From an uncultured Cytophagales bacterium (lineage in GTDB: Bacteria; Bacteroidota; Bacteroidia; Cytophagales; Thermoflexibacteraceae), in assembly GCA_938039675.1 (NCBI GenBank), contig CALHUI010000014.1, positions 1-64,000 of the forward strand: a stretch of 64,000 nt of DNA, written 5' to 3'. Below are positions 1 through 64,000 of the stretch, one piece after another. A program made the position numbers and the translations under genes. The notes under the pieces are model-generated. The model worked only from the letters and a program-made list of their open reading frames with translations. It was not told the origin of the DNA and ran no database searches. Each line of letters starts with the position of its first letter. The stretch's first letter is position 1.

Positions 1-8
1 ACTGAAAA

Positions 9-595
9 TCAATTGCTTGAAAATTTTAATTTGTAATTAGTACAAGCCTGCGGTTCATTGGAAATTTTCTAATATCTGCTCTTTTTGCTTCCCTCTGCTT
101 CTGGTCTGATTTACCAAAAAATGCTTACAACCTGCTATAATATGTTCTACTTTTACTCTAAAACTTGAAAATATTTTATTAATCCCTTTTTTTCAAAAGC
201 ATCTAAGGGTTTTCCCTTAGGCTTTTTATGAGGTATCACAACCCGTGCATTACATATCAGACTTTTGATACCTTGAAAACCTAAATCTACTTTACTTACA
301 AAAACATTCTGCACTTCTAAGACTGCTTTTAAGCTGATAATCAGAAACCGTGCTTATATCTATGTCAAAATATAAAGCCATATTTTCCGGTGTTGGATAG
401 GACTTTAAATAGTGCAACACGAAGAAAAGCGCCTTTTTGGGATTGGTAAAAACAGGTGGTTTGGAATACTAATGACCTGATTGGGGCTTGCAGTATTGGC
501 TGAAAACTTCTGCTGAGGCTTCAAATTGTGCGAGAGTTAAGCCCGTAGCGGCTTTGCATTTTTTATCGCTGTTTAAATTAAAAAATACTTGCCAT
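9..595 (-). pseudogene. decayed IS5-type transposase (HTH_Tnp_4/DDE_Tnp_4 class)
   Basis: Read on the minus strand, several frames in succession give pieces of one transposase. Near 595-500 there is an N-terminal stretch (ATGLTLAQFEA). Near 450-360 there is the helix-turn-helix region (NPKKALFFVLHYLKSYPTPE, then DISTVSDY). Near 310-190 comes DLGFQG followed by HKKPKGKPLDAFEKKG. Near 175-75 comes FRVKVEHIIAGCKHF, where the Glu is the last residue of the DDE triad in this family, and the frame ends at a TGA at 11-9. The frames are broken by stops and frameshifts. The spacing between the HTH and DLGFQG pieces is far too short, so most of the catalytic core is deleted. It cannot encode a working enzyme. 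I did not find convincing terminal inverted repeats, so the IS limits are unknown. The family call rests on motif recognition. Confidence 0.75.
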
Positions 596-684
596 GTTTA
601 TGTAAATCTGATGGGATTTATCAGCAAATTTAAGCAACTTGCTGATAATCAGCAAACAAAAGGTCTAATGTATCATCATATAAA

Positions 685-815
685 CAAGGCACAACCAAGT
701 GTCCTTTTTATTGGCAAAGCCCCATTTGCCGTCTTTTTTACCCTTGCCAAACCTTCATTAAAGTTCCATGCCTCATCATACTCACAAAGAATGATAATTT
801 TCTTATCGGGGGTGC
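685..815 (-). pseudogene. WG-repeat protein fragment, frameshifted
   Basis: On the minus strand one frame reads EYDEAWNFNEGLARVKK, and the next residues continue one frame over as KDGKWGFANKK. Together these match a single WG (KWG) repeat of the form YD..(x)FsEGLArVkkdGKWGFIdkkG. The frame changes within the AAAAAAG run near 735. No start codon, flanking repeats or complete gene is present, so this is a relic of a larger WG-repeat protein. WG-repeat proteins are common, variable surface or cytoplasmic proteins of unknown function in Bacteroidota. The fragment lies directly behind the transposase relic, which suggests that insertion and deletion destroyed a resident gene. Confidence 0.6.
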
Positions 816-908
816 AAAAGGCGTGCAACAGGGACATGTTGAAATGTGATTCAATTTACTTAACTGCTTACTATATTGCCGATTGATAAACATCTGTCTT
901 TAACGCAT

Positions 909-2402
909 ATGAAAAACGCAAAACACATGCTGCTGCTCGCCTTTTGTTGCTTCGGGGCGATGTCTGCAACAGCACAAGACAAAGCCAAAGCCGCGCCGGC
1001 TCCTGATATGCCGCTTTCGGTAACGCAGCATCAAATTACACTCAACGGACAGCCGTTGCGCTACAAGGTAACAACAGGCTACCTCACGCTACGCGAAGAA
1101 GACGGGAAAGCCCGTGCCAATATTTTCTTCATGGCATATACCAAAGAAGGTGTTGCCGATACGCGCACTCGCCCCGTAACATTCACCTTTAACGGGGGCC
1201 CCGGCTCTTCGTCGGTGTGGCTGCACATGGGCACTGCCGGGCCTAAGCGCATCCTGATGAGCGATAAAGGCGAAGCACTTGCACCGCCCTACCAAATTGT
1301 GGACAACCCGCACACATGGTTAGATGATACCGATTTGGTGTTTATTGACCCCGTGATGACGGGCTACAGCCGCCCTGCGGAAGGCGTGGATAGAAAAGAG
1401 TTTTTGGGATATAACGAAGATATTGCCGCCGTGGGCGATTTTATTCGCCTATGGACAACACGCTTCCAACGCTGGCATTCGCCCAAATATCTGGCAGGGG
1501 AGAGCTACGGAACTACCCGCGCCGCAGGGTTGAGCGGCTATTTGCAAGACCGCCACGGCATGTATCTCAACGGGCTGATTCTCATTTCTGCCATCATGAA
1601 CTTTCAGACTGCCCGCTTTGAAAAAGGCAACGACCTGCCTTACGCGCTGTTTCTGCCGACTTATGCAACCATTGCATGGTATCACAAGCAATTGGGCAGC
1701 GAATTTCCCGACCTGAAAACGCTGTTGCCGCAGGTGGAAAACTTTGCCATGAACGAGTACACGCTGGCATTGATGAAAGGCGACCGCCTGACAGATGCAG
1801 AACAGAAAGCCATTGCCGAAAAGTTGAGCAAATTTACAGGACTAAGCGTAGAATATTTACTACAAACCAATTTGCGCATCAACATTCAGCGTTTTTGCAA
1901 AGAATTGCTGCGCCGCGAACGCAAAACAGTCGGTAGGTTAGACGGGCGAATTACAGGCTTTGACTATGACTACGCAGGCGAAACCAACGAGTTTGACCCC
2001 AGCTATAATGCGGCTATCTACGGACCTTATACTATGGCAATCAACGACTACGTGCGCCGCGAGCTGAAATATGAAAACGATTTGCCCTACGAAATCCTGA
2101 CAGGGCGCGTGCAGCCTTGGAACTACAACAATGTGCAAAACCAATACCTGAACGTATCGGAAACGCTGCGGCAGGCTATCAGCAAGAACCCGTACCTGCG
2201 CGTGCTGATTGCCAATGGCTACTACGACCTTGCCACGCCGTACTTTGCCACCGACTATACGATTCATCACATGTTTTTAGACCCTTCGCTGCGCAACAAT
2301 ATCCGCATGACCTACTACGAATCGGGGCACATGATGTATATTCACCAGCCTTCGTTGGTGCAGTTGGATAAGGATATTTCGGCATTTTTGAGTGGGAAGT
2401 AG
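909..2402 (+). CDS. S10 family serine carboxypeptidase, secreted
   Basis: A 497-residue secreted peptidase of the carboxypeptidase Y family, which removes C-terminal residues from peptides in the periplasm or outside the cell. The chosen ATG at 909 gives a clean signal peptide (MKNAKHMLLLAFCCFGAMSATAQ region, cut after ...TAQ). An upstream in-frame start at 876 would put 11 charged residues before it. Family signatures are the oxyanion block GGPGSSSVW near residue 94, the nucleophile box GESYG (Ser199), Asp440 in NGYYDLATPY, and His474 in ESGHMMYIHQ, so the catalytic triad is complete. No membrane anchor or T9SS domain is visible. It stands alone, followed by a strong hairpin at 2421-2453. 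The natural substrate cannot be read from the sequence. Confidence 0.93.
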   Translation: MKNAKHMLLLAFCCFGAMSATAQDKAKAAPAPDMPLSVTQHQITLNGQPLRYKVTTGYLTLREEDGKARANIFFMAYTKEGVADTRTRPVTFTFNGGPGSSSVWLHMGTAGPKRILMSDKGEALAPPYQIVDNPHTWLDDTDLVFIDPVMTGYSRPAEGVDRKEFLGYNEDIAAVGDFIRLWTTRFQRWHSPKYLAGESYGTTRAAGLSGYLQDRHGMYLNGLILISAIMNFQTARFEKGNDLPYALFLPTYATIAWYHKQLGSEFPDLKTLLPQVENFAMNEYTLALMKGDRLTDAEQKAIAEKLSKFTGLSVEYLLQTNLRINIQRFCKELLRRERKTVGRLDGRITGFDYDYAGETNEFDPSYNAAIYGPYTMAINDYVRRELKYENDLPYEILTGRVQPWNYNNVQNQYLNVSETLRQAISKNPYLRVLIANGYYDLATPYFATDYTIHHMFLDPSLRNNIRMTYYESGHMMYIHQPSLVQLDKDISAFLSGK

Positions 2403-2420
2403 GTAAGTAATTGATGTGGT

Positions 2421-2453
2421 AAACCTGACAGGTCTAAAACACCTGTCAGGTTT
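2421..2453. terminator. perfect 13-bp hairpin; copy of a dispersed CTGACAGGT palindrome
   Basis: AAACCTGACAGGT is followed by a 7-nt loop and its exact reverse complement. It sits 18 bp after the S10 peptidase stop and can act as a transcription terminator, although the tail is only moderately T-rich. The same core recurs in intergenic DNA at 13854, 17070 and 21666 with sequence drift, so it belongs to a repeat family as well. Confidence 0.65.
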
Positions 2454-2523
2454 AAATATTTGATTTTGAATGGTTTATGAAAAAATTGCGATGTTGTATA
2501 AAACGCATGGACATAAGGTAGTC

Positions 2524-2600
2524 AGATTCCGGCGGATAATGCAGATAAACGCTAATAAGAAAGAAAAATCTGTGTAAACTCGCATTATTCGCCTGAAATC
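2524..2600. repeat. imperfect palindrome of the GCAGAT..ACGC repeat type
   Basis: The left half (AGATTccGGCGGATAATGCAGAT...) and the reverse complement of the right half (GATTTcaGGCGAATAATGCGAG...) align along about 30 bases. A related half-copy lies at 52061-52095 (AGATTTTTGGGCAGATGACG..). Similar short AT-rich repeats are often seen in intergenic DNA of Bacteroidota. The rest of this 246-bp gap before the helicase gene holds the hairpin at 2421 and no gene. Confidence 0.5.
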
Positions 2601-2648
2601 AGTGTTCAAAAAAGGAACTTTGCTCAACCGCTTCATCCATTACAGTCC

Positions 2649-5600
2649 ATGGCTCAATTCAAGGTATATCGCTCATCTGCCGGGTCGGGCAAGACCTACA
2701 CGCTGACTAAGGAATTTCTGAAGTTGGCACTGGCTGCCCCTGCCAACGGCGAATTTTTCAGAGGCGATTATTATCGGCATATTCTGGCAATAACTTTTAC
2801 CAAAGATGCTGCCAAGGAAATGAAAGAGCGGATTATTTCCGCTTTGCGGCAAATCAGTGAGTTGCCCGAAGGTACAAGTTCTGCCTTTCTGGACGAACTC
2901 ACTGCGGAAATATCTGCCGAGTATCCTGCGGGGAACTGGACGGTTGAAAAAGTACACAGCCGTGCAACAGCTACCTTCACGCACATGCTACACCACTATT
3001 CCGACCTTTCGGTAAGCACCATAGATTCCTTCAACAACCGCGTAGTGCAGTCTTTCACCAAAGACTTAGACCTGCCCTATAACTATGAAATAGAGTTGGA
3101 AGCCGATGAACTGTTGGAAGCGGCGGTCAATCGCCTGCTGGAGCGTGTGGGCACACACGGCGATGCCACACTGACGCGCCTGATGCAAGGATTTACCCGA
3201 CAAGAAACCGAAGGAGGCAGGCGATGGCATGCCGACAAGGTATTGATAGAATTCGGTGAACATTTGTTCAAAGAAGACAGCCGCTTAATAGTGGAACTGC
3301 TGTCGCAAATTCCTCTCGAGCGGTTTTCACACATGCATAATCAATTGCATATTTTTTGTCAAAACATTGAAAATCAACTGTTTGAACTTGGAAAGAAAGC
3401 CATCAGCCTGATAAAACAACACCAAATTGGCGATGAGGCACTGGCAGGCGGCAGTCGCGGCATTTTATCCTATTTCCGTAAACTATCCGAAAAAGACTTT
3501 ACGGCATTTATTAATGGAGCAAGTGATACTACACGCAACAACGTCCGTACCGGCAAATGGACTTCAACCAAGGCAAAAGCCTACGACAAACAAGCGATTG
3601 AAAATATTGCAGATGATTTAACTTGGATTTTTTATGAGATAGACCACCTGCGCGACCAACATCTGATGGCTTATAACGAATCCAAACTGGCGCTGCGCTG
3701 CATCTATCAGTTGGCCGTTTTAGGCGAGTTGCGCCGCGAAGTAGATATGCTCATGCTGGAGCGCAACAAAGTGCATATCAGCGAGTTTAACTATCGGATT
3801 AACCGCATCATTGAGTCGGAGCCTGTGCCCTATCTCTACGAACGCATGGGTGAACGCTATCATCACCTGCTCATAGATGAGTTTCAGGATACTTCACAAA
3901 TGCAATGGCACAATCTGATTCCATTGATAACCAATGCATTAAGCGGTCAATATACGAACATGGTGGTAGGTGATGCTAAGCAATCCATTTACCGCTGGCG
4001 CGGTGGCAATGCCGAGCTGATGGTGCAACTGCCCGATGTCCCCACCGTGCTGCCCGATTCGCCTATTGCAGAAGAAATCGGCGTTTTTAGGCAATATTAT
4101 CAACCGTATCATTTGGAATACAACTTTCGCAGCGTTTTTTCTATTGTCAATTTCAACAATGAACTTTTTGATTGGACAATAGAAAAGTTCAGTGCCGAGT
4201 ACCCCAATCTGCCGCGCTACTATGAAAAAGGCCGACAGCAGCCGCGTAAAAAGGAAACCGGACATGTGGAACTGCTATTGCTGGGAGAAGACCACAAGAT
4301 AAAAGCGGCAGCATATGCCGATAAAACATTCCAAACCTGTCAAGAAATTATCAATCGGGCAGTAGCCGATGGTTTCCGCCCGGGAGAAATTGCTATCATC
4401 TGTCGTACCAATCGGGCGGCTATAGAACTGGCAGGCAGGCTGGTAGAGGCGGGCTATCGCGTTGTTTCGCCGGAGTCGCTGCTCATCAGCAATTCGGCAC
4501 GGGTGCGTTTCGTTGTCGGCTTTATGCAGATTATGGTGCAGCCGCTTAACCCGATTATCAAGTCGGAAGTACTGTATTTTCTCTACAAACACCTGAAAAT
4601 TGACGGCATAAACGGCGACTATTCAGGCGAAACGCACCGCGAAGTAGCGGAAAATGCCAAAAAGCCGCGTGTCAGCGAATTTCTGCAATTCATTCGCGAC
4701 CGATTTGGTAAACGTCTTATTTTCAGGGCTTTGCAATATCTTTCGCTGTACGAAATTGGCGAGGAGCTCATCCGTATTTTTGAGTTGAACGACGACCCTT
4801 CCGAGCAGATTTTCCTGCAAAGACTGCTGGATGAACTGCTGGCTTTCAGCCAAAACCGCAGCAATAATCTGGCTGATTTTGTGGAATATTGGAGCAAAAA
4901 AGCCGATAAAATTTCGGTTTCCATGCCTCCTTCGGGGGAAGATGCCATCCGTTTGATGACCATCCACAGCGCCAAAGGGCTGCAATTCCCGATTGTGATA
5001 GTGCCTTTTGCCGACTGGAAACTTACTGCCGACGGCAAGTCGTATATTTGGATACCTTGGCGTAACGAGCAACTTGCTCCCGAATTGCCCGCACTTTGGG
5101 TGCCGGCTACACAAAAACTGGAACAGACTTCTTTTGCCGATTATTTCCTGTTGGAAAAACAGGCTATACTCACCGATGCACTCAATGTATTGTATGTAGC
5201 TTTGACAAGACCTGAAAATCGGCTTTACATCATTGGCAAAGCACAAAAATCCGGCGAGAAGCCAAGCAATGTCAGTGCACTTTTGCTGGCTTTTGCCGAA
5301 CAGATGGCAGCCAACAAGATAGTGGCAAACGACTCGGTGCGCTATCTGTTTGCCGAAGAAACCGCTCCCGTACAGCGAAAAGTTACTGCCCCTGATGTAA
5401 AATCCTACACGATGACAACCTTCCTTAGCACGGAAAGCCGCGATAAACTGCGCATGAGACGCAGCGACAAGGGTGAAGGTCAGAATCGCATTGACATTCA
5501 GGCATTGTACGATGCCCGCAAACAGGGTTTACTGCTGCACTATGCCTTTGAAAAAGTGCGCTATGCAGCAGATGTACCGCTGGCCGCTGCTGCCCTGCTG

Positions 5601-5969
5601 CATGAAGGGCTGATTACCGCACAGGAAAAAGCCATTTTACAGGAGAAAATGCTCAAGTTGCTGGCTTTGCCCGAAATTGCACCGCTGTTTGAAGTGCTGC
5701 CCGGGCGCGTAGTTCTCAACGAAAAAGAGTTAATTGCTAAAAAAGAAGGCGAGTGCGACAGCAAGACCCTCCGCCCCGACCGACTGGTGATAGACCCGCA
5801 ACAAATCACCATTCTTGACTACAAAACAGGCATTGAGTTGCAGCAAAAACATGCCGAGCAAATCAGAGGATATGCCCGCCTGATTGCACAAATTCCTGTA
5901 TATGCCAACCGCCCCGTGCGTGCACTGCTGCTCTACACCGAAGAAGAGAAAGTGGTAGCAGCTTTATAG
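2649..5969 (+). CDS. UvrD-family helicase-nuclease, AddA/RecB-like
   Basis: A 1106-residue superfamily 1A helicase with a C-terminal RecB-type nuclease, expected to process double-strand DNA ends for recombination. Walker A is SSAGSGKT at residues 9-16 and Walker B is DEFQDTSQMQW from D410. Further motifs are EYNFRS near 490, MTIHSAKGLQFP near 770 and YVALTRPENRL near 849. The nuclease part shows LDYKTG near residue 1056, with an upstream Asp in DRLVID, as in PD-(D/E)XK enzymes. Length and motif order match Bacteroidota 'UvrD-helicase domain-containing protein' AddA homologues. The AddB-type partner usual for this family is not next to it, so it must lie elsewhere or be absent. The ATG at 2649 places the Walker A at the usual distance from the N-terminus. 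Confidence 0.92.
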   Translation: MAQFKVYRSSAGSGKTYTLTKEFLKLALAAPANGEFFRGDYYRHILAITFTKDAAKEMKERIISALRQISELPEGTSSAFLDELTAEISAEYPAGNWTVEKVHSRATATFTHMLHHYSDLSVSTIDSFNNRVVQSFTKDLDLPYNYEIELEADELLEAAVNRLLERVGTHGDATLTRLMQGFTRQETEGGRRWHADKVLIEFGEHLFKEDSRLIVELLSQIPLERFSHMHNQLHIFCQNIENQLFELGKKAISLIKQHQIGDEALAGGSRGILSYFRKLSEKDFTAFINGASDTTRNNVRTGKWTSTKAKAYDKQAIENIADDLTWIFYEIDHLRDQHLMAYNESKLALRCIYQLAVLGELRREVDMLMLERNKVHISEFNYRINRIIESEPVPYLYERMGERYHHLLIDEFQDTSQMQWHNLIPLITNALSGQYTNMVVGDAKQSIYRWRGGNAELMVQLPDVPTVLPDSPIAEEIGVFRQYYQPYHLEYNFRSVFSIVNFNNELFDWTIEKFSAEYPNLPRYYEKGRQQPRKKETGHVELLLLGEDHKIKAAAYADKTFQTCQEIINRAVADGFRPGEIAIICRTNRAAIELAGRLVEAGYRVVSPESLLISNSARVRFVVGFMQIMVQPLNPIIKSEVLYFLYKHLKIDGINGDYSGETHREVAENAKKPRVSEFLQFIRDRFGKRLIFRALQYLSLYEIGEELIRIFELNDDPSEQIFLQRLLDELLAFSQNRSNNLADFVEYWSKKADKISVSMPPSGEDAIRLMTIHSAKGLQFPIVIVPFADWKLTADGKSYIWIPWRNEQLAPELPALWVPATQKLEQTSFADYFLLEKQAILTDALNVLYVALTRPENRLYIIGKAQKSGEKPSNVSALLLAFAEQMAANKIVANDSVRYLFAEETAPVQRKVTAPDVKSYTMTTFLSTESRDKLRMRRSDKGEGQNRIDIQALYDARKQGLLLHYAFEKVRYAADVPLAAAALLHEGLITAQEKAILQEKMLKLLALPEIAPLFEVLPGRVVLNEKELIAKKEGECDSKTLRPDRLVIDPQQITILDYKTGIELQQKHAEQIRGYARLIAQIPVYANRPVRALLLYTEEEKVVAAL

Positions 5970-6064
5970 GTACTTTGAAATAGAACGCTCTTCGCGTGCT
6001 CAGTTGGTGTACAGACAATACAAGTGCAATTCGCGTTACTTATTTTTCATCGCTTACAATGGCA

Positions 6065-6931
6065 TCACTGCATTGCCCAAAGTACCAGATAAAATCCGTT
6101 CAGGCAAATGGCCGATAGCAGATTGAGTCTCATGGTATTTTTGAAATCAGCACGTGCGGGCGAAGCAAATGACTGCCGCATCCACCACAAAAAAAACAGC
6201 AGCACCGGTGAAAGAGCCGCCACAAAACCTATGGCAACAACGAGTGAAAAATACTGTCGGAAATAGCCGATAAAACATAGTGTAGCAATCGTAAACACAA
6301 GCATTGTGTAAATAAAAGTACCCCTGATACCCAACAAAAGGCTGATGGTTTGGTCGCCGCGGCGGGCATCTTCCTCATGCTGATAAATCTGGGTCATTGG
6401 GTAAGAACCAATCAGCATCAGACAGGAAAGCGCAGCAGGAATCAGCCATTGCGCCGTCATCAATTCTGCCCAGCCTTTGCCCGTGAGCACCTGTGCAGAG
6501 CTGATAAACACAAAAAAGCCCTGAAAAATACCAACAGTCAGCAGGCTGACAATCGGATATTTTTTCAATCGCACTCGGGGGTGGCTGTAGGCTTTGGAAA
6601 CCAGACCATAGACCAGCAGCGCAAGGGCAAACTGCCAACTGACAAGCGCCCCCAGCGCAACACCCACGGCATCGAATAAAAGTGCGGTTATGTATAACTC
6701 GCAGCTGACAGGGGGCGGTTTTTCCAACCCGCCGATAGCACCTTTGTCTTTATCAAAGTAAGAGTTATACCCGTTACTGGCAGGATAGACGAATACATGC
6801 CATGCAATAAAGGCAATGACAGCAGGGAAAGGCATCAGTGCAGGGGCGCTTACCGCACAGGAAAAAAGAAAAACCGGCAACAGGAAAAAAGAAAACGGCA
6901 GCCGCAGGTGCAGCAAAGTAGAACGGTGCAT
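6065..6931 (-). CDS. UbiA family prenyltransferase
   Basis: A 288-residue polytopic membrane enzyme of the UbiA superfamily, which transfers a polyprenyl or related chain to an aromatic or other acceptor. The first Asp-rich motif is NGYNSYFDKDKG from N53 and the second is YQHEEDARRGD near residue 180. About eight hydrophobic segments surround them. The NGYNSYFDKDxGxIGGL form is common in a Bacteroidota-specific UbiA branch and is not the typical MenA or UbiA signature, so I leave the acceptor open (a quinone, haem or carotenoid-type lipid is possible). The start lies 4 nt after the stop of the histidine kinase gene, so the two are co-transcribed and probably translationally coupled. Confidence 0.85.
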   Translation of the reverse strand: MHRSTLLHLRLPFSFFLLPVFLFSCAVSAPALMPFPAVIAFIAWHVFVYPASNGYNSYFDKDKGAIGGLEKPPPVSCELYITALLFDAVGVALGALVSWQFALALLVYGLVSKAYSHPRVRLKKYPIVSLLTVGIFQGFFVFISSAQVLTGKGWAELMTAQWLIPAALSCLMLIGSYPMTQIYQHEEDARRGDQTISLLLGIRGTFIYTMLVFTIATLCFIGYFRQYFSLVVAIGFVAALSPVLLFFLWWMRQSFASPARADFKNTMRLNLLSAICLNGFYLVLWAMQ

Positions 6932-6935
6932 GTCA

Positions 6936-9257
6936 TCAGGTTTTCGGTAAATATACGCGGAAAACGGAACCTTTGCCGGGCGTACTTTCTACCTCAATGC
7001 TGCCGCCCATAATTTCTATCTGATATTTGGTGAGGAATAGCCCCAGCCCTTTTCCTTCCTTGTCGGTATGCAGGCGGCTACCCATGCGGAAAAGTTTATC
7101 GCCATCTTTCATCAGGTCTATGCCTACGCCATTGTCTGCCACTGCAATAACCACAAAATCACCTTCTTCATAGGCTTGTATATCTATCTGACAAGGTGTG
7201 TCGGGGCAGCTGTACTTCATCGCATTACTCAACAGGTTATGCAAGATGCTGTCTATGTATGCCGGCAGCGCAGCAACCGTCAGTTGCGGCGGAACAGCAA
7301 GGCTGACTTTGGTATCATTTGTACAACGGTTGCGGAGCAATTCAAGATTGTCCTCAATAGCGTTTAATAGGTTTACAGGCTCTTTTTTATTGGTTTCTGC
7401 GATGCTATCTACATCCACCAGCCTATTCATCTTAAAAATAGTACTGTCTAACTGGCGAGTAACCGATTGCAGCATATTGAGAAGTTCTGCATCGTTGGGC
7501 ATTGTGTAAAGCAAGTCGGAAAGTGACAAAATATTGGCTACTGAAGAGCGCAGATTATGAGAGGTGATGTAGGTGTACTCCTTCAAGCGCTCATTTTGCC
7601 GCTGGGTCAGTTCAATAAGTTGTTCCAGTTGCTTATTGCGTTGCAGTAATATCTGCTCACTTTTTTGAAGAGCTATCTGAATTTTTTTCTGCTCGTCAAT
7701 ATCCTGAAAAGCACCGTAGAGCCTTACACATCTACCATTTTGCCACTCGGCAATACCGATAGTACGCACCCAGATAACTCTTTGTGCAGCTGTAACTAAT
7801 TCCAGTTCCAAGTCATAAGATATTCCCTCGCTAATTGCTCTATTTACAGCCTCTGTTATCTTCTGACGGCTTTCTCCTTCTTTGTAAAAATTAATAGCCG
7901 TGGCTACATCAGGCTGAAAACTCAGCGGCACTTCGTGCAGCATACGCGTTACATCGCTCCAATTCAGTTGCTGACGAATTACATCAAATTCCCATGTTCC
8001 TATGCGGGCGGCTCTACCGGTTTGCTCGAGCAGGTCTTTGGTATGCAGCAAGGCTATTGCTGACTCTTTTTCTGTAGTGATATCCTTTATTGCACCAATA
8101 ATGTAGCCTTTTGTATCACTCTCTCGCCTGACAATACGATTGTAATCCCGCATCCAGCGTATTTCTCCGGCTTTGGTAGTAACGCGATATTCATTGATTT
8201 TTTCTTCACCGTCTTGCAGGCGCTCTCCTCTGATAATGTATTGGGAATCTTCCTTCCACACGATTCTTTCCCATGTTCCGGGTACTTTGAGCTCTTCAAA
8301 AGAGTACCCCAATACGCGTTGCATATTGTCTGAAACCCATTCCAAATAAAGTTGGTCTCCCTCAATGCGTGCAGCATATACATAGTCGGAAACCAATTCG
8401 GTCAGCATTCGGTAGCGCTCTTCGCTGCGCTGCATATTTTCACATGCCTCCAGTTCTCTTGTTATGTCCTTGCTGGAAGCAAATACGGTTTTACCGATAG
8501 CTCTGGCGTTCCACTCTAAGCTACGATAGTTGCCATCGTGGCTGCGGTAGCGATTTACAAAGCCGTTAACAATTTGCCCCTTGTCTAACTCATCAAGTGC
8601 CGCTTGGGTAGGTGCTATGTCATCGGGATGGATGAATAATAATAAGTTTTTATCTATCAAATCTTCGCTTTTGTAGCGCAATATGTTTTCCCATGCCGGA
8701 TTGACCCGCATAAAATGCCCTTGTGTATCTACCATACAAAGCATTTCGGGGACAATCTCGAAAAACTCTTGGTAAACTTCTTTGTGCGCACGCAATTGTA
8801 TAACATCCATTGCCTCCTGAGCCAGCAGTCGCAAGGCTTCGCGCTGGCATTCTGTCAAGCTGCGCGGCTGCCGGTCAATGACGCAAAGCGTACCAAGCGC
8901 AAAGCCGTTTTTGTCTATCAGCGGATAGCCTGCATAAAAGCGAATATTAGGAGAACCTGTTACCAGCGGATTATCGGCAAACCGCTTGTCTTTTGTTGCG
9001 TCCGTTATTTCAAAAATATCTGATTGACGAACAGTATGATTACAAAATGCATATTCAATGGGCGTACTGTCAATCTCTATTCCTATTTTGGACTTAAACC
9101 ACTGTTTTTCGTTTGTCAGAATACTAATCAGTGAAATAGGGGTTTCGCAAATGAGGGCAGCCAGTTGTGTCAAGCGATCGAACTCCGGCTTGCTTAAAGT
9201 GTCGAGGATTTGGTATTCCTCTAATTTTTTGGAATGACAAGGGTACGGTTGCTGCAT
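6936..9257 (-). CDS. GAF-PAS-PAS-PAS sensor histidine kinase, cytoplasmic
   Basis: A 773-residue hybrid-free sensor kinase. A GAF domain covers about residues 20-155 and ends in the LCVIDRQPR pattern typical of GAF-HisKA proteins. Three PAS folds follow at about 160-275, 285-400 and 410-530 (for example FIHPDD, YRVTTKAGEIRWMRDYNR and DIDEQK). The phospho-acceptor His567 sits in SHNLRSS, the HisKA variant seen in Bacteroidota and phytochrome-like kinases. The ATPase has N674/N678 (NLLSNAMKYS), DNGVGID near 708 and GKGLGLFLTK. No transmembrane segment is visible, so it should sense a cytoplasmic signal such as redox state, light or a small molecule. No response regulator is adjacent; its only operon partner is the downstream UbiA gene. 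Confidence 0.9.
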   Translation of the reverse strand: MQQPYPCHSKKLEEYQILDTLSKPEFDRLTQLAALICETPISLISILTNEKQWFKSKIGIEIDSTPIEYAFCNHTVRQSDIFEITDATKDKRFADNPLVTGSPNIRFYAGYPLIDKNGFALGTLCVIDRQPRSLTECQREALRLLAQEAMDVIQLRAHKEVYQEFFEIVPEMLCMVDTQGHFMRVNPAWENILRYKSEDLIDKNLLLFIHPDDIAPTQAALDELDKGQIVNGFVNRYRSHDGNYRSLEWNARAIGKTVFASSKDITRELEACENMQRSEERYRMLTELVSDYVYAARIEGDQLYLEWVSDNMQRVLGYSFEELKVPGTWERIVWKEDSQYIIRGERLQDGEEKINEYRVTTKAGEIRWMRDYNRIVRRESDTKGYIIGAIKDITTEKESAIALLHTKDLLEQTGRAARIGTWEFDVIRQQLNWSDVTRMLHEVPLSFQPDVATAINFYKEGESRQKITEAVNRAISEGISYDLELELVTAAQRVIWVRTIGIAEWQNGRCVRLYGAFQDIDEQKKIQIALQKSEQILLQRNKQLEQLIELTQRQNERLKEYTYITSHNLRSSVANILSLSDLLYTMPNDAELLNMLQSVTRQLDSTIFKMNRLVDVDSIAETNKKEPVNLLNAIEDNLELLRNRCTNDTKVSLAVPPQLTVAALPAYIDSILHNLLSNAMKYSCPDTPCQIDIQAYEEGDFVVIAVADNGVGIDLMKDGDKLFRMGSRLHTDKEGKGLGLFLTKYQIEIMGGSIEVESTPGKGSVFRVYLPKT

Positions 9258-9317
9258 ACAATCATTTGCTAATTAAACGGCTTAATGTAACAATTTTTTG
9301 GAAAAAGCCATTTATGG

Positions 9318-10277
9318 TTACCTGTCAAGATATTTGGTGCGTGCGGTAGTGCGTCCATCTTCTTGATACATCTCCATTTGCATACCGTCAGGAGTTGATG
9401 TAATGGCAAACGTATAAACCGTGGGCGCATCATAATACTGCATGCGAGTAGGGTCTAATGCAAAAGTATAGCCTTTTGCTTTTGCATTTTCAAAGGCAGG
9501 GCGTATGTCTTTGTACATAAAACCCAGATGGTCAATGCCATAACGGAAGAAATCGGGGCTGCGGCGGGCTACCTTGCTTCGGTCGAGCCCCATACCTTCG
9601 GGAGTGGCCAGCACAAACGTATGACCGCCCACCAGCATAGTGGCTACCTGCTCACTGCGATTAATAACCTTCCCCTGATATACTTCGGAGAAAAATTTAA
9701 TATTAGCTTCCAAGTCTTCCACTATGTATTGCAAGTGGTCAATGCCGAAAGGGGTAATGCCGCTGTCATTCTTGCGCTCCACGATGACAATGCGGTTATA
9801 GTCAGGCCCCCACAGTATCACTGCTTTAACAGAAGGCTCGCCGGGCAACTTGAAATTTTCGTTGATGAATACGATGTCCTCTTTTTTAAGTTTAGCAATG
9901 GCCTTTTTGAGGTTTTTGGTGCTGAATGCCAGCCAGTCCATGCCATACATAGGCGGCAGGTCGGGAGAAGGTTCTATTTGCGTGCGATTCCAGCGCTTGG
10001 GGTCGCGCACCCGCATACCCGGAAAGGGTCCTCTTGATGACACGTTAATAGTGGACTGCCCCGGGCGCACCAGCAGAAAATCAATAAACTGAAAAGGGTT
10101 GATTGGTTGTTGTGCCATCGGGCGCGCACCAAAATGCTTAATAAAAAAGCGATTGGTAGAATCTCTGTCGCTGATGTAATAGTGAATATCATCAAGCATA
10201 ATTGGTGCAATATCATTTTGTGCTGCTGCGCCAAAAGCCAGCAAGGTTGCCAAAATTGTGTAGGATAGCCTTTTCAT
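9318..10277 (-). CDS. secreted protein with two VOC (glyoxalase-fold) domains
   Basis: A 319-residue protein with a signal peptide (MKRLSYTILATLLAFGAAAQ). One VOC module starts near residue 27 (LDDIHYYISDRDSTNRFF). A second starts near 180 (GIDHLQYIVEDLEANIKFF), with a third related strand set near 255 (YGIDHLGFMYKD). The arrangement recalls 4-hydroxyphenylpyruvate dioxygenase-like proteins. The GIDHL..Y and C-terminal QMEMYQE patterns supply His and Glu residues of the kind that bind metal in VOC enzymes. An exported position is unusual for this fold. The reaction cannot be assigned. It diverges from the protease-propeller gene at 10413. Confidence 0.82.
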   Translation of the reverse strand: MKRLSYTILATLLAFGAAAQNDIAPIMLDDIHYYISDRDSTNRFFIKHFGARPMAQQPINPFQFIDFLLVRPGQSTINVSSRGPFPGMRVRDPKRWNRTQIEPSPDLPPMYGMDWLAFSTKNLKKAIAKLKKEDIVFINENFKLPGEPSVKAVILWGPDYNRIVIVERKNDSGITPFGIDHLQYIVEDLEANIKFFSEVYQGKVINRSEQVATMLVGGHTFVLATPEGMGLDRSKVARRSPDFFRYGIDHLGFMYKDIRPAFENAKAKGYTFALDPTRMQYYDAPTVYTFAITSTPDGMQMEMYQEDGRTTARTKYLDR

Positions 10278-10311
10278 ATGGTTTTAGGTAAGACGGTCAA
10301 CGACAAAATAA

Positions 10312-10329
10312 TTAACTAATTTAACTAAT
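10312..10329. repeat. tandem 9-mer in a divergent promoter region
   Basis: TTAACTAAT occurs twice in direct succession within the 135-bp gap between the VOC gene (leftward) and the HExxH/propeller gene (rightward). It could be a protein-binding site or a chance AT-rich duplication; nothing else supports a role. Confidence 0.3.
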
Positions 10330-10412
10330 TTGTGTTAAAACTTCTATGCCCAAAAGCGGAGAAAATTTTGTGTTATGTTTGCCCCAGCACGTTAAAACTC
10401 TTCTGCAAGCCT

Positions 10413-13310
10413 ATGTTGCGCTTTCCGATTTGTCTGTTGCTCTTAGTGTCGGGCAGGGTGCTGTCTGTTAGTGCACAAGATGTATTTTTGGTACAGCAAA
10501 TGCCGTTTTCGGTGCGCTGGCAACAATTGCAAACACCTGAGTTCAGGCTGATTTTTCCTGCCGAAGCCGAACGGGAGGCGCAGCGGACTGCCAATGTGCT
10601 CAATGCCCTCCTCCACCCGGGCGCACAGACTTTTGCCCCCGTGGGGCGAAGCCTTGGCATGCAGCCCGGGCGCATCAGCATTTTGCTGCAAAATCGCACC
10701 ACGTTTACCAACGGCTTTGTCAATCTGGCACCGCGCCGTTCGGAGTTTTTTACCATGCCACCGCAAAACAACAATGACTTTGGCACCGCCGATTGGCTTT
10801 CACTGCTTTCTGTGCACGAAATGCGCCACGTGGTGCAATACGACAAAGCAAAAACAGGGCTGAGCCGTTTAGTCTATTGGTTAAGCGGTTATAACGGATT
10901 GGGGGCAGTGGCCAACTTGGCGGCTCCATGGTGGTTTTTTGAAGGCGATGCAGTAGTTACGGAAACACTCATGCTGCCAGGGGGCAGAGGCAGAGTGCCT
11001 AACTTTGACCTGCTCTACCGCACGCAATTGCTCAGCAGCAGCCGATGGGGTTATCACAAAGCGCATCAGCGTTCGTTCCGCGATGCCGTACCCGACCACT
11101 ATGTACTGGGCTATCACCTGACCACTTACCTTCGTCGCAAAGCAGGCGCACAAGCATTAGACCGCATTACCAAGCAGGCTTTTGCATGGCCTATTGTACC
11201 CTTTACGTTCAGTAATGGCATCCGCAAAGTAACAGGACGCTATTTGATAGCTACCTACCGCGACATGAATCGCGAATTGGACAGCCTCTGGCGCAATCAG
11301 CAGCAGCAACTGTTCAAAGAACAACCATTGACCAACCTTCCTGCCAAGCGGCACAAGCACTATGGCAGACCAACTTATACCGACTTTTCATTTCCGCAAC
11401 CGCTGCCCGACGGCCGCGTAATTGCCTTGCGGCAAGGCATGAGCGATATTCTGCAAATAGTGGAAATGCCTGCCAACAGCAGCCTACAACAGGCAAAGGT
11501 GCTTTTTACGCCCGGGCTGGCAGTAAACAACGGCATGTTTTCCGTTGAGTCGGGTAAAGCCACATGGGTAGAATACGAATTTGACCCGCGCTGGCAAATG
11601 CGCAATTATCAGGTGGTAAAGGTGCTGGATTTGAAGAAAGGAAAAGTGCAATCGCTTTCGCGAAAAAGTCGCTATGTAGCAGCGGCACTTTCGCCACAGG
11701 CAGACCAAGTAGCTACCATAGAAGTAGCAGAAAACGGCTTTCAGCAAATTCTGATACTGGACAGCAGCAGCGGCGAAGTGCTGCAAAGGCTGCCCAATAC
11801 CGACAGCCTCCGGTACTCCATGCTACGCTATGACACAGACGGCCAACACCTGCTCTGCCTCCGACATAAAAGCGACGGCAGCACTGCCCTTTCGCGCATT
11901 TCGACAGCAACCAATATTATACAAGACCTTCTGCCCTTTGGCTATGAAAACATTGGCGCTCCGGCAGCTTCGGCAGAATGGGTATTTTTCCATTCCTCGT
12001 ACAGTGGCATAGACAATATTTATGCCCTGCACAAGTCAAGCGGTAAACGCTGGCAGGTTACGGCACGTCCCTTTGGCGCATACCATCCCAAGGCTTCGCC
12101 CGATGGCAAATACCTGTATTTCAACGACTTTACTTTGTATGGCATGGATATCTCCCGCATTGCCACCGATACAGCTCTATGGATACCCTTTGAGCAGGTA
12201 AAACCCATGCCTGTCGATTACTTCCGCCCTTTGCTGCATCAGGAGCCCGAACTTGCCCAAACACAGCAAATACTGAAAAATCCGCCGCGCCGGAGCTATC
12301 CTATGCGCAAGTATGGCAGGTTTAGCGAGCTGTTCAACATTTACAGTTGGTCGCCGTTTATCAACCCCAACAATTGGGAACAGTTGGAAGTAGCCCTCTA
12401 TTCCCGCAATCTGTTGAGTACAGCCATTACTACGGTCGGCTATCGGTTCAATGCCAACGAACAAACAGGTAACTGGTTCGGGCAGTTCAGTTATCAGGGC
12501 TTCTATCCCGTCATAGATATAAACCTAAGCAGTATTGAGCGCCGCGGCAATGTGCGCGTAAACAATCAGGTCAGCGAATTGCGGTTTACCGAAAATATAG
12601 CAACGCTGGGCGCTCGCATCCCGTTGGTGCTGACCAATTCGCGCTTTTTGCGAAGTGCCCATCTGGGGGCATCGGCTTCTTACAGGCAGACAGGCAATTT
12701 CCGCGGGCAGTTCGCCGACCGTTTTCGCAGCGGTGAACTCTGGAGCGGCAGCCTGAATTTCAGCTATGCCGCCACTCTGCGCCGCGCCGAGCGCGACCTT
12801 GTGAGCAGGTTAGGCTTTACTTATGCCGCCTTCGCGCGTCAGGTAATCGCCGGCCGCGATTTTGAAGGCGGACAGTTTGCTACACAAGGGCAGATTTTCC
12901 TGCCGGGCGCACTGCGCCACCATGCCCTTACCCTGCGCGGTGCCATGCAATACGACCAGCAAAGCAACTATCGGTTTACAAGCCCTATTCTGTTTGCGCG
13001 CGGCTATGCCTACCGAAGCCATAAGTGGTATTACGGCAGCGCCATTGAGTACCGCATGCCCCTGTGGTATCCCGATATATCGCTGGGGCCGATTGCCAAC
13101 CTACAACGCATCAAAACCATGCTCTTTTACGACTATGCCGCAGGCGACCATACCACCAACTACCAAACCATTGGTATTGACCTGACGATGGATTTTAATG
13201 TAGGCAGAATGGCTCAATTGCTTTTTGATGCAGGGGTGCGACTGATGTACTTTCCGCAAACCCAAACAACTGGTGTAGAACTGGTTGTCGGGCGTGTGGG
13301 CATCCGTTAA
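10413..13310 (+). CDS. HExxH metalloprotease-like domain fused to a TolB-like propeller and a beta-barrel
   Basis: A 965-residue exported protein. The ATG at 10413 gives a signal peptide (MLRFPICLLLLVSG.., cut near VSAQ). A longer reading from 10332 would cover the likely promoter element TATGTTTG at 10374-10381. Residues 135-139 are HEMRH (an HExxH zinc motif), followed by WFFEGDAVVTE with Glu177 and Glu184, the layout of a gluzincin-type peptidase. Residues about 330-640 have WD40/TolB-like propeller blades (ASPDGKYLYFNDF, SGKRWQVTARPFG). The last 300 residues alternate hydrophobic strands and aromatic residues like an outer-membrane barrel and end in a strand rich in G, V and R. I infer an outer-membrane or periplasmic peptidase. 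Databases usually call such proteins hypothetical or TolB-like. Confidence 0.75.
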   Translation: MLRFPICLLLLVSGRVLSVSAQDVFLVQQMPFSVRWQQLQTPEFRLIFPAEAEREAQRTANVLNALLHPGAQTFAPVGRSLGMQPGRISILLQNRTTFTNGFVNLAPRRSEFFTMPPQNNNDFGTADWLSLLSVHEMRHVVQYDKAKTGLSRLVYWLSGYNGLGAVANLAAPWWFFEGDAVVTETLMLPGGRGRVPNFDLLYRTQLLSSSRWGYHKAHQRSFRDAVPDHYVLGYHLTTYLRRKAGAQALDRITKQAFAWPIVPFTFSNGIRKVTGRYLIATYRDMNRELDSLWRNQQQQLFKEQPLTNLPAKRHKHYGRPTYTDFSFPQPLPDGRVIALRQGMSDILQIVEMPANSSLQQAKVLFTPGLAVNNGMFSVESGKATWVEYEFDPRWQMRNYQVVKVLDLKKGKVQSLSRKSRYVAAALSPQADQVATIEVAENGFQQILILDSSSGEVLQRLPNTDSLRYSMLRYDTDGQHLLCLRHKSDGSTALSRISTATNIIQDLLPFGYENIGAPAASAEWVFFHSSYSGIDNIYALHKSSGKRWQVTARPFGAYHPKASPDGKYLYFNDFTLYGMDISRIATDTALWIPFEQVKPMPVDYFRPLLHQEPELAQTQQILKNPPRRSYPMRKYGRFSELFNIYSWSPFINPNNWEQLEVALYSRNLLSTAITTVGYRFNANEQTGNWFGQFSYQGFYPVIDINLSSIERRGNVRVNNQVSELRFTENIATLGARIPLVLTNSRFLRSAHLGASASYRQTGNFRGQFADRFRSGELWSGSLNFSYAATLRRAERDLVSRLGFTYAAFARQVIAGRDFEGGQFATQGQIFLPGALRHHALTLRGAMQYDQQSNYRFTSPILFARGYAYRSHKWYYGSAIEYRMPLWYPDISLGPIANLQRIKTMLFYDYAAGDHTTNYQTIGIDLTMDFNVGRMAQLLFDAGVRLMYFPQTQTTGVELVVGRVGIR

Positions 13311-13390
13311 AAAATTAAACAAGATGACTTTTGTCATTTTTTTCACAGACAAAAATAGTCAAATTGCCATTGAATAAACCAATAAACAGC

Positions 13391-13837
13391 ATGGAAACGC
13401 TATTCCCACGCCGCAATAATCCCTTTCATCGTTTTGGCGAGCGCTATGGTCATTATTTTGGTGATAACGAATTTTTAGGCCGCTCCCCATTGGGCGACCA
13501 TATATCCATCGCACCGCACACGGCTGCCAACATCAGCAAAAACGGCGAGGCTTATGAAATAGAAGTCGTAGCGCCGGGTTTTGACAAAGATGATATAGAA
13601 ATCAGTGTGCATCAGGGTATTCTGACCGTAAAAGCCGATAAAAAGGTAAAGCACGGCAAACAGGAAAAGGAATACATCTTGCACGAATACAACCACGAGA
13701 TGCTGGAGCGCTCATTCAAATTACCTGACAACGTGAATGCAGATGCCATCAGCGCACGCTATGAAAACGGCATTTTGTACTTGCAACTGCCCTACAAAAA
13801 GGTTACAAGCACCAACAAGCAGATTACTATTCAATAA
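13391..13837 (+). CDS. Hsp20/alpha-crystallin family small heat-shock protein
   Basis: A 148-residue small heat-shock protein that holds unfolding proteins in a soluble state. The alpha-crystallin core runs from about residue 40 to 140 and includes YEIEVVAPGFDKDDIEIS and the conserved AxxxNGxLxLxLP-type strand ARYENGILYLQLPYKK. The ATG at 13391 is preferred to a TTG at 13331 because homologues begin close to the METL.. region, and the extension overlaps a TTTTGTCA element at 13329-13336. A second, distinct hsp20 lies at 33417-33857. The gene is monocistronic and is followed by a palindrome at 13854. Confidence 0.92.
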   Translation: METLFPRRNNPFHRFGERYGHYFGDNEFLGRSPLGDHISIAPHTAANISKNGEAYEIEVVAPGFDKDDIEISVHQGILTVKADKKVKHGKQEKEYILHEYNHEMLERSFKLPDNVNADAISARYENGILYLQLPYKKVTSTNKQITIQ

Positions 13838-13853
13838 ACCTCCGAAGCTTACC

Positions 13854-13884
13854 AACCTGACGGGAATCCCAAACCCGTCAGATT
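13854..13884. repeat. palindrome, copy 2 of the CTGACAGGT-type dispersed repeat
   Basis: AACCTGACGGG, a 9-nt loop, then CCCGTCAGATT (one mismatch), 16 bp after the hsp20 stop. It may double as its terminator. The remaining 250 bp up to cinA show no gene, RNA motif or strong promoter that I can recognise. Confidence 0.55.
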
Positions 13885-14135
13885 TAAAATTTTGTTCTCC
13901 AACAAATTACATAAAACATCTTTTGCAAAATCACTTTGCGACTTGCATTATTTTCCCGCCTGTAAGCGCGTGCATAGGCCGAAAATTTTATGAGGTCCTT
14001 TTTTGGAAGGCTTCTTCATTAGAATATCGCGCTTGCCACCCAGTAGCTACTCCTTGCAAGGGCACATCTGTTTTCGCTATTTGATGGACATATCTGCCGA
14101 AAGATGTAATTTCAAGCCCTGAAAAATTATAAGCT

Positions 14136-15383
14136 ATGAAACAAGTTCTTGCTGAAATTATCACCATTGGCGACGAAATACTTTACGGGCAGATAACCGA
14201 TACTAACTCTCAATGGATAAGCGCCGAGTTAGATAAAATCGGCGTGCGTACCATTCGCAAAACCTCCATAGGCGATAGCCAAAGTGCCATTATAAATGCC
14301 TTGCAGGCTGCCGAAGCAGTGGCCGACATCATTCTGATAACGGGGGGGTTAGGCCCTACCAAAGACGATGTCACCAAGCGTACACTGGCAGATTATTTCG
14401 GTACGGAACTGGTATTTGACCAGTCAGTATTAGACAACATTACGCACCTGTTCAGTGCCCGCGGACGTGAAGTTACACCTACCAATCGGCAACAAGCCTA
14501 CGTGCCGGCCAACTGTAAGGTATTGCAAAACCTGATTGGCACAGCTCCGGGCATGTGGTTTGAGCGCCACGGCAAGGTGTTCGTTTCTATGGCAGGCGTA
14601 CCTTATGAAATGAAAAAAATGATGAAAGAGGCGGTGCTGCCCATGTTGCAGGAACGATTTGAAACGCCCCACATCATTCATCGGATGATTAAAACCATTA
14701 ACATTCCCGAATCTACGCTTTCCGATATGATAGAGAAATGGGAACTGGCACTGCCGCCGCATCTGAAACTGGCCTATCTGCCGCGCATGGGACAGGTGCG
14801 CCTGCGCATCACAGGTATAGGCAAAGACCGCGATGCCCTGCTGGCCGATATCAACCGCGAAACGGAAAAAGTAGTAGCCATTATCGGCAAACACTTCTAC
14901 GGCTACGATGATGACGAAATAGAAACTACCGTAGCTGCGCTACTGCTCGAGAAGGGCAAAACCATTGCCACTGCCGAAAGTTGTACAGGCGGCTACATTG
15001 CCCATCAGTTTACGCAACACGCTGGCGCGAGCCGTTATTTTGTAGGCGGTATTGTGGCATACAGCAACGAGGTAAAGATTTCACAATTGGGCGTGCTACC
15101 CGAAACACTGGCAGCACACGGGGCGGTCAGTGAAGAGACCGTTCGCCAAATGGCGGAAAACGTGCGAGTGCGCTACAAAGCCAGTATCGGCATTGCTACC
15201 ACAGGCATTGCAGGCCCCGACGGCGGCACCCCTGAAAAACCCGTAGGAACGGTATGGATTGGTTATGCCGACGGCACACAGGTAATCGCCAAAAAATTAG
15301 CCCTTTCACGGGAGCGCAGCCTGAATATCAGCCTAACCTCTAACGCCGTTCTCGATTTGGTAAGAAAGCAACTTTCTTTATAA
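14136..15383 (+). CDS. cinA: CinA family nicotinamide-nucleotide amidase / competence-damage protein
   Basis: A 415-residue two-domain protein. The N-terminal half is a molybdopterin-binding-like fold (residues 1-170, ITIGDEILYGQITDTNS and TGGLGPTKDDVT), which in full-length CinA proteins has ADP-ribose pyrophosphatase activity. The C-terminal half is the PncC-type deamidase (about 255-410), with TAESCTGG carrying the catalytic Ser and with TTGIAGPDGG. Such enzymes hydrolyse nicotinamide mononucleotide to nicotinate mononucleotide and recycle NAD breakdown products; a role in DNA uptake was proposed for some species. Full length with no lesions. The ATG at 14136 begins directly with the conserved AEIITIGDEIL. 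Confidence 0.95.
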   Translation: MKQVLAEIITIGDEILYGQITDTNSQWISAELDKIGVRTIRKTSIGDSQSAIINALQAAEAVADIILITGGLGPTKDDVTKRTLADYFGTELVFDQSVLDNITHLFSARGREVTPTNRQQAYVPANCKVLQNLIGTAPGMWFERHGKVFVSMAGVPYEMKKMMKEAVLPMLQERFETPHIIHRMIKTINIPESTLSDMIEKWELALPPHLKLAYLPRMGQVRLRITGIGKDRDALLADINRETEKVVAIIGKHFYGYDDDEIETTVAALLLEKGKTIATAESCTGGYIAHQFTQHAGASRYFVGGIVAYSNEVKISQLGVLPETLAAHGAVSEETVRQMAENVRVRYKASIGIATTGIAGPDGGTPEKPVGTVWIGYADGTQVIAKKLALSRERSLNISLTSNAVLDLVRKQLSL

Positions 15384-15458
15384 CGCAACGTTCACTCTGC
15401 CTCAACAAGGCGGTAACATGTGCCTCATAGTTTTGCAGAAATTTTATCTGCAAAACTT

Positions 15459-16982
15459 ATGAAAAGTTTTTTTATTCTTTCTTTGATAAGCGCAATGCTG
15501 GTACTGGCGAACGGCTGCGGCAATAAAAATATTGACCCTGTTGCAGAAGACGTTGCCTCGTTCAAAGAAGTAGGACAAATTGATTTAGGCAATCTGGGCG
15601 CTTCGGAAATTGCCGCTTTTGACCCGCGCACAAACCGTTTGTTTGTGGTCAACAACGACAACGGCTCGCGCATAGACATAGTGGATTTACGCAATCCCGC
15701 TGCACCCGTAAAACTCCAATCCATTGATATCAACGCGCTGGGTGGCGGTAGTATCAACAGCGTAGCCGTCAGCAACGGCTTGCTGGCAGCAGCCGTAGAA
15801 GCCCCCGCTAAAACAGATAACGGACGAGTGATTGTTTTTAATACCGAAAATCTTTCAGTCATCCGCCAAATTACTGTTGGTGCACTGCCCGACATGGTAA
15901 CGTTCAGCCCCAATGGTAATTTTATCCTCACTGCTAACGAGGCTGAGCCCAACGAAGCCTATACAACTGACCCTGTCGGTTCGGTTTCTATCATTGCCGT
16001 CAATCAGAATTATGCCGTTACTACGCTAGATTTTTCACAGTTTGCAGGTAACCGCACTGCCTTAGAACAACAAGGACTGCGCGTTTTCGGAAGAAATGCT
16101 TCTTTTGCACAAGACATGGAGCCGGAATACATCGCCGTTGCGGATGATTCCCGCACTGCATGGGTTACTTTGCAGGAAAACAATGCCATCGCACGCATAG
16201 ACCTGACTACGCGCACCTTTACAGGGCTCTTTCCGCTTGGCACCAAAGACCACAACACAGGTGAAAACAACCAGATAGATGCCAGCGACCGCGACAATAT
16301 GGTGGGCAATTTCCAAAATTGGCCGGTGCGTGGCTTTTATCAACCCGATGCCATTGCCTTTTTCACCATTGGAGGCACGCCCTACGTTATCACTGCCAAC
16401 GAGGGTGATGCACGCGCCTATGCAGGTTATAATGAAGAGCGCCGCGTAGGGGACAACAACTACCGCTTAGACCCTACCCGATTCCCCAACGCCAACGACC
16501 TGCGTCTGCCGACCAACATCGGCCGCCTGCGCACCACCGCTGCAAACGGAGACACAGACGGAGACGGAGATTATGACATCATTTACACTTTTGGCGCACG
16601 CTCTTTCAGCATTTGGAATGCTAATACCCTTACCTTAGTTAGCGATGTAGGAAAAGACATGGAGCAACGCACCGTTGCTGCCAACCTCTACGACGATTTG
16701 CGCAGCGATGACAAAGGCGTTGAACCCGAAGCTGTTACAGTAGCTCTCATTAACGGACGCACCATTGCTTTTGTAGGCTTGGAACGCGCCGATGCAGTTG
16801 CCATGTACGACATCACCAACCCTGCCGCACCGCAATTTGTAAAATTGCTTGCCACAGGCGATGCTCCCGAAGGCGTATTGTACATCAAACCGCAAGACAG
16901 CCCCAATGGCCGCAGCATATTAATTGTAACCTGTGAAGGTAACGGAGTAGTAAACATCTATCAACCCGATTTGCTCCCTTAG
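15459..16982 (+). CDS. choice-of-anchor I domain lipoprotein
   Basis: A 507-residue lipoprotein. Starting at the ATG at 15459 gives a short hydrophobic signal ending in the lipobox LANGC. An upstream GTG at 15420 would include the likely -7 element TAGTTTTG (15428-15435) and is not preferred. The body is a beta-propeller-like choice-of-anchor I domain: repeated NNDNGSRIDIVDLRNP and AFVGLERADAVAMYDI strands, the block ANEGDARAY near residue 312, and the acidic GDTDGDGDYD that looks like a calcium site. Choice-of-anchor I domains occur in exported proteins with various C-terminal anchors; here the N-terminal lipid is the anchor. A phosphatase-type activity has been suggested for relatives, but no catalytic residues can be assigned. 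Confidence 0.88.
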   Translation: MKSFFILSLISAMLVLANGCGNKNIDPVAEDVASFKEVGQIDLGNLGASEIAAFDPRTNRLFVVNNDNGSRIDIVDLRNPAAPVKLQSIDINALGGGSINSVAVSNGLLAAAVEAPAKTDNGRVIVFNTENLSVIRQITVGALPDMVTFSPNGNFILTANEAEPNEAYTTDPVGSVSIIAVNQNYAVTTLDFSQFAGNRTALEQQGLRVFGRNASFAQDMEPEYIAVADDSRTAWVTLQENNAIARIDLTTRTFTGLFPLGTKDHNTGENNQIDASDRDNMVGNFQNWPVRGFYQPDAIAFFTIGGTPYVITANEGDARAYAGYNEERRVGDNNYRLDPTRFPNANDLRLPTNIGRLRTTAANGDTDGDGDYDIIYTFGARSFSIWNANTLTLVSDVGKDMEQRTVAANLYDDLRSDDKGVEPEAVTVALINGRTIAFVGLERADAVAMYDITNPAAPQFVKLLATGDAPEGVLYIKPQDSPNGRSILIVTCEGNGVVNIYQPDLLP

Positions 16983-17068
16983 TAAAAATAATCGGCTGAA
17001 GCATTTATGCAAAATTTCGGTGGCTTGCAAAGAAACATTTGCATATACTTTTGCAAATCAACAACATG

Positions 17069-17100
17069 AGTCTGACAGGTCGTCAAGATTTGTCAGGCTT
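17069..17100. repeat. palindrome, copy 3 of the CTGACAGGT-type dispersed repeat
   Basis: AGTCTGACAGGT and TTGTCAGGCTT form an imperfect stem with G-T wobble positions, in the 212-bp gap between the choice-of-anchor I gene and the thioesterase gene. It is the most diverged left/right pair of the four copies. Confidence 0.45.
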
Positions 17101-17150
17101 GTGTATAAGGCAAGCAACCTAAATCGCCTTCATCAAAGGCTGTTGTCAGG

Positions 17151-17181
17151 TTTGAAAAACGCCTTGTTTGTATTATTTTTG
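17151..17181 (+). promoter_or_regulatory. Bacteroidota-type promoter for the thioesterase gene
   Basis: TTTG at 17151-17154 and TATTTTTG at 17174-17181 are 19 nt apart, which fits the Bacteroidota sigma factor consensus (TTTG, about 19 nt, TAnnTTTG). The start codon at 17195 is only 13 nt past the -7 box, so the leader is very short. This also argues against the TTG at 17168 as start. Confidence 0.55.
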
Positions 17182-17194
17182 CACAAAAAAAGTA

Positions 17195-17638
17195 ATGCTG
17201 GAATATTTCCGACAATACATTGGACGTCCGGCTTCTGAGATACCCGTCCCGCCATTTACCCAATGGCTGAATGGCACGCTGAGAATGGTGGAACAGGGAG
17301 AAATGGAAGCCGAGTTTATTGTTCGCAAAGAAATGACCAATCCGGCGGGGATGCTCCACGGCGGTATTCACTCGGCAATTTTGGATGATATCGTCGGCAT
17401 GACAGTCGCCTTGTACGGACTTGAAAATCTGTATGTGTCGGTAAATTTGTCGGTGGATTTTCTTGCACCCGCAAAAGTTGGCGAAAAAGTTATCGCACGT
17501 TCAAAAGTTACCCGTGCAGGTAAAACAATTGTCAATGCGGTGGCAGAACTTTACAATGAATCGGGAACACTGTTGAGCCGTGCAACAACCAACATGGCCA
17601 ATACAGGGTTGCCCGCCATTCGTTCGCAACAATTTTAA
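17195..17638 (+). CDS. PaaI-family hotdog-fold thioesterase
   Basis: A 147-residue single hotdog domain of the PaaI/YdiI acyl-CoA thioesterase group. The signature NPAGMLHGGIHSAILDD (about residues 56-72) contains the HGG turn and the acidic residue on the central helix that in this family activates the attacking water. The second half, SVNLSVDFLAPAKVGEKV, is the typical beta-sheet edge. Hydrolysis of a small aromatic or aliphatic acyl-CoA is likely, but the substrate is not predictable. It is followed after 27 bp by a small lipoprotein gene that has its own likely -7 box. Confidence 0.87.
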   Translation: MLEYFRQYIGRPASEIPVPPFTQWLNGTLRMVEQGEMEAEFIVRKEMTNPAGMLHGGIHSAILDDIVGMTVALYGLENLYVSVNLSVDFLAPAKVGEKVIARSKVTRAGKTIVNAVAELYNESGTLLSRATTNMANTGLPAIRSQQF

Positions 17639-17665
17639 ATTTGTAAACTCAATTATCTGATAACA

Positions 17666-17896
17666 ATGAAAAAAATTCGCTTTGCATTATTCACGTTTAT
17701 TTTGCTGACTGCTGCCTCTTGTGGCATAAAAAACCACAATCGCGCCGAGTTAGTACCTGTTAATGCTGACGACACACGCATCTACGGCAATATCGGCGGC
17801 CCTGCACTGCAATTGGCCAATAAATACGAAGACGATAAAACAGGTAAAACTCAGGAGCGGATAGGCGCTATTCGCGACAAGTTTTTCCCTAAATAG
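17666..17896 (+). CDS. small lipoprotein of unknown function
   Basis: A 76-residue protein with a charged start, a hydrophobic stretch and the lipobox TAASC (Cys at residue 19), giving a mature lipoprotein of about 58 residues. The mature part is hydrophilic and has no motif known to me. A -7-like TAAATTTG at 17636-17643, in the stop region of the preceding gene, suggests separate transcription. Position between a thioesterase gene and thrS gives no functional hint. Confidence 0.7.
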   Translation: MKKIRFALFTFILLTAASCGIKNHNRAELVPVNADDTRIYGNIGGPALQLANKYEDDKTGKTQERIGAIRDKFFPK

Positions 17897-17918
17897 TACC
17901 GTAAATAATTTGTCCATT

Positions 17919-17947
17919 GCGCTTGCAGTTGTACGCAAGCGCTTTTT
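17919..17947 (+). terminator. intrinsic terminator or attenuator before thrS
   Basis: GCGCTTGC, an 8-nt loop and GCAAGCGC, then TTTTT. The stem is perfect. It lies 23 bp after the lipoprotein stop and 16 bp before the thrS start, so it either ends the upstream transcript or attenuates read-through into thrS. Confidence 0.7.
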
Positions 17948-17962
17948 AATTTTTTATCTGAT

Positions 17963-19903
17963 ATGAACATCAAAATTACACTTCCCGACGGCAACGTTCG
18001 TGAGTTTGCCCAAGGTTCTTCCGGGATGGACATCGCACTAAGCATCAGTGAAGGTCTGGCGCGCAATGTGCTGGCTGCCAAAGTTAATGGTGAGGTATGG
18101 GACGCCACCCGCCCAATTATGCAAGATGCTACCGTGCAACTGCTGACATGGAACGACGCAGAAGGCAAAGCTACTTTCTGGCATTCATCGGCACACCTGA
18201 TGGCAGAAGCGCTGGAAGCCCTCTATCCCGGCATCAAATTAGGTATCGGTCCGGCTATTGAAAATGGCTTTTACTACGACATCGATTTCAATGGCTACAC
18301 CTTTACCCAAGATGCCTTTGAAAAAATCGAGGCAAAAATGCTGGAACTTGCCAAGCGGAAAAACACTTTCAAGCGTTCCGAAGTAAGTAAAGCCGATGCT
18401 GTTGCTTATTTTACCGAAAAAGGCGACCCGTATAAGTTAGAACTGATAGAAGGCCTGAATGACGGCGAAATTACTTTCTATCGGCAAGGTAATTTTACCG
18501 ACCTGTGCCGCGGACCGCACATTCCTGACACAGGATTTATCAAAGCTGTTAAACTTTTGAACATAGCCGGTGCATATTGGCGTGGCAATGAGAAAAATAA
18601 GATGCTGACCCGCATTTACGGCATCACTTTCCCCAAAGACAAGGAACTGAAAGAATACCTCACCCTACTGGAAGAAGCCAAAAAACGCGACCACCGCAAA
18701 CTGGGTAAAGAATTAGAACTCTTTACTTTCTCGGAAAAAGTAGGACAAGGTTTGCCGCTATGGTTGCCCAAAGGAGCTATCCTCCGCGACCGCTTGGAAC
18801 AGTTCCTGAAAAAAGCACAAGTTAAATCGGGGTATCAGCAGGTGGTTACGCCACACATCGGCAGCAAGCAACTTTATGTAACTTCCGGACACTATGCCAA
18901 ATACGGCAAGGATTCTTTCCAACCCATCTATACGCCCGATGAAGACGAGGAGTTCCTGCTCAAACCGATGAACTGCCCGCATCATTGCGAAATTTATAAA
19001 GCCAAACCGCGTTCCTACCGCGATTTGCCACTGCGTTTGGCAGAGTTTGGTACGGTTTACCGCTACGAGCAAAGTGGTGAGTTGCATGGTCTGACCCGTG
19101 TGCGCGGATTTACGCAAGACGATGCGCATATTTTCTGCCGCCCCGACCAAGTAAAAGAGGAGTTCAAAAAGGTAATTGACCTTGTACTCTATGTGTTTTC
19201 GACATTAGGATTTGAGGAGTACATCGCCCAAGTATCGCTCCGCGACCAACAAGACCGCAGCAAGTACATAGGCGATGATGAACTGTGGGAAAAAGCAGAA
19301 AGTGCCATTATTGAGGCCACACGGGAAAAAGGCATGAAAACCGTAGTGGAATATGGCGAAGCTGCATTCTACGGCCCTAAATTGGATTTCATGGTGAAAG
19401 ATGCACTGGGGCGCAAGTGGCAACTGGGCACCATTCAGGTGGACTACAACCTGCCGAATCGCTTTGAGTTGGAGTATATCGGGGCTGATAATCAGCGGCA
19501 CAGGCCGGTAATGATTCACCGCGCGCCTTTTGGCTCTATGGAGCGTTTTGTGGCCGTACTCACCGAACACTGCGCCGGCAATTTCCCGCTGTGGCTGTCG
19601 CCTGACCAAGTGGCAGTATTGCCAATTTCAGAAAAGTATCAGGACTATGCACAGCAATTATTTAATCTGTTGCAGGAAAATGACATCGCCGGATATTTGG
19701 ACGAACGCGATGAAAAAATCGGACGTAAAATCCGCGATGCAGAGGTTAAAAAAGTACCCTTTATGCTGATTGTAGGCGAAAAAGAGCAGCAGGAACGCGC
19801 CGTAGCTGTCCGCAAAAAGGGCGAAGGCGACTTGGGAAGGATGCCGATTGATGGTTTCATAGCGTACTTCAAAGAACAAATTCATGCAGCTTTGAACCAT
19901 TAG
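17963..19903 (+). CDS. thrS: threonyl-tRNA synthetase
   Basis: A 646-residue class II synthetase that charges tRNA-Thr. Domains in order are the TGS domain (about 1-62, [11 protein letters not shown]), the editing domain with the [12 protein letters not shown] zinc/His cluster (about 73-220), the catalytic core (about 245-540) with motif 2 region [14 protein letters not shown] and motif 3 [11 protein letters not shown], and the anticodon-binding domain (about 545-646). The zinc ligands expected in the core (Cys of NCPHH and the later His residues) are visible. Length matches the family. A structured terminator lies just upstream and another at 19935 just downstream, so it is probably a single-gene unit. 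Confidence 0.98.
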
Positions 19904-19934
19904 CAAGTGCTTATGAACGAAGTAAACTGATTGG

Positions 19935-19981
19935 AAGCCTCACATGCCAGCTATTGACATGCAGAGGCTTTCGATTTTTTT
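19935..19981 (+). terminator. intrinsic terminator of thrS
   Basis: AAGCCTC..ATG and CAT..GAGGCTT form an interrupted stem, followed by TTTCGATTTTTTT. It starts 31 bp after the thrS stop. The rest of the 177-bp gap to the next gene shows a weak TATATTCG element and nothing else. Confidence 0.7.
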
Positions 19982-20080
19982 CAATTAACATCAAAATTTT
20001 AGGCTTAGCTTGAATAGCTCACTTACGCTATTGCTATATTCGTCGCCGTTTTGACAGATAGAACGGCAAAAGATAATTAC

Positions 20081-20806
20081 ATGATAAACATCGGGTTGAT
20101 TGCCGTGTGTTTATGCAGCCTTGCCCTACAAGCAAAAGGACAGAACGAAACACTGGGCAGTTGGAATACAATCAACATTCGCTATGCCTACACGCCGCAG
20201 TTGAGCTTTTTTGCTGAGGCACAGTTGCGCTCACTGCGTTTCTACGACCATTTCCACTATCACGAATACAAAGGCGGTTTTACCTGTAAAGTTTACCCCA
20301 ATGTATATGCAGGTATGGGCGGGGGGCAATATGACACCTACCGCGAAGGAGGAGATTTTGTGCGCCCGAAGAATAACAGCGAAATTCGCCTGTGGCCGCA
20401 TCTTTCGCTAACACAATACATCGGCAATTTAAAAATAGAGCAGCGCTACCGAATGGAAATGCGTTTTTCTGCCAATAGCTACCGCAATCGTTTCCGCTAT
20501 CGTTTGGGGGCAGCCTACCCTTTCGGGGATGATAAGAAAGGCTATCCGCTATATTTATTCAGTGTTACCAACGAATTGTTTTTCACTAACCGCGAGCCCT
20601 ATTTTGAGCGCAACCGACTGGCTTTTACGCTCAATCGTCGGTTTTCGCCACAGGTTTCGCTGCAAGTCGGCTATTTGCACCAGTTTGACTATCGCATCAA
20701 TGATGAAACAGGTGTTGATTTCCTGCAAATTGGATTATTTATAGAACTTTCGCGCAAAGCGACAACAAAAAGTACAACCACCGAATCGGAAATTAAGGAA
20801 AATTAG
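20081..20806 (+). CDS. DUF2490 outer-membrane beta-barrel-like protein
   Basis: A 241-residue exported protein of the DUF2490 family. The ATG at 20081 gives a signal peptide ending near QAKGQ; the earlier GTG-type start at 20051 adds ten polar residues. Alternating strands (NIRYAYTPQLSFFAEAQLRS, IEQRYRMEMRFS, LAFTLNRRFSPQVSLQVGY) suggest a small outer-membrane barrel of about ten strands. Its function is unknown in all relatives I know of. The downstream desaturase gene begins 52 bp later on the same strand and may be co-transcribed. Confidence 0.83.
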   Translation: MINIGLIAVCLCSLALQAKGQNETLGSWNTINIRYAYTPQLSFFAEAQLRSLRFYDHFHYHEYKGGFTCKVYPNVYAGMGGGQYDTYREGGDFVRPKNNSEIRLWPHLSLTQYIGNLKIEQRYRMEMRFSANSYRNRFRYRLGAAYPFGDDKKGYPLYLFSVTNELFFTNREPYFERNRLAFTLNRRFSPQVSLQVGYLHQFDYRINDETGVDFLQIGLFIELSRKATTKSTTTESEIKEN

Positions 20807-20858
20807 GAATCTTTTGCAAAGATTTAACGTCTTATTACTTTATATACATACACAAAAA

Positions 20859-21614
20859 ATGACAGTACTTATCTTCATTGTTGTCCTGTGGTATTCAGGA
20901 CTTTTTTTTCAAAGTTTTTTTCTTCATCGCTATGCTGCCCACCGGAGTTTCAGTATGTCCAAACTGACTGAAAGAATCTGTTTTGTGCTTACGTGGCTTA
21001 CACAAGGTTCTAATTATCTGAGTGCTTACGCATACGGCGTGATGCACCGCATGCATCATGCTTTTGCAGATACCGAAAAAGACCCCCACTCGCCCAAGCA
21101 TGACCACAACCCGATTCTGATGATGTGGCGCACCAAAAACCGCTATACAGATATTCTGAAAAAGCGGGTACAAGTAGATGAGCGATTCTTGAAAAATGTA
21201 CCGCAGTGGCAGTCATTTGACCTATTTGCCAGTTCGTGGTTCTCACGCGTTGCGTGGGGGCTTGCCTATGCCGCTTTCTTTTACTTTTTTGCAACAGCGT
21301 GGTGGCAATGGATTTTTTTGCCTGTGGTATGGCTGATGGCACCCATTCACGGCATGATTATCAATTGGTTTGCACATAAATACGGCTACACTAATTTTAA
21401 AGTGAGCGATACTTCCAAAAACTTGTTCCATTTTGACTGGCTGATGATGGGCGAAGCCTACCACAACAATCACCATAGATTCGGGGGCAGACCCAACTTT
21501 GGCGGTGTGCGCTGGCATGAAATTGACATGACTTATGTTATCATGGTGATTCTGGAAAAATTTGGCATCATTCGCATCAACCGTGCAATGAGCCAAGTAC
21601 ACAGAGAAGTGTAA
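20859..21614 (+). CDS. membrane fatty-acid (acyl-CoA/acyl-lipid) desaturase
   Basis: A 251-residue di-iron membrane desaturase that introduces a double bond in acyl chains and so adjusts membrane fluidity. The three His boxes are complete: HRYAAH (H23-H28), HRMHHAF (H63-H67) and HNNHH (H202-H206). About four hydrophobic segments flank them. The ATG at 20859 fits the family better than one at 20814, which adds fifteen residues overlapping a probable promoter (TTTG near 20813 and a TACTTTAT-like box). It is shorter than stearoyl-CoA desaturases of eukaryotes but typical of bacterial acyl-CoA desaturase-like proteins. A palindrome of the dispersed family follows at 21666. Confidence 0.9.
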   Translation: MTVLIFIVVLWYSGLFFQSFFLHRYAAHRSFSMSKLTERICFVLTWLTQGSNYLSAYAYGVMHRMHHAFADTEKDPHSPKHDHNPILMMWRTKNRYTDILKKRVQVDERFLKNVPQWQSFDLFASSWFSRVAWGLAYAAFFYFFATAWWQWIFLPVVWLMAPIHGMIINWFAHKYGYTNFKVSDTSKNLFHFDWLMMGEAYHNNHHRFGGRPNFGGVRWHEIDMTYVIMVILEKFGIIRINRAMSQVHREV

Positions 21615-21665
21615 ATCAGCCGATGGGCTGCAAATGGCGCGGTTTTCTGCTGATTTCTATGAACT

Positions 21666-21694
21666 AAGTCTGACGGATTAAAAAATCTGTTAGG
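21666..21694. repeat. palindrome, copy 4 of the CTGACAGGT-type dispersed repeat
   Basis: AAGTCTGACGGATT and ATCTGTTAGGCTT form an imperfect stem around an A-rich loop, 52 bp after the desaturase stop, where it could serve as its terminator. A second interrupted hairpin (GCGGTG...CACCGC with inner TGTTTG/CAAACA) lies at 21774-21810. Confidence 0.5.
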
Positions 21695-21848
21695 CTTAAT
21701 TATTTGATTTTTAATTACTTAGGCAAAATATTTCCTCAAACAAATTCTGCATTTTCAGGCTTATTATAAAATGGCGGTGTATCCTGTTTGTCTGCTCAAA
21801 CACTCACCGCAAGCAAATGCCATACTGAAAACCGCCTGATAAATAACG

Positions 21849-21880
21849 AAAACCCTTCCAATGAGCATTGAAAGGGTTTT
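21849..21880 (-). terminator. terminator of the initiator tRNA gene
   Basis: Fourteen-base arms (AAAACCCTTTCAAT / ATTGGAAGGGTTTT on the minus strand, one G-T pair) with a 4-nt loop lie 17 bp past the tRNA 3' end, with a weak T tail. It could stop transcription from either side. Confidence 0.65.
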
Positions 21881-21897
21881 AAGCAAAATACACTTTG

Positions 21898-21970
<73 letters not shown>

Positions 21971-22060
21971 ATTTTTGTGGCACAAAGTTAGAATAATAAA
22001 AAATAACATCCAATACCCAGCTCCAAAAAAATTAAAAACTCCTTCATTCGCTAAAAAAAC

Positions 22061-22068
22061 TACTTTTG
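22061..22068 (+). promoter_or_regulatory. -7 box directly before era
   Basis: TACTTTTG matches TAnnTTTG and ends 4 nt before the era ATG. If used, transcription would start at or next to the start codon, giving a leaderless or nearly leaderless message. A clear TTTG at the -33 position is not seen, which lowers confidence. Confidence 0.4.
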
Positions 22069-22072
22069 TGCT

Positions 22073-22951
22073 ATGACTCATAAAGCAGGTTTTGTTAATC
22101 TCATCGGGAAACCCAATGTGGGCAAATCAACCCTGATGAACGCTATGGTGGGCGAACAGTTATCCATCATCTCCTCTAAAGCCCAAACCACGCGCCAGCG
22201 CATCATGGGTATTATCAGCGGAGAGGACTTCCAAGTTATCTACTCAGACACTCCGGGTATTCTGACACCTGCCTACGAGTTGCACAAGATAATGATGCAG
22301 TATGTGCAAACTGCGCTGGAAGATGCCGATATTGTAGTTTTTGTAACCGACCTTACCGATACATTAGACGACCATCCGCTACTGACGCGGCTGATATATC
22401 TGGAAATACCTTTGCTGGTAGTCATCAATAAAATAGACCTCTGCAAGCAGGACGATATTATTACCAAAATGCAATATTGGCAGGAAAAACTCCCCAAAGC
22501 CGAAATTATTCCTGTTTCGGCACTGGAAAAGTTCAATTTGGAACGCTTTTTTGCGGCTATCATGGAGCGCCTGCCCGAGCATCCCCCCTATTTTGACAAA
22601 GACGAACTCACCGATAAATCGGAACGCTTTTTTGCAGCTGAAATCATCCGCGAAAAAATATTTTTGAACTACTCCCAAGAAATCCCCTACTGTTGCGATG
22701 TAGGCATTATTTCATTTAAAGCATCGGATGATATTATTCGCATCAGTGCGGAAATTTATGTAGAACGCGAGTCGCAAAAGGGCATTATCATTGGCAAAGC
22801 CGGCAGTATGCTCAAAAAAGTAGGCACACAGGCACGCACCGATATGGAGCAGTTTTTCCGCAAAAAAGTATTTCTCGAGCAGCACGTTAAAGTAGTTCCC
22901 GACTGGCGCAACCAAAAAAACAAACTGGAGAAGTTAGGCTACGTAGCGTAG
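22073..22951 (+). CDS. era: GTPase Era
   Basis: A 292-residue GTPase that binds the 3' end of 16S rRNA and helps assemble the 30S subunit. The G motifs are complete: G1 GKPNVGKST (residues 11-19), G2 TTRQR, G3 DTPG and G4 NKID. The C-terminal KH domain is recognisable from about residue 200 (YVERESQKGIIIGKAGSMLK). Length is normal. The next gene on the same strand starts 56 bp later. The ATG is the only start that keeps the conserved HKAGFVNLIGKPN start. Confidence 0.97.
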   Translation: MTHKAGFVNLIGKPNVGKSTLMNAMVGEQLSIISSKAQTTRQRIMGIISGEDFQVIYSDTPGILTPAYELHKIMMQYVQTALEDADIVVFVTDLTDTLDDHPLLTRLIYLEIPLLVVINKIDLCKQDDIITKMQYWQEKLPKAEIIPVSALEKFNLERFFAAIMERLPEHPPYFDKDELTDKSERFFAAEIIREKIFLNYSQEIPYCCDVGIISFKASDDIIRISAEIYVERESQKGIIIGKAGSMLKKVGTQARTDMEQFFRKKVFLEQHVKVVPDWRNQKNKLEKLGYVA

Positions 22952-23007
22952 CATTGCACGTTTTTTGAACAGTGTAAGTTATCTTTCAACAAACTGTTTT
23001 TCGGATA

Positions 23008-24567
23008 ATGTCTATGTTCAAACCATTGCTCGCTCTTCTGGCGCTTTCGTGGCTTATACAATCGGCCGATGCCCAAAACAATAAATACTGGGTTTATTTC
23101 AAGGATAAGCCGCTGGCTGCGGTACATGAGCCTGAAAAGGCACTCAGCCCTGCCGCCATTCAAAAACGCGACCTGCTGGCTATCAGCCGCTGGCAATGGA
23201 CAGATGTAGCCGTTTCTTCTGACTATTTACAGGCACTTGCGGCAGCCGGAGCATCGGTGGAGGTAGCCTCCAAATGGCTCAATGCTGCAAGTTGCCATGC
23301 TGACGAGGCAACGATAGCACGCATCGGCGCTTTGCCCTTTGTTGCGCAGGTTATGCCTCTCGGGCAGCCGCTTGTAGCAGCACGAAAACCAACCGCCCAC
23401 AAAAACACTCGGAAAGAGTTTGGCTTGGCAGTTAAGCAAATGAATGCCGCCATACTCATAGACCGCCAACTGACAGCTAAAGATGTACTGATTGGTGTGA
23501 TTGATGCAGGGTTTTATGGTGCTTCTTCCAATGAGTTTTTGAGATATCTTTTTGAGCAAAATCGCATTTTGGGCATTCGCGACATGGTTTCGCCCCGACG
23601 CCGCACCGATTTTTTCAATGTCAGCGAAACATCGTCGGACGACCATGGCACTACGGTTTTGCAGATGATTGCCGGACTTTCTCCCGATAAAAAACAATAC
23701 GGGCTGGCAACGGAAGCCAAATTCTACCTTGCCCGCACCGACCACGGCGACCGCGAATTTCGCGCCGAAGAGGACTACTGGATTGCCTCTATGGAGTGGA
23801 TGGACAGCCTCGGAGTGCGCATCATCAATACATCGCTTGGCTATGCACAAGGGTTTGACAATCCGAACGAAAACTACAGCCCCGAGCAAATGGACGGTAA
23901 AACAACGGTCATCAGCCGCGCTGCACACATTGCCACCGAAGAAAAAGGCCTGTTGCTTGTGGTTGCGGCAGGCAATGAAGGCAGCACTCCTAACTGGAAA
24001 GTAGTTTCTGCACCGGCAGACGTACAAGGCGTACTCTCAGTGGGTGCAACAACCCCCAACGGCATCAAAACTTTTTATAGCAGCATAGGTCCTGATTTCC
24101 TGCCCTACCTGAAACCCAATGTATCTTGTGTGCCGCAAGTTTCGGCGGGCACTTCCTTTTCTGCGCCTATGATTACAGGCTTTGCTGCCTGCCTGATTCA
24201 AGCTACTCCTGACAAATCGGCCAAAGAAATTATCAAAGCTATTGAACAAAGCGGAAATTTGTACCCGTTAGGAAATAATTTTATCGGATACGGCATTCCC
24301 AATGCAGCACATGCTCTCAAAATTTTACAGGGCGAAGCTGTAGATAAAACACATCAAATCGTTAAAGCCAAAGAAAGCTACCTGATTGCAAAACAGGCAA
24401 AAAACGATGAACTCACCGCCGTTTTCCATAAAAGCAATGAAACCAAAGTTGTTGCACAAGAAGTACCATCAGGCAACAAAAACGGCTTTCTGATTAGAAA
24501 ACAAAAGGATGCCGTTCGTACAACGGTGCTTATTGGCGATGAATTATGGGAAATTCTGTGGGAATAG
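23008..24567 (+). CDS. S8 subtilisin-like serine protease, secreted
   Basis: A 519-residue secreted subtilase. The signal peptide is MSMFKPLLALLALSWLIQSADAQ; an ATG two codons later is equally possible. An inhibitor-like propeptide (about 24-140, YWVYFKDKPLA) precedes the catalytic domain with Asp166 (IDAGFYG), His213 (DDHGTTV), the oxyanion Asn323 (AAGNEGS) and Ser383 (GTSFSAPM). Many Bacteroidota homologues end in a T9SS sorting domain; this one ends in a short strand-rich tail (GFLIRKQKDAVRTTVLIG) without it, so it should stay periplasmic or leave by another route. Its last 38 bp overlap the end of the convergent glycosyltransferase gene. Confidence 0.92.
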   Translation: MSMFKPLLALLALSWLIQSADAQNNKYWVYFKDKPLAAVHEPEKALSPAAIQKRDLLAISRWQWTDVAVSSDYLQALAAAGASVEVASKWLNAASCHADEATIARIGALPFVAQVMPLGQPLVAARKPTAHKNTRKEFGLAVKQMNAAILIDRQLTAKDVLIGVIDAGFYGASSNEFLRYLFEQNRILGIRDMVSPRRRTDFFNVSETSSDDHGTTVLQMIAGLSPDKKQYGLATEAKFYLARTDHGDREFRAEEDYWIASMEWMDSLGVRIINTSLGYAQGFDNPNENYSPEQMDGKTTVISRAAHIATEEKGLLLVVAAGNEGSTPNWKVVSAPADVQGVLSVGATTPNGIKTFYSSIGPDFLPYLKPNVSCVPQVSAGTSFSAPMITGFAACLIQATPDKSAKEIIKAIEQSGNLYPLGNNFIGYGIPNAAHALKILQGEAVDKTHQIVKAKESYLIAKQAKNDELTAVFHKSNETKVVAQEVPSGNKNGFLIRKQKDAVRTTVLIGDELWEILWE

Positions 24568-25531
24568 GCAGTTCATTCATGCACTTAAAGTGCTTTTGGG
24601 GGCAACTCTTTGCTCCTGATTTGGAGCAAGGGCGACAGTTTAAGTTGTTGTTTTCTAACACAACCGAGTTGGCACAATAAGGCTTGAATCCTATGGGCGT
24701 TGTTGTGCCCCAAATGGAATAAACCGTCGGGTGGAATGCAGCGGCAATGTGCGTCAGTCCGGTATCATGACCGATGACCATTGCTGCCTGCGCTACTACG
24801 GAAGCCGAACGGCTGATGTTCATTTTGCCGCAAAGGTTGATAATTTTTTTATCGGATTGCAGAAATTTGTCAAGCAGTTGCTCGGCAGCGCTTGCATCTT
24901 CTTTGCCACCGATTAATACAATTTGCCGATAGGGCAACTTCCGACAAAGTTCAACCATTTTGTGCAGCGGCAGTTTTTTGGTTGGTTCGCTTCCTCCTAT
25001 CACATAAGCACAGAAGGGCATATGATTTAACTCCGGTACATCCTGTTGTAAATCAACCTGATATTCAGGTGCTATAAAATAGTCTAAACCTTTGCCGTCG
25101 TTATGTATGCCAAGCGGCTCAACAGCTTTCATGTAGCGCTCAACTATGTGCAGCGGTTCGCCATCGGGTTTTCGGGGGAAACGGTCTATCTGAAACCGTG
25201 TCAGCAGGAAACGCTGCCAAGTGAGTTTATCATAAGTAAAACTTTTCTTCCGCAATGCCCAACGAATGCGAGTGCTGCGCAGATTTTTATGCAAATCAAT
25301 TATATAATCAAAATTTTCTTGCCGCAACTCATCAATCAGTTTGCCCAAACTGTCATGAAACGGGTGGATTTTGTCCACATAAGGATTGGCCTCCCACATT
25401 TCTGCATAGTTGCTTTTGGTACACATATGCAACTCGCAATCGGGCAATTGCTGTTTGAGACAGCGCACTACAGGACTTGCCCATACAATATCGCCGATGG
25501 CGGAAAAACGAATGACTAATACTTTGGGCAC
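24530..25531 (-). CDS. glycosyltransferase family 9 (ADP-heptose:LPS heptosyltransferase type)
   Basis: A 333-residue GT9 enzyme expected to add heptose or a related sugar to the lipopolysaccharide core. The N-terminal fold begins with PKVLVIRFSAIGDIVWASPV, so I take the GTG at 25531 as start: an ATG at 25579 would add 16 residues overlapping the upstream gene, while the GTG lies 2 nt past that gene's stop. The nucleotide-sugar half shows YVIGGSEPTKK and the family block HDTGLTHIAAA (GHDTGL.H). A CPQKHFKCM cluster near the end is usual for this family. It is the last gene of a three-gene leftward operon with a membrane protein and a TolC-like protein. Confidence 0.87.
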   Translation of the reverse strand: MPKVLVIRFSAIGDIVWASPVVRCLKQQLPDCELHMCTKSNYAEMWEANPYVDKIHPFHDSLGKLIDELRQENFDYIIDLHKNLRSTRIRWALRKKSFTYDKLTWQRFLLTRFQIDRFPRKPDGEPLHIVERYMKAVEPLGIHNDGKGLDYFIAPEYQVDLQQDVPELNHMPFCAYVIGGSEPTKKLPLHKMVELCRKLPYRQIVLIGGKEDASAAEQLLDKFLQSDKKIINLCGKMNISRSASVVAQAAMVIGHDTGLTHIAAAFHPTVYSIWGTTTPIGFKPYCANSVVLENNNLNCRPCSKSGAKSCPQKHFKCMNELPIPTEFPIIHRQ

Positions 25532-25533
25532 AA

Positions 25534-25842
25534 TCAGGCAGTTTTGCGCAAAATAGGACGCAGCAAGCGCGTTATCCAATAGAATATAACAAAAGACGCC
25601 ATTTCGGCAGCACAGAACCCAAGCAGTGCCCTGCCAAAGTGGGGCACACCGACTTCAATACCAAAAGGCATCATAATCAGCCAAATGGGGGTAAGAATGC
25701 AGCCGAAGACAGTAATGGCCATCAAATTACCCGCCAAGCCTATCAACAGTGCTTTTACGAAAGACACATCGTCTGTTTTTAGCCCATAAAAGATACCGAA
25801 CCCTACAAAGCAGATATAACCGAAAATTTCTTCGATATTCAT
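25534..25842 (-). CDS. small multipass membrane protein, unknown
   Basis: A 102-residue protein with three likely transmembrane segments (about 8-22, 28-58 and 72-92) and a basic C-terminus (RLLRPILRKTA) that should face the cytoplasm. I recognise no family. Its ATG overlaps the stop of the TolC-like gene (ATGA at 25842-25839) and its own stop is 2 nt before the glycosyltransferase start, so the three genes are tightly coupled. The location suggests an envelope role, but this is inference only. Confidence 0.72.
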   Translation of the reverse strand: MNIEEIFGYICFVGFGIFYGLKTDDVSFVKALLIGLAGNLMAITVFGCILTPIWLIMMPFGIEVGVPHFGRALLGFCAAEMASFVIFYWITRLLRPILRKTA

Positions 25843-27176
25843 TGTTTTTCCGTCAAAATAGTTCCTGTTAAACGCATCAGCAGCGTTTTGGCTTCCAGCA
25901 AGTTAAAAATTGCCTGTACTTCGCCAAAGGCAATGTCTGCAAAAGTATTTTGTAAAATGCGATACTCAAAAGCATTGATACTGCCGGTTCGGTAGCGCTC
26001 GGCCGAAAGGTTCAAATTGGTTTCAGCGGCAATCTTGTTCTCGCGTGCAATTTTTACTTGTTGGCGGCGCAAGTTGTACAAATCGTAAGCATCGGCAAGG
26101 TCACGCTCTAAGCTCAATTTCAGGTTGTCAAAAGCAAATTGCCCGGCCTGTTCTTGCATTTGCGCCGTCGCTACGGCGCGGCGCAGTTGTCCGCCATTAA
26201 AAATAGGCACGCTGAATGCAATACCTCCATTCAGCGTGCGTGTAGAAGCCGTATTGCTGGGGCGCGGCCTGCCGTCAATAAACTTTGCCGATTCCAGATT
26301 CTGACGGTTGCGGTTGTAGGTAAAACCGGCGAAGAGGCTCAAATTGGGCAACAGTTCGGCTTTGGCAAGCCCTACACTGTTGTGCAGCAGTTCCTGATTG
26401 TGCAATTGCGCCTCCAAATTGCTGTTAGAGGCCAACATCTTGTCTTTCAGCGCCTCATAGCTGTAGTCTATATCTTCAAACAGCAGCGAATCGGTCAGCG
26501 AATACTGTTTATTAATTTCAGGCACGGCCATTAGTACATTCAGGTTGCGAATCGCATTTTTGAACTGTACCTGCTGAGTAAGCAACGCGCTGCTGTCGGC
26601 TAAGTAGTTGTTTTTTTCCAGCAATACTTCTGTGATAACTGCTTTGCCAAGCTCTTGCTTCAAAAGGCTGTACTCGTAAATTTCGCGCGAGGTTTTCAGT
26701 ACTTTTTCAGAAATTTTGATGCGCTCGCGCAGACGAACGGCATCATAATAGGCCACAATGACCGCCTGAATGGTATTTTCTACCACCACCCGCGCATTGC
26801 CTTGCGACAATCTTTCCAACTCTTCTAAGCGCTGTTTGGTCAAATTCACGCGAAAACCATCAAAAATTACCCAGTTTACGTTGGCAGTAGGCTGAATGCT
26901 GAAGTTGCGGATATCGCCCTGAATGAAGGACGCCGGGTTTACTATATTATTGAAAACATTGCTCTGGTTCAGGCTGAGGGAAATGTTAGGGTAGCGCCCT
27001 GCCTGACCTTGTGTGTTATTGAGCTGTGCAACAGCCACATTTTGGTTCTGAATCCGAATACCGAAGTTTTGATTCAGTGCGCAGGTAATTGCATCGGAAA
27101 GAGAGAGGAACTCCTGCGCACAAGCAACTAAGCACCAGCAAGAAACAAGCCAGAGGGTAGTAAATAATTTTTTCAT
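25839..27176 (-). CDS. TolC-family outer-membrane efflux protein
   Basis: A 445-residue outer-membrane channel of the TolC type. The ATG at 27176 gives the signal MKKLFTTLWLVSCWCLVACAQ; LVAC could be a lipobox, or the cut may follow ACA, so lipid anchoring is open. Two OEP repeats are visible: the first with LSLSDAITCALNQN and long helices with LNNTQGQAGRYPNISLSLNQS, the second with LLPNLSLFAGFTYNRN and AERYRTGSINAFEYRILQN. Such proteins form the exit duct of RND or ABC efflux or type I secretion, but neither a membrane-fusion protein nor a pump gene is next to it. It heads the operon with the membrane protein and GT9 genes. Confidence 0.9.
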   Translation of the reverse strand: MKKLFTTLWLVSCWCLVACAQEFLSLSDAITCALNQNFGIRIQNQNVAVAQLNNTQGQAGRYPNISLSLNQSNVFNNIVNPASFIQGDIRNFSIQPTANVNWVIFDGFRVNLTKQRLEELERLSQGNARVVVENTIQAVIVAYYDAVRLRERIKISEKVLKTSREIYEYSLLKQELGKAVITEVLLEKNNYLADSSALLTQQVQFKNAIRNLNVLMAVPEINKQYSLTDSLLFEDIDYSYEALKDKMLASNSNLEAQLHNQELLHNSVGLAKAELLPNLSLFAGFTYNRNRQNLESAKFIDGRPRPSNTASTRTLNGGIAFSVPIFNGGQLRRAVATAQMQEQAGQFAFDNLKLSLERDLADAYDLYNLRRQQVKIARENKIAAETNLNLSAERYRTGSINAFEYRILQNTFADIAFGEVQAIFNLLEAKTLLMRLTGTILTEKQ

Positions 27177-27361
27177 TACAATCCGAATCAATGAGTAAAA
27201 AAACGTTTCACGCAAAAAAGCGTAACAGAAAAGTGCTTGTATGGTTGATAGTTGCGCTTCCGGAAGAGGCTCTCAAAATTACAGGTAAAAATCGTAATAA
27301 GCATTACTCCGCATAAATGCTTAATTTTAACAGCCCAATAAATACGCCTCCAAAAAATCTG

Positions 27362-27913
27362 ATGACTCCCAATTGGTTTGTAGCCTTGCCTGTGCGCGGC
27401 ACGGAAACCCTGCTTGAAAAGTTGGCTGCCACTGCCCCGCCCGCAGTGCGACTGTTTGCTCCACAAGATACACACCTGACTATTGCCTTTATGGGTACAA
27501 TGCCCAAAGAGCTTGTCGCCGAAGTGCTGAAAATTATGCAAAAAATTGATTTTGAGCCTTTTCAAATCTCATTGGCAAATCTTATTCCGCTGCCTTCGGC
27601 TAAACACGCAAGTGCTTTTTCTTACAAGTTAAACAAAGGCCATCGGCAAGTAGCAACTATTATAGAAGGCTGGCGCAATACCTTGTTGCAGGCAGGAGGA
27701 GCACCGCCCGACAATCGGTCGCCTCTACCTCATCTGACAATCGGCAGGCCGCAGCGCAAATGGGGCAGACAAGGGGCAGAACAAGGCATTCGGTGGGCAA
27801 ACAATCTTCCGCCTGTTGGCTTTGAAGCACTGATTGACAGCGTGGCACTCTACACATGGTCAGATGACCGCCGACGCAATCAGTTCAAAATTGTGGAAGA
27901 GTTTGTAGTTTAG
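27362..27913 (+). CDS. thpR: 2H phosphoesterase, RNA 2',3'-cyclic phosphodiesterase type
   Basis: A 183-residue 2H-superfamily enzyme with both HxTx motifs: HLTIAFMG (about residue 39) and HLTIGRPQ (about 125). ThpR-type proteins open 2',3'-cyclic phosphates on RNA ends. The ATG at 27362 starts right before the conserved PNWFVALPV; the ATG at 27317 adds fifteen polar residues. It diverges from the TolC-like gene across a 185-bp gap in which I see no clear promoter pair. Confidence 0.82.
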   Translation: MTPNWFVALPVRGTETLLEKLAATAPPAVRLFAPQDTHLTIAFMGTMPKELVAEVLKIMQKIDFEPFQISLANLIPLPSAKHASAFSYKLNKGHRQVATIIEGWRNTLLQAGGAPPDNRSPLPHLTIGRPQRKWGRQGAEQGIRWANNLPPVGFEALIDSVALYTWSDDRRRNQFKIVEEFVV

Positions 27914-27926
27914 CAATTTGCTTCTG

Positions 27927-28421
27927 TTAATCATCGTGTTCTTTTTCGGAAGGACTGCCGTTGTTTTCAAGTGCATTGCTGGCATTGCGGATTTCGGTAT
28001 GCCTGATTTCACCGCCGGTAGTACCTGTTTGCTTGGCAAAAAACAGCACAACAACGGCAAAAATTAGCACAACAACGGCTGCAGCAGTGGCATAAGGTTT
28101 TTGCTTCCAACTCGCCCAAAGGCTTGCCAAAGATAACCCACCTAAGATATAAGACAAAATTGCAAACAATTCTGCTGCCTCTTCATGCCTATGAATAAAA
28201 TTTTCAGATATGCCGCCGATTTTTTCCACTACTTCTTCTGCTCCTTCGCCACTTGCCATAGCTACTCCCGCACTTATTGCACCAATGATAAAAAACAAAT
28301 AGGCTGTCCGCTTGACAGCCTCCGATTGTGTAAAAAATCCCACCAAAAGGGCAATAATACCTGCCATCGGGAAAATAATGGGCAGGTGATTGACCACCAA
28401 ATGAAAATGTGCATTGTTCAT
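27927..28421 (-). CDS. DUF2231-like four-helix membrane protein
   Basis: A 164-residue membrane protein with four likely transmembrane helices. Conserved-looking His residues sit at the start of the first helix (FHLVVNHLPI), in the loop before the third (HRHEEAAELFA) and after the fourth (GTTGGEIRHTE), the pattern of DUF2231-type proteins, for which haem or metal binding has been suggested. The C-terminal tail is hydrophilic. It begins 41 bp after dabB on the same strand and is the last gene of the apparent dabA-dabB operon, so it may serve the inorganic-carbon system or simply share its transcript. Confidence 0.75.
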   Translation of the reverse strand: MNNAHFHLVVNHLPIIFPMAGIIALLVGFFTQSEAVKRTAYLFFIIGAISAGVAMASGEGAEEVVEKIGGISENFIHRHEEAAELFAILSYILGGLSLASLWASWKQKPYATAAAVVVLIFAVVVLFFAKQTGTTGGEIRHTEIRNASNALENNGSPSEKEHDD

Positions 28422-28462
28422 AGTTGAAGATGTTTAGTTGAGTTGATAATTGGAAATTGCTG

Positions 28463-30340
28463 TCAGGCGCTCCTAAGCGGTGTGGCATGGTAACGCTTCG
28501 CATGTATGCCCATAAACAGGCGCGCATACAACCGCAGCAGCGCTACGCAACCTACTACAAAACCAAGTGCAATAAAAAACGCGAGAAAATACTGGTCTTC
28601 ATGTACATGGCTAAGCAACAAGTCCTCGCCGATGAATGTGAGCGTAATCGGGAAGCCCATCATACCCAGCGTAGCAAGGAAAAACACGAAACCGAGCGTT
28701 TTGTATTCATACACATGCCCGTAGTAGTCCTCCAAATCAAAATAATCCGGTTCTTGCCATTTCAGTATTTGCAAACAAACCAGCCCAATCAGCCCCGATA
28801 AAACCACTCCGCTGAGGTAAAATGCAGTGTGCATAATATCAAAAGCTTCGTTGAAAGAAACCGCCAGCGCTGTCCAAAAATGGTTAAGCACTACTAGCCC
28901 CCATGCCAGCCGCGGATATTTTCGCTCGGAGAACGCCTTAAAAACCATCAATAGCCCCACGAATGCAGCCAATGCCGGAATAGAAGAGCGCAACAAGTCG
29001 GGAATCCACTCGCGCTGCCAAAGGAACAACAACGCCAACAGGTAAGAAGGCACTACATACAGCAACACATTGCTCGGCGTGAGAAAATCTAACTGATACC
29101 CCAGCTTGCGAATGGGTTTGAACAACAGATTATTAATCAGTTTATCCAAATTCCACTCTTTCAGCGACAATAAGTATAAAGTATTTTGCAGTTTATGCGA
29201 AATACCTTTGTAAAAACGGAAACGATGCGGCACATAGTGATAAAACTGGTCGCGAATCAGGTAGCTGACTATTGAAGGCGACACCAGCAACTGATAGGTA
29301 CGCAAAAATGCATTCCCTGCAAAGTGAATCAGCACGAGGGTGTTCCAACCCAATGCCAACTCTATAAACATTAACCCGATTTGGGTAACGGAAGCATAGG
29401 CTATCTGCGTTTTAATATTGGACTGCACCCGTGCAACAAAGTAGCCAACCACTGCCGTTACAAGTCCTGTCATGCCAATAAGCAGGCGCACAAATGGTTG
29501 ATGTTCCCAAAAATGTTCCGTGCGCAACATGAGGTAAACGCCAAGATGCACCGAAAGCGACCCGTAGAAAATAGCACTGGAAGGTGTGGGGCCTTCCATT
29601 GCACGCGGCAACCACGAAGAGAACGGGAATTGTGCCGATTTGGCAGCTGCAGCCACCAGCAAAGTAACAGAGATAAAAACACCGATACCGCTGTGAGTCA
29701 GCAGGTGTTCGTGCACCAAATGGTAGTCGTTGAGCTTGAAGAAGGTGATGTTTTCATGCCACAAATGATGGCTTGCCCATGCTGCCAGCAAAATCCCCAA
29801 ATCCCCAATCCGATAAATGGAAAACACCTTCAACGCATTGCGCACGGGCAGATATCGTTCTCTGTAAAAAGAAATTAACAAGAACGATGAAATACCCAAC
29901 ATTTCCCAGCCAATAAACAGCGTTTCAAAATTTCCTGCCAGAATAGTCAAATTATACGCCGTAAAAAAGAATAAAACTGTATTAAAAAACCGCTTGTAGC
30001 CATCCTCCATATGCAAATAATAGCTACAATAGCGGACAATCAGCAACGAAATAAAACTACCTATCCACAAATAAAACGCCGTAATATGGTCAAAATAGAA
30101 GTCTATCAGGAAAGTATAGTCAGACGAATCATATATGGTGATTTCTTTAACATTAACATAGGGCGCACCCCTATACAGCCAGAGTCCAATAAAAAAGGTA
30201 ACGGTCAGCAAATGAAAAAGCACACCATAGTAAGAAATATTAGCCATTGTAAATTCTTTTCTCTCTGCAATGAACAGGCTGATGATGAATGTTGATAGTG
30301 GAATAAGTACAAAACTCAAAATAAAATAATTCGTCTCCAT
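28463..30340 (-). CDS. dabB: DabB-type proton-conducting membrane subunit (NuoL/MrpA-like)
   Basis: A 625-residue polytopic protein of the proton-translocating NADH-quinone oxidoreductase subunit 5 family. The Proton_antipo_M core includes ETLFIGWEMLGISSFLLISF and SAQFPFSSWLPRAMEGPTP. It lies 4 nt after the dabA stop, and no other complex I gene is present, so I assign it as DabB, which couples ion flow to DabA for uptake of inorganic carbon. The ATG at 30340 (METNYFILSF) is chosen because the ORF start at 30418 lies inside the dabA 3' end. About fourteen helices are expected. The NuoL-like call is sure; the DabB role follows from its partner. Confidence 0.88.
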   Translation of the reverse strand: METNYFILSFVLIPLSTFIISLFIAERKEFTMANISYYGVLFHLLTVTFFIGLWLYRGAPYVNVKEITIYDSSDYTFLIDFYFDHITAFYLWIGSFISLLIVRYCSYYLHMEDGYKRFFNTVLFFFTAYNLTILAGNFETLFIGWEMLGISSFLLISFYRERYLPVRNALKVFSIYRIGDLGILLAAWASHHLWHENITFFKLNDYHLVHEHLLTHSGIGVFISVTLLVAAAAKSAQFPFSSWLPRAMEGPTPSSAIFYGSLSVHLGVYLMLRTEHFWEHQPFVRLLIGMTGLVTAVVGYFVARVQSNIKTQIAYASVTQIGLMFIELALGWNTLVLIHFAGNAFLRTYQLLVSPSIVSYLIRDQFYHYVPHRFRFYKGISHKLQNTLYLLSLKEWNLDKLINNLLFKPIRKLGYQLDFLTPSNVLLYVVPSYLLALLFLWQREWIPDLLRSSIPALAAFVGLLMVFKAFSERKYPRLAWGLVVLNHFWTALAVSFNEAFDIMHTAFYLSGVVLSGLIGLVCLQILKWQEPDYFDLEDYYGHVYEYKTLGFVFFLATLGMMGFPITLTFIGEDLLLSHVHEDQYFLAFFIALGFVVGCVALLRLYARLFMGIHAKRYHATPLRSA

Positions 30341-30344
30341 CGGA

Positions 30345-32841
30345 TTACTGAATGAGATAAATAGGTAAATTATCGTTGATAGATTCAAATTCGGGCATAA
30401 GATTTTGCTTGAACTCAAGCCCTACCGTCTGCGGCTGATAAGGAATTAAATCCTCATCTTCAAAGCGATAAATCTGCTTGGTTTGCGGATGAATTACAGC
30501 CAAATGTACCCACTCGTTTGCAAACCACTCATAGGTTGGCGGATGTTGCCGAAGCACACGTATGACGATTTCCGGCTCTTGCTCTACAATCACCATCAAG
30601 CGCATCGGCTGATGAATGTTAATCATTTGTCGCGGCAGCCCTGTCCGCAAGTCGCCTTCCAAGCCATTGGAAACACCAATCAGCCCGACAACGTTATGAG
30701 GCAGTTTACTGCCTGCGCCTAGCCGTTCGTTATCAACCCGCGAAAAATAGTATTCCAGATTGATGCCGCCACAAACAGGTACCACCGCTTTCAACATATT
30801 CAACAAATATTTACCGTCTGGGTCAATTGAATAGTCATAAGAGTTTAAAAAGGCTCGCCTATCTAAAAAAAGGTGTTTATTGGAAGCCCTTCTACCTACA
30901 ATACAAAGGGCATTGGTTGCATGATTCCACTCGGGGCGGGGCTCAAACAAAGACATTGCCCGACGCTGCACCTGCTTGTGTACTTTTTCGGCATCATTGT
31001 CCGAGTTAATTAGCAGAAAACGACGCGAACGTTCTTTGGCGTTCAAATCCAATGCTTTGTTAATCAGTTCTTTATACTCCTGATGTAAAGTTTGCAAATT
31101 AGCCGGCAGGGCTGATTCATCAAAAAAGTCGGCAAGGTCGCGAGTAGTATCGTGCAATCCGCCGACAAAACGGGTGGTATTGGGTATATGAATACCGCGC
31201 GCTGCCAACAGAGCACGAACCTCGGGCATGTTCGCCATGGCAGCGGCTGCCCGTGCATTAACCGAACCCGCCCTGCCGCTACATGCACCGCAGTCATAAC
31301 CTGCATAATGTGTATTGTTTACACTGCTCGCACCGTGCCCAATAATGTATATCAAAGGTGCAAAGTCGGTTATCAGACCGATGCTGCGCAGCAAGCCCTC
31401 TATGCGGTCGGCCATTTCGGGAATGGTAAACCCAAATTGATAGCCTTCGGTATTTGGTACATCATTGGCACAGTAGATGTCCAGCACCCCGTTCCTGTCC
31501 ATATGATTAAAAGAAGAAACCATGACAGAGGTTTCCATTGGTCTGAATATGCTGAGTGCCAACTTACCTGCTGCCAACAAGCCTACCGTTGCAGAGGCAA
31601 TTAGCCCGCTAAGAAAACCGTGAGACCGCTTGCTCAAATGAGTATCTTTGCGATGGCGCTTTTGCGCCTCTCGCTCGCGAATGATGTGGCGCGGGTGCAT
31701 AGGAGCAGGACAAGACTTGGTGATAAATGCACCGTGTGCAGGCTGAAAGAAAAATTCAACATTAAAAAAAACCGGCAGTACCAAAAGTTTGGCAACGCGG
31801 AGCGAGATTTTCTATGTGTCGGCGAATGGAACACTCGCGGTCATCAATGCAAAAAATTGCCTGAAAACTACTCTCCGATGCATGATGCAAGCCGTTCTCT
31901 GCCGTAAGTTGCATTCCGCGAAGCACTTGGTCGTAATAGGTCCACTCCATCGCTTCCTGCCAAAGTGCACATACTTCAAAGTATTCATTGGGCACGGGCG
32001 GGGCAAATAAATCAACTTGCGGCAACTGTATCGCCTCGGCAAACGGTTTCCAATTGCTGCCCAATTTGTATTCCAATACATCTATTTCCAGCAACAGTTC
32101 AAAAGCAATCAACTCGCGCAGAGTAATTTTTCGCTTATCAAACAATGTATCGGGGTGTTCCTCCAATACAACTACCATTCCCGACCACCCCGGATGTGCA
32201 AACTGTTGGTCAAACAGATATTGTGCATAGTAGCGCTCGTCGCCCACAACCAATTGCAGCAAATCGGGCAGTGCACATTCGGTAGAGAGTAACAACCTGC
32301 GCGCCGCAGGCTTGCGGAAAATACTGCTGAAATTATTGCGTTCCAGTTGGCGAAGCGATGCCAGAAAACCATGGCGGCTCATCGGAAACTTTTGCAGGGC
32401 TATTCCTTGGTCAAGGTAAGCTGCCAACATCCGAAAAAGCAGCGGATTAACTTCTTTATCTAAATTGATGTTATACAAATCTTTCCAGTAGCGGCGCAAC
32501 TTGCCGATGCGCTGATGGAAAGTAATATCTAAGGGCTGCCGGTGCATTTTGTCTGACCACTGCACCAGTTGGTTGACTCCCTTGCGGTCAATAATGACAC
32601 GCTGTATGATTGTATCGCTGATTTTACCGGCTTTGTACAAAGCACGGTATTCTTCTAATGGCAAATAGGTCTGATAACCAAATATTTCTGATGCCAAATG
32701 CAATGCTTGATGAAACTTTTGCTGCTGAAAAGCATGAAGCGTATTATGGTGTATAAAATCTTTTAAGGGAGCCTGTGAGGGTAAAAAGTGCTTTAACTCG
32801 TGTAATATGTGCGCTTCATTGAAAGAATGAGAAGATTTCAT
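30345..32841 (-). pseudogene. dabA: dabA (DUF2309/YbcC) inorganic-carbon uptake subunit, split by one frameshift
   Basis: DabA is a beta-carbonic-anhydrase-like subunit that with DabB energises CO2/bicarbonate accumulation. The first ORF (32841-31762) starts MKSSHSFNEAHIL and carries the zinc/catalytic block FCIDDREC (C331, D333). It reads AGFF then meets TAA inside a run of eight T (plus-strand A at 31764-31771). The second frame (to 30345) continues exactly as NVEFFFQPAHGAF and carries HGASS...DCGAC, the other zinc-site region. With seven T the two parts join as one protein of about 831 residues, the family's usual length. Both halves look under selection, so the lesion is recent, a homopolymer error, or a slippage-rescued/phase-variable site. 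The second ORF also has a TTG near the junction, but a free C-terminal half is unlikely to work. Confidence 0.85.
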
Positions 32842-32914
32842 TGATAAATAAAAAATAATATTATTTTATTGAAATTAGACAAATTATAGAAAAATTATAC
32901 TAAATCAATATCTT

Positions 32915-33289
32915 TTATAAGCGCCAATCACAATATAAGCGAAATAGTGGAACTGATTGCAATACTGGAGAACTGCAAATATTCAATACGCAACAATAAT
33001 TTGACTCGATAAAAAAATATATCAGGTTAGAGTGAACCGTGTTCAAAAAAAAGTTAGTAGAAGCCTCTGAGGAAGAATATTCATTTGTTAGCGACTCTTG
33101 CAAATTACTATTGTTCAATACGATGTTCCACAGATTACAGGGAATAAAAGTTGAAGATTGTATATAAAAAACTTCTTCTACTCCCTTACAATAATGTGTG
33201 TAAGCTCTACGACTGATGACAATATTGCTATCAGCTAAAATCAGCGTAGCCATTGCCAAAATCACCAATCGTTCCAAGTAAGCGTGCAT
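32915..33289 (-). CDS. possible small exported protein, unrecognised
   Basis: A 124-residue ORF whose first 25 residues (MHAYLERLVILAMATLILAD) look like a signal peptide or membrane anchor. The rest is Asn-, Ser- and Cys-rich with a hydrophobic middle (NLIYFFIESNYCCVLNI). It lies 73 bp upstream of dabA on the same strand in AT-rich DNA and fits no family I know. No promoter or ribosome site stands out. It may be an orphan gene, a leader gene of the dab operon, or non-coding. Confidence 0.35.
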   Translation of the reverse strand: MHAYLERLVILAMATLILADSNIVISRRAYTHYCKGVEEVFYIQSSTFIPCNLWNIVLNNSNLQESLTNEYSSSEASTNFFLNTVHSNLIYFFIESNYCCVLNICSSPVLQSVPLFRLYCDWRL

Positions 33290-33345
33290 AATGCTACTAA
33301 CTACCTACTAAGGTAACGAATTTTTATCAACTCTGTTGTTTAAAT

Positions 33346-33387
33346 AAAAAATCCGGTGCATTAGAAATAATGCTACCAGATTTTTTT
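33346..33387 (-). terminator. terminator between hsp20 and the dab region
   Basis: AAAAATCTGGTAGCATT and AATGCACCGGATTTTTT (minus strand) form a 16-bp stem with one bulge and a T-run, 30 bp past the hsp20 stop. It is nearly symmetrical and should also work for rightward transcripts. It separates the hsp20 gene from the orphan ORF and dabA. Confidence 0.8.
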
Positions 33388-33416
33388 GTGCTTTTATGTG
33401 CAATTGTCGCTACTAC

Positions 33417-33857
33417 CTACGCAATATCAATACTTTTGCCCTCCGGCATAGTTTCTTTGTTTATTTTAGGAAGAGTCAGGTGCAATATGCCGTTGTTGTA
33501 TTCAGCTTTGATGTTGTCTTGGTCTACGTTTTCAGGCAAGACAAATGACCTGCGAAAAGAAGAATAATTAAACTCACGGCGGGTAAAGTTCTTTTCTTCC
33601 TCTTTCTTTTCTGTTTTCTTTTCTGCGGAAATAAGCAGTACGTTATCTCTTACATTGATTTTAAAGTCACTCTTTTCCATACCCGGAGAAGCTACTTCCA
33701 TGCGAAAACTAGTTTCATCCTCATGCACGTTTACCGCGGGCATCGTACTTGGCATGTTCCACATTTGCAGCGCATCACTGAAAAATTTTTCAATGTTAAA
33801 AAGGTCAGAAACAGTTGAGGGAAAAGTCCTCATCAAAGATTTTGAGAGCATTGACAT
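33417..33857 (-). CDS. Hsp20/alpha-crystallin family small heat-shock protein (second copy)
   Basis: A 146-residue small heat-shock protein. The crystallin core spans about residues 38-135 (FRMEVASPGMEKSDFKINV, then AEYNNGILHLTLPKI); the N-terminal arm has FNIEKFFSDALQMWN, and a Lys/Glu-rich insertion (TEKKEEEKN) lies in the loop. It differs clearly from the copy at 13391, so it is an older paralogue and not a recent duplicate. Unlike most genes here it has a full Shine-Dalgarno GGAGGA at 33870-33865. Upstream is a -7-like TACATTTG (33919-33912) and three TTTGTCA words, one of which overlaps it. Confidence 0.93.
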   Translation of the reverse strand: MSMLSKSLMRTFPSTVSDLFNIEKFFSDALQMWNMPSTMPAVNVHEDETSFRMEVASPGMEKSDFKINVRDNVLLISAEKKTEKKEEEKNFTRREFNYSSFRRSFVLPENVDQDNIKAEYNNGILHLTLPKINKETMPEGKSIDIA

Positions 33858-33864
33858 AGTTTTA

Positions 33865-33870
33865 TCCTCC
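33865..33870 (-). promoter_or_regulatory. canonical Shine-Dalgarno of hsp20
   Basis: GGAGGA lies 7 nt before the ATG at 33857. This is notable because most genes in this window have no such site, as usual in Bacteroidota. It suggests unusually strong translation initiation. Confidence 0.7.
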
Positions 33871-33980
33871 TATTGAATTGACAAAATTGGTTTTATTAAT
33901 CTATTACTTGACAAATGTAAGAAGTTTTGTAAGTAAAAAAGATGGTATTTGTCATATTTTGCGATTTCTTTGATAAAAAA

Positions 33981-34664
33981 TTATATCAATATGTGCGGAG
34001 GCAACCATTCGGTATTCACCCAATAATCGCTTTCGCGGCTGACGTTGATATGCACTTTAACCATTTTTCCCTCCCAATGGGGGGCAGGGTCTGCCATGAA
34101 CCATTCACTGGTAAAGTGCAGCGTCTGTTCCTGAGGATAGCTGATTTGTGCGGTCAGTTTGGCACGGTAGAAGTGCAAACCGGCTATGGTAAAAGTTTCG
34201 GTAGTGTCATACGCAGCCAGTACCGTTCTTCCCGATACCTGCAACAATTGCCTGTGATTATGTTGCTGCCATTGTCGGAATAAAACAGCTAAGCCTACCG
34301 CTAACAGTACGGCTGCAAAGCTCACCCATTGGCTGTTATGCTGTATCGGGTGCTGGTGTACAGGCAGCATATCATCCGGGTTGGCAATGTCGTACAGCAC
34401 CTGTACCGAATCGCCCACATGCACGGAAGCATCCGGCCGGCGGGAACGAATCTGCAGTTTCTGGTTATCCATTGCCCGAAAACTGATGACGGGAAAAAAC
34501 TGTGTACTGTCTGCATTGGGCACAAGCTCTGCAACAACCCCTTGGGCAATTTCATAAATTTTAATGCGCTCGTTCCATTCGTAAACGTAATAGCCTGCCC
34601 GGGCAAGAAAAAAAACACCGCCCGCAACCAATATCCATGCAAAAATACGGAGGTAATGCCTCAT
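33981..34664 (-). CDS. DUF3592 domain membrane protein
   Basis: A 227-residue protein with a transmembrane helix at about residues 8-28 and another near 112-130, typical of DUF3592 proteins: an outside domain between the helices (SFRAMDNQKLQIRSRRPD, HVGDSVQVLYDIANPDD) and a cytoplasmic C-terminal part. The VGDSVQVLYDPANP-like block is the family's hallmark. Function is unknown. It begins 80 bp after odhB, but a strong terminator lies between, so it is probably transcribed on its own. Confidence 0.82.
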   Translation of the reverse strand: MRHYLRIFAWILVAGGVFFLARAGYYVYEWNERIKIYEIAQGVVAELVPNADSTQFFPVISFRAMDNQKLQIRSRRPDASVHVGDSVQVLYDIANPDDMLPVHQHPIQHNSQWVSFAAVLLAVGLAVLFRQWQQHNHRQLLQVSGRTVLAAYDTTETFTIAGLHFYRAKLTAQISYPQEQTLHFTSEWFMADPAPHWEGKMVKVHINVSRESDYWVNTEWLPPHILI

Positions 34665-34679
34665 AGTTTAACAAAATAA

Positions 34680-34711
34680 AGCCCTAAGAAACACTACATT
34701 TTCTTAGGGCT
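34680..34711 (-). terminator. terminator of the odhA-odhB operon
   Basis: AGCCCTAAGAAA and TTTCTTAGGGCT are perfect 12-base arms around an 8-nt loop, 33 bp past the odhB stop, followed on the minus strand by TTTATTTTG. Confidence 0.85.
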
Positions 34712-34743
34712 CGATATTGAAAGTTTGAGAAATATATGTACTG

Positions 34744-36279
34744 CTAAACTCCAAGCAAAATACGTGCAGGGTCTTCCAGCAACTGTTTCACACGCACCAA
34801 GAAGCTAACCGACTCGCGGCCGTCAATGATACGGTGGTCGTAAGATAACGCAATATACATCATTGGACGGATAACAACTTGACCATTTTCGGCAACAGGG
34901 CGCTCTACAATGTTGTGCATACCCAAAATGGCAACCTGCGGCGCATTGATAATCGGTGTGGACATCAACGACCCGAATACACCACCGTTGGTAATGGTAA
35001 ACGTACCGCCTGTCATTTCCGGAATGCTCAGTTTGTTTTCGCGTGCGCGAGTTGCCAAACGAACAATTTCTTTTTCAATTTCGGCAAATGACATCTTCTC
35101 GGCATTGCGCACCACAGGTACTACCAGACCTTTCGGGGCAGAAACTGCAATGGAAATATCGCAAAAGTCGTGATAGATGATTTCATCACCGTCAATCTGG
35201 GCATTTACCGCAGGGAATTCTTTCAGGGCAATGCACACCGCTTTCACAAAGAAAGACATGAAACCAAGCCCGATTTCGTGTTTTTCTTTGAAGGAATCTT
35301 TGTATTTAGCGCGCAAGTCCATGATAGGCTTCATGTTCACCTCGTTAAATGTGGTGAGCATGGCCGTTTCGTTTTTCACAGAAACCAAACGGCGGGCAAC
35401 CGTTTTGCGCAAAGAGCTCATCTTTTCGCGACGAGTACGGCGTTCGCCTTCGGCTGCGGGCTGCACCGACGGTGCAGATACGGTAGGAGATGAAGCAGTT
35501 ACTACGGGTTGAGATTGAACCGTTTTCTGCGCATTCATCGCATCTTCTTTGGTAATGCGCCCTTCTTTGCCGCTGCCTTTCACCTCTTCGGGGCTGATGC
35601 CTTTTTCTGCAAGAATTTTGGAAGCCGCCGGCGAGGCATGACCTGTGGCGTAAGAAGATGTACTCGCGGCAACTGTTGTTTGCATTTGCGGAGCAGTGGC
35701 AGCAACTGTAACAGGCTGAGTTGCGCCTTCCGTTACCACAATCTCGCAAATAGGCTCGCCAATGGCAAGCGTTTTCTTGTCCAAAGCTATAATTCTTAGG
35801 ATACCCGATGCCTTAGCGGCCACTTCAAAAGTAGCTTTATCCGACTCGATTTCGCAAATAGGCTCGTCCATCTTTACGAAATCGCCATCGCGTTTCAACC
35901 ACTGCAACAGTGTTACTTCCGTGATTGACTCGCCCAACTGCGGCACATCCATCACGACAACTTGCTGCTTGCTGCCTGTTTGTGCCATTTGCTGCACTGT
36001 TACGGCCAAAGCATCTGCTGCTTTGCTGGCGGTGGCTTCCTCTGCCGTAGTGGCAATGCGACAGACAACGTCGCCAATATTTAAGGTTGTTCCCGTAGGT
36101 GCAACAATGTGCAGAATGCCGTCTGCCTCGGCGGGCAATTCAAAGGTGGCTTTGTCTGACTCTAATTCGCACAGAATCTCATCTGTTTTTACCTGCTCGC
36201 CTTCTTTCTTAATCCAGTTAGCAACCGTTACCTGCGTTACCGATTCGCCAACAGCAGGCACTTTAATGTCTATCATCAT
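34744..36279 (-). CDS. odhB: 2-oxoglutarate dehydrogenase E2, dihydrolipoyl succinyltransferase
   Basis: A 511-residue E2 subunit that passes the succinyl group to CoA in the TCA cycle. It has two lipoyl domains (about residues 1-78 with [13 protein letters not shown], and about 107-185 with [13 protein letters not shown]; the Lys in ESDKA is lipoylated), so it is longer than the single-lipoyl enteric SucB. A peripheral E1/E3-binding segment follows ([15 protein letters not shown], about 220-255), then the catalytic domain with [11 protein letters not shown] near 480. Linkers are rich in Ala, Thr, Val and Gln. It starts 28 bp after odhA. The ATG at 36279 and the next codon ATG are both possible. 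Confidence 0.95.
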
Positions 36280-36307
36280 AAAGGTAGTATTTCAAGTGGT
36301 TAGCAAA

Positions 36308-39085
36308 TTATTCAAAAACGCGTTTTATCAGATTTTCCTGCTCGGCGTTATGGACTTTGTAGTAGCCCGTTGCAGGCGATGCTGCCGGACGGCGTGCAAT
36401 CAGTTCGGCCTGATGGTCATATTTGAAGTATGTGCGCAAGAGGTACGCCCAATAGCCCATGTTCTCGGGTTCTTCCTGTGCCCAGAACAACTTGGCGTTT
36501 TTATACTTTTTGAGCAACTCATCTACCTGCACGGCAGGGAAGGGATGCAACTGCTCAATGCGAACCAGTGCTACATCTTTGCATTTGTTTTCCAGTTGAT
36601 ATTCCAGCAAGTCATAATACAGTTTGCCTGTACAAAGCACTACTTTTTTCACTTTGCTGTCTGGCTTGGCGTAGTCATCGCCGATAACCTCTTGAAAACT
36701 ACCTGTAGTAAACTCTTCCATTTTAGAAACCACGCGCGGATGGCGCAGCAATGACTTAGGCGACATTACTACCAGCGGCTTGCGGAACGACCATGCCAAT
36801 TGGCGACGCAACAGGTGGAAGAAGTTGGCAGGCGTAGTAACGTTAGCAACAATCATGTTGTACTCGGCACTCAGTTGCAGGAATCGCTCGGGGCGTGCGC
36901 TGGAATGTTCCGGCCCTTGGCCTTCGTAGCCGTGCGGCAGCAGCAGCACAACGCCGCTTTGACGACCCCACTTGGTTTCCGTGCTGCTGATAAACTGGTC
37001 TATCATCACTTGTGCACCGTTGGCAAAGTCGCCAAACTGCGCTTCCCAAACTACCAATGCGTGCGGGTTGCACATGGCGTAACCAAATTCAAAACCCAAT
37101 ACGCCATATTCTGACAGCAGGGAGTTGTAAATCTGGAAATCGGCTTGTCTGCCTTCCATGTAGTCCAATGATGAATACGGCTGACTGGTAACTGCATCGT
37201 GCAGCACAGCATGGCGGTGCGAGAAAGTGCCGCGCTTCACGTCCTGCCCTGAAATGCGAACGGGCTTGCCTTCCAACAAAAGTGAACCGTATGCCAGCAA
37301 TTCGGCACTTGCCCAGTTGAGTTCTTTGTCTTCAAAGAACATTTTCTGGCGGTCTTTCAACAGTTTTTCAATTTGCTTCAGCGGCTTGAAACCCTCCGGA
37401 ATAGTCGTCAATGCCTTGCCAATGGCATTAATGGCATCTTCGGAAATGGCAGTTCTCGGAGACTGCAAGAAGTCTTCGGCAGTAGAGGGGCGCATGGCTG
37501 CCCATTCGCGCTCAAACTTGCGCATGGTGTAGCTCAAAGGCTGCTGCTTCACCTCGTTGAGGCGCTCTTGCAACAAGTTGCGGAACTCTTTATCCATTGC
37601 CTCGGCCAGCGAGGCATCTACAAAACCGCGCTCAATGAGCATTTGATTATAGATTTCACGCGGGTTGGGGTGCTTGCTAATGATATTGTAAAGTGTAGGC
37701 TGAGTGAATTTGGGTTCGTCGGACTCATTGTGCCCATGGCGACGGTAGCAAACCATGTCCACAAAAACATCGCGCCTGAACTTTTGGCGGAACTCGGTAG
37801 CAAGTTCTACGGCAAATACTACGGCTTCGGGGTTGTCGCCATTGACGTGGAATACAGGGCAGTCAATCATTTTGGCAACATCGGTGCAATAGATGCTCGA
37901 ACGCGCATCTTCAAAGTCGGTAGTAAAGCCCACCTGATTGTTAATAACAAAGTGGATGGTGCCACCCGTATGATAGCCTGCCAATTGTGACATTTGGGCT
38001 ACTTCGTAAACAATCCCTTGGCCGGCAACCGCCGCATCACCATGAATCAGAATCGGGAGCACTTTGGAATTATCTTTTCCATACTGGTCTATCAGTGCAC
38101 GTGAGAAACCTTCTACCACAGGGTTGACCGCTTCTAAGTGGGAAGGGTTCGGGGTCAGTTGCAGGCGTACTTTGCGGCCTGATTGCGTAGTTACTTCGCT
38201 GCTGTAACCCAAGTGATACTTTACGTCGCCGTCTCCCATCGTATTCATCATGTCTTCGGGCACTTTACCTTCAAACTCTGTGAATACCTGCTCGTAGGTT
38301 TTACCGATAATGTTAGTCAGTACGTTCAAGCGGCCTCTGTGAGCCATGCCAATAACAACTTCTGCCACGCCAAGGTCGGCGGCTTTGTTGATGATGGCAT
38401 CTAATGCCGGAATGGTTGATTCTCCGCCTTCCAACGAAAAGCGCTTTTGCCCTAAAAACTTGGTGTGTAGGAAGTTCTCAAAAACAACTGCTTCGTTCAA
38501 CTTGGCAAGAATCCGCTTCTTGTGTTCAATGGTAGGAGAATAGCGGGGGTAGTCCTGTTCGATTTTTTGTTTCAGCCAATCGTAGGTCTCCGGCTCGCGG
38601 ATGTAGGTAAACTCAAAGCCAATAGGGCCTAGATAAATTTTTTCCAAGCGGGCAATAATTTCTCGTAAAGTAGCCTCGCTGCCCAAACCCAGTGCTCGGC
38701 CTGCCATGAATTTGGTGTCTAAATCTGCCTCGCTCAACTTAAAGTCTTTCAGGTCGAGCAGCGCGCGGCGGTCGCGGCGCGGACGCACAGGGTTGGTTTT
38801 TGATTTTAGGTGACCACGCTGGCGGTATGCCTGAATCAAATTGCGGACACGCAGTTCTTTGTCGGTATTGCTGTCACTTGCGACAACCGCAATTGCAGCC
38901 TTGTTGTTGCCGTTCGTGCTTACATCGGGAAATACGGGCGCATTGGCATAGCGCAACGAAAACTCAAAACCATCAAAAAACTGCTGCCATGTAGCATCTA
39001 CCGAGTTGCGGTCTGATTTGTATGACTGATACAATGTCTCTATAACAGACACATCAGCATTGGCTATGTACGAGAATTGATCCAT
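36308..39085 (-). CDS. sucA: 2-oxoglutarate dehydrogenase E1 component
   Basis: A 925-residue thiamine-diphosphate enzyme that decarboxylates 2-oxoglutarate and reductively succinylates the E2 lipoyl group. Recognisable parts are the N-terminal E2-binding segment (FSYIANADVSVIETLYQSYK), the core GMAHRGRLNVLTNI, HGDAAVAGQGIVYE (thiamine/Mg site), GGTIHFVINNQVGFTT, RRHGHNESDEP, and the C-terminal SLLRHPRVVS region. Length and motif order are standard. It is the first gene of the operon with odhB; E3 is not here. A good promoter with a palindromic operator-like sequence lies at 39088-39144. Confidence 0.96.
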   Translation of the reverse strand: MDQFSYIANADVSVIETLYQSYKSDRNSVDATWQQFFDGFEFSLRYANAPVFPDVSTNGNNKAAIAVVASDSNTDKELRVRNLIQAYRQRGHLKSKTNPVRPRRDRRALLDLKDFKLSEADLDTKFMAGRALGLGSEATLREIIARLEKIYLGPIGFEFTYIREPETYDWLKQKIEQDYPRYSPTIEHKKRILAKLNEAVVFENFLHTKFLGQKRFSLEGGESTIPALDAIINKAADLGVAEVVIGMAHRGRLNVLTNIIGKTYEQVFTEFEGKVPEDMMNTMGDGDVKYHLGYSSEVTTQSGRKVRLQLTPNPSHLEAVNPVVEGFSRALIDQYGKDNSKVLPILIHGDAAVAGQGIVYEVAQMSQLAGYHTGGTIHFVINNQVGFTTDFEDARSSIYCTDVAKMIDCPVFHVNGDNPEAVVFAVELATEFRQKFRRDVFVDMVCYRRHGHNESDEPKFTQPTLYNIISKHPNPREIYNQMLIERGFVDASLAEAMDKEFRNLLQERLNEVKQQPLSYTMRKFEREWAAMRPSTAEDFLQSPRTAISEDAINAIGKALTTIPEGFKPLKQIEKLLKDRQKMFFEDKELNWASAELLAYGSLLLEGKPVRISGQDVKRGTFSHRHAVLHDAVTSQPYSSLDYMEGRQADFQIYNSLLSEYGVLGFEFGYAMCNPHALVVWEAQFGDFANGAQVMIDQFISSTETKWGRQSGVVLLLPHGYEGQGPEHSSARPERFLQLSAEYNMIVANVTTPANFFHLLRRQLAWSFRKPLVVMSPKSLLRHPRVVSKMEEFTTGSFQEVIGDDYAKPDSKVKKVVLCTGKLYYDLLEYQLENKCKDVALVRIEQLHPFPAVQVDELLKKYKNAKLFWAQEEPENMGYWAYLLRTYFKYDHQAELIARRPAASPATGYYKVHNAEQENLIKRVFE

Positions 39086-39087
39086 AA

Positions 39088-39144
39088 TTTTTGCTGAAAC
39101 AAAGGTTATTTCAGCAAAAATAGGGTTTTAGTTAAATTTTCAAA
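39088..39144 (-). promoter_or_regulatory. odhA promoter with perfect overlapping palindrome
   Basis: On the minus strand TTTG (39144-39141), an 18-nt spacer and TATTTTTG (39122-39115) fit the Bacteroidota promoter consensus closely. TTTTTGCTGAAA (39120-39109) and TTTCAGCAAAAA (39099-39088) are perfect 12-base arms with a 9-nt centre. They overlap the -7 box and reach to within 2 nt of the start codon. This is the layout of a repressor operator or a 5'-UTR hairpin that controls the TCA-cycle operon. Confidence 0.6.
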
Positions 39145-39179
39145 ATCTATATATTTGCATAAGCAAATATAATTGATTT

Positions 39180-39335
39180 TCAGAAAGATTTTTTCTTTTT
39201 CTCTACCCTGCAACGGTCGCTGCAATATTTGACCTCATCCCAGCATTTTTCCCATTTTTTACGCCAACTGAAAGGTCTGCCACAAGTTTGGCATATCTTC
39301 TCGGGCAGGTCAGATTTTTTGCGTATTTTAGGCAT
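39180..39335 (-). CDS. DUF2256 small zinc-ribbon-like protein
   Basis: A 51-residue protein, MPKIRKKSDLPEKICQTCGR..., with two CxxC/CxxxC-type Cys pairs (C15, C18, C38, C42) plus C31, and the Trp-rich centre PFSWRKKWEKCWDEV. This is the DUF2256 signature (ICxxCxRPFxWRKKW...W). The family is small, widespread in marine and photosynthetic bacteria, and of unknown function; zinc binding by the four Cys is inferred. It starts 43 bp after the lytic transglycosylase gene on the same strand. The gene is easily missed because of its length. Confidence 0.85.
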   Translation of the reverse strand: MPKIRKKSDLPEKICQTCGRPFSWRKKWEKCWDEVKYCSDRCRVEKKKKSF

Positions 39336-39378
39336 GGCTCTTTGCGGACAGATGGTTGATTTTTTTCGTATGCTGAAG

Positions 39379-40332
39379 CTATTTCCCCGCGTTACCTGTC
39401 ATAACAGTCTTTTCCTCATTGCTTCCGGCAGTGCCTGCCGCAGCGGGCGCAGGAATTTTCAACCGATAAGTTTTGCCTTTGACCACCTCGAGGCGGTCGC
39501 CAACCAGCCACTCGTTCATGTTGCGGAAAGTACGGTAATTGACACCTTTTGAGGCGGCAAATTGTACCAAATCAGGAATATCCACTTTAACTTCTTCTAT
39601 CTGAAAAAGGGGCACGGATTTGGGTGGATAGTAACTCAATTCATATTTTTCAGGATTTACCATAATTTCTTTCAACGCCATAGTGCGATAGACAAAGCGG
39701 GTGGTTTGGGTGTTGAGGTCGAGGTCGTAAAAGTTACGGCTTTTCTGGCGGCTCATGCTTTTCATAAAAGCTCCTGCACCGGTGTTATAAGCTGCCAATA
39801 CGTTTATCCAACTGCCCAAATCTTTATATAACTGTTTCAGATATTTACAAGCAGCACGGGTGCTTTTTTCAACGTCTAAGCGTTCATCTACCAAATTATT
39901 GACTTCTAACCCCATTGCCTGTGCCGTTACGGGCATCAATTGCCAAAAACCTGCCGCTCCCAGGTTAGAAACGGAGTTGGTCAGCGAACTTTCTACTACG
40001 GCAATGTATTTCAAATCGTCGGGCAGATTTTCTTCTTTCAAAATTTGGCTGATTAAGGGCAGCCAATTAGAGGCGCGACGCATCAGCAGTTCGTTATTGG
40101 CGTGCCAATAGGCGTTGATGTGCAGCTCACGGTCAAAATATTCGCGAACTTCGCGTCGATGGAGAGGTACTTTTTCCCCGCAATATTCAAAAAAATCAGG
40201 TACGTGTACGTTAAAAACCTTTTCTGTGCGACGGTAACCAAATGAACGTCCTAAGTTTGAAAGTTCGTAAGTTGCCAGCCCTATAAGCAACAGCAGCGAA
40301 ACGATGAGCAAGAAACCTTGGAACTTTTTCAT
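39379..40332 (-). CDS. lytic murein transglycosylase, MltD-like SLT domain
   Basis: A 317-residue peptidoglycan-cleaving enzyme. A signal anchor (about residues 4-24) precedes the SLT domain (about 105-240), which shows LKYIAVVESSLTNSV with the catalytic Glu, GAAGFWQLMPVTA and AYNTGAGAF. A C-terminal LysM-like segment follows (about 255-300, YRTFRNMNEWLVGDRLEVVKGK). It makes 1,6-anhydro bonds in glycan strands and is probably held at the membrane facing the periplasm. The gene lies between the DUF2256 gene and a terminator-ended LOG gene. Confidence 0.9.
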   Translation of the reverse strand: MKKFQGFLLIVSLLLLIGLATYELSNLGRSFGYRRTEKVFNVHVPDFFEYCGEKVPLHRREVREYFDRELHINAYWHANNELLMRRASNWLPLISQILKEENLPDDLKYIAVVESSLTNSVSNLGAAGFWQLMPVTAQAMGLEVNNLVDERLDVEKSTRAACKYLKQLYKDLGSWINVLAAYNTGAGAFMKSMSRQKSRNFYDLDLNTQTTRFVYRTMALKEIMVNPEKYELSYYPPKSVPLFQIEEVKVDIPDLVQFAASKGVNYRTFRNMNEWLVGDRLEVVKGKTYRLKIPAPAAAGTAGSNEEKTVMTGNAGK

Positions 40333-40346
40333 ACAATTACCTGCAA

Positions 40347-40382
40347 AATAAAAAATCCTTAGTGCAAGCCATGCACCAAGGA
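40347..40382 (-). terminator. terminator of the LOG-family gene
   Basis: TCCTTGGTGCA and TGCACTAAGGA (minus strand) around a 5-nt loop with one mismatch, followed by a T-run, 17 bp past the LOG gene stop and 15 bp before the transglycosylase start. Confidence 0.75.
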
Positions 40383-40398
40383 ACTGAAAATAAGCAAA

Positions 40399-41127
40399 TT
40401 AGAAATTCGGCGATAACAAGTATTTGGAGTAAAATTCTTCCACCACTGCCACGGCTTCATCGGCCGTATCTACCAGCGTAATCAGATTCAGGTCACCGGG
40501 GCTGATGTTGCGCTCTTGACCTAATACAACCTCTTTAATCCATTCTAACAAACCCGACCAGTATTTTTTGCCTACCAGTACAATCGGGAAACGGCCTATC
40601 TTGTGTGTCTGAATCAGCGTGTACGCTTCAAACAGTTCGTCTAATGTTCCCAAGCCACCCGGCATTACGATGAAGCCTTGCGAATATTTGACAAACATTA
40701 CTTTGCGGACAAAGAAATAGTCAAAGTTGATGACCTTGTCGGGGTCTATGTATGGGTTGTGCGACTGCTCAAAAGGCAGTTCAATGTTCAAGCCTACGGA
40801 AGTGCCACCGGCGAAGTGTGCTCCTTTATTAGCTGCTTCCATAATACCCGGCCCGCCGCCTGTAATTACACCGTAACCTTTCCGCACCAATTTGGCTGCA
40901 ATTTCTTCGGCCAGTTGATAATACGGATTTTCGGGTTTGGTGCGTGCTGAGCCGAAAATGCTGACGCAAGGCCCTATTTTTGCCATCTTTTCCAGACCTT
41001 CCACAAATTCTGCCATGATTTTAAAAATCATCCAAGAATTTACACTCTTTATCTCGCTCCAAGTTTTTTGGGTAAAGGCCTTGCGGATGCGCTCTTCATT
41101 AATAAGTTGTTGTTCAAAATTTTCCAT
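40399..41127 (-). CDS. LOG family protein (TIGR00730 Rossmann fold nucleotide phosphoribohydrolase type)
   Basis: A 242-residue protein of the LOG ('lysine decarboxylase-like') family, which cleaves the riboside bond of nucleoside 5'-monophosphates in characterised members. The motif PGGLGTLDELFE (about residues 156-167) is complete and GGGPGIMEAANKGA (about 90-103) binds the phosphate. The N-terminal helix EEFNFE-like extension (MENFEQQLINEERIRKAF) is usual for the bacterial type. The substrate may be AMP or a modified nucleotide; lysine decarboxylase activity is an old misannotation. Confidence 0.92.
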   Translation of the reverse strand: MENFEQQLINEERIRKAFTQKTWSEIKSVNSWMIFKIMAEFVEGLEKMAKIGPCVSIFGSARTKPENPYYQLAEEIAAKLVRKGYGVITGGGPGIMEAANKGAHFAGGTSVGLNIELPFEQSHNPYIDPDKVINFDYFFVRKVMFVKYSQGFIVMPGGLGTLDELFEAYTLIQTHKIGRFPIVLVGKKYWSGLLEWIKEVVLGQERNISPGDLNLITLVDTADEAVAVVEEFYSKYLLSPNF

Positions 41128-41240
41128 GTTTTGCTGCTTGGTTTATTCACCGCCGACAAATGCCACATCCATTGGTGTCTATTTTTGTCTTGTCGGAACG
41201 GATTTCATTATACGAAACTGAGGTTGAAATGTTTCCGAGC

Positions 41241-42227
41241 CTACTTAATTTTTGCTTGCGTAGCGCCATAACCGAATTTTTCTTTGCGAACATCTTTGTA
41301 ATAGGCAATGTTGGGGTGTTTGCTCAACCTTCTGTGAATTTGGTTGCGCAATATGCCGTTTCCGACTCCGTGAATGAAAACAATTTCGTCGTAGGCTTCC
41401 AAAATAGCTCTATCTAAGGCGGTTTCAAATGCTTTCAACTGCAATTCAAGCATTTGTGCGGCGTTCATCTTGCCGTAGTCTTTGGTGAGATGTTCTATGT
41501 GAAGGTCTATTTCCATCCGGCGCGGTTGCTTGGGAAGGCCTGCCGGAACAATGTTTTTGGCCGCAGGTGCACTCACATTGGCCGGTGCAGTTGCTGTCTG
41601 GCGCTCGGCAATGCTTTCCTTGATTTGCTCGGGATTGACGCTGATAATTTTCTGGTCTATTTGGAACAGGTGGCACTCTTTGTCTAACAGCGGCGCTTTA
41701 CCTTTGCTTTTAAAGAAAGTGGCTGCCGAAAAGGTAAATTTGCGAATCAATGGCTCTTTGAGGCTCGTAAAACCTGCCTTGAAGAAAATTGCCTGCACCA
41801 GCAAGGGCGACCATTTGTCAAACTTATCTAAGTTGGCTTCGGTTACTTTTTGGCTGCTGCGCTTGGTCAAGTGGCCTGCCGCCAGCCCGTAGTAGTTGGT
41901 GTCGCGCACTTCGCCAAAGTTGAAGAGTATGTCAATGTCGGTATTGTTAATCAGGTAAACACTGAGTTGCTTGTCATTAATCGGCAAAAATGCCAGAAAG
42001 AAGCCCGTTTCCGCCGACACAACAGGTGTTGCACTGACTTGTTCTTCTTTGCGTCTTTCGCGGAAAACAATTTTTTCTTCTTTGGCAATCAGTACTACTT
42101 CTTGTTTGAGCACGGGAATTTTAAAACCATCCTCTATCTCAATTTCTACCAGATTGTCGGGCAAAAAATTGGTAATGATGCCTTCCTGCGTGTAGTGCAG
42201 CAAACGAACGCGGTCGCCTATGTTCAT
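41241..42227 (-). CDS. Smr-domain protein with N-terminal DUF2027
   Basis: A 328-residue protein. The ATG at 42227 (MNIGDRVRLLHYTQEGIIT) is chosen because homologues begin there; the open frame continues upstream for 70 residues of low-complexity sequence. Residues 1-80 form an SH3-like or beta-barrel part, about 90-200 the DUF2027 region (YLINNTDIDILFNFG), and about 250-328 the Smr domain with IDLHIEHL and HGVGNGILR. Smr domains are nucleases or nucleic-acid binders; in MutS2 they act on branched DNA and on stalled ribosomes. A -7-like TAACTTTG lies at 42324-42317. Confidence 0.87.
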   Translation of the reverse strand: MNIGDRVRLLHYTQEGIITNFLPDNLVEIEIEDGFKIPVLKQEVVLIAKEEKIVFRERRKEEQVSATPVVSAETGFFLAFLPINDKQLSVYLINNTDIDILFNFGEVRDTNYYGLAAGHLTKRSSQKVTEANLDKFDKWSPLLVQAIFFKAGFTSLKEPLIRKFTFSAATFFKSKGKAPLLDKECHLFQIDQKIISVNPEQIKESIAERQTATAPANVSAPAAKNIVPAGLPKQPRRMEIDLHIEHLTKDYGKMNAAQMLELQLKAFETALDRAILEAYDEIVFIHGVGNGILRNQIHRRLSKHPNIAYYKDVRKEKFGYGATQAKIK

Positions 42228-42393
42228 AAGTGTATGGCTTGTGTTACTGAATACTGTTTTTCGTGAAAGAAAACCTTGGCAGCAGATAAAACCTGCGGCT
42301 AAGGGCTGATGTTTAACAAAGTTAGGCAAAAACAAGGGAAAACCAGCCGGCACTAATTTGCAGCCTCTCAAAAGAAGAACTTTGAAACAGTTA

Positions 42394-43482
42394 TCATAAC
42401 GGAATACCTGTTTGTCGGGAAATATCCAGCAGGTCATCTACCACTGCCTGAATGAGCGGAATACCTTCTTTGCTTCGAATGGCTTCTGCTTCGCGCTCGG
42501 GGTCTCCGGGGATAAGCACGCCGCCTGTACCGGGAGCAGGTTTAGTAGCGCGGAAGGTGCGAATCCAATCATCAATCTGACGCTTGAATTCGGTTACATC
42601 CATAAATCCGTCAATCTGCATGGCACCGAAAAAGTGGCCGATGCCTTTACCAACCGACCGCGCGGGAATTTCCTGACGCAGAGCAAAGGGCGGAGCAAAA
42701 GGCCCCCAGTTTGCACCGCTCAGCACGCAGCATAAAATATCCACCATTGCAGAGAGGGCATACCCCTTGTGGCCGCCGTGCTCACGGTCTGAACCAAGCG
42801 GCAGCAATGCACCGCCGTTAATCATATCCATGGGGTTGGTGCTCATATTCCCCTGATTATCAATAATCCAGCCTTCGGGAACGGGTTTGCCTGCACGTCT
42901 GGCAATTTCAATTTTACCGTAAGCGGCGGCACTTGTGGCAAGGTCGATAACGATGGGGGGTTCTTCAAGGCCGGGGAATGCAATTGCAATCGGGTTGGTG
43001 CCCAACATACGCTCTGCCCCCCACAGCGGCGCTACAAGTTTGGTAGAGTTAGTCATAGACCAGCCAATCATATCGCGTTTGAGCGCTTCGAGCACATAGT
43101 ATCCTGCAATGCCGTAGTGATTGGTGTTGCAAACGCTCACCCAGCCCGAGCCGGCTTTTTCGGCTTTTTCCATAGCAATTTCGTTGGCTTTCGGGCCGAC
43201 TACCAAGCCCAGCCCGTTGTCGCCATCCACCGTGGCGGTAGAGATTTTCTCGCGCACAATGCGGATGTTGGGTTTAGGATTGATTCTGCCCAATTGCAAC
43301 ATATCAAAGTAGGTGTGTAGACGTGCTACGCCATGCGAATCGATACCGCGTAAGTCGGCAGCGGCCAGCACCTCGGCGGCCAGTTCGGCATCTGCTAAAG
43401 GCACGCCAAAGTACAAAAAGGTTTCAATGGTGAATGCCCGCAAGCGTTCCGCAGGAAAAAGGTGATATTGAGGTTCTGTCAT
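42394..43482 (-). CDS. Ldh family (malate/L-lactate/sulfolactate-type) oxidoreductase
   Basis: A 362-residue NAD(P)-dependent dehydrogenase of the YlbC/ComC family, which is unrelated to Rossmann lactate dehydrogenases. Family blocks are ADLRGIDSHGVARL (about 47-60, with the catalytic His), NTNHYGIAGYYVL, NPIAIAFPG and the C-terminal PGDPEREAEAIR. Characterised relatives oxidise L-malate, L-lactate, sulfolactate or ureidoglycolate, and neighbours here do not decide which. A -7-like TAACTTTG at 43509-43502 lies 19 nt before the start. Confidence 0.9.
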   Translation of the reverse strand: MTEPQYHLFPAERLRAFTIETFLYFGVPLADAELAAEVLAAADLRGIDSHGVARLHTYFDMLQLGRINPKPNIRIVREKISTATVDGDNGLGLVVGPKANEIAMEKAEKAGSGWVSVCNTNHYGIAGYYVLEALKRDMIGWSMTNSTKLVAPLWGAERMLGTNPIAIAFPGLEEPPIVIDLATSAAAYGKIEIARRAGKPVPEGWIIDNQGNMSTNPMDMINGGALLPLGSDREHGGHKGYALSAMVDILCCVLSGANWGPFAPPFALRQEIPARSVGKGIGHFFGAMQIDGFMDVTEFKRQIDDWIRTFRATKPAPGTGGVLIPGDPEREAEAIRSKEGIPLIQAVVDDLLDISRQTGIPL

Positions 43483-43620
43483 CGTTTGGGTAGTTTTGCC
43501 GCAAAGTTAGAGAGAATAGACTCCAAATTTTTGAGGGGCAGCCTATTGGAAAATAACAAGCAGCAGGGCTAATCTGCAAATGATTGTGTACCTTAGTGTT
43601 CGGTTTCTAACCATACACTC

Positions 43621-44526
43621 ATGCCCATAGACTTAGGAATAGTTAAACAATACGGCAACTTAGAACTGCTTGCCAAGCAAATGGTAGAGGGTTTTATTAC
43701 GGGTCTGCACAAATCGCCCTATCATGGTTTTTCGGTGGAGTTTGCCGAACACCGCCTCTACAATACGGGCGAAGGGACTCGGCACATTGACTGGAAAGTA
43801 TTTGCCAAAACCGACCGCCTTTATACCAAGCGCTACGAAGAAGAAACCAACCTGCGTTGTCAGATACTGATAGATAATTCTTCTTCCATGTACTATCCCG
43901 AAAAGGATTGGGGCAAAATCCGATTCAGCATTGTGGCAGCAGCCTGCCTTGCCTATATGCTCCAGCGCCAGCGCGATGCCGTAGGAGTAGCGGCTTTTTC
44001 CGATACCATTGAATGGGAAACCCCCATCAAGTCCACACCTACGCACATTCACAATGTTTTTTTGCATTTGCAGCAAATGCTCGACCAACCTGTTCCAAAT
44101 AAAAAGACGGACACAGCAAAAATTATTCACCAAATAGCGGATAAAATACATCGCCGTTCATTGATTATCATTTTCAGCGATATGCTGGAAAATTCGGAAA
44201 ACCAGCAAGAGTTGTTCTCGGCGCTGCAACATTTGAAACACAACCGACATGAGGTGCTGCTGTTCCATACTATTGACAAAAAAACGGAAGACGCATTTGA
44301 ATTTGCCGACCGTCCTTACGTTTTTGTTGATTTGGAAAGCGGAGAGCGGGTTAAGTTACAACCCTCGCAAATACGGGAATATTACAGAGAGCAGATTGCG
44401 CGGCAGTTTCAAGACCTGAAACTCAAATGCGGACAGTATAAAATTGACTTTATTGAGGCAGATATTGCCCAATCCATAGACCAGGTTTTGCTTGCTTATC
44501 TGATTAAGCGCACCAAAATGAAATAA
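43621..44526 (+). CDS. DUF58 domain protein (vWA-like)
   Basis: A 301-residue protein of the DUF58 family. GTRHIDWKVFAKTDRLYTK (about 55-73) is the diagnostic block, followed by a von Willebrand A-like fold with the metal-site sequence LIDNSSSMYYPE (D85xSxS type). Such proteins usually accompany MoxR-type AAA+ ATPases and DUF4129/DUF4350/SpoIIM-like genes. Here the partners lie 3 kb away in the convergent operon, and MoxR is not in the window. The downstream transporter gene starts 9 bp later, so the two are co-transcribed. It is cytoplasmic, with no signal peptide. Confidence 0.9.
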   Translation: MPIDLGIVKQYGNLELLAKQMVEGFITGLHKSPYHGFSVEFAEHRLYNTGEGTRHIDWKVFAKTDRLYTKRYEEETNLRCQILIDNSSSMYYPEKDWGKIRFSIVAAACLAYMLQRQRDAVGVAAFSDTIEWETPIKSTPTHIHNVFLHLQQMLDQPVPNKKTDTAKIIHQIADKIHRRSLIIIFSDMLENSENQQELFSALQHLKHNRHEVLLFHTIDKKTEDAFEFADRPYVFVDLESGERVKLQPSQIREYYREQIARQFQDLKLKCGQYKIDFIEADIAQSIDQVLLAYLIKRTKMK

Positions 44527-44535
44527 ACACGCATT

Positions 44536-46788
44536 ATGCCTGTTTCCCACACTCGTTTACTCAAACAAAAGCACGGTTTCGGTTCTCTTCCGGTTTTCTT
44601 TTTGTCGCTCTGTACGTTGCAGGGCGCACTGATGATTCTTTGGCTCGGCTATGCGGTCGGCAACTTGGGCATGTTAGCAGCCATTGGCATGGTGACGGTG
44701 GCTCATGCCATTACCATTCCTACGGCAATGGCATTTTCGGAAATTGCCACTAACCAAAAGGTAGAAGGCGGCGGCGAATATTTTATTATTTCGCGCTCCT
44801 TTGGCATTACGATAGGTGTACCTATTGGCGTTACACTTTACATGGCACAAACTATTTTGACAGCCTTGTATCTGATTGCTTTCTCGCGCGCCTTTCAGCC
44901 CTTTTTTGACTACCTGCTGGCTTCTCCGCTAAGCATCTACGTGTACGATTACCGCGTGGCAAGCATACCCGCTTTCTTGTTGCTAACCTTGCTGTTGCTG
45001 CGCTTTGGCTCGGAAATACTGATTAAGTTGCTCTATCTGGCAGTACCACTAATGGTTTTTGGCTACGGGCTTTTTCTGGGCAGTCCTCCCACACATCGCG
45101 AAGAGTTGCTGCTCAGCGATTTGACCCAACACATAGAGCAGCCGCTGAGTTTCTTTGGTGTGCTTGCGCTTAGCTTTCCCATGTTTGGCGGCATGACTGC
45201 AGGGCTTAGCTTTTCCAAAAAACTCCGCGAACCGCGTCATTCGCTGCCGCGCGGTATCATTGGTGCTGTCGTTGCAGGTTTTTTTGCCTACATCATTTTT
45301 ATTTTCAAACTGCACATGATTGCCTCACCGGACGAATTGGTGCAAAATCCACTGGTAATGGCAGACAATACGCCTTTCGGCGTTGAAATCATCATCGTGC
45401 TGGGTGTAGCAAGTCTGCTGTCGGCAGCAGGCTCTTTTCTGATGGCAAGCCGAACCTTGCAGGCACTCGCAGCCGACCGCGTATTGCCCAATCTGGTATG
45501 GGACAGATGGCTTTCGCGTATGAATCGCGACGATGTGAACAACCCGCTGCCTATTCATGCCATTCAAGCAACGGCCGTGCTGGTGCTGATAGCACTGATT
45601 TACGACAACATGCCCTACATGCTGGAAGCAGTGTCGGTATTGCTTTGCCTGACATTCGGCTCTATCTGCCTCATTTCATTTCTGGAACATTTTGCAGCCG
45701 ACCCTGCCTATCGGCCTGTATTCCGCACGCGCTGGTATATTTCGCTGACAGGTGCGATGTCCTGCATAATTGTTATGATTAACATCAATCTCCGATTTTC
45801 GCTGCTGGTGCTGGTGCTTATGATTTTCACCTACCTGCTGGTAAGCCGCTATCAACATCGCAAACAGGGCTTATCGGCTATTTTTCAGGGGGTTATCTTC
45901 CAATTGAGTCGCACACTGCAAATTTTTCTGCAAAAAGTACGCAAAGAGCCCGAAGCAGAACACTGGCGACCCTCCATTATCTGCATTTCAACCCACTCTT
46001 TTGACCGCGTATCGGGCTTCCAATTTCTGCGCTGGATTTCCTACAAATACGGGTTCGGCACTTATATCCACCTGATTGAAGGGTATTTGTCCAAAGAAAC
46101 GCACCGACAATCTAAGGAATGCTACAATCAGCTGATTCAAATTTCGGATGCTACGCACAGCAATGTGTACATAGATACGCTGGTGAGTCCTTCGGCAACT
46201 TCGGCCATTTCGCAAGTCATTCAGTTGCCGGGTATTTCGGGCAAAGAAAATAACGTTATCATGTTTGAGTTTTCCAAAGCTAACCCCGAGGGTTTGGAAA
46301 ACATCGCAGCCAACTTCCAATTGGTGCGTGCCACCGACTTTGATGCTATCGTGCTGGGCAGTTCCGACCGCAACTTTGGCTATCACAGCGAAATAGACAT
46401 TTGGATTACTTCTAACGACTATGAAAACGCCACACTGATGATTTTGCTTGGCTATATTATTCTGGGACATCCTGAGTGGAGCAATGCCAGCATCAAGATT
46501 TTTGCCATTTACCCCGAAGATGAGTTGGTAGAACAAAAACAAAACCTGATGGAGTTAATTAACTCCGGAAGGCTGCCCATTTCCCCTTCTAACATAGAGT
46601 TGATACCGCAAAAAGAAAACGTGGATACCAAAACCATTATTAACCAAAAGTCCAAACGCGCCGACCTGACTATTATCGGTGTACGCTCCGAAGCGGTTAA
46701 ACACAGCGGAGGGGCTGTTTTCATGGGTTATGATGGCATCGGCGACGTGCTTTTTGTGAATACCAAAACTATGAAATCGTTGCGCTGA
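44536..46788 (+). CDS. APC-superfamily transporter, SLC12 (cation-chloride cotransporter)-like
   Basis: A 750-residue membrane protein with 12 helices (about 15-440) and a large soluble C-terminal domain (about 470-750). GSLPVFFLSLCTLQGALMILW and the GGEYFIISRSFG block match the SLC12-type amino acid permease branch. The long C-terminal part (ICISTHSFDRVSGFQFLRW, IGVRSEAVK) is the cytoplasmic domain that regulates such carriers. Transport of K+/Na+/Cl- or amino acids is possible; the ion cannot be read. It lies between a DUF58 gene and an SGNH hydrolase gene whose ATG overlaps its stop (TGATG). Confidence 0.87.
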   Translation: MPVSHTRLLKQKHGFGSLPVFFLSLCTLQGALMILWLGYAVGNLGMLAAIGMVTVAHAITIPTAMAFSEIATNQKVEGGGEYFIISRSFGITIGVPIGVTLYMAQTILTALYLIAFSRAFQPFFDYLLASPLSIYVYDYRVASIPAFLLLTLLLLRFGSEILIKLLYLAVPLMVFGYGLFLGSPPTHREELLLSDLTQHIEQPLSFFGVLALSFPMFGGMTAGLSFSKKLREPRHSLPRGIIGAVVAGFFAYIIFIFKLHMIASPDELVQNPLVMADNTPFGVEIIIVLGVASLLSAAGSFLMASRTLQALAADRVLPNLVWDRWLSRMNRDDVNNPLPIHAIQATAVLVLIALIYDNMPYMLEAVSVLLCLTFGSICLISFLEHFAADPAYRPVFRTRWYISLTGAMSCIIVMININLRFSLLVLVLMIFTYLLVSRYQHRKQGLSAIFQGVIFQLSRTLQIFLQKVRKEPEAEHWRPSIICISTHSFDRVSGFQFLRWISYKYGFGTYIHLIEGYLSKETHRQSKECYNQLIQISDATHSNVYIDTLVSPSATSAISQVIQLPGISGKENNVIMFEFSKANPEGLENIAANFQLVRATDFDAIVLGSSDRNFGYHSEIDIWITSNDYENATLMILLGYIILGHPEWSNASIKIFAIYPEDELVEQKQNLMELINSGRLPISPSNIELIPQKENVDTKTIINQKSKRADLTIIGVRSEAVKHSGGAVFMGYDGIGDVLFVNTKTMKSLR

Positions 46789-47548
46789 TGCTCTTGCCGA
46801 GTCCTTTGGTTCTCAATTGGTGCTCTATGGCTTTGCTGGGCAAAGTAGTCGCTCATTTTCCCAAACTGATGCAGCAAGGCAACGCCATTTGTGCCAATAT
46901 CGTGCGCCTGCCCTTGCCGCAAGACAAGCCGCAGGGCAGTTTCGGCAACGGCAAACATCCTTTCAAACTACTGGCCTTTGGCGAATCTACAGTGGTAGGC
47001 ATGGGCATTGGGTCTTATGCCAATACACCAGGAGGAGTTTTTTCACAATCTTTTGCTACACAAAACCCTGATTTACAGGTAGATTGGCTATCTATCGGAA
47101 AAAACGGCCTGAGAGTGAGCGAGGCAATCTCTTACTTTCGGGAGCAGGTTCTCCCTACCCGATTTGACTTGTTGCTAATCGGCTTGGGCGCAAACGATAT
47201 TTTCAAGTTTACACCTGTTCGGCAATGGCGCAAACAGGTGCGTGCCTTGCTGCAAACATCCTCAGCATACAGCACGCGTATTATCCGGGCAATGCTGCCC
47301 TGGTCGGTCGTTTCCCGATTTTCAATACGCCGGACAGGCAACTGTTGAGGCAACTATTTGACCATCAGCGGCTTTTGCTTGAAATTGCCATCCATCGGGA
47401 AGAACGATGCTCGCCCGTTCCTTTCATCTATCGCAAAGTGGCTTTTGAGCTTTCGGAAGATATGTTCGTATCCGACGGTGTGCATCTGTCTGCAAAAGGT
47501 AGTCGGGTATGGGTCAATGCCATGATGCAATACATGGCTACGCTTTAA
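46788..47548 (+). pseudogene. SGNH/GDSL-type hydrolase, split by one frameshift
   Basis: The first frame (46788-47348) holds a signal-anchor-like start, the nucleophile block FGESTVVGMG (Ser in GES/GDS position) and GLGANDIF (block III Asn). The second frame (ending at 47548) continues with GRFPIFNTPDRQ and the terminal SDGVHLSAKG, where Asp and His complete the SGNH triad. The frames join near 47300 if one base is restored in the CCCTGG run. Joined, the protein has about 253 residues, normal for Bacteroidota SGNH hydrolases of this type. It is either a recent pseudogene or a sequencing error. It overlaps the 3' end of the convergent DUF4350 gene by 11 bp. Confidence 0.75.
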
Positions 47549-48779
47549 CGGATTGTGCCGCATGTTTGTAAAAATCTTCCATTAGGCGGCTGAGTTGCAG
47601 CAAGTCGCTATCGGCAATTTCTTTCAATTGCGTGGACTCTATCCATGCAATTTGCTGAAATAATTGGCGCACTACGGCTTCCTCTACGCCTGCCTTGCGT
47701 GCTATGTAGTTCAGCCAGTTGTCGTCAAATGTGGCACGCTTGGGCGGCAAAGGAAAATGACCTGCCGTTGCGATGCCGTATCTGTTGCGCAACTGTTCCA
47801 TAAAGAATCGGATTTTGCGCTTAGCCATTGCCTTGTGATTGGGATTGAAGAAATACAACCGCCCCACAGCTTTGACAAATTCCAGCGATGTATTGGCGGG
47901 CGGACGAATGATAGGAATAGCCTTTTGACGGCGCTTAGTGCCAAAAACGGCAAAAACAAATAAAGTAAACAATAGCAGTCGCCATGCCCATGCCAAAGGC
48001 GGCTGACTCAATAAAAAACGCACCGGAGAGCGACTCTCAATTTGCCCCGATTTGTAGTACTCATCCCAAAACGTTTTTCGTTTGGGTAAATAGGAAAACG
48101 CTGCGGCAATATAGTCCCGATGTTCTCTGTACAACATATAGTAGTTGGTAAACATCAGGGGTACGCTGTGCAGCCAAAAGTTACCCTTGCCGTAAGGCAC
48201 TTTAATAAAAACCGGTGCGCAGTAGGTATTCAACCCCAAAATGGTAGCGGATTTTGCGCTTGCAAAATGATAGGGTGCACTTCCTTTTTTCAAAAAATAG
48301 GGAGTCGGGGATTTCAGTTGTGGATTTACCATGAACAGCCCTACGGAATCGGTCAATTCTTTGAGTAAGGGTTCATGGTCTAAGTAATAATTGTCGTACA
48401 GTTCTAATTGCAGGCTGTCGCGCAGTTTGGCATCTACATAGCGGGCGGCAATGAAAACATCACTCCCCGCATAGACCAATTTCAGCAATGCCTGTACGTC
48501 CAGTGAATCCATATTCAGGTCGTCTTGTATAAGCAGATAATTGGCGGCAGTTGTGTCGTTTACTAATTGGCGTTCATAGAAAGTCTGCGTATTTTCAACC
48601 ACAGGCTGCTGCAAAAGGCGGGGCAGTTCTCTGTAAAGTATGTAATTGCCGTAAGGAATTTTATCTTCCCGCCGATAGGTCTGACTCCAATTAATCGGCT
48701 TGGGGGTCAGATACTCTATCAGCAACAACAAAGCGAAACTTCCCGGCACAATGATGATATATCGGGTATTTCCTTTCAT
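47538..48779 (-). CDS. DUF4350 domain membrane protein
   Basis: A 413-residue protein with an N-terminal transmembrane helix (about 7-24), an extracytoplasmic DUF4350 domain (about 60-240, with LLQQPVVENTQTFYERQ and YGKGNFWLHSVPLMFTNYY) and a second helix near 268-286, followed by a cytoplasmic tail (FVKAVGRLYFFNPNHKAMAKRK). DUF4350 genes form a conserved cluster with DUF4129, SpoIIM-like, DUF58 and MoxR genes. Their job is unknown, and a role in envelope assembly is often supposed. Its ATG overlaps the DUF4129 stop by 4 nt. Confidence 0.85.
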   Translation of the reverse strand: MKGNTRYIIIVPGSFALLLLIEYLTPKPINWSQTYRREDKIPYGNYILYRELPRLLQQPVVENTQTFYERQLVNDTTAANYLLIQDDLNMDSLDVQALLKLVYAGSDVFIAARYVDAKLRDSLQLELYDNYYLDHEPLLKELTDSVGLFMVNPQLKSPTPYFLKKGSAPYHFASAKSATILGLNTYCAPVFIKVPYGKGNFWLHSVPLMFTNYYMLYREHRDYIAAAFSYLPKRKTFWDEYYKSGQIESRSPVRFLLSQPPLAWAWRLLLFTLFVFAVFGTKRRQKAIPIIRPPANTSLEFVKAVGRLYFFNPNHKAMAKRKIRFFMEQLRNRYGIATAGHFPLPPKRATFDDNWLNYIARKAGVEEAVVRQLFQQIAWIESTQLKEIADSDLLQLSRLMEDFYKHAAQSVKA

Positions 48780-49591
48780 ACTTTAACCGTTTGTTGTTTG
48801 GCTGCACCGGCAAGCATGGCCTGTTGTTTTTCCTTAAATCCGTCATAAACCGTTGGTGTTACCTCAAAGTGGCCGTACCAAATATAGGTAAAGGAACGGG
48901 TAAGTGCCGCAAAATCGTCCTTGAAGGGAACTTGCAACATCTCGGCTACATATTGCATATTGGTTTTTTGTGGCTCCCAGCGAATCATACCTCTGTCGGC
49001 TAGTGCTTTAAGCAATTGGAGATAGCGCAGGCGAACGGCATAGCGGAAATCTCCCTTGGCTTCGGCTTTTACAATAGCCTTTTCAAACTCAATCGCATGG
49101 ATATTTTCATCGCCGATAATAAACTCCTGAGGCACTTGTCCTTTTTTGCGTATGAATAATTGTGGTTGCAACCCCATCAGGCGCGCTATGACAAAGGCAA
49201 TAATGATGACTGCCAGCGCATAAAACAAATTATCTGCCCATGACTCCCCATTACCATCGCCAAGTAAATCTCTAAGCCAATTGCGCAACCATAGCCTGAA
49301 ACGGTACAATATGTTCTGAGAGGTAATTTGAGGCCTGTCATAAAGAAATTCGCTGTCGGCCAGATAGTTATTGATGGCGGCAGTGTCAAATTTCAGCACC
49401 TCTATTTTGCTGTTGTCTTGCTTTTTCGGGTCAATCGGTGCACTGACTTTATCGGAAGAATAAGCGGGTTGAGAAGCAGGCAATTGTTTCCAAATGTCAT
49501 CATCCTTTTTCTTTGCATAACTGCCCGCAGCGGAAATTGCAAGTAATATTCCGCTGATTATCAGCTTGTAAAACCAATAGCGACTCATCAT
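48776..49591 (-). CDS. DUF4129 domain membrane protein
   Basis: A 271-residue protein with a signal peptide (residues 1-27, ending near SYAKK), an extracytoplasmic part, one transmembrane helix near 122-140 (FYALAVIIIAFVIARLMG), and a cytoplasmic C-terminal DUF4129 domain (about 175-240: AVRLRYLQLLKALADRGMIRW, SFTYIWYGHFEVT). It is linked to the genes on both sides by 4-nt stop/start overlaps, a strong sign of a single coupled operon with DUF4350 downstream and the YciC-like gene upstream. Confidence 0.87.
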   Translation of the reverse strand: MMSRYWFYKLIISGILLAISAAGSYAKKKDDDIWKQLPASQPAYSSDKVSAPIDPKKQDNSKIEVLKFDTAAINNYLADSEFLYDRPQITSQNILYRFRLWLRNWLRDLLGDGNGESWADNLFYALAVIIIAFVIARLMGLQPQLFIRKKGQVPQEFIIGDENIHAIEFEKAIVKAEAKGDFRYAVRLRYLQLLKALADRGMIRWEPQKTNMQYVAEMLQVPFKDDFAALTRSFTYIWYGHFEVTPTVYDGFKEKQQAMLAGAAKQQTVKV

Positions 49592-50484
49592 AAAGTTTCT
49601 TCGTCGTCAATGTCGGCTGTGCGCTGCCGAGCCGTGGCGTTGCCCCAATTGGCAATGCGTGTCATCATACCTGTGCCCTCTTTTATCTCTACCAGATGAT
49701 GATAATGAACAGCATAAATGGTCAATGAAATGGCCTGTACGATAAAATTTCCTGCCATGTAAATTAAGGCCGATAGAATACCCCAAAAACCAAGTGTCAT
49801 AAAACCACCAGAGTTGGCAATAAACGGCGATGCACCTACAAGAATTATAAACGGCAATTGGAACACATAACTGAAAAGCGAACCAATGATGATAGCCACA
49901 ATGATAATTCCGAAGGTTTCCCACCAATTGTTGCGCACCATTTGGAAAGCACGGGACATTGCATCAAAGAATGACAAGTCCTCCGCTACTATGATATAAG
50001 GAATCAAAGCCATTGGTATGGCAAGGTAAATACCGGGAATAAGAAAGAGTACAAAAGCAGGCACTAATATGAGGTAGGTCAGTATCATAGCCCCCAGTAG
50101 CCGCAACCAGTACTTTTTCAGTTCACCCAGCACTTGCTCCACCGTAAATACCGACTCAGGTCGTTCACGATAGAGTTTTATGTAAGAATAAACAACTGTT
50201 GCGGGTAAAAAACTTATCACCAACAGATAAAGAACAAAAACATTTAACCCTACAATGACCATCCCGATGCTTTCGCCGGAATCAGCGGAAATATCATTGG
50301 CTTGCAGGTAGTGGTAAAAAATCAGTCCGAGCACACCGCCAAGAGCCAGCAAGGGCATTAAAATAACTAACATGGCAGTTATCAGTGGTACGAAGTTGCG
50401 ACGAATAAAATCAAAGGCAACATTGAGGCGGCTTCCAAAGTCGCGCTCTGCCTGAAATTCTATTTTATCGGTCGGGTAGGTCAT
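49588..50484 (-). CDS. YciC-like multipass membrane protein
   Basis: A 298-residue integral membrane protein with six likely helices (about 32-60, 72-100, 125-160, 185-205, 212-230 and 240-262). FDAMSRAFQMVRNNWWETFGI is like the YciC/glycerophosphodiesterase-membrane-domain family motif. The N-terminal FGSRLNVAFDFIRRNFVPL is also family-typical. Function is unknown. It sits between the SpoIIM-like and DUF4129 genes with 4-nt overlaps at both ends. Confidence 0.75.
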   Translation of the reverse strand: MTYPTDKIEFQAERDFGSRLNVAFDFIRRNFVPLITAMLVILMPLLALGGVLGLIFYHYLQANDISADSGESIGMVIVGLNVFVLYLLVISFLPATVVYSYIKLYRERPESVFTVEQVLGELKKYWLRLLGAMILTYLILVPAFVLFLIPGIYLAIPMALIPYIIVAEDLSFFDAMSRAFQMVRNNWWETFGIIIVAIIIGSLFSYVFQLPFIILVGASPFIANSGGFMTLGFWGILSALIYMAGNFIVQAISLTIYAVHYHHLVEIKEGTGMMTRIANWGNATARQRTADIDDEETL

Positions 50485-51491
50485 ATATTGCTTTCTTGAT
50501 ACTCTTCTTCGCTGTTGTAGCCAAATTCTTTAACTAATTGTATGGGGTAAATTACAAAATACCATGCAATAAATGCAGCAGAAGCCAAAATAATTGCTGC
50601 TTTGAACCAATCCGGCATTTCGGTTAAGCGGGTGATGTAGCTTTCCAGAAAGCCTGCCGCAATAAAAACGGGTACCAGCCCCACAATAATTTTCAAGCCT
50701 TTTTTTGCTCCTATTTTAAAAGCCTCGCGGCGCGGATAGGTGCCGGGAAACAGAAAACTGCTCCCCATCACAATACCGGCCGTTCCTGCAATAATGATTG
50801 CCGATATTTCAAGCGTTCCGTGTATCCAAATTGTTAAGAAAGAGGTCAAAAAAAGCCCTCTTTCGTAAAAAAAGTATTGGAAAGCACCCAACATGATGCC
50901 GTTTTGCAACAATATCCAAAGGGTCATGACAGGGGTCATCAGACCACCCGCAAATGCGTAGAACGATACCCGCACATTGTTGAAAGTTATCGCCATGAAC
51001 ATATCAGCCCGCCCCATGCTTTTGTAAACAGCCATCGGGTCATTCTTTTGGATGTTGTTCAGTGTCATGTTTACGTAGGCATCGCCCAAAATCAGTCGGT
51101 AAAAATTTTCATCATGTGCCGATGAAATAACACCAATACCGACGGCAAGCCCAAAAAAAACGGCAGCCAACAACAATTGCTTGTGGACACTCTGAAATAA
51201 TAGCGGCAACTCGGTTTTCCAAAATCGGATAATTCTGCCCGCATCTTCGCGCTTGTTGCGATACAATAGGCGGTGTACCCGACCGGCCATTTGGTTCAGA
51301 TAGGCGGTCGTGCGGCTTTCGGGATAGAACGTGCGGGCATACGCCAAATCGTCGGTCAGTTGGATGAACATTTCGGAAAGTGCATCAGGATTGGTCGCGG
51401 CTTTTCCCGCACCCAACCGTACATCCAACTCTTGCTCAAATTTTTGCCATCGGGCGGTATTTCGCTGAATAAAAACGGCTTCACGTAACAT
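50481..51491 (-). CDS. SpoIIM (stage II sporulation protein M) family membrane protein
   Basis: A 336-residue membrane protein of the SpoIIM/DUF95 group. The N-terminal soluble part (1-90) holds a helical AYARTFYPESRTTAYLNQMA block, followed by five or six helices with IWIHGTLEISAIIIAGTAG, the core motif of the family. The name comes from the sporulation protein of Bacillus; in non-spore-formers the function is unknown, and it regularly heads this DUF4129/DUF4350 gene set. The HAD phosphatase gene ends 14 bp upstream, so they may share a transcript. Confidence 0.88.
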   Translation of the reverse strand: MLREAVFIQRNTARWQKFEQELDVRLGAGKAATNPDALSEMFIQLTDDLAYARTFYPESRTTAYLNQMAGRVHRLLYRNKREDAGRIIRFWKTELPLLFQSVHKQLLLAAVFFGLAVGIGVISSAHDENFYRLILGDAYVNMTLNNIQKNDPMAVYKSMGRADMFMAITFNNVRVSFYAFAGGLMTPVMTLWILLQNGIMLGAFQYFFYERGLFLTSFLTIWIHGTLEISAIIIAGTAGIVMGSSFLFPGTYPRREAFKIGAKKGLKIIVGLVPVFIAAGFLESYITRLTEMPDWFKAAIILASAAFIAWYFVIYPIQLVKEFGYNSEEEYQESNI

Positions 51492-51505
51492 AATGGCGTA
51501 AAATG

Positions 51506-52042
51506 CTATTTTTTCAGAGCATTTGCAAACAATGCTGCCACTTGTTGCCAGTCGGCAGCGAAGAAATCGGGGCGTAAATCGGTGGGCAGTTTTTCGTTGC
51601 CAAACAACAGAGTGCGCATACCCGCATTTTTACCGAAACGAATATCGCCTTCGGTATCTCCTATCATCAACGAATCGGCCAGAGAGATTTCGGGGAAATC
51701 GCGTGCAGCGCGCAGCGCCATTCCTATGGCAGGTTTGCGGTCGGGGTGATTGTCGGCAGCCAACGCCGGGCAATGATACACGCAGTCTATCATTGGCAGT
51801 TGTTGCAACATCAGGTCATGTATGGCTGCCAAATCCGCTTCGGTCATCAGCCCTTTGCCAATCCCTTGCTGATTGGTAACGACTACAACGCGGGCAAACA
51901 TCGGGCGCAATTGCGCAAGCACCTCCGCCACATCGGGCAGCAGGACAAACTCGTCAGTGGTTTTGACATAATCGCCCACGATGCGGCAGTTGATAACACC
52001 GTCGCGGTCGAGAAAAAGGGCGCTTTTGGCAGGATTGAACAT
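51506..52042 (-). CDS. HAD-IIIA phosphatase, GmhB-like (heptose bisphosphate type)
   Basis: A 178-residue HAD hydrolase. Motif I FLDRDGVIN (residues 10-18), motif II VVVTNQQGIGKG (about 53-64) and motif IV IGDTEGDIRFG (about 127-137) match the GmhB/histidinol-phosphatase group. GmhB removes the 7-phosphate of D-glycero-beta-D-manno-heptose 1,7-bisphosphate in LPS core synthesis. The zinc-loop Cys residues usual in GmhB are mostly missing (YHCPALAADNHPDRKP keeps one Cys and one His), so the substrate may differ. The gene lies just upstream of the SpoIIM-like operon. Confidence 0.82.
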   Translation of the reverse strand: MFNPAKSALFLDRDGVINCRIVGDYVKTTDEFVLLPDVAEVLAQLRPMFARVVVVTNQQGIGKGLMTEADLAAIHDLMLQQLPMIDCVYHCPALAADNHPDRKPAIGMALRAARDFPEISLADSLMIGDTEGDIRFGKNAGMRTLLFGNEKLPTDLRPDFFAADWQQVAALFANALKK

Positions 52043-52060
52043 GGGCTTTTTCAGGACACC

Positions 52061-52095
52061 AGATTTTTGGGCAGATGACGCAGATTTGCGTTGAT
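52061..52095. repeat. half-copy of the GCAGAT..ACGC dispersed repeat
   Basis: It aligns with the left arm of the palindrome at 2524 (AGATT, GGC-GAT, GCAGAT, CG-T-AT matching in order). It lies just before the GmhB-like start, directly beside the 226-bp element at 52124. Confidence 0.45.
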
Positions 52096-52123
52096 TTTTT
52101 ACATTTCAACCCGTGTAAGCGGG

Positions 52124-52349
52124 TGGTCAAATTAAAACGTTCCAAATTATTTACGCCTTAGGTGTTGTATATCGGTAGCAGCAGCAAGCATTCTCCCCTC
52201 TTCTCGCTACGCCGTTAGGCGTTGCATATTGGCATAAGAACATGAATATGCAGCCTCTACGAGGCAGGAAAAGAGGAGGGATTATCGCTTTTCTACCGAT
52301 ATGCAGCCCCTAACGGGGCAAGATGTCAAGGATAGTTTTAATTTGACCA
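52124..52349. repeat. 226-bp element with perfect 15-bp terminal inverted repeats
   Basis: TGGTCAAATTAAAAC (52124-52138) and its exact reverse complement (52335-52349) bound a non-coding element. Inside are three related units: GGTGTTGTATATCGGTAG (52162-52179), TAGGCGTTGCATATTGG (about 52216) and the inverted CTACCGATATGCAGCC (about 52296). The first and third face each other, so the whole can fold into one large hairpin. It carries no ORF. It looks like a MITE or REP/BIME-type sequence (the unit TTGCATATCGGTAG is a dispersed type I associate with Bacteroidota genomes) or a structured RNA. It ends 17 bp past the carB stop. This gap has no other feature. Confidence 0.65.
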
Positions 52350-52365
52350 GGTGCTTACTTATGAT

Positions 52366-55182
<2,817 letters not shown>

Positions 55183-55260
55183 CTCAAATCAGATTTTTAC
55201 TTGGAAAAATGGATGAAAAGGAACTTTCTCGGGCAGTAAAAACAGGCGCTGTTGATACAA

Positions 55261-55275
55261 GCCCAAAAATTGGGC
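55261..55275. other. short palindrome upstream of carB
   Basis: GCCCAA, a 3-nt centre, TTGGGC: a perfect arm pair, 79 bp upstream of the carB start on the transcribed strand. It may be an operator or chance. Apart from this palindrome and the terminator at 55344, the 215-bp gap between carB and the T9SS gene holds nothing else I can recognise. Confidence 0.35.
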
Positions 55276-55343
55276 GAAATTAAACCATAATCGAGTGGTT
55301 TGTGCGGTTTGGCAGATTAAATTTATTGAAGCTCGCAAAACAA

Positions 55344-55378
55344 AACTCCTGTCCGGCCTTGGCAACCAGACAGGAGTT
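55344..55378 (-). terminator. terminator of the giant T9SS gene
   Basis: AACTCCTGTC and GACAGGAGTT around a 15-nt loop, 20 bp past the stop at 55398, followed on the minus strand by TTTGTTTTG. It separates this gene from carB. Confidence 0.8.
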
Positions 55379-55397
55379 CATAAGCAAAAAGATTGAT

Positions 55398-58300
55398 TTA
55401 TTCAACTACCACTTTGGCAGTAAAGGCCTTATCCCTGCCAATGGCACGGATGATGTATGCCCCGTTAGTCAGTTTGCCCTGTATTTCTTCGGGAATAATT
55501 TCCAACTGAGTCTGCCCTTCTTCTATCCGCTCGCGGTATATCTCACGGCCTGCCATATCCCAAAGCACTAACCAGCCTACCCCTATACCACCAGCAGGAA
55601 GCACCACTTTCAGGCTTTGTCTGTTGCTTGCCAACGGATTGGGGTAAACTTCCATTTTGCCTGCCGTTGATGCAAGCGCGCTCCGCTCAAAAATGACTAC
55701 CTCTATTTTTGAATAGGTCGTCGTGCCGTCAAAATCTACCTGCTTTAAGCGGTAATAGTTTTTGCCCAACCATGGTTGTTGGTCGTAGTGTACGTAGTTT
55801 TGGATACTGTTGCTGAAGCCATTGTTGCCTTTGGACGATACGCGGGCGATGCTTTGGAAGTTTACGCCGTCGCGGCTCTTTTCTACTTCAAAGTAGTCGT
55901 TGTCGCGCTCCCATGCCGTCTGCCAAGTAATTTCCACTTGTCCAAGGTCGCCTTCCGATGCTATCGCACGCGCTTTAAAGCTTACTAATTCTATCGGCAG
56001 AATGGATATGGCATCGTCGGCATTATTGAAAGGCCCGTTGTAGGTAGTGGATAGCGACACCTGCACGCCTCTGCCGTCCACCTCTGTGCCCAGAGCAGCT
56101 GAACGACCTTCATCGTACCACATTAGGCCGCCACCTTTGTTGGTCCAGTGCGCCACTTTCAGCGGTGCAGATAAGAAACTTGTATTGACTGCGGTGCGGT
56201 TCGGGCTGCTGTCCCAACTTAATTTGGCACGAAAGGCAAGGCCTGATGGCGTAGCAGGGCCTGTTTTGTTGCTGTAATCAATTGTCCAAAATTCGCTCTC
56301 ATTGATAAAGCGGAGCGATGGCTGCTTTACATTGGTTGGGTAGTGGCTGCCTGCACCCGCATTGGTCAAGTCCTGCGGACGAATGCCTGCCGGAATGGTT
56401 GTTCCTGCCAAATTGGCATTGGTGCCGTAGTAACGCCCCACAAAATCATGATTGGCGGTCAGGTCTAACACACCCGAAGGAGCGTAGTAGTAGCCACGTC
56501 CCAACCATGTATCGGGCAGCGTGCCTGTTACAAACGGGGTATGACCTATCGGAAAGTCAAAGGTATTGTTACCGCCTACCACACTGGCTGTTGTAGCTGA
56601 CGTACCAATTTTGCGGACTGCTCCTACCACATAGCTGTTGTTATGAGGCCCTTGCGCGCCTGCAAAAGTGCCCGGCCCCAATACCTGTATGACGCCGGGA
56701 TTGTTCAGAAAGGTAATTTGGTTGTCATCGTCCTGACGGTTCACTGTGCCGTTGTTTTCTGTCCCATCGGCATTGCTCCAAAAGAAACCGTTGGTAAAAG
56801 TTACGCTCTGCTCAATGAGCGTGGGGTCTTCGCGCAGATAAACCGTACGACCGTTGACTGAACCTACAGTACCTTTGTTGATGATTATGTTATAGAACCG
56901 ATTAGAAACAGTTTGCGTAAAGCCTGTACCCGTGCCGCTTACTACGCTGCCGGAAGCTAATATTTGCGCGCGATTGCCGCCTTCAAAAGTTACAGTACCT
57001 GTGCCGGCATTGAAAAGGTTATTGACGGCATTGGTTGTTCCCGAAAAATCAAATGTACTGTTCAGCGTATTGCGGTTGCCAGTGCTGAATACTATCCAGT
57101 TGCCCTGAATGTTGATATTGTGGTTAGCTGTCGCAAGTTCGTTGGCCTGCCCGAAAGAAGCATAGTTGATGGTTGTCAAGAATCGGTTGCCGGCTACTCT
57201 GCCACCTACCATCAGATTGCCGCGAATGCGCATATTGCCGTTCAGAGTTTTTACCGCCGTGCCCGTTGCCGCAGGGTTCACCAGTTCAACGTTGGCATAG
57301 TTGTTTAATGCGCCTAAGGTTGTACCAAACAATCCTCGAATGGTTTGAGCAACACCTGCATTGTAGCGCACATAGGTATCCGTATCCATTTGGATATTTG
57401 CATCCACAAAGCCGTTTGTACCCGTAAAGGTTGGGAACAGGGTTGCCGTGGTTGCATTGCCTAAGGTCAGTGCCGATGCACCGTCGGAGGCTGCTGCGGG
57501 TGCGCCGGTTGCCCCATATAAGGTACTGCTCATGCCATAGGCAATAGACTCAAACACAGCAGTAGGTGCATAGCTGGCAGGCAAGGAGGCAAGCCCGTGA
57601 GCTGCTGCGGTGTTCATATAGGCGATAGTTGAGGCTATGGTAGCAAACATACGGAAATCCTGTGCGGTGCTGCCTGTACCGTTGATTTGAATGCCATTAT
57701 CTACCAGATTGACCAATGGTGCTATCACTAATGAACCGCGTACCCGATTTTGGGTGAAGCCCGTAGCACCGCCGCCTGTTACCGTACCTGCTACTATGGT
57801 TTTGGAAACCACTTCGTTGGGACGGTTGGCGACAGTCTGCGGCGCAATTAACCATAGGTTGGCATACGTTGCCTGTGCATCGGTAGTGTTGCCCAGTGCC
57901 TGTATATTCTGGTTGGAAGGTGTGGCAACCGTGCTTGAATTATTTCCAAAGTTATAGGCAATAGTAGTGCCCTGCTCTAAAAATAAGTGCGTGGCATTGT
58001 AGGCGGGGAATATGGGGAAAGTTGCAAGCCCATTATCTCTGTTACCAAGTGTAAAAATGGCAGGCCCATCGACCGCGCCTAAACCGCCAATGTTTTGGTC
58101 ATTATGAGGAATAGCTACACCACTTGTTGCTGTAGCCACTGACGAAAACATATGCAGCCGTGGTACACTTCCAGATGCCACCACTGGAGTTATCACATGC
58201 CCATTAATCAACCGTAAGTTATTATTGGGGTTAATGGTAATAGTGCCCCGTACACGCAATGAACCAGCTGAGTTTTTTGGCACAGGGCCGTTGGGAACAT

Positions 58301-61300
58301 CGCTCGGATTGGTCAGTGTTAGGTTAGCATAAGTGCGTACATTACCACCTGATGTCTGATTAAGAGCTCTAATGGTTTGGCGGCGACCGCTGTTATAAAC
58401 AACATTACCATAAAGACCATCGGCGGGGCTGATTTCAAAATAGATTTCAACATCATTATTACCGCCGAAATTGACAGGAAATGCCGTGGCAATATTAGCA
58501 GTACCCAGTATAATACGGCTCACTCCGTTGGCACCTGTTGAGTTACTGCCACCTATCAATGTTGTACGTCCTCCCGTCGGAGTAATTGCGTCGGCGGTGG
58601 CTTTCAACACAGGCATACGGAAAAAGCCTTCATTATTTACGTTCTTTGCATCACGCACCTGATAACCATTATCCCAAAAACTATTATTAGGTGCAATAAT
58701 TAAATCGCCTTTCAATTGGAATCCAAGCGTGGCGCTACTGGTTGCATCACCGGCAACATTAGCTGCCTGTGCGGCAGCACCCGAACCTGCTTCTTGTACG
58801 GCAGTTTTATTGATGGGCGCCGTAGCACTTGCAGAAGGATTTACCAGTACCAAATTGGAATAAATGCGGGTAGTATCCGAAGCATCGGTAAAGGTGCGAA
58901 TATTTTGCGGTACGCCTGCATTGTAAACAATGGTTGTACGGCCCTGTAAAAATACATTGCTGTTGAGAACATTGGCGGGGAAAGTTGTAGCCGTTGTAGC
59001 GTTGCCCAAACTCATGCGGCTTTCGCTATCAACCATCGTATGCAATGTAGGTGTATTAACTACTGCATCAGTAACGAGCATAGAACGCAAGTCATACAAA
59101 TCGCGCCAGCCGTTGAGGTCGGCAGCAATAGTATCAGTAGCTGTATGTCCATTATTTCGGGCGGGCAATACGCGGTACATATGCAATCTGCCTGCGGCAG
59201 TCATCGTAATCTGATTGCCATTATCCACTAAATGGGCATTCGGATAGATACGTAACTGACCACGTACATTGGCCGGTGCATCCAGTGTTTTGCTAACCAA
59301 TGAAGGCGGCGGCGCTGTTGAGCGGTCGCGGTTGGCTATTAACAAATGTCCATAGTCAGCATTTCCACCGCCATTTAATCCTTTGACTGTTTGGTCTGCC
59401 CCTGCGTTGTAATTCACAATGCTGTTGTTATCAAGCACAAGTGTTGGCGTGCCCGTAGGGAAAGTAGTGGCGTGGTTTACCAAAGGCACAGTCCGGTCTA
59501 AAGCATCCCGAGATAATGCGTCTAAGCCAGAGCCTAAGGTTAGGATTGCCCACGCTCCTACGGTGAACGTAGGGTTAGCACCTGTTAGGTTAATCTGATT
59601 GCCGTTATCAAGAAAATCAATACCACCGTTTTGTATCCAATTGCCTTGTATAGTAAGAGTGCCGCCGTTGGTTGGTGTAAATACAGGCACAGATGCTGCA
59701 CCGGGCGAGTGATTACCACCGGCATAGTTTACGTTACCTGTAACATTCTCCCGTATCAGATGACGCTTGCGCAAACGCAACCAGTTGGTACTGAATCCGG
59801 TAGGTGTTGTATAGCTGTTTAGTCCAAATTCAATATTGCCGTAATCGGGCACAATAGAAACATTTTGATGGCCATTTTGCCAGTATCGCACGTTACTGGT
59901 AGCTGCCAATGTAATGTCGGCTTTTGTGTAACCTAACGGGAAGGTGGTCGGATAACCATTGACCGCCGCAGGGAATTCCGTTCCCCAGTTGTAAACAGGT
60001 GCCCCGTAACGATTGGTTAGCCCCGCCCACGTGCTGCTGCCCAGATTTAACGTAGTACCTCCATCCATGCGGAAAGTACCTGTACCGCTGATTTTGCCTT
60101 TAATCTGCATAGGAACAGAACCGCCTTCATCATTGTCCCATAAGCGACCTTGTTTCACATAAATGTTGTGCAATACCGATACAGGAGAGTTTAATACGCG
60201 TACGTCCCAGTCGTTTTGGCGCTTATTAATGGTTAAGTCATAGAAACGACGACGGGTAGGGTCGTATGCAGCGTTGGGGTCATTCACGGGCTGTATAACA
60301 GGCTGCACCGGTGCAGGAACGCGAATATTTTCGTTCATAATGATATTAGCATTATTGGCATCAGCTCCATCATTCACCGAGCCGTCAAATACTACTTCAC
60401 TAGTAGATGCGTCGAAGTGTGCATGGTCAAACAGAGCACTGATTGTCCAATCACCTTCCAGATTAATTCTGCGAGGATTTCCTGGCTTGTAAGCGGTACT
60501 GCCCATATCTAAAGCCCCCTGATTGATAATAATGCTTGCTCGCGACCATGGCGTACCGCCGCCGGCTACCGTGCTAGGAGGTGTAGGATAAGAGGTTGCA
60601 TGCCGATGACTGTTCAAATCCATCGGGTCTATGGGTGTCCAAGTGCTATAGCGGTTGTCGAACATTACCTCGCCAGCAAAGCGCTGCCCGTTAGACTCTA
60701 TCTTGTGCACGGTAGGCCCGGTTCCCGGTCCGGTGTGGGGCATTCCTGAGCCAATGAAACTGAAACGACTAATAAAGTCATTGCGCAAGATGGTTTCCAT
60801 TGTTGTCAGATTAGGATTTGCCACCGCATTGGTGCTTAGCGGTCCGCCGGGAGATGCCCAGCGTAAGTCGCCCGCAATTTGCATTTCCGTTGTAGGCAAA
60901 ATGGGCTGTTGCTCGTTGGTAAAAATTGCCGGACCGGTGGCGGCAGTTCCCGTAACAAAGTTGCCTGCTGTAACTACCTTACCGGGCGCATTCATAGCAG
61001 CTGCAGAGGTCAGGTTCCAGATAAAATCGCGTGCTTGCGCTTGCGGAATATCCACAATCACGCGGCGGCGATGACGAATGAAATTAGTGTTTTGTATACT
61101 GCCGCGGAACGAATCGTCCAGAAAATATACATTGTCAATAATTGTAGGCACACACTGGTTATTTTGCATGATTTGTGCTTCTGTTAAAGAAGTAAGCACA
61201 GGATTGGTCGCCGGCTCGGTGTACCAGTTAGCAGGATTTGTCCAGAGCACGTTGTCGCCGTCGTCGTCCGGAATGCCATCGTAGTCCGTATCGGCGATTT

Positions 61301-64000
61301 TTCGGAAGATGTTTTTGGTTTTGTCTTTGTTAGTTCCACCCACCCAATAGAAATTTCGCCCCGAACGCACACCGGTAAATATCAGACTGGTGGCACCTGA
61401 ATTGTTGCCTGCGTCTGCTCCCGCATTCACCGTTAGGTCAATACCGGCGACATTCTCTACCACGTTTACGTCTTTTACTGTCAGAGCATTGACAGTTTGC
61501 GCATTATTAAGAATTAAATCAGCTTGCTGACCATCAACAATGGAAAAAAGCGAGGCCCAGCTTGAGCAAACACCCGGAAAACTGGTCGTTAAAGTTCCGG
61601 TAATACGTGTACGGGGAGTACTTGCAGGCGGGTTAGCATCAACAGCCGTATTGAGCTCTACGGTTGAAAATTCACCCATAGTTAGGTTAGCAATAATGTT
61701 ATTCTCTACTATTCCGCCGCCGCCTTTGCCGTTGTTCAAAACTAAGCGTGCCTGATTTTGCAACACGATATTCTGCCAAGTATTATCGCCGTATTCTATC
61801 GGGAAAATAATCGTAGAAGGCACAATACCTACATAAGCCAGTGCCTCCTCGCCAAGAAGCATTGTTTTACCCGCCACAGGCCAGTCCACACGGGCATAGA
61901 AATAAGCAATAGAAGCTTTACCAAGTGTTAAGTCGTTGTTGAAACGATATTGATTACCTGCTGGTGCAGTGAGCTCTCCCCCGTTACGTCTGGAGAACCA
62001 CACACGAGAAAGGTCACCAACTGTTACAGGCCCATCAAACCGGAAATTACCCCAAAAAGGTATAAATGAGTTGTTACCAATAATTACTGCTTTCTCAAAA
62101 CGGTTGATATTGCTCCATGCAGCATCAGCAGGAGCAGCACGCGGGCCTCTAATAACCGTACCGACATCATTATTAGGATTGCCTTTTGTATTATTGCCAA
62201 AATCTACTACTCCTTTGAAAATCAATTGTGTACTAAAATCATTCCATGTTTGGATGTATATTTGACGCTCTGGCGGAGCAGCAGGTGTATTGCTCAAACG
62301 CAACTCACGGAAGTGAAAAGGAATTCCCCAACCATCTACTTGAAAATCGATATCTGTATGACGCCAACCTATCCCAATATTAGGAACTTCACGCGCCACA
62401 TTGGCACTTCTTCCTAAGTTAATATCCACCCATAAACCTTCCGTATTAGCAGTACTATCATTATTAGCACCTGAGAAATACCAGTAGGACGCAGGAGAAG
62501 GCGTATTGAATGTGAAGTTAACACCACGCAAGTCCATTGCCTGATTGTCCGGTACAGAGCCGGGCGTAATATTTCCACTACGCCCTTGTATTGTCCAATG
62601 AGAATTGCCGCTTATAATTAGTTCACGCGGGGAGCTAAAGTTGATAGTAACGTAAGAACCTCCGTTGCTGCCAAAACGGTTAGTATTGAACCTGCCCACT
62701 ACTAAATTCTGTCCGTTGGTATCGAATACGCCGCGCCGCAAATACACTGAACCATTATTAACAGGATTAGCCCCTGCATCTATGCGCGCACTAAAATTGT
62801 CAATTAACCGCCAGCGGGTGTTATCGGCATTTCCATTAAATATCACTTCGCGGGGGAAGTTTGCTCCTCCGCTCCGAATTTCGTTCCAACCGTTGGCAGG
62901 TGTTCTTCTTGCGCCTGTAAAAGTAAAGTTTAAACGATTAGTCGCAGTTTCGTTCTGAAAAGTAACCGCACCGGCTGGGCGATAACAATCAAATGCACCG
63001 GCTATGGTCAGCATACGTGTAGCACCACCTATGCTACGCAAAATCGGGTTAGCAGGTGTTACGTCGGTAACAGACCAGCGCATACCGGCTACAGCATAGT
63101 TACCATCCACATCTACCGTAGGATTAGTGGCAGAAAACGAAATATCGTGATGTCCAAAAACCACTGAATCGCTCACCGTCGGGATACATACGGCAGGAAT
63201 AAATTCGTCAGGCTCAAAAGACCAGTTGTTAGCATTGCTCCAAAGCGTATTAGTACCCGCTTGCGGTCCGCCTGCTACCCAATAGAGCGTACGGTTAGTT
63301 GAAGTACTATTATTTTTAAAGTCAATACCGCTATTGCCGCCGCCATCCGTGTAGGCATAAGCACGAATATTGTTGGTAATTGAGGATGCGTCAAGATTTG
63401 ACACATTCACGCGTACCCAGTTGCGATTAGGCGGAGCAGCCGTTAAGTTAAGCGTAGCACTGCCCGAACCTGTTCTGCTCAGTGTAATTAAGTTGTCGCA
63501 AGCTCCGGTAACCGTAAAATTAGCACTAATGTTAGCTGTTTTGCCACCGGCAAAAAGATATGTGATGCTGTTTCCCGGACCGGCAGCAGTAGTAAGGGTT
63601 ACGGCATCGTTATAGTCTGTGCTGCCACCGTTGGCAAAAGTTACGGCGAGCGTACCCGTAATACCTGTGCCTGTTACTGTTCCACCAAAATTAACCACGC
63701 CGCCATTTTTGTATTGAATGTTGCTGCCGCCGCCATTGTAGGTTACATCTCCATAGACGTCAACTTTTCCTGCATTGCTAAACGTTGCTTTGTTGTTGCT
63801 TCCTAAACTCAAATTACCGGAAAGCACCGCATTGGTAACAGTACCTCCAAAATTGATATTGGCATTATCGTGGAAAGTAGTATGCTGACCAATGGTAAAA
63901 GCACCGTTATTGTTCATGGTGAAAGTTGCATCCTTAGAGAAAATTACATCCCTTCCGATGGATACATTTTTCACATTGGCATTGGTAGTAAACGACACTG
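55398..64000 (-). CDS. giant secreted T9SS cell-surface protein, N-terminus outside the window
   Basis: At least 2,867 residues; the frame runs off the right edge. The last part is a T9SS type A sorting domain (MEVYPNPLASNRQSLKVVLP, LWDMAGREIYRE, GAYIIRAIGRDKAFTAKVVV), which sends it through the type IX system to the cell surface or the medium. Before it comes a fibronectin-like block (VEITWQTAWERDNDYFEVEK, NYYRLKQVDFDGTTTYSKIE) typical of T9SS cargo. Upstream are long beta-rich repeats: at least five copies of a roughly 160-190-residue module (57.1-59.5 kb) and two modules starting YWVAGG / YWVGGT near 63.3 and 61.4 kb, each followed by NW.EP and a C.PT..D.V.F pattern. A surface adhesin or gliding-associated filament protein is likely. 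No enzyme domain is seen. Confidence 0.88.
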   Translation of the reverse strand, partial: VSFTTNANVKNVSIGRDVIFSKDATFTMNNNGAFTIGQHTTFHDNANINFGGTVTNAVLSGNLSLGSNNKATFSNAGKVDVYGDVTYNGGGSNIQYKNGGVVNFGGTVTGTGITGTLAVTFANGGSTDYNDAVTLTTAAGPGNSITYLFAGGKTANISANFTVTGACDNLITLSRTGSGSATLNLTAAPPNRNWVRVNVSNLDASSITNNIRAYAYTDGGGNSGIDFKNNSTSTNRTLYWVAGGPQAGTNTLWSNANNWSFEPDEFIPAVCIPTVSDSVVFGHHDISFSATNPTVDVDGNYAVAGMRWSVTDVTPANPILRSIGGATRMLTIAGAFDCYRPAGAVTFQNETATNRLNFTFTGARRTPANGWNEIRSGGANFPREVIFNGNADNTRWRLIDNFSARIDAGANPVNNGSVYLRRGVFDTNGQNLVVGRFNTNRFGSNGGSYVTINFSSPRELIISGNSHWTIQGRSGNITPGSVPDNQAMDLRGVNFTFNTPSPASYWYFSGANNDSTANTEGLWVDINLGRSANVAREVPNIGIGWRHTDIDFQVDGWGIPFHFRELRLSNTPAAPPERQIYIQTWNDFSTQLIFKGVVDFGNNTKGNPNNDVGTVIRGPRAAPADAAWSNINRFEKAVIIGNNSFIPFWGNFRFDGPVTVGDLSRVWFSRRNGGELTAPAGNQYRFNNDLTLGKASIAYFYARVDWPVAGKTMLLGEEALAYVGIVPSTIIFPIEYGDNTWQNIVLQNQARLVLNNGKGGGGIVENNIIANLTMGEFSTVELNTAVDANPPASTPRTRITGTLTTSFPGVCSSWASLFSIVDGQQADLILNNAQTVNALTVKDVNVVENVAGIDLTVNAGADAGNNSGATSLIFTGVRSGRNFYWVGGTNKDKTKNIFRKIADTDYDGIPDDDGDNVLWTNPANWYTEPATNPVLTSLTEAQIMQNNQCVPTIIDNVYFLDDSFRGSIQNTNFIRHRRRVIVDIPQAQARDFIWNLTSAAAMNAPGKVVTAGNFVTGTAATGPAIFTNEQQPILPTTEMQIAGDLRWASPGGPLSTNAVANPNLTTMETILRNDFISRFSFIGSGMPHTGPGTGPTVHKIESNGQRFAGEVMFDNRYSTWTPIDPMDLNSHRHATSYPTPPSTVAGGGTPWSRASIIINQGALDMGSTAYKPGNPRRINLEGDWTISALFDHAHFDASTSEVVFDGSVNDGADANNANIIMNENIRVPAPVQPVIQPVNDPNAAYDPTRRRFYDLTINKRQNDWDVRVLNSPVSVLHNIYVKQGRLWDNDEGGSVPMQIKGKISGTGTFRMDGGTTLNLGSSTWAGLTNRYGAPVYNWGTEFPAAVNGYPTTFPLGYTKADITLAATSNVRYWQNGHQNVSIVPDYGNIEFGLNSYTTPTGFSTNWLRLRKRHLIRENVTGNVNYAGGNHSPGAASVPVFTPTNGGTLTIQGNWIQNGGIDFLDNGNQINLTGANPTFTVGAWAILTLGSGLDALSRDALDRTVPLVNHATTFPTGTPTLVLDNNSIVNYNAGADQTVKGLNGGGNADYGHLLIANRDRSTAPPPSLVSKTLDAPANVRGQLRIYPNAHLVDNGNQITMTAAGRLHMYRVLPARNNGHTATDTIAADLNGWRDLYDLRSMLVTDAVVNTPTLHTMVDSESRMSLGNATTATTFPANVLNSNVFLQGRTTIVYNAGVPQNIRTFTDASDTTRIYSNLVLVNPSASATAPINKTAVQEAGSGAAAQAANVAGDATSSATLGFQLKGDLIIAPNNSFWDNGYQVRDAKNVNNEGFFRMPVLKATADAITPTGGRTTLIGGSNSTGANGVSRIILGTANIATAFPVNFGGNNDVEIYFEISPADGLYGNVVYNSGRRQTIRALNQTSGGNVRTYANLTLTNPSDVPNGPVPKNSAGSLRVRGTITINPNNNLRLINGHVITPVVASGSVPRLHMFSSVATATSGVAIPHNDQNIGGLGAVDGPAIFTLGNRDNGLATFPIFPAYNATHLFLEQGTTIAYNFGNNSSTVATPSNQNIQALGNTTDAQATYANLWLIAPQTVANRPNEVVSKTIVAGTVTGGGATGFTQNRVRGSLVIAPLVNLVDNGIQINGTGSTAQDFRMFATIASTIAYMNTAAAHGLASLPASYAPTAVFESIAYGMSSTLYGATGAPAAASDGASALTLGNATTATLFPTFTGTNGFVDANIQMDTDTYVRYNAGVAQTIRGLFGTTLGALNNYANVELVNPAATGTAVKTLNGNMRIRGNLMVGGRVAGNRFLTTINYASFGQANELATANHNINIQGNWIVFSTGNRNTLNSTFDFSGTTNAVNNLFNAGTGTVTFEGGNRAQILASGSVVSGTGTGFTQTVSNRFYNIIINKGTVGSVNGRTVYLREDPTLIEQSVTFTNGFFWSNADGTENNGTVNRQDDDNQITFLNNPGVIQVLGPGTFAGAQGPHNNSYVVGAVRKIGTSATTASVVGGNNTFDFPIGHTPFVTGTLPDTWLGRGYYYAPSGVLDLTANHDFVGRYYGTNANLAGTTIPAGIRPQDLTNAGAGSHYPTNVKQPSLRFINESEFWTIDYSNKTGPATPSGLAFRAKLSWDSSPNRTAVNTSFLSAPLKVAHWTNKGGGLMWYDEGRSAALGTEVDGRGVQVSLSTTYNGPFNNADDAISILPIELVSFKARAIASEGDLGQVEITWQTAWERDNDYFEVEKSRDGVNFQSIARVSSKGNNGFSNSIQNYVHYDQQPWLGKNYYRLKQVDFDGTTTYSKIEVVIFERSALASTAGKMEVYPNPLASNRQSLKVVLPAGGIGVGWLVLWDMAGREIYRERIEEGQTQLEIIPEEIQGKLTNGAYIIRAIGRDKAFTAKVVVE
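57100..59500 (-). repeat. tandem coding modules inside the giant T9SS gene
   Basis: Similar blocks recur at intervals of about 470-565 bp around 59395, 58905, 58375, 57905 and 57340. Each encodes a YNAG...QTIR/QNIQ/QTVKG strand, then YANL.L.NP, then a K(T/N) link and a RG.L.I.PN.N..D.G segment (for example QTIRALNQTSGGNVRTYANL and QNIQALGNTTDAQATYANLW). The DNA copies are diverged, so recombination between them is less likely than for recent duplications. Confidence 0.75.

Follow-up and report, generated by a model that had tools for sequence, protein, structure and literature searches.

In the genome under study (G000; 3.28 Mb in 34 contigs, completeness 100%), the gene of DabA, the bicarbonate-making half of the bacterial carbon pump (DAB complex), is read as two open reading frames which meet at a run of eight T. 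The question raised by this locus is whether the interruption is a switch, a site of programmed recoding, the mark of a gene being lost or a single wrong base in the consensus.

The interrupted dabA gene

In the window, i.e. the whole 64-kb stretch of DNA analysed, the reading of ORFs places dabA on the minus strand (32841..30345), split by a T8 tract at 31764-31771, and the two dabA ORFs overlap exactly over 31762-31784 (Table 1). At the break, GGT TTT TTT is followed by TAA, and the remaining protein lies in the frame that is reached with one T fewer. The original prediction of a gene interrupted by one extra T, whose removal restores a protein of about 831 residues, was borne out in its coordinates, its TAA and its T8 tract: without one T, 359 and 472 residues join into 831 aa, the length of the intact DabA of a congener, G006. 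Re-initiation at TAATG was considered and rejected, as this ATG belongs to a third frame and not to the downstream dabA frame.

Table 1. Features of the dabA locus of G000, with positions in the window
Feature	Position	Strand	Description	Profile match or selection
dabA 5' part	31762..32841	-	ORF of 359 aa, stops at TAA within the T run; C331, D333, R335	PF10070, E 9.1e-70, profile 2-321
dabA 3' part	30345..31784	-	ORF of 479 aa, TTG start at 31784; homologous frame from 31763 on; H502, C517	PF10070, E 2.6e-145, profile 320-747
T8 run	31764..31771	-	A8 on the + strand; T7 at the same place in congener G006	
Premature in-frame TAA	31762..31764	-	UUU before the stop, mRNA reads UUU_UAA (+1 'shifty stop')	
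dabB, NuoL/Mrp-type partner	28463..30418	-	Intact ORF of 651 aa, overlaps the end of dabA	PF00361 and PF00662; dN/dS 0.10 vs G006
DUF2231 membrane protein	27927..28421	-	Downstream of dabB	PF09990

Both halves are, as predicted, of the DUF2309/DabA type and carry zinc-site residues, and combined they cover the PF10070 profile from 2 to 747. An alignment of 114 DabA sequences shows no variation at C331, D333, H502 or C517, and C331, D333, R335, H502 and C517 align with C351, D353, R355, H524 and C539 of the solved DabA2 of Halothiobacillus, in which alanine mutants of zinc-site residues grew more poorly at low CO2 (PMC13144422). The G000 locus shares with DabA2 (PF10070; PDB 9rd0) the family, the C/D/R...H/C zinc-site residues and an adjoining dabB, whereas its frame is broken after the GFF motif (around residues 377-379 of DabA2), between the two clusters of ligands. 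Hence, G000 does not encode a single continuous polypeptide with all zinc ligands, the frame being split by the TAA, and neither fragment alone is predicted from the alignment to hold a complete catalytic site, as the break separates C331/D333/R335 from H502/C517. The dabB gene beside it is intact, as had also been claimed, and the DUF2231 gene probably belongs to one transcription unit with it. Upstream of dabA, at 33417-33857 on the minus strand, a putative small heat-shock-like protein (Hsp20-like by sequence) is encoded, the order of neighbours being the same in G006.

The break site in related genomes

The comparison set contained one genome per species. Among the genomes compared, G006 is the one congener with dabA; it belongs to the same genus, is the closest relative in the comparison, is syntenic with G000 and shares with it ∼93% nucleotide identity, while dabA is absent from two further congeners, G007 and G008. 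At the exact break point G006 reads GGT TTT TTT AAT, that is, T7 within an uninterrupted frame of 831 aa, which is one half of the refuting observation named in advance, the other half being a monomorphic T7 run. Other relatives in the family, e.g. those represented by L002 and L005, also have T7 at the site. A class-wide survey, which detected DabA in 78 of 395 genomes, revealed no other genome split at the G000 site, and the 112 further DabA frames that were aligned all run through the T tract unbroken; these were gathered as open frames, so that their count alone cannot exclude breaks, but the class survey can. In the aligned frames the T run at the GFF motif is 2-8 long, with 21 cases of T7 and two of T8 read in frame as Phe-Phe-Ser; T7 or an in-frame T8 is thus common (23/112), because GGT-TTT-TTT codes for Gly-Phe-Phe, and to judge by this range of lengths the T run is a by-product of that coding.

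A second split DabA (L005/L008) was found in a same-family draft genome, G001, where the frame breaks at another position (L005 of G001:C355, about 1490-1510, near L005:1500) and the T7 at the G000 site is in frame, so recurrent breakage at the G000 site in other lineages was rejected.

Selection on the interrupted gene

Between G000 and G006, dN/dS is 0.096 before the break, 0.086 after it and 0.099 in dabB, with values of 0.05-0.16 in six further neighbour genes; by this comparison of sequences, purifying selection acts on both halves of dabA just as on dabB. When residue changes were polarised on other DabA proteins, 25 fell on the G000 branch and 23 on that of G006, and in the second half of the protein the numbers were 17 and 10, respectively (p 0.25); relaxed selection on the G000 dabA branch was not found. 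Since ∼300 changes would be expected had dabA been neutral along the whole G000 branch, compared with the 25 seen, the non-functional period amounts to at most ∼4.5% of the branch (a rough Poisson bound). No further lesion is present in the 2.5 kb of dabA. As a caution, a single base settles whether an annotation pipeline labels this carbon-pump gene a pseudogene, though, to judge by selection, the gene was in use right up to the tip.

Origin of the extra base

The explanation we favour, with a confidence only a little better than even, is a very recent insertion of one T in the sequenced strain, which breaks an otherwise selected dabA. T7 would have become T8 by replication slippage, truncating DabA at residue 359 and leaving a strain that still encodes dabB but has little or no DabA activity. 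The recency of the event explains the purifying selection downstream of the break.

If real, the T8 allele is probably leaky, because two routes would lead from it, in a minority of products, to the unaltered protein of 831 aa. RNA polymerase may drop one U on the T8 tract, or the ribosome may slip by +1 at UUU_UAA, where tRNA-Phe would re-pair identically and the next codon, AAU, would supply Asn. Such leakage would be an accident of the sequence rather than evolved regulation.

Base rates of homopolymer runs were drawn from a 425 kb sample of G000. In this sample, 172 A/T runs of 7-9, including 21 of 8-9, lie inside uninterrupted ORFs, and the G000 consensus is therefore sound elsewhere. In the window T8 runs are depleted (7 on both strands vs 18 expected by shuffling). 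Runs of eight are no rarity, and it is the broken frame, not the length of the run, that is unusual in dabA. Of the 43 runs of at least 7 in the ∼103 kb that could be aligned with G006, 39 are equally long in both genomes; no length difference other than that of dabA falls inside a gene, the three others being all intergenic or at ORF edges. Slippage changes are, because of these three, real in the G000/G006 lineage.

A consensus error, by which the true run would be T7, dabA intact and one T added in sequencing or assembly, is a possibility of clearly lower probability, though one to be taken seriously. It would agree with the undiminished selection on both halves, with the T7 of G006, with a break seen in a single genome only and with the homopolymer context, T8 being the kind of tract at which sequencing methods with homopolymer problems err most; a second lone frameshift, in a GDSL lipase gene, is present in the same window. 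However, G000 is 100% complete, and homopolymer-prone data should have left more of its genes broken; in the sampled 425 kb, no second gene interrupted at an A/T run of 7-9 came to light. Four runs of 8 agree between G000 and G006, and the lipase frameshift lies outside a homopolymer with substitutions beside it. Three other places in the 425 kb where neighbouring ORFs meet at a run were compared with Pfam, and at none of them did one family extend over both ORFs. In a reciprocal test of ∼70 gene pairs, two true splits (dabA and the GDSL lipase) were found in G000 and none in G006, a result to be expected from a handful of indel errors as well as from a handful of recent mutations; a third apparent split (L143) proved to be a spurious antisense ORF. 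We place a real mutation ahead of a consensus error.

The GDSL/SGNH lipase gene itself (46788-47548, plus strand) is split by the loss of one base near 47300, and the corresponding ORF of G006 is intact (253 aa).

Phase variation as a rival reading

Slipped-strand switching of DabA in the population between T7 (on) and T8 (off), one of the options originally raised, seems quite improbable. The states of the two species do differ by exactly one T. However, the run follows from the choice of GGT-TTT-TTT codons, GGTTTTTTT encoding 5 of 23 GFF motifs in the sampled G000 genes (11% expected from codon usage), and in the 112 aligned frames no lengthened or out-of-frame run occurs: the run stays at 2-8 and in frame, unlike the long or hypervariable runs of contingency loci. 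A defect of mismatch repair was ruled out, as mutS and mutL are intact in G000, and most comparable runs (39/43) are unchanged between the species. The proposal of a phase-variable dabA accordingly found no support. A G9 run in an uninterrupted ORF of 404 codons (L140 13683, G000:C13), the longest G/C run in the sampled 425 kb, is a more promising place than dabA to look for phase variation.

Programmed recoding as a rival reading

On T8, E. coli RNA polymerase gave ∼10% in-frame signal by deletion, and the T8 mutant mboIIM2 +T372 also yielded full-length product (PMC6260861). Baranov et al. (2005, PMC1088944) put the onset of selection against slippage, for many genomes, near nine A/T; they also describe 'pseudo pseudogenes' of the kind seen here and suggest that eight A can slip productively in some organisms. 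The 'shifty stop' is a known class of +1 shift (PMC5009743).

Programmed recoding, in which slipped transcripts or a +1 'shifty stop' would yield complete DabA at a fixed level, is nevertheless very unlikely here. UUU_UAA would allow exact re-pairing and a correct next codon, the slippage measured for the E. coli enzyme makes the transcriptional route plausible, and the frame downstream of the break is under purifying selection, which recency explains. However, the interrupted arrangement is not conserved, as G006 and the class survey are in frame at this point, no Shine-Dalgarno-like stimulator precedes the site (upstream sequence ACUGCCGGU), and the RNA around or downstream of it is no more stably folded than shuffled sequences (z -0.24, 0.17, -0.83). 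As for a slippage-rescued gene, shortening the run by one (T8 to T7) restores the frame, but the interruption is not kept in relatives; as for an RF2-like +1 frameshift, a slippery codon is followed by a stop, but neither an upstream Shine-Dalgarno-like nor a downstream structural stimulator was found at the dabA site. Programmed slippage as a source of DabA was thus left without support. That the strain deliberately makes a low amount of full-length DabA from T8 slippage or the UUU_UAA shift, as a 'leaky' allele tuned by one base, is hardly to be expected either.

As in 'pseudo pseudogenes' (PMC1088944), a one-base insertion lengthens a homopolymer where slippage would restore the frame, but dabA has T8 and not the typical nine A/T, and it is a lone allele, described here at the level of DNA. 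As in mboIIM2 +T372, partly rescued in E. coli by one-base deletion in transcription, an inserted T gives T8; that gene was engineered (PMC6260861), whereas the dabA T8 is a natural Bacteroidota allele whose rescue is predicted. With prfB (RF2) the site shares a P-site codon able to re-pair one base on and a stop in the A site, but not a Shine-Dalgarno-like stimulator, autoregulatory logic or conservation. Rather than a special control device, the T8 of dabA most likely represents a common kind of frameshift, one base inserted at the tip of the tree (or else an error in the consensus), in a gene that is already known.

A long-standing pseudogene in decay, for which two one-base lesions in one window and the absence of dabA from two congeners might speak, is practically out of the question given the low and equal dN/dS of both halves, the lack of any further lesion in the 2.5 kb and of relaxation on the branch; of the original 'decaying or just lost', old decay was ruled out by dN/dS and the branch test, and recent loss, possibly leaky, is the part that stands.

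Physiological context

If the T8 is real, G000 and its T7 congener form a natural pair bearing on the need for DabA in air in organisms without alpha- or beta-carbonic anhydrases, and likewise on whether the RNA polymerase of Bacteroidota slips on T8 like the E. coli enzyme. Alpha- and beta-carbonic anhydrases were not found in G000 or its congeners, and each of these four genomes encodes a gamma-CA/YrdA-like protein, a homologue by sequence. Dependence on DAB as the sole carbonic anhydrase was rejected, and no argument for its essentiality can be made, because this homologue is present in all four genomes and G007 and G008 have no dabA; for the same reasons, the loss of DAB activity appears tolerable. 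In G000 the putative gamma-CA/YrdA-like protein (L151 / L213; G000:C6:142165-142680) is the only homologue of a carbonic-anhydrase class besides DabA among the alpha, beta and gamma classes sought.
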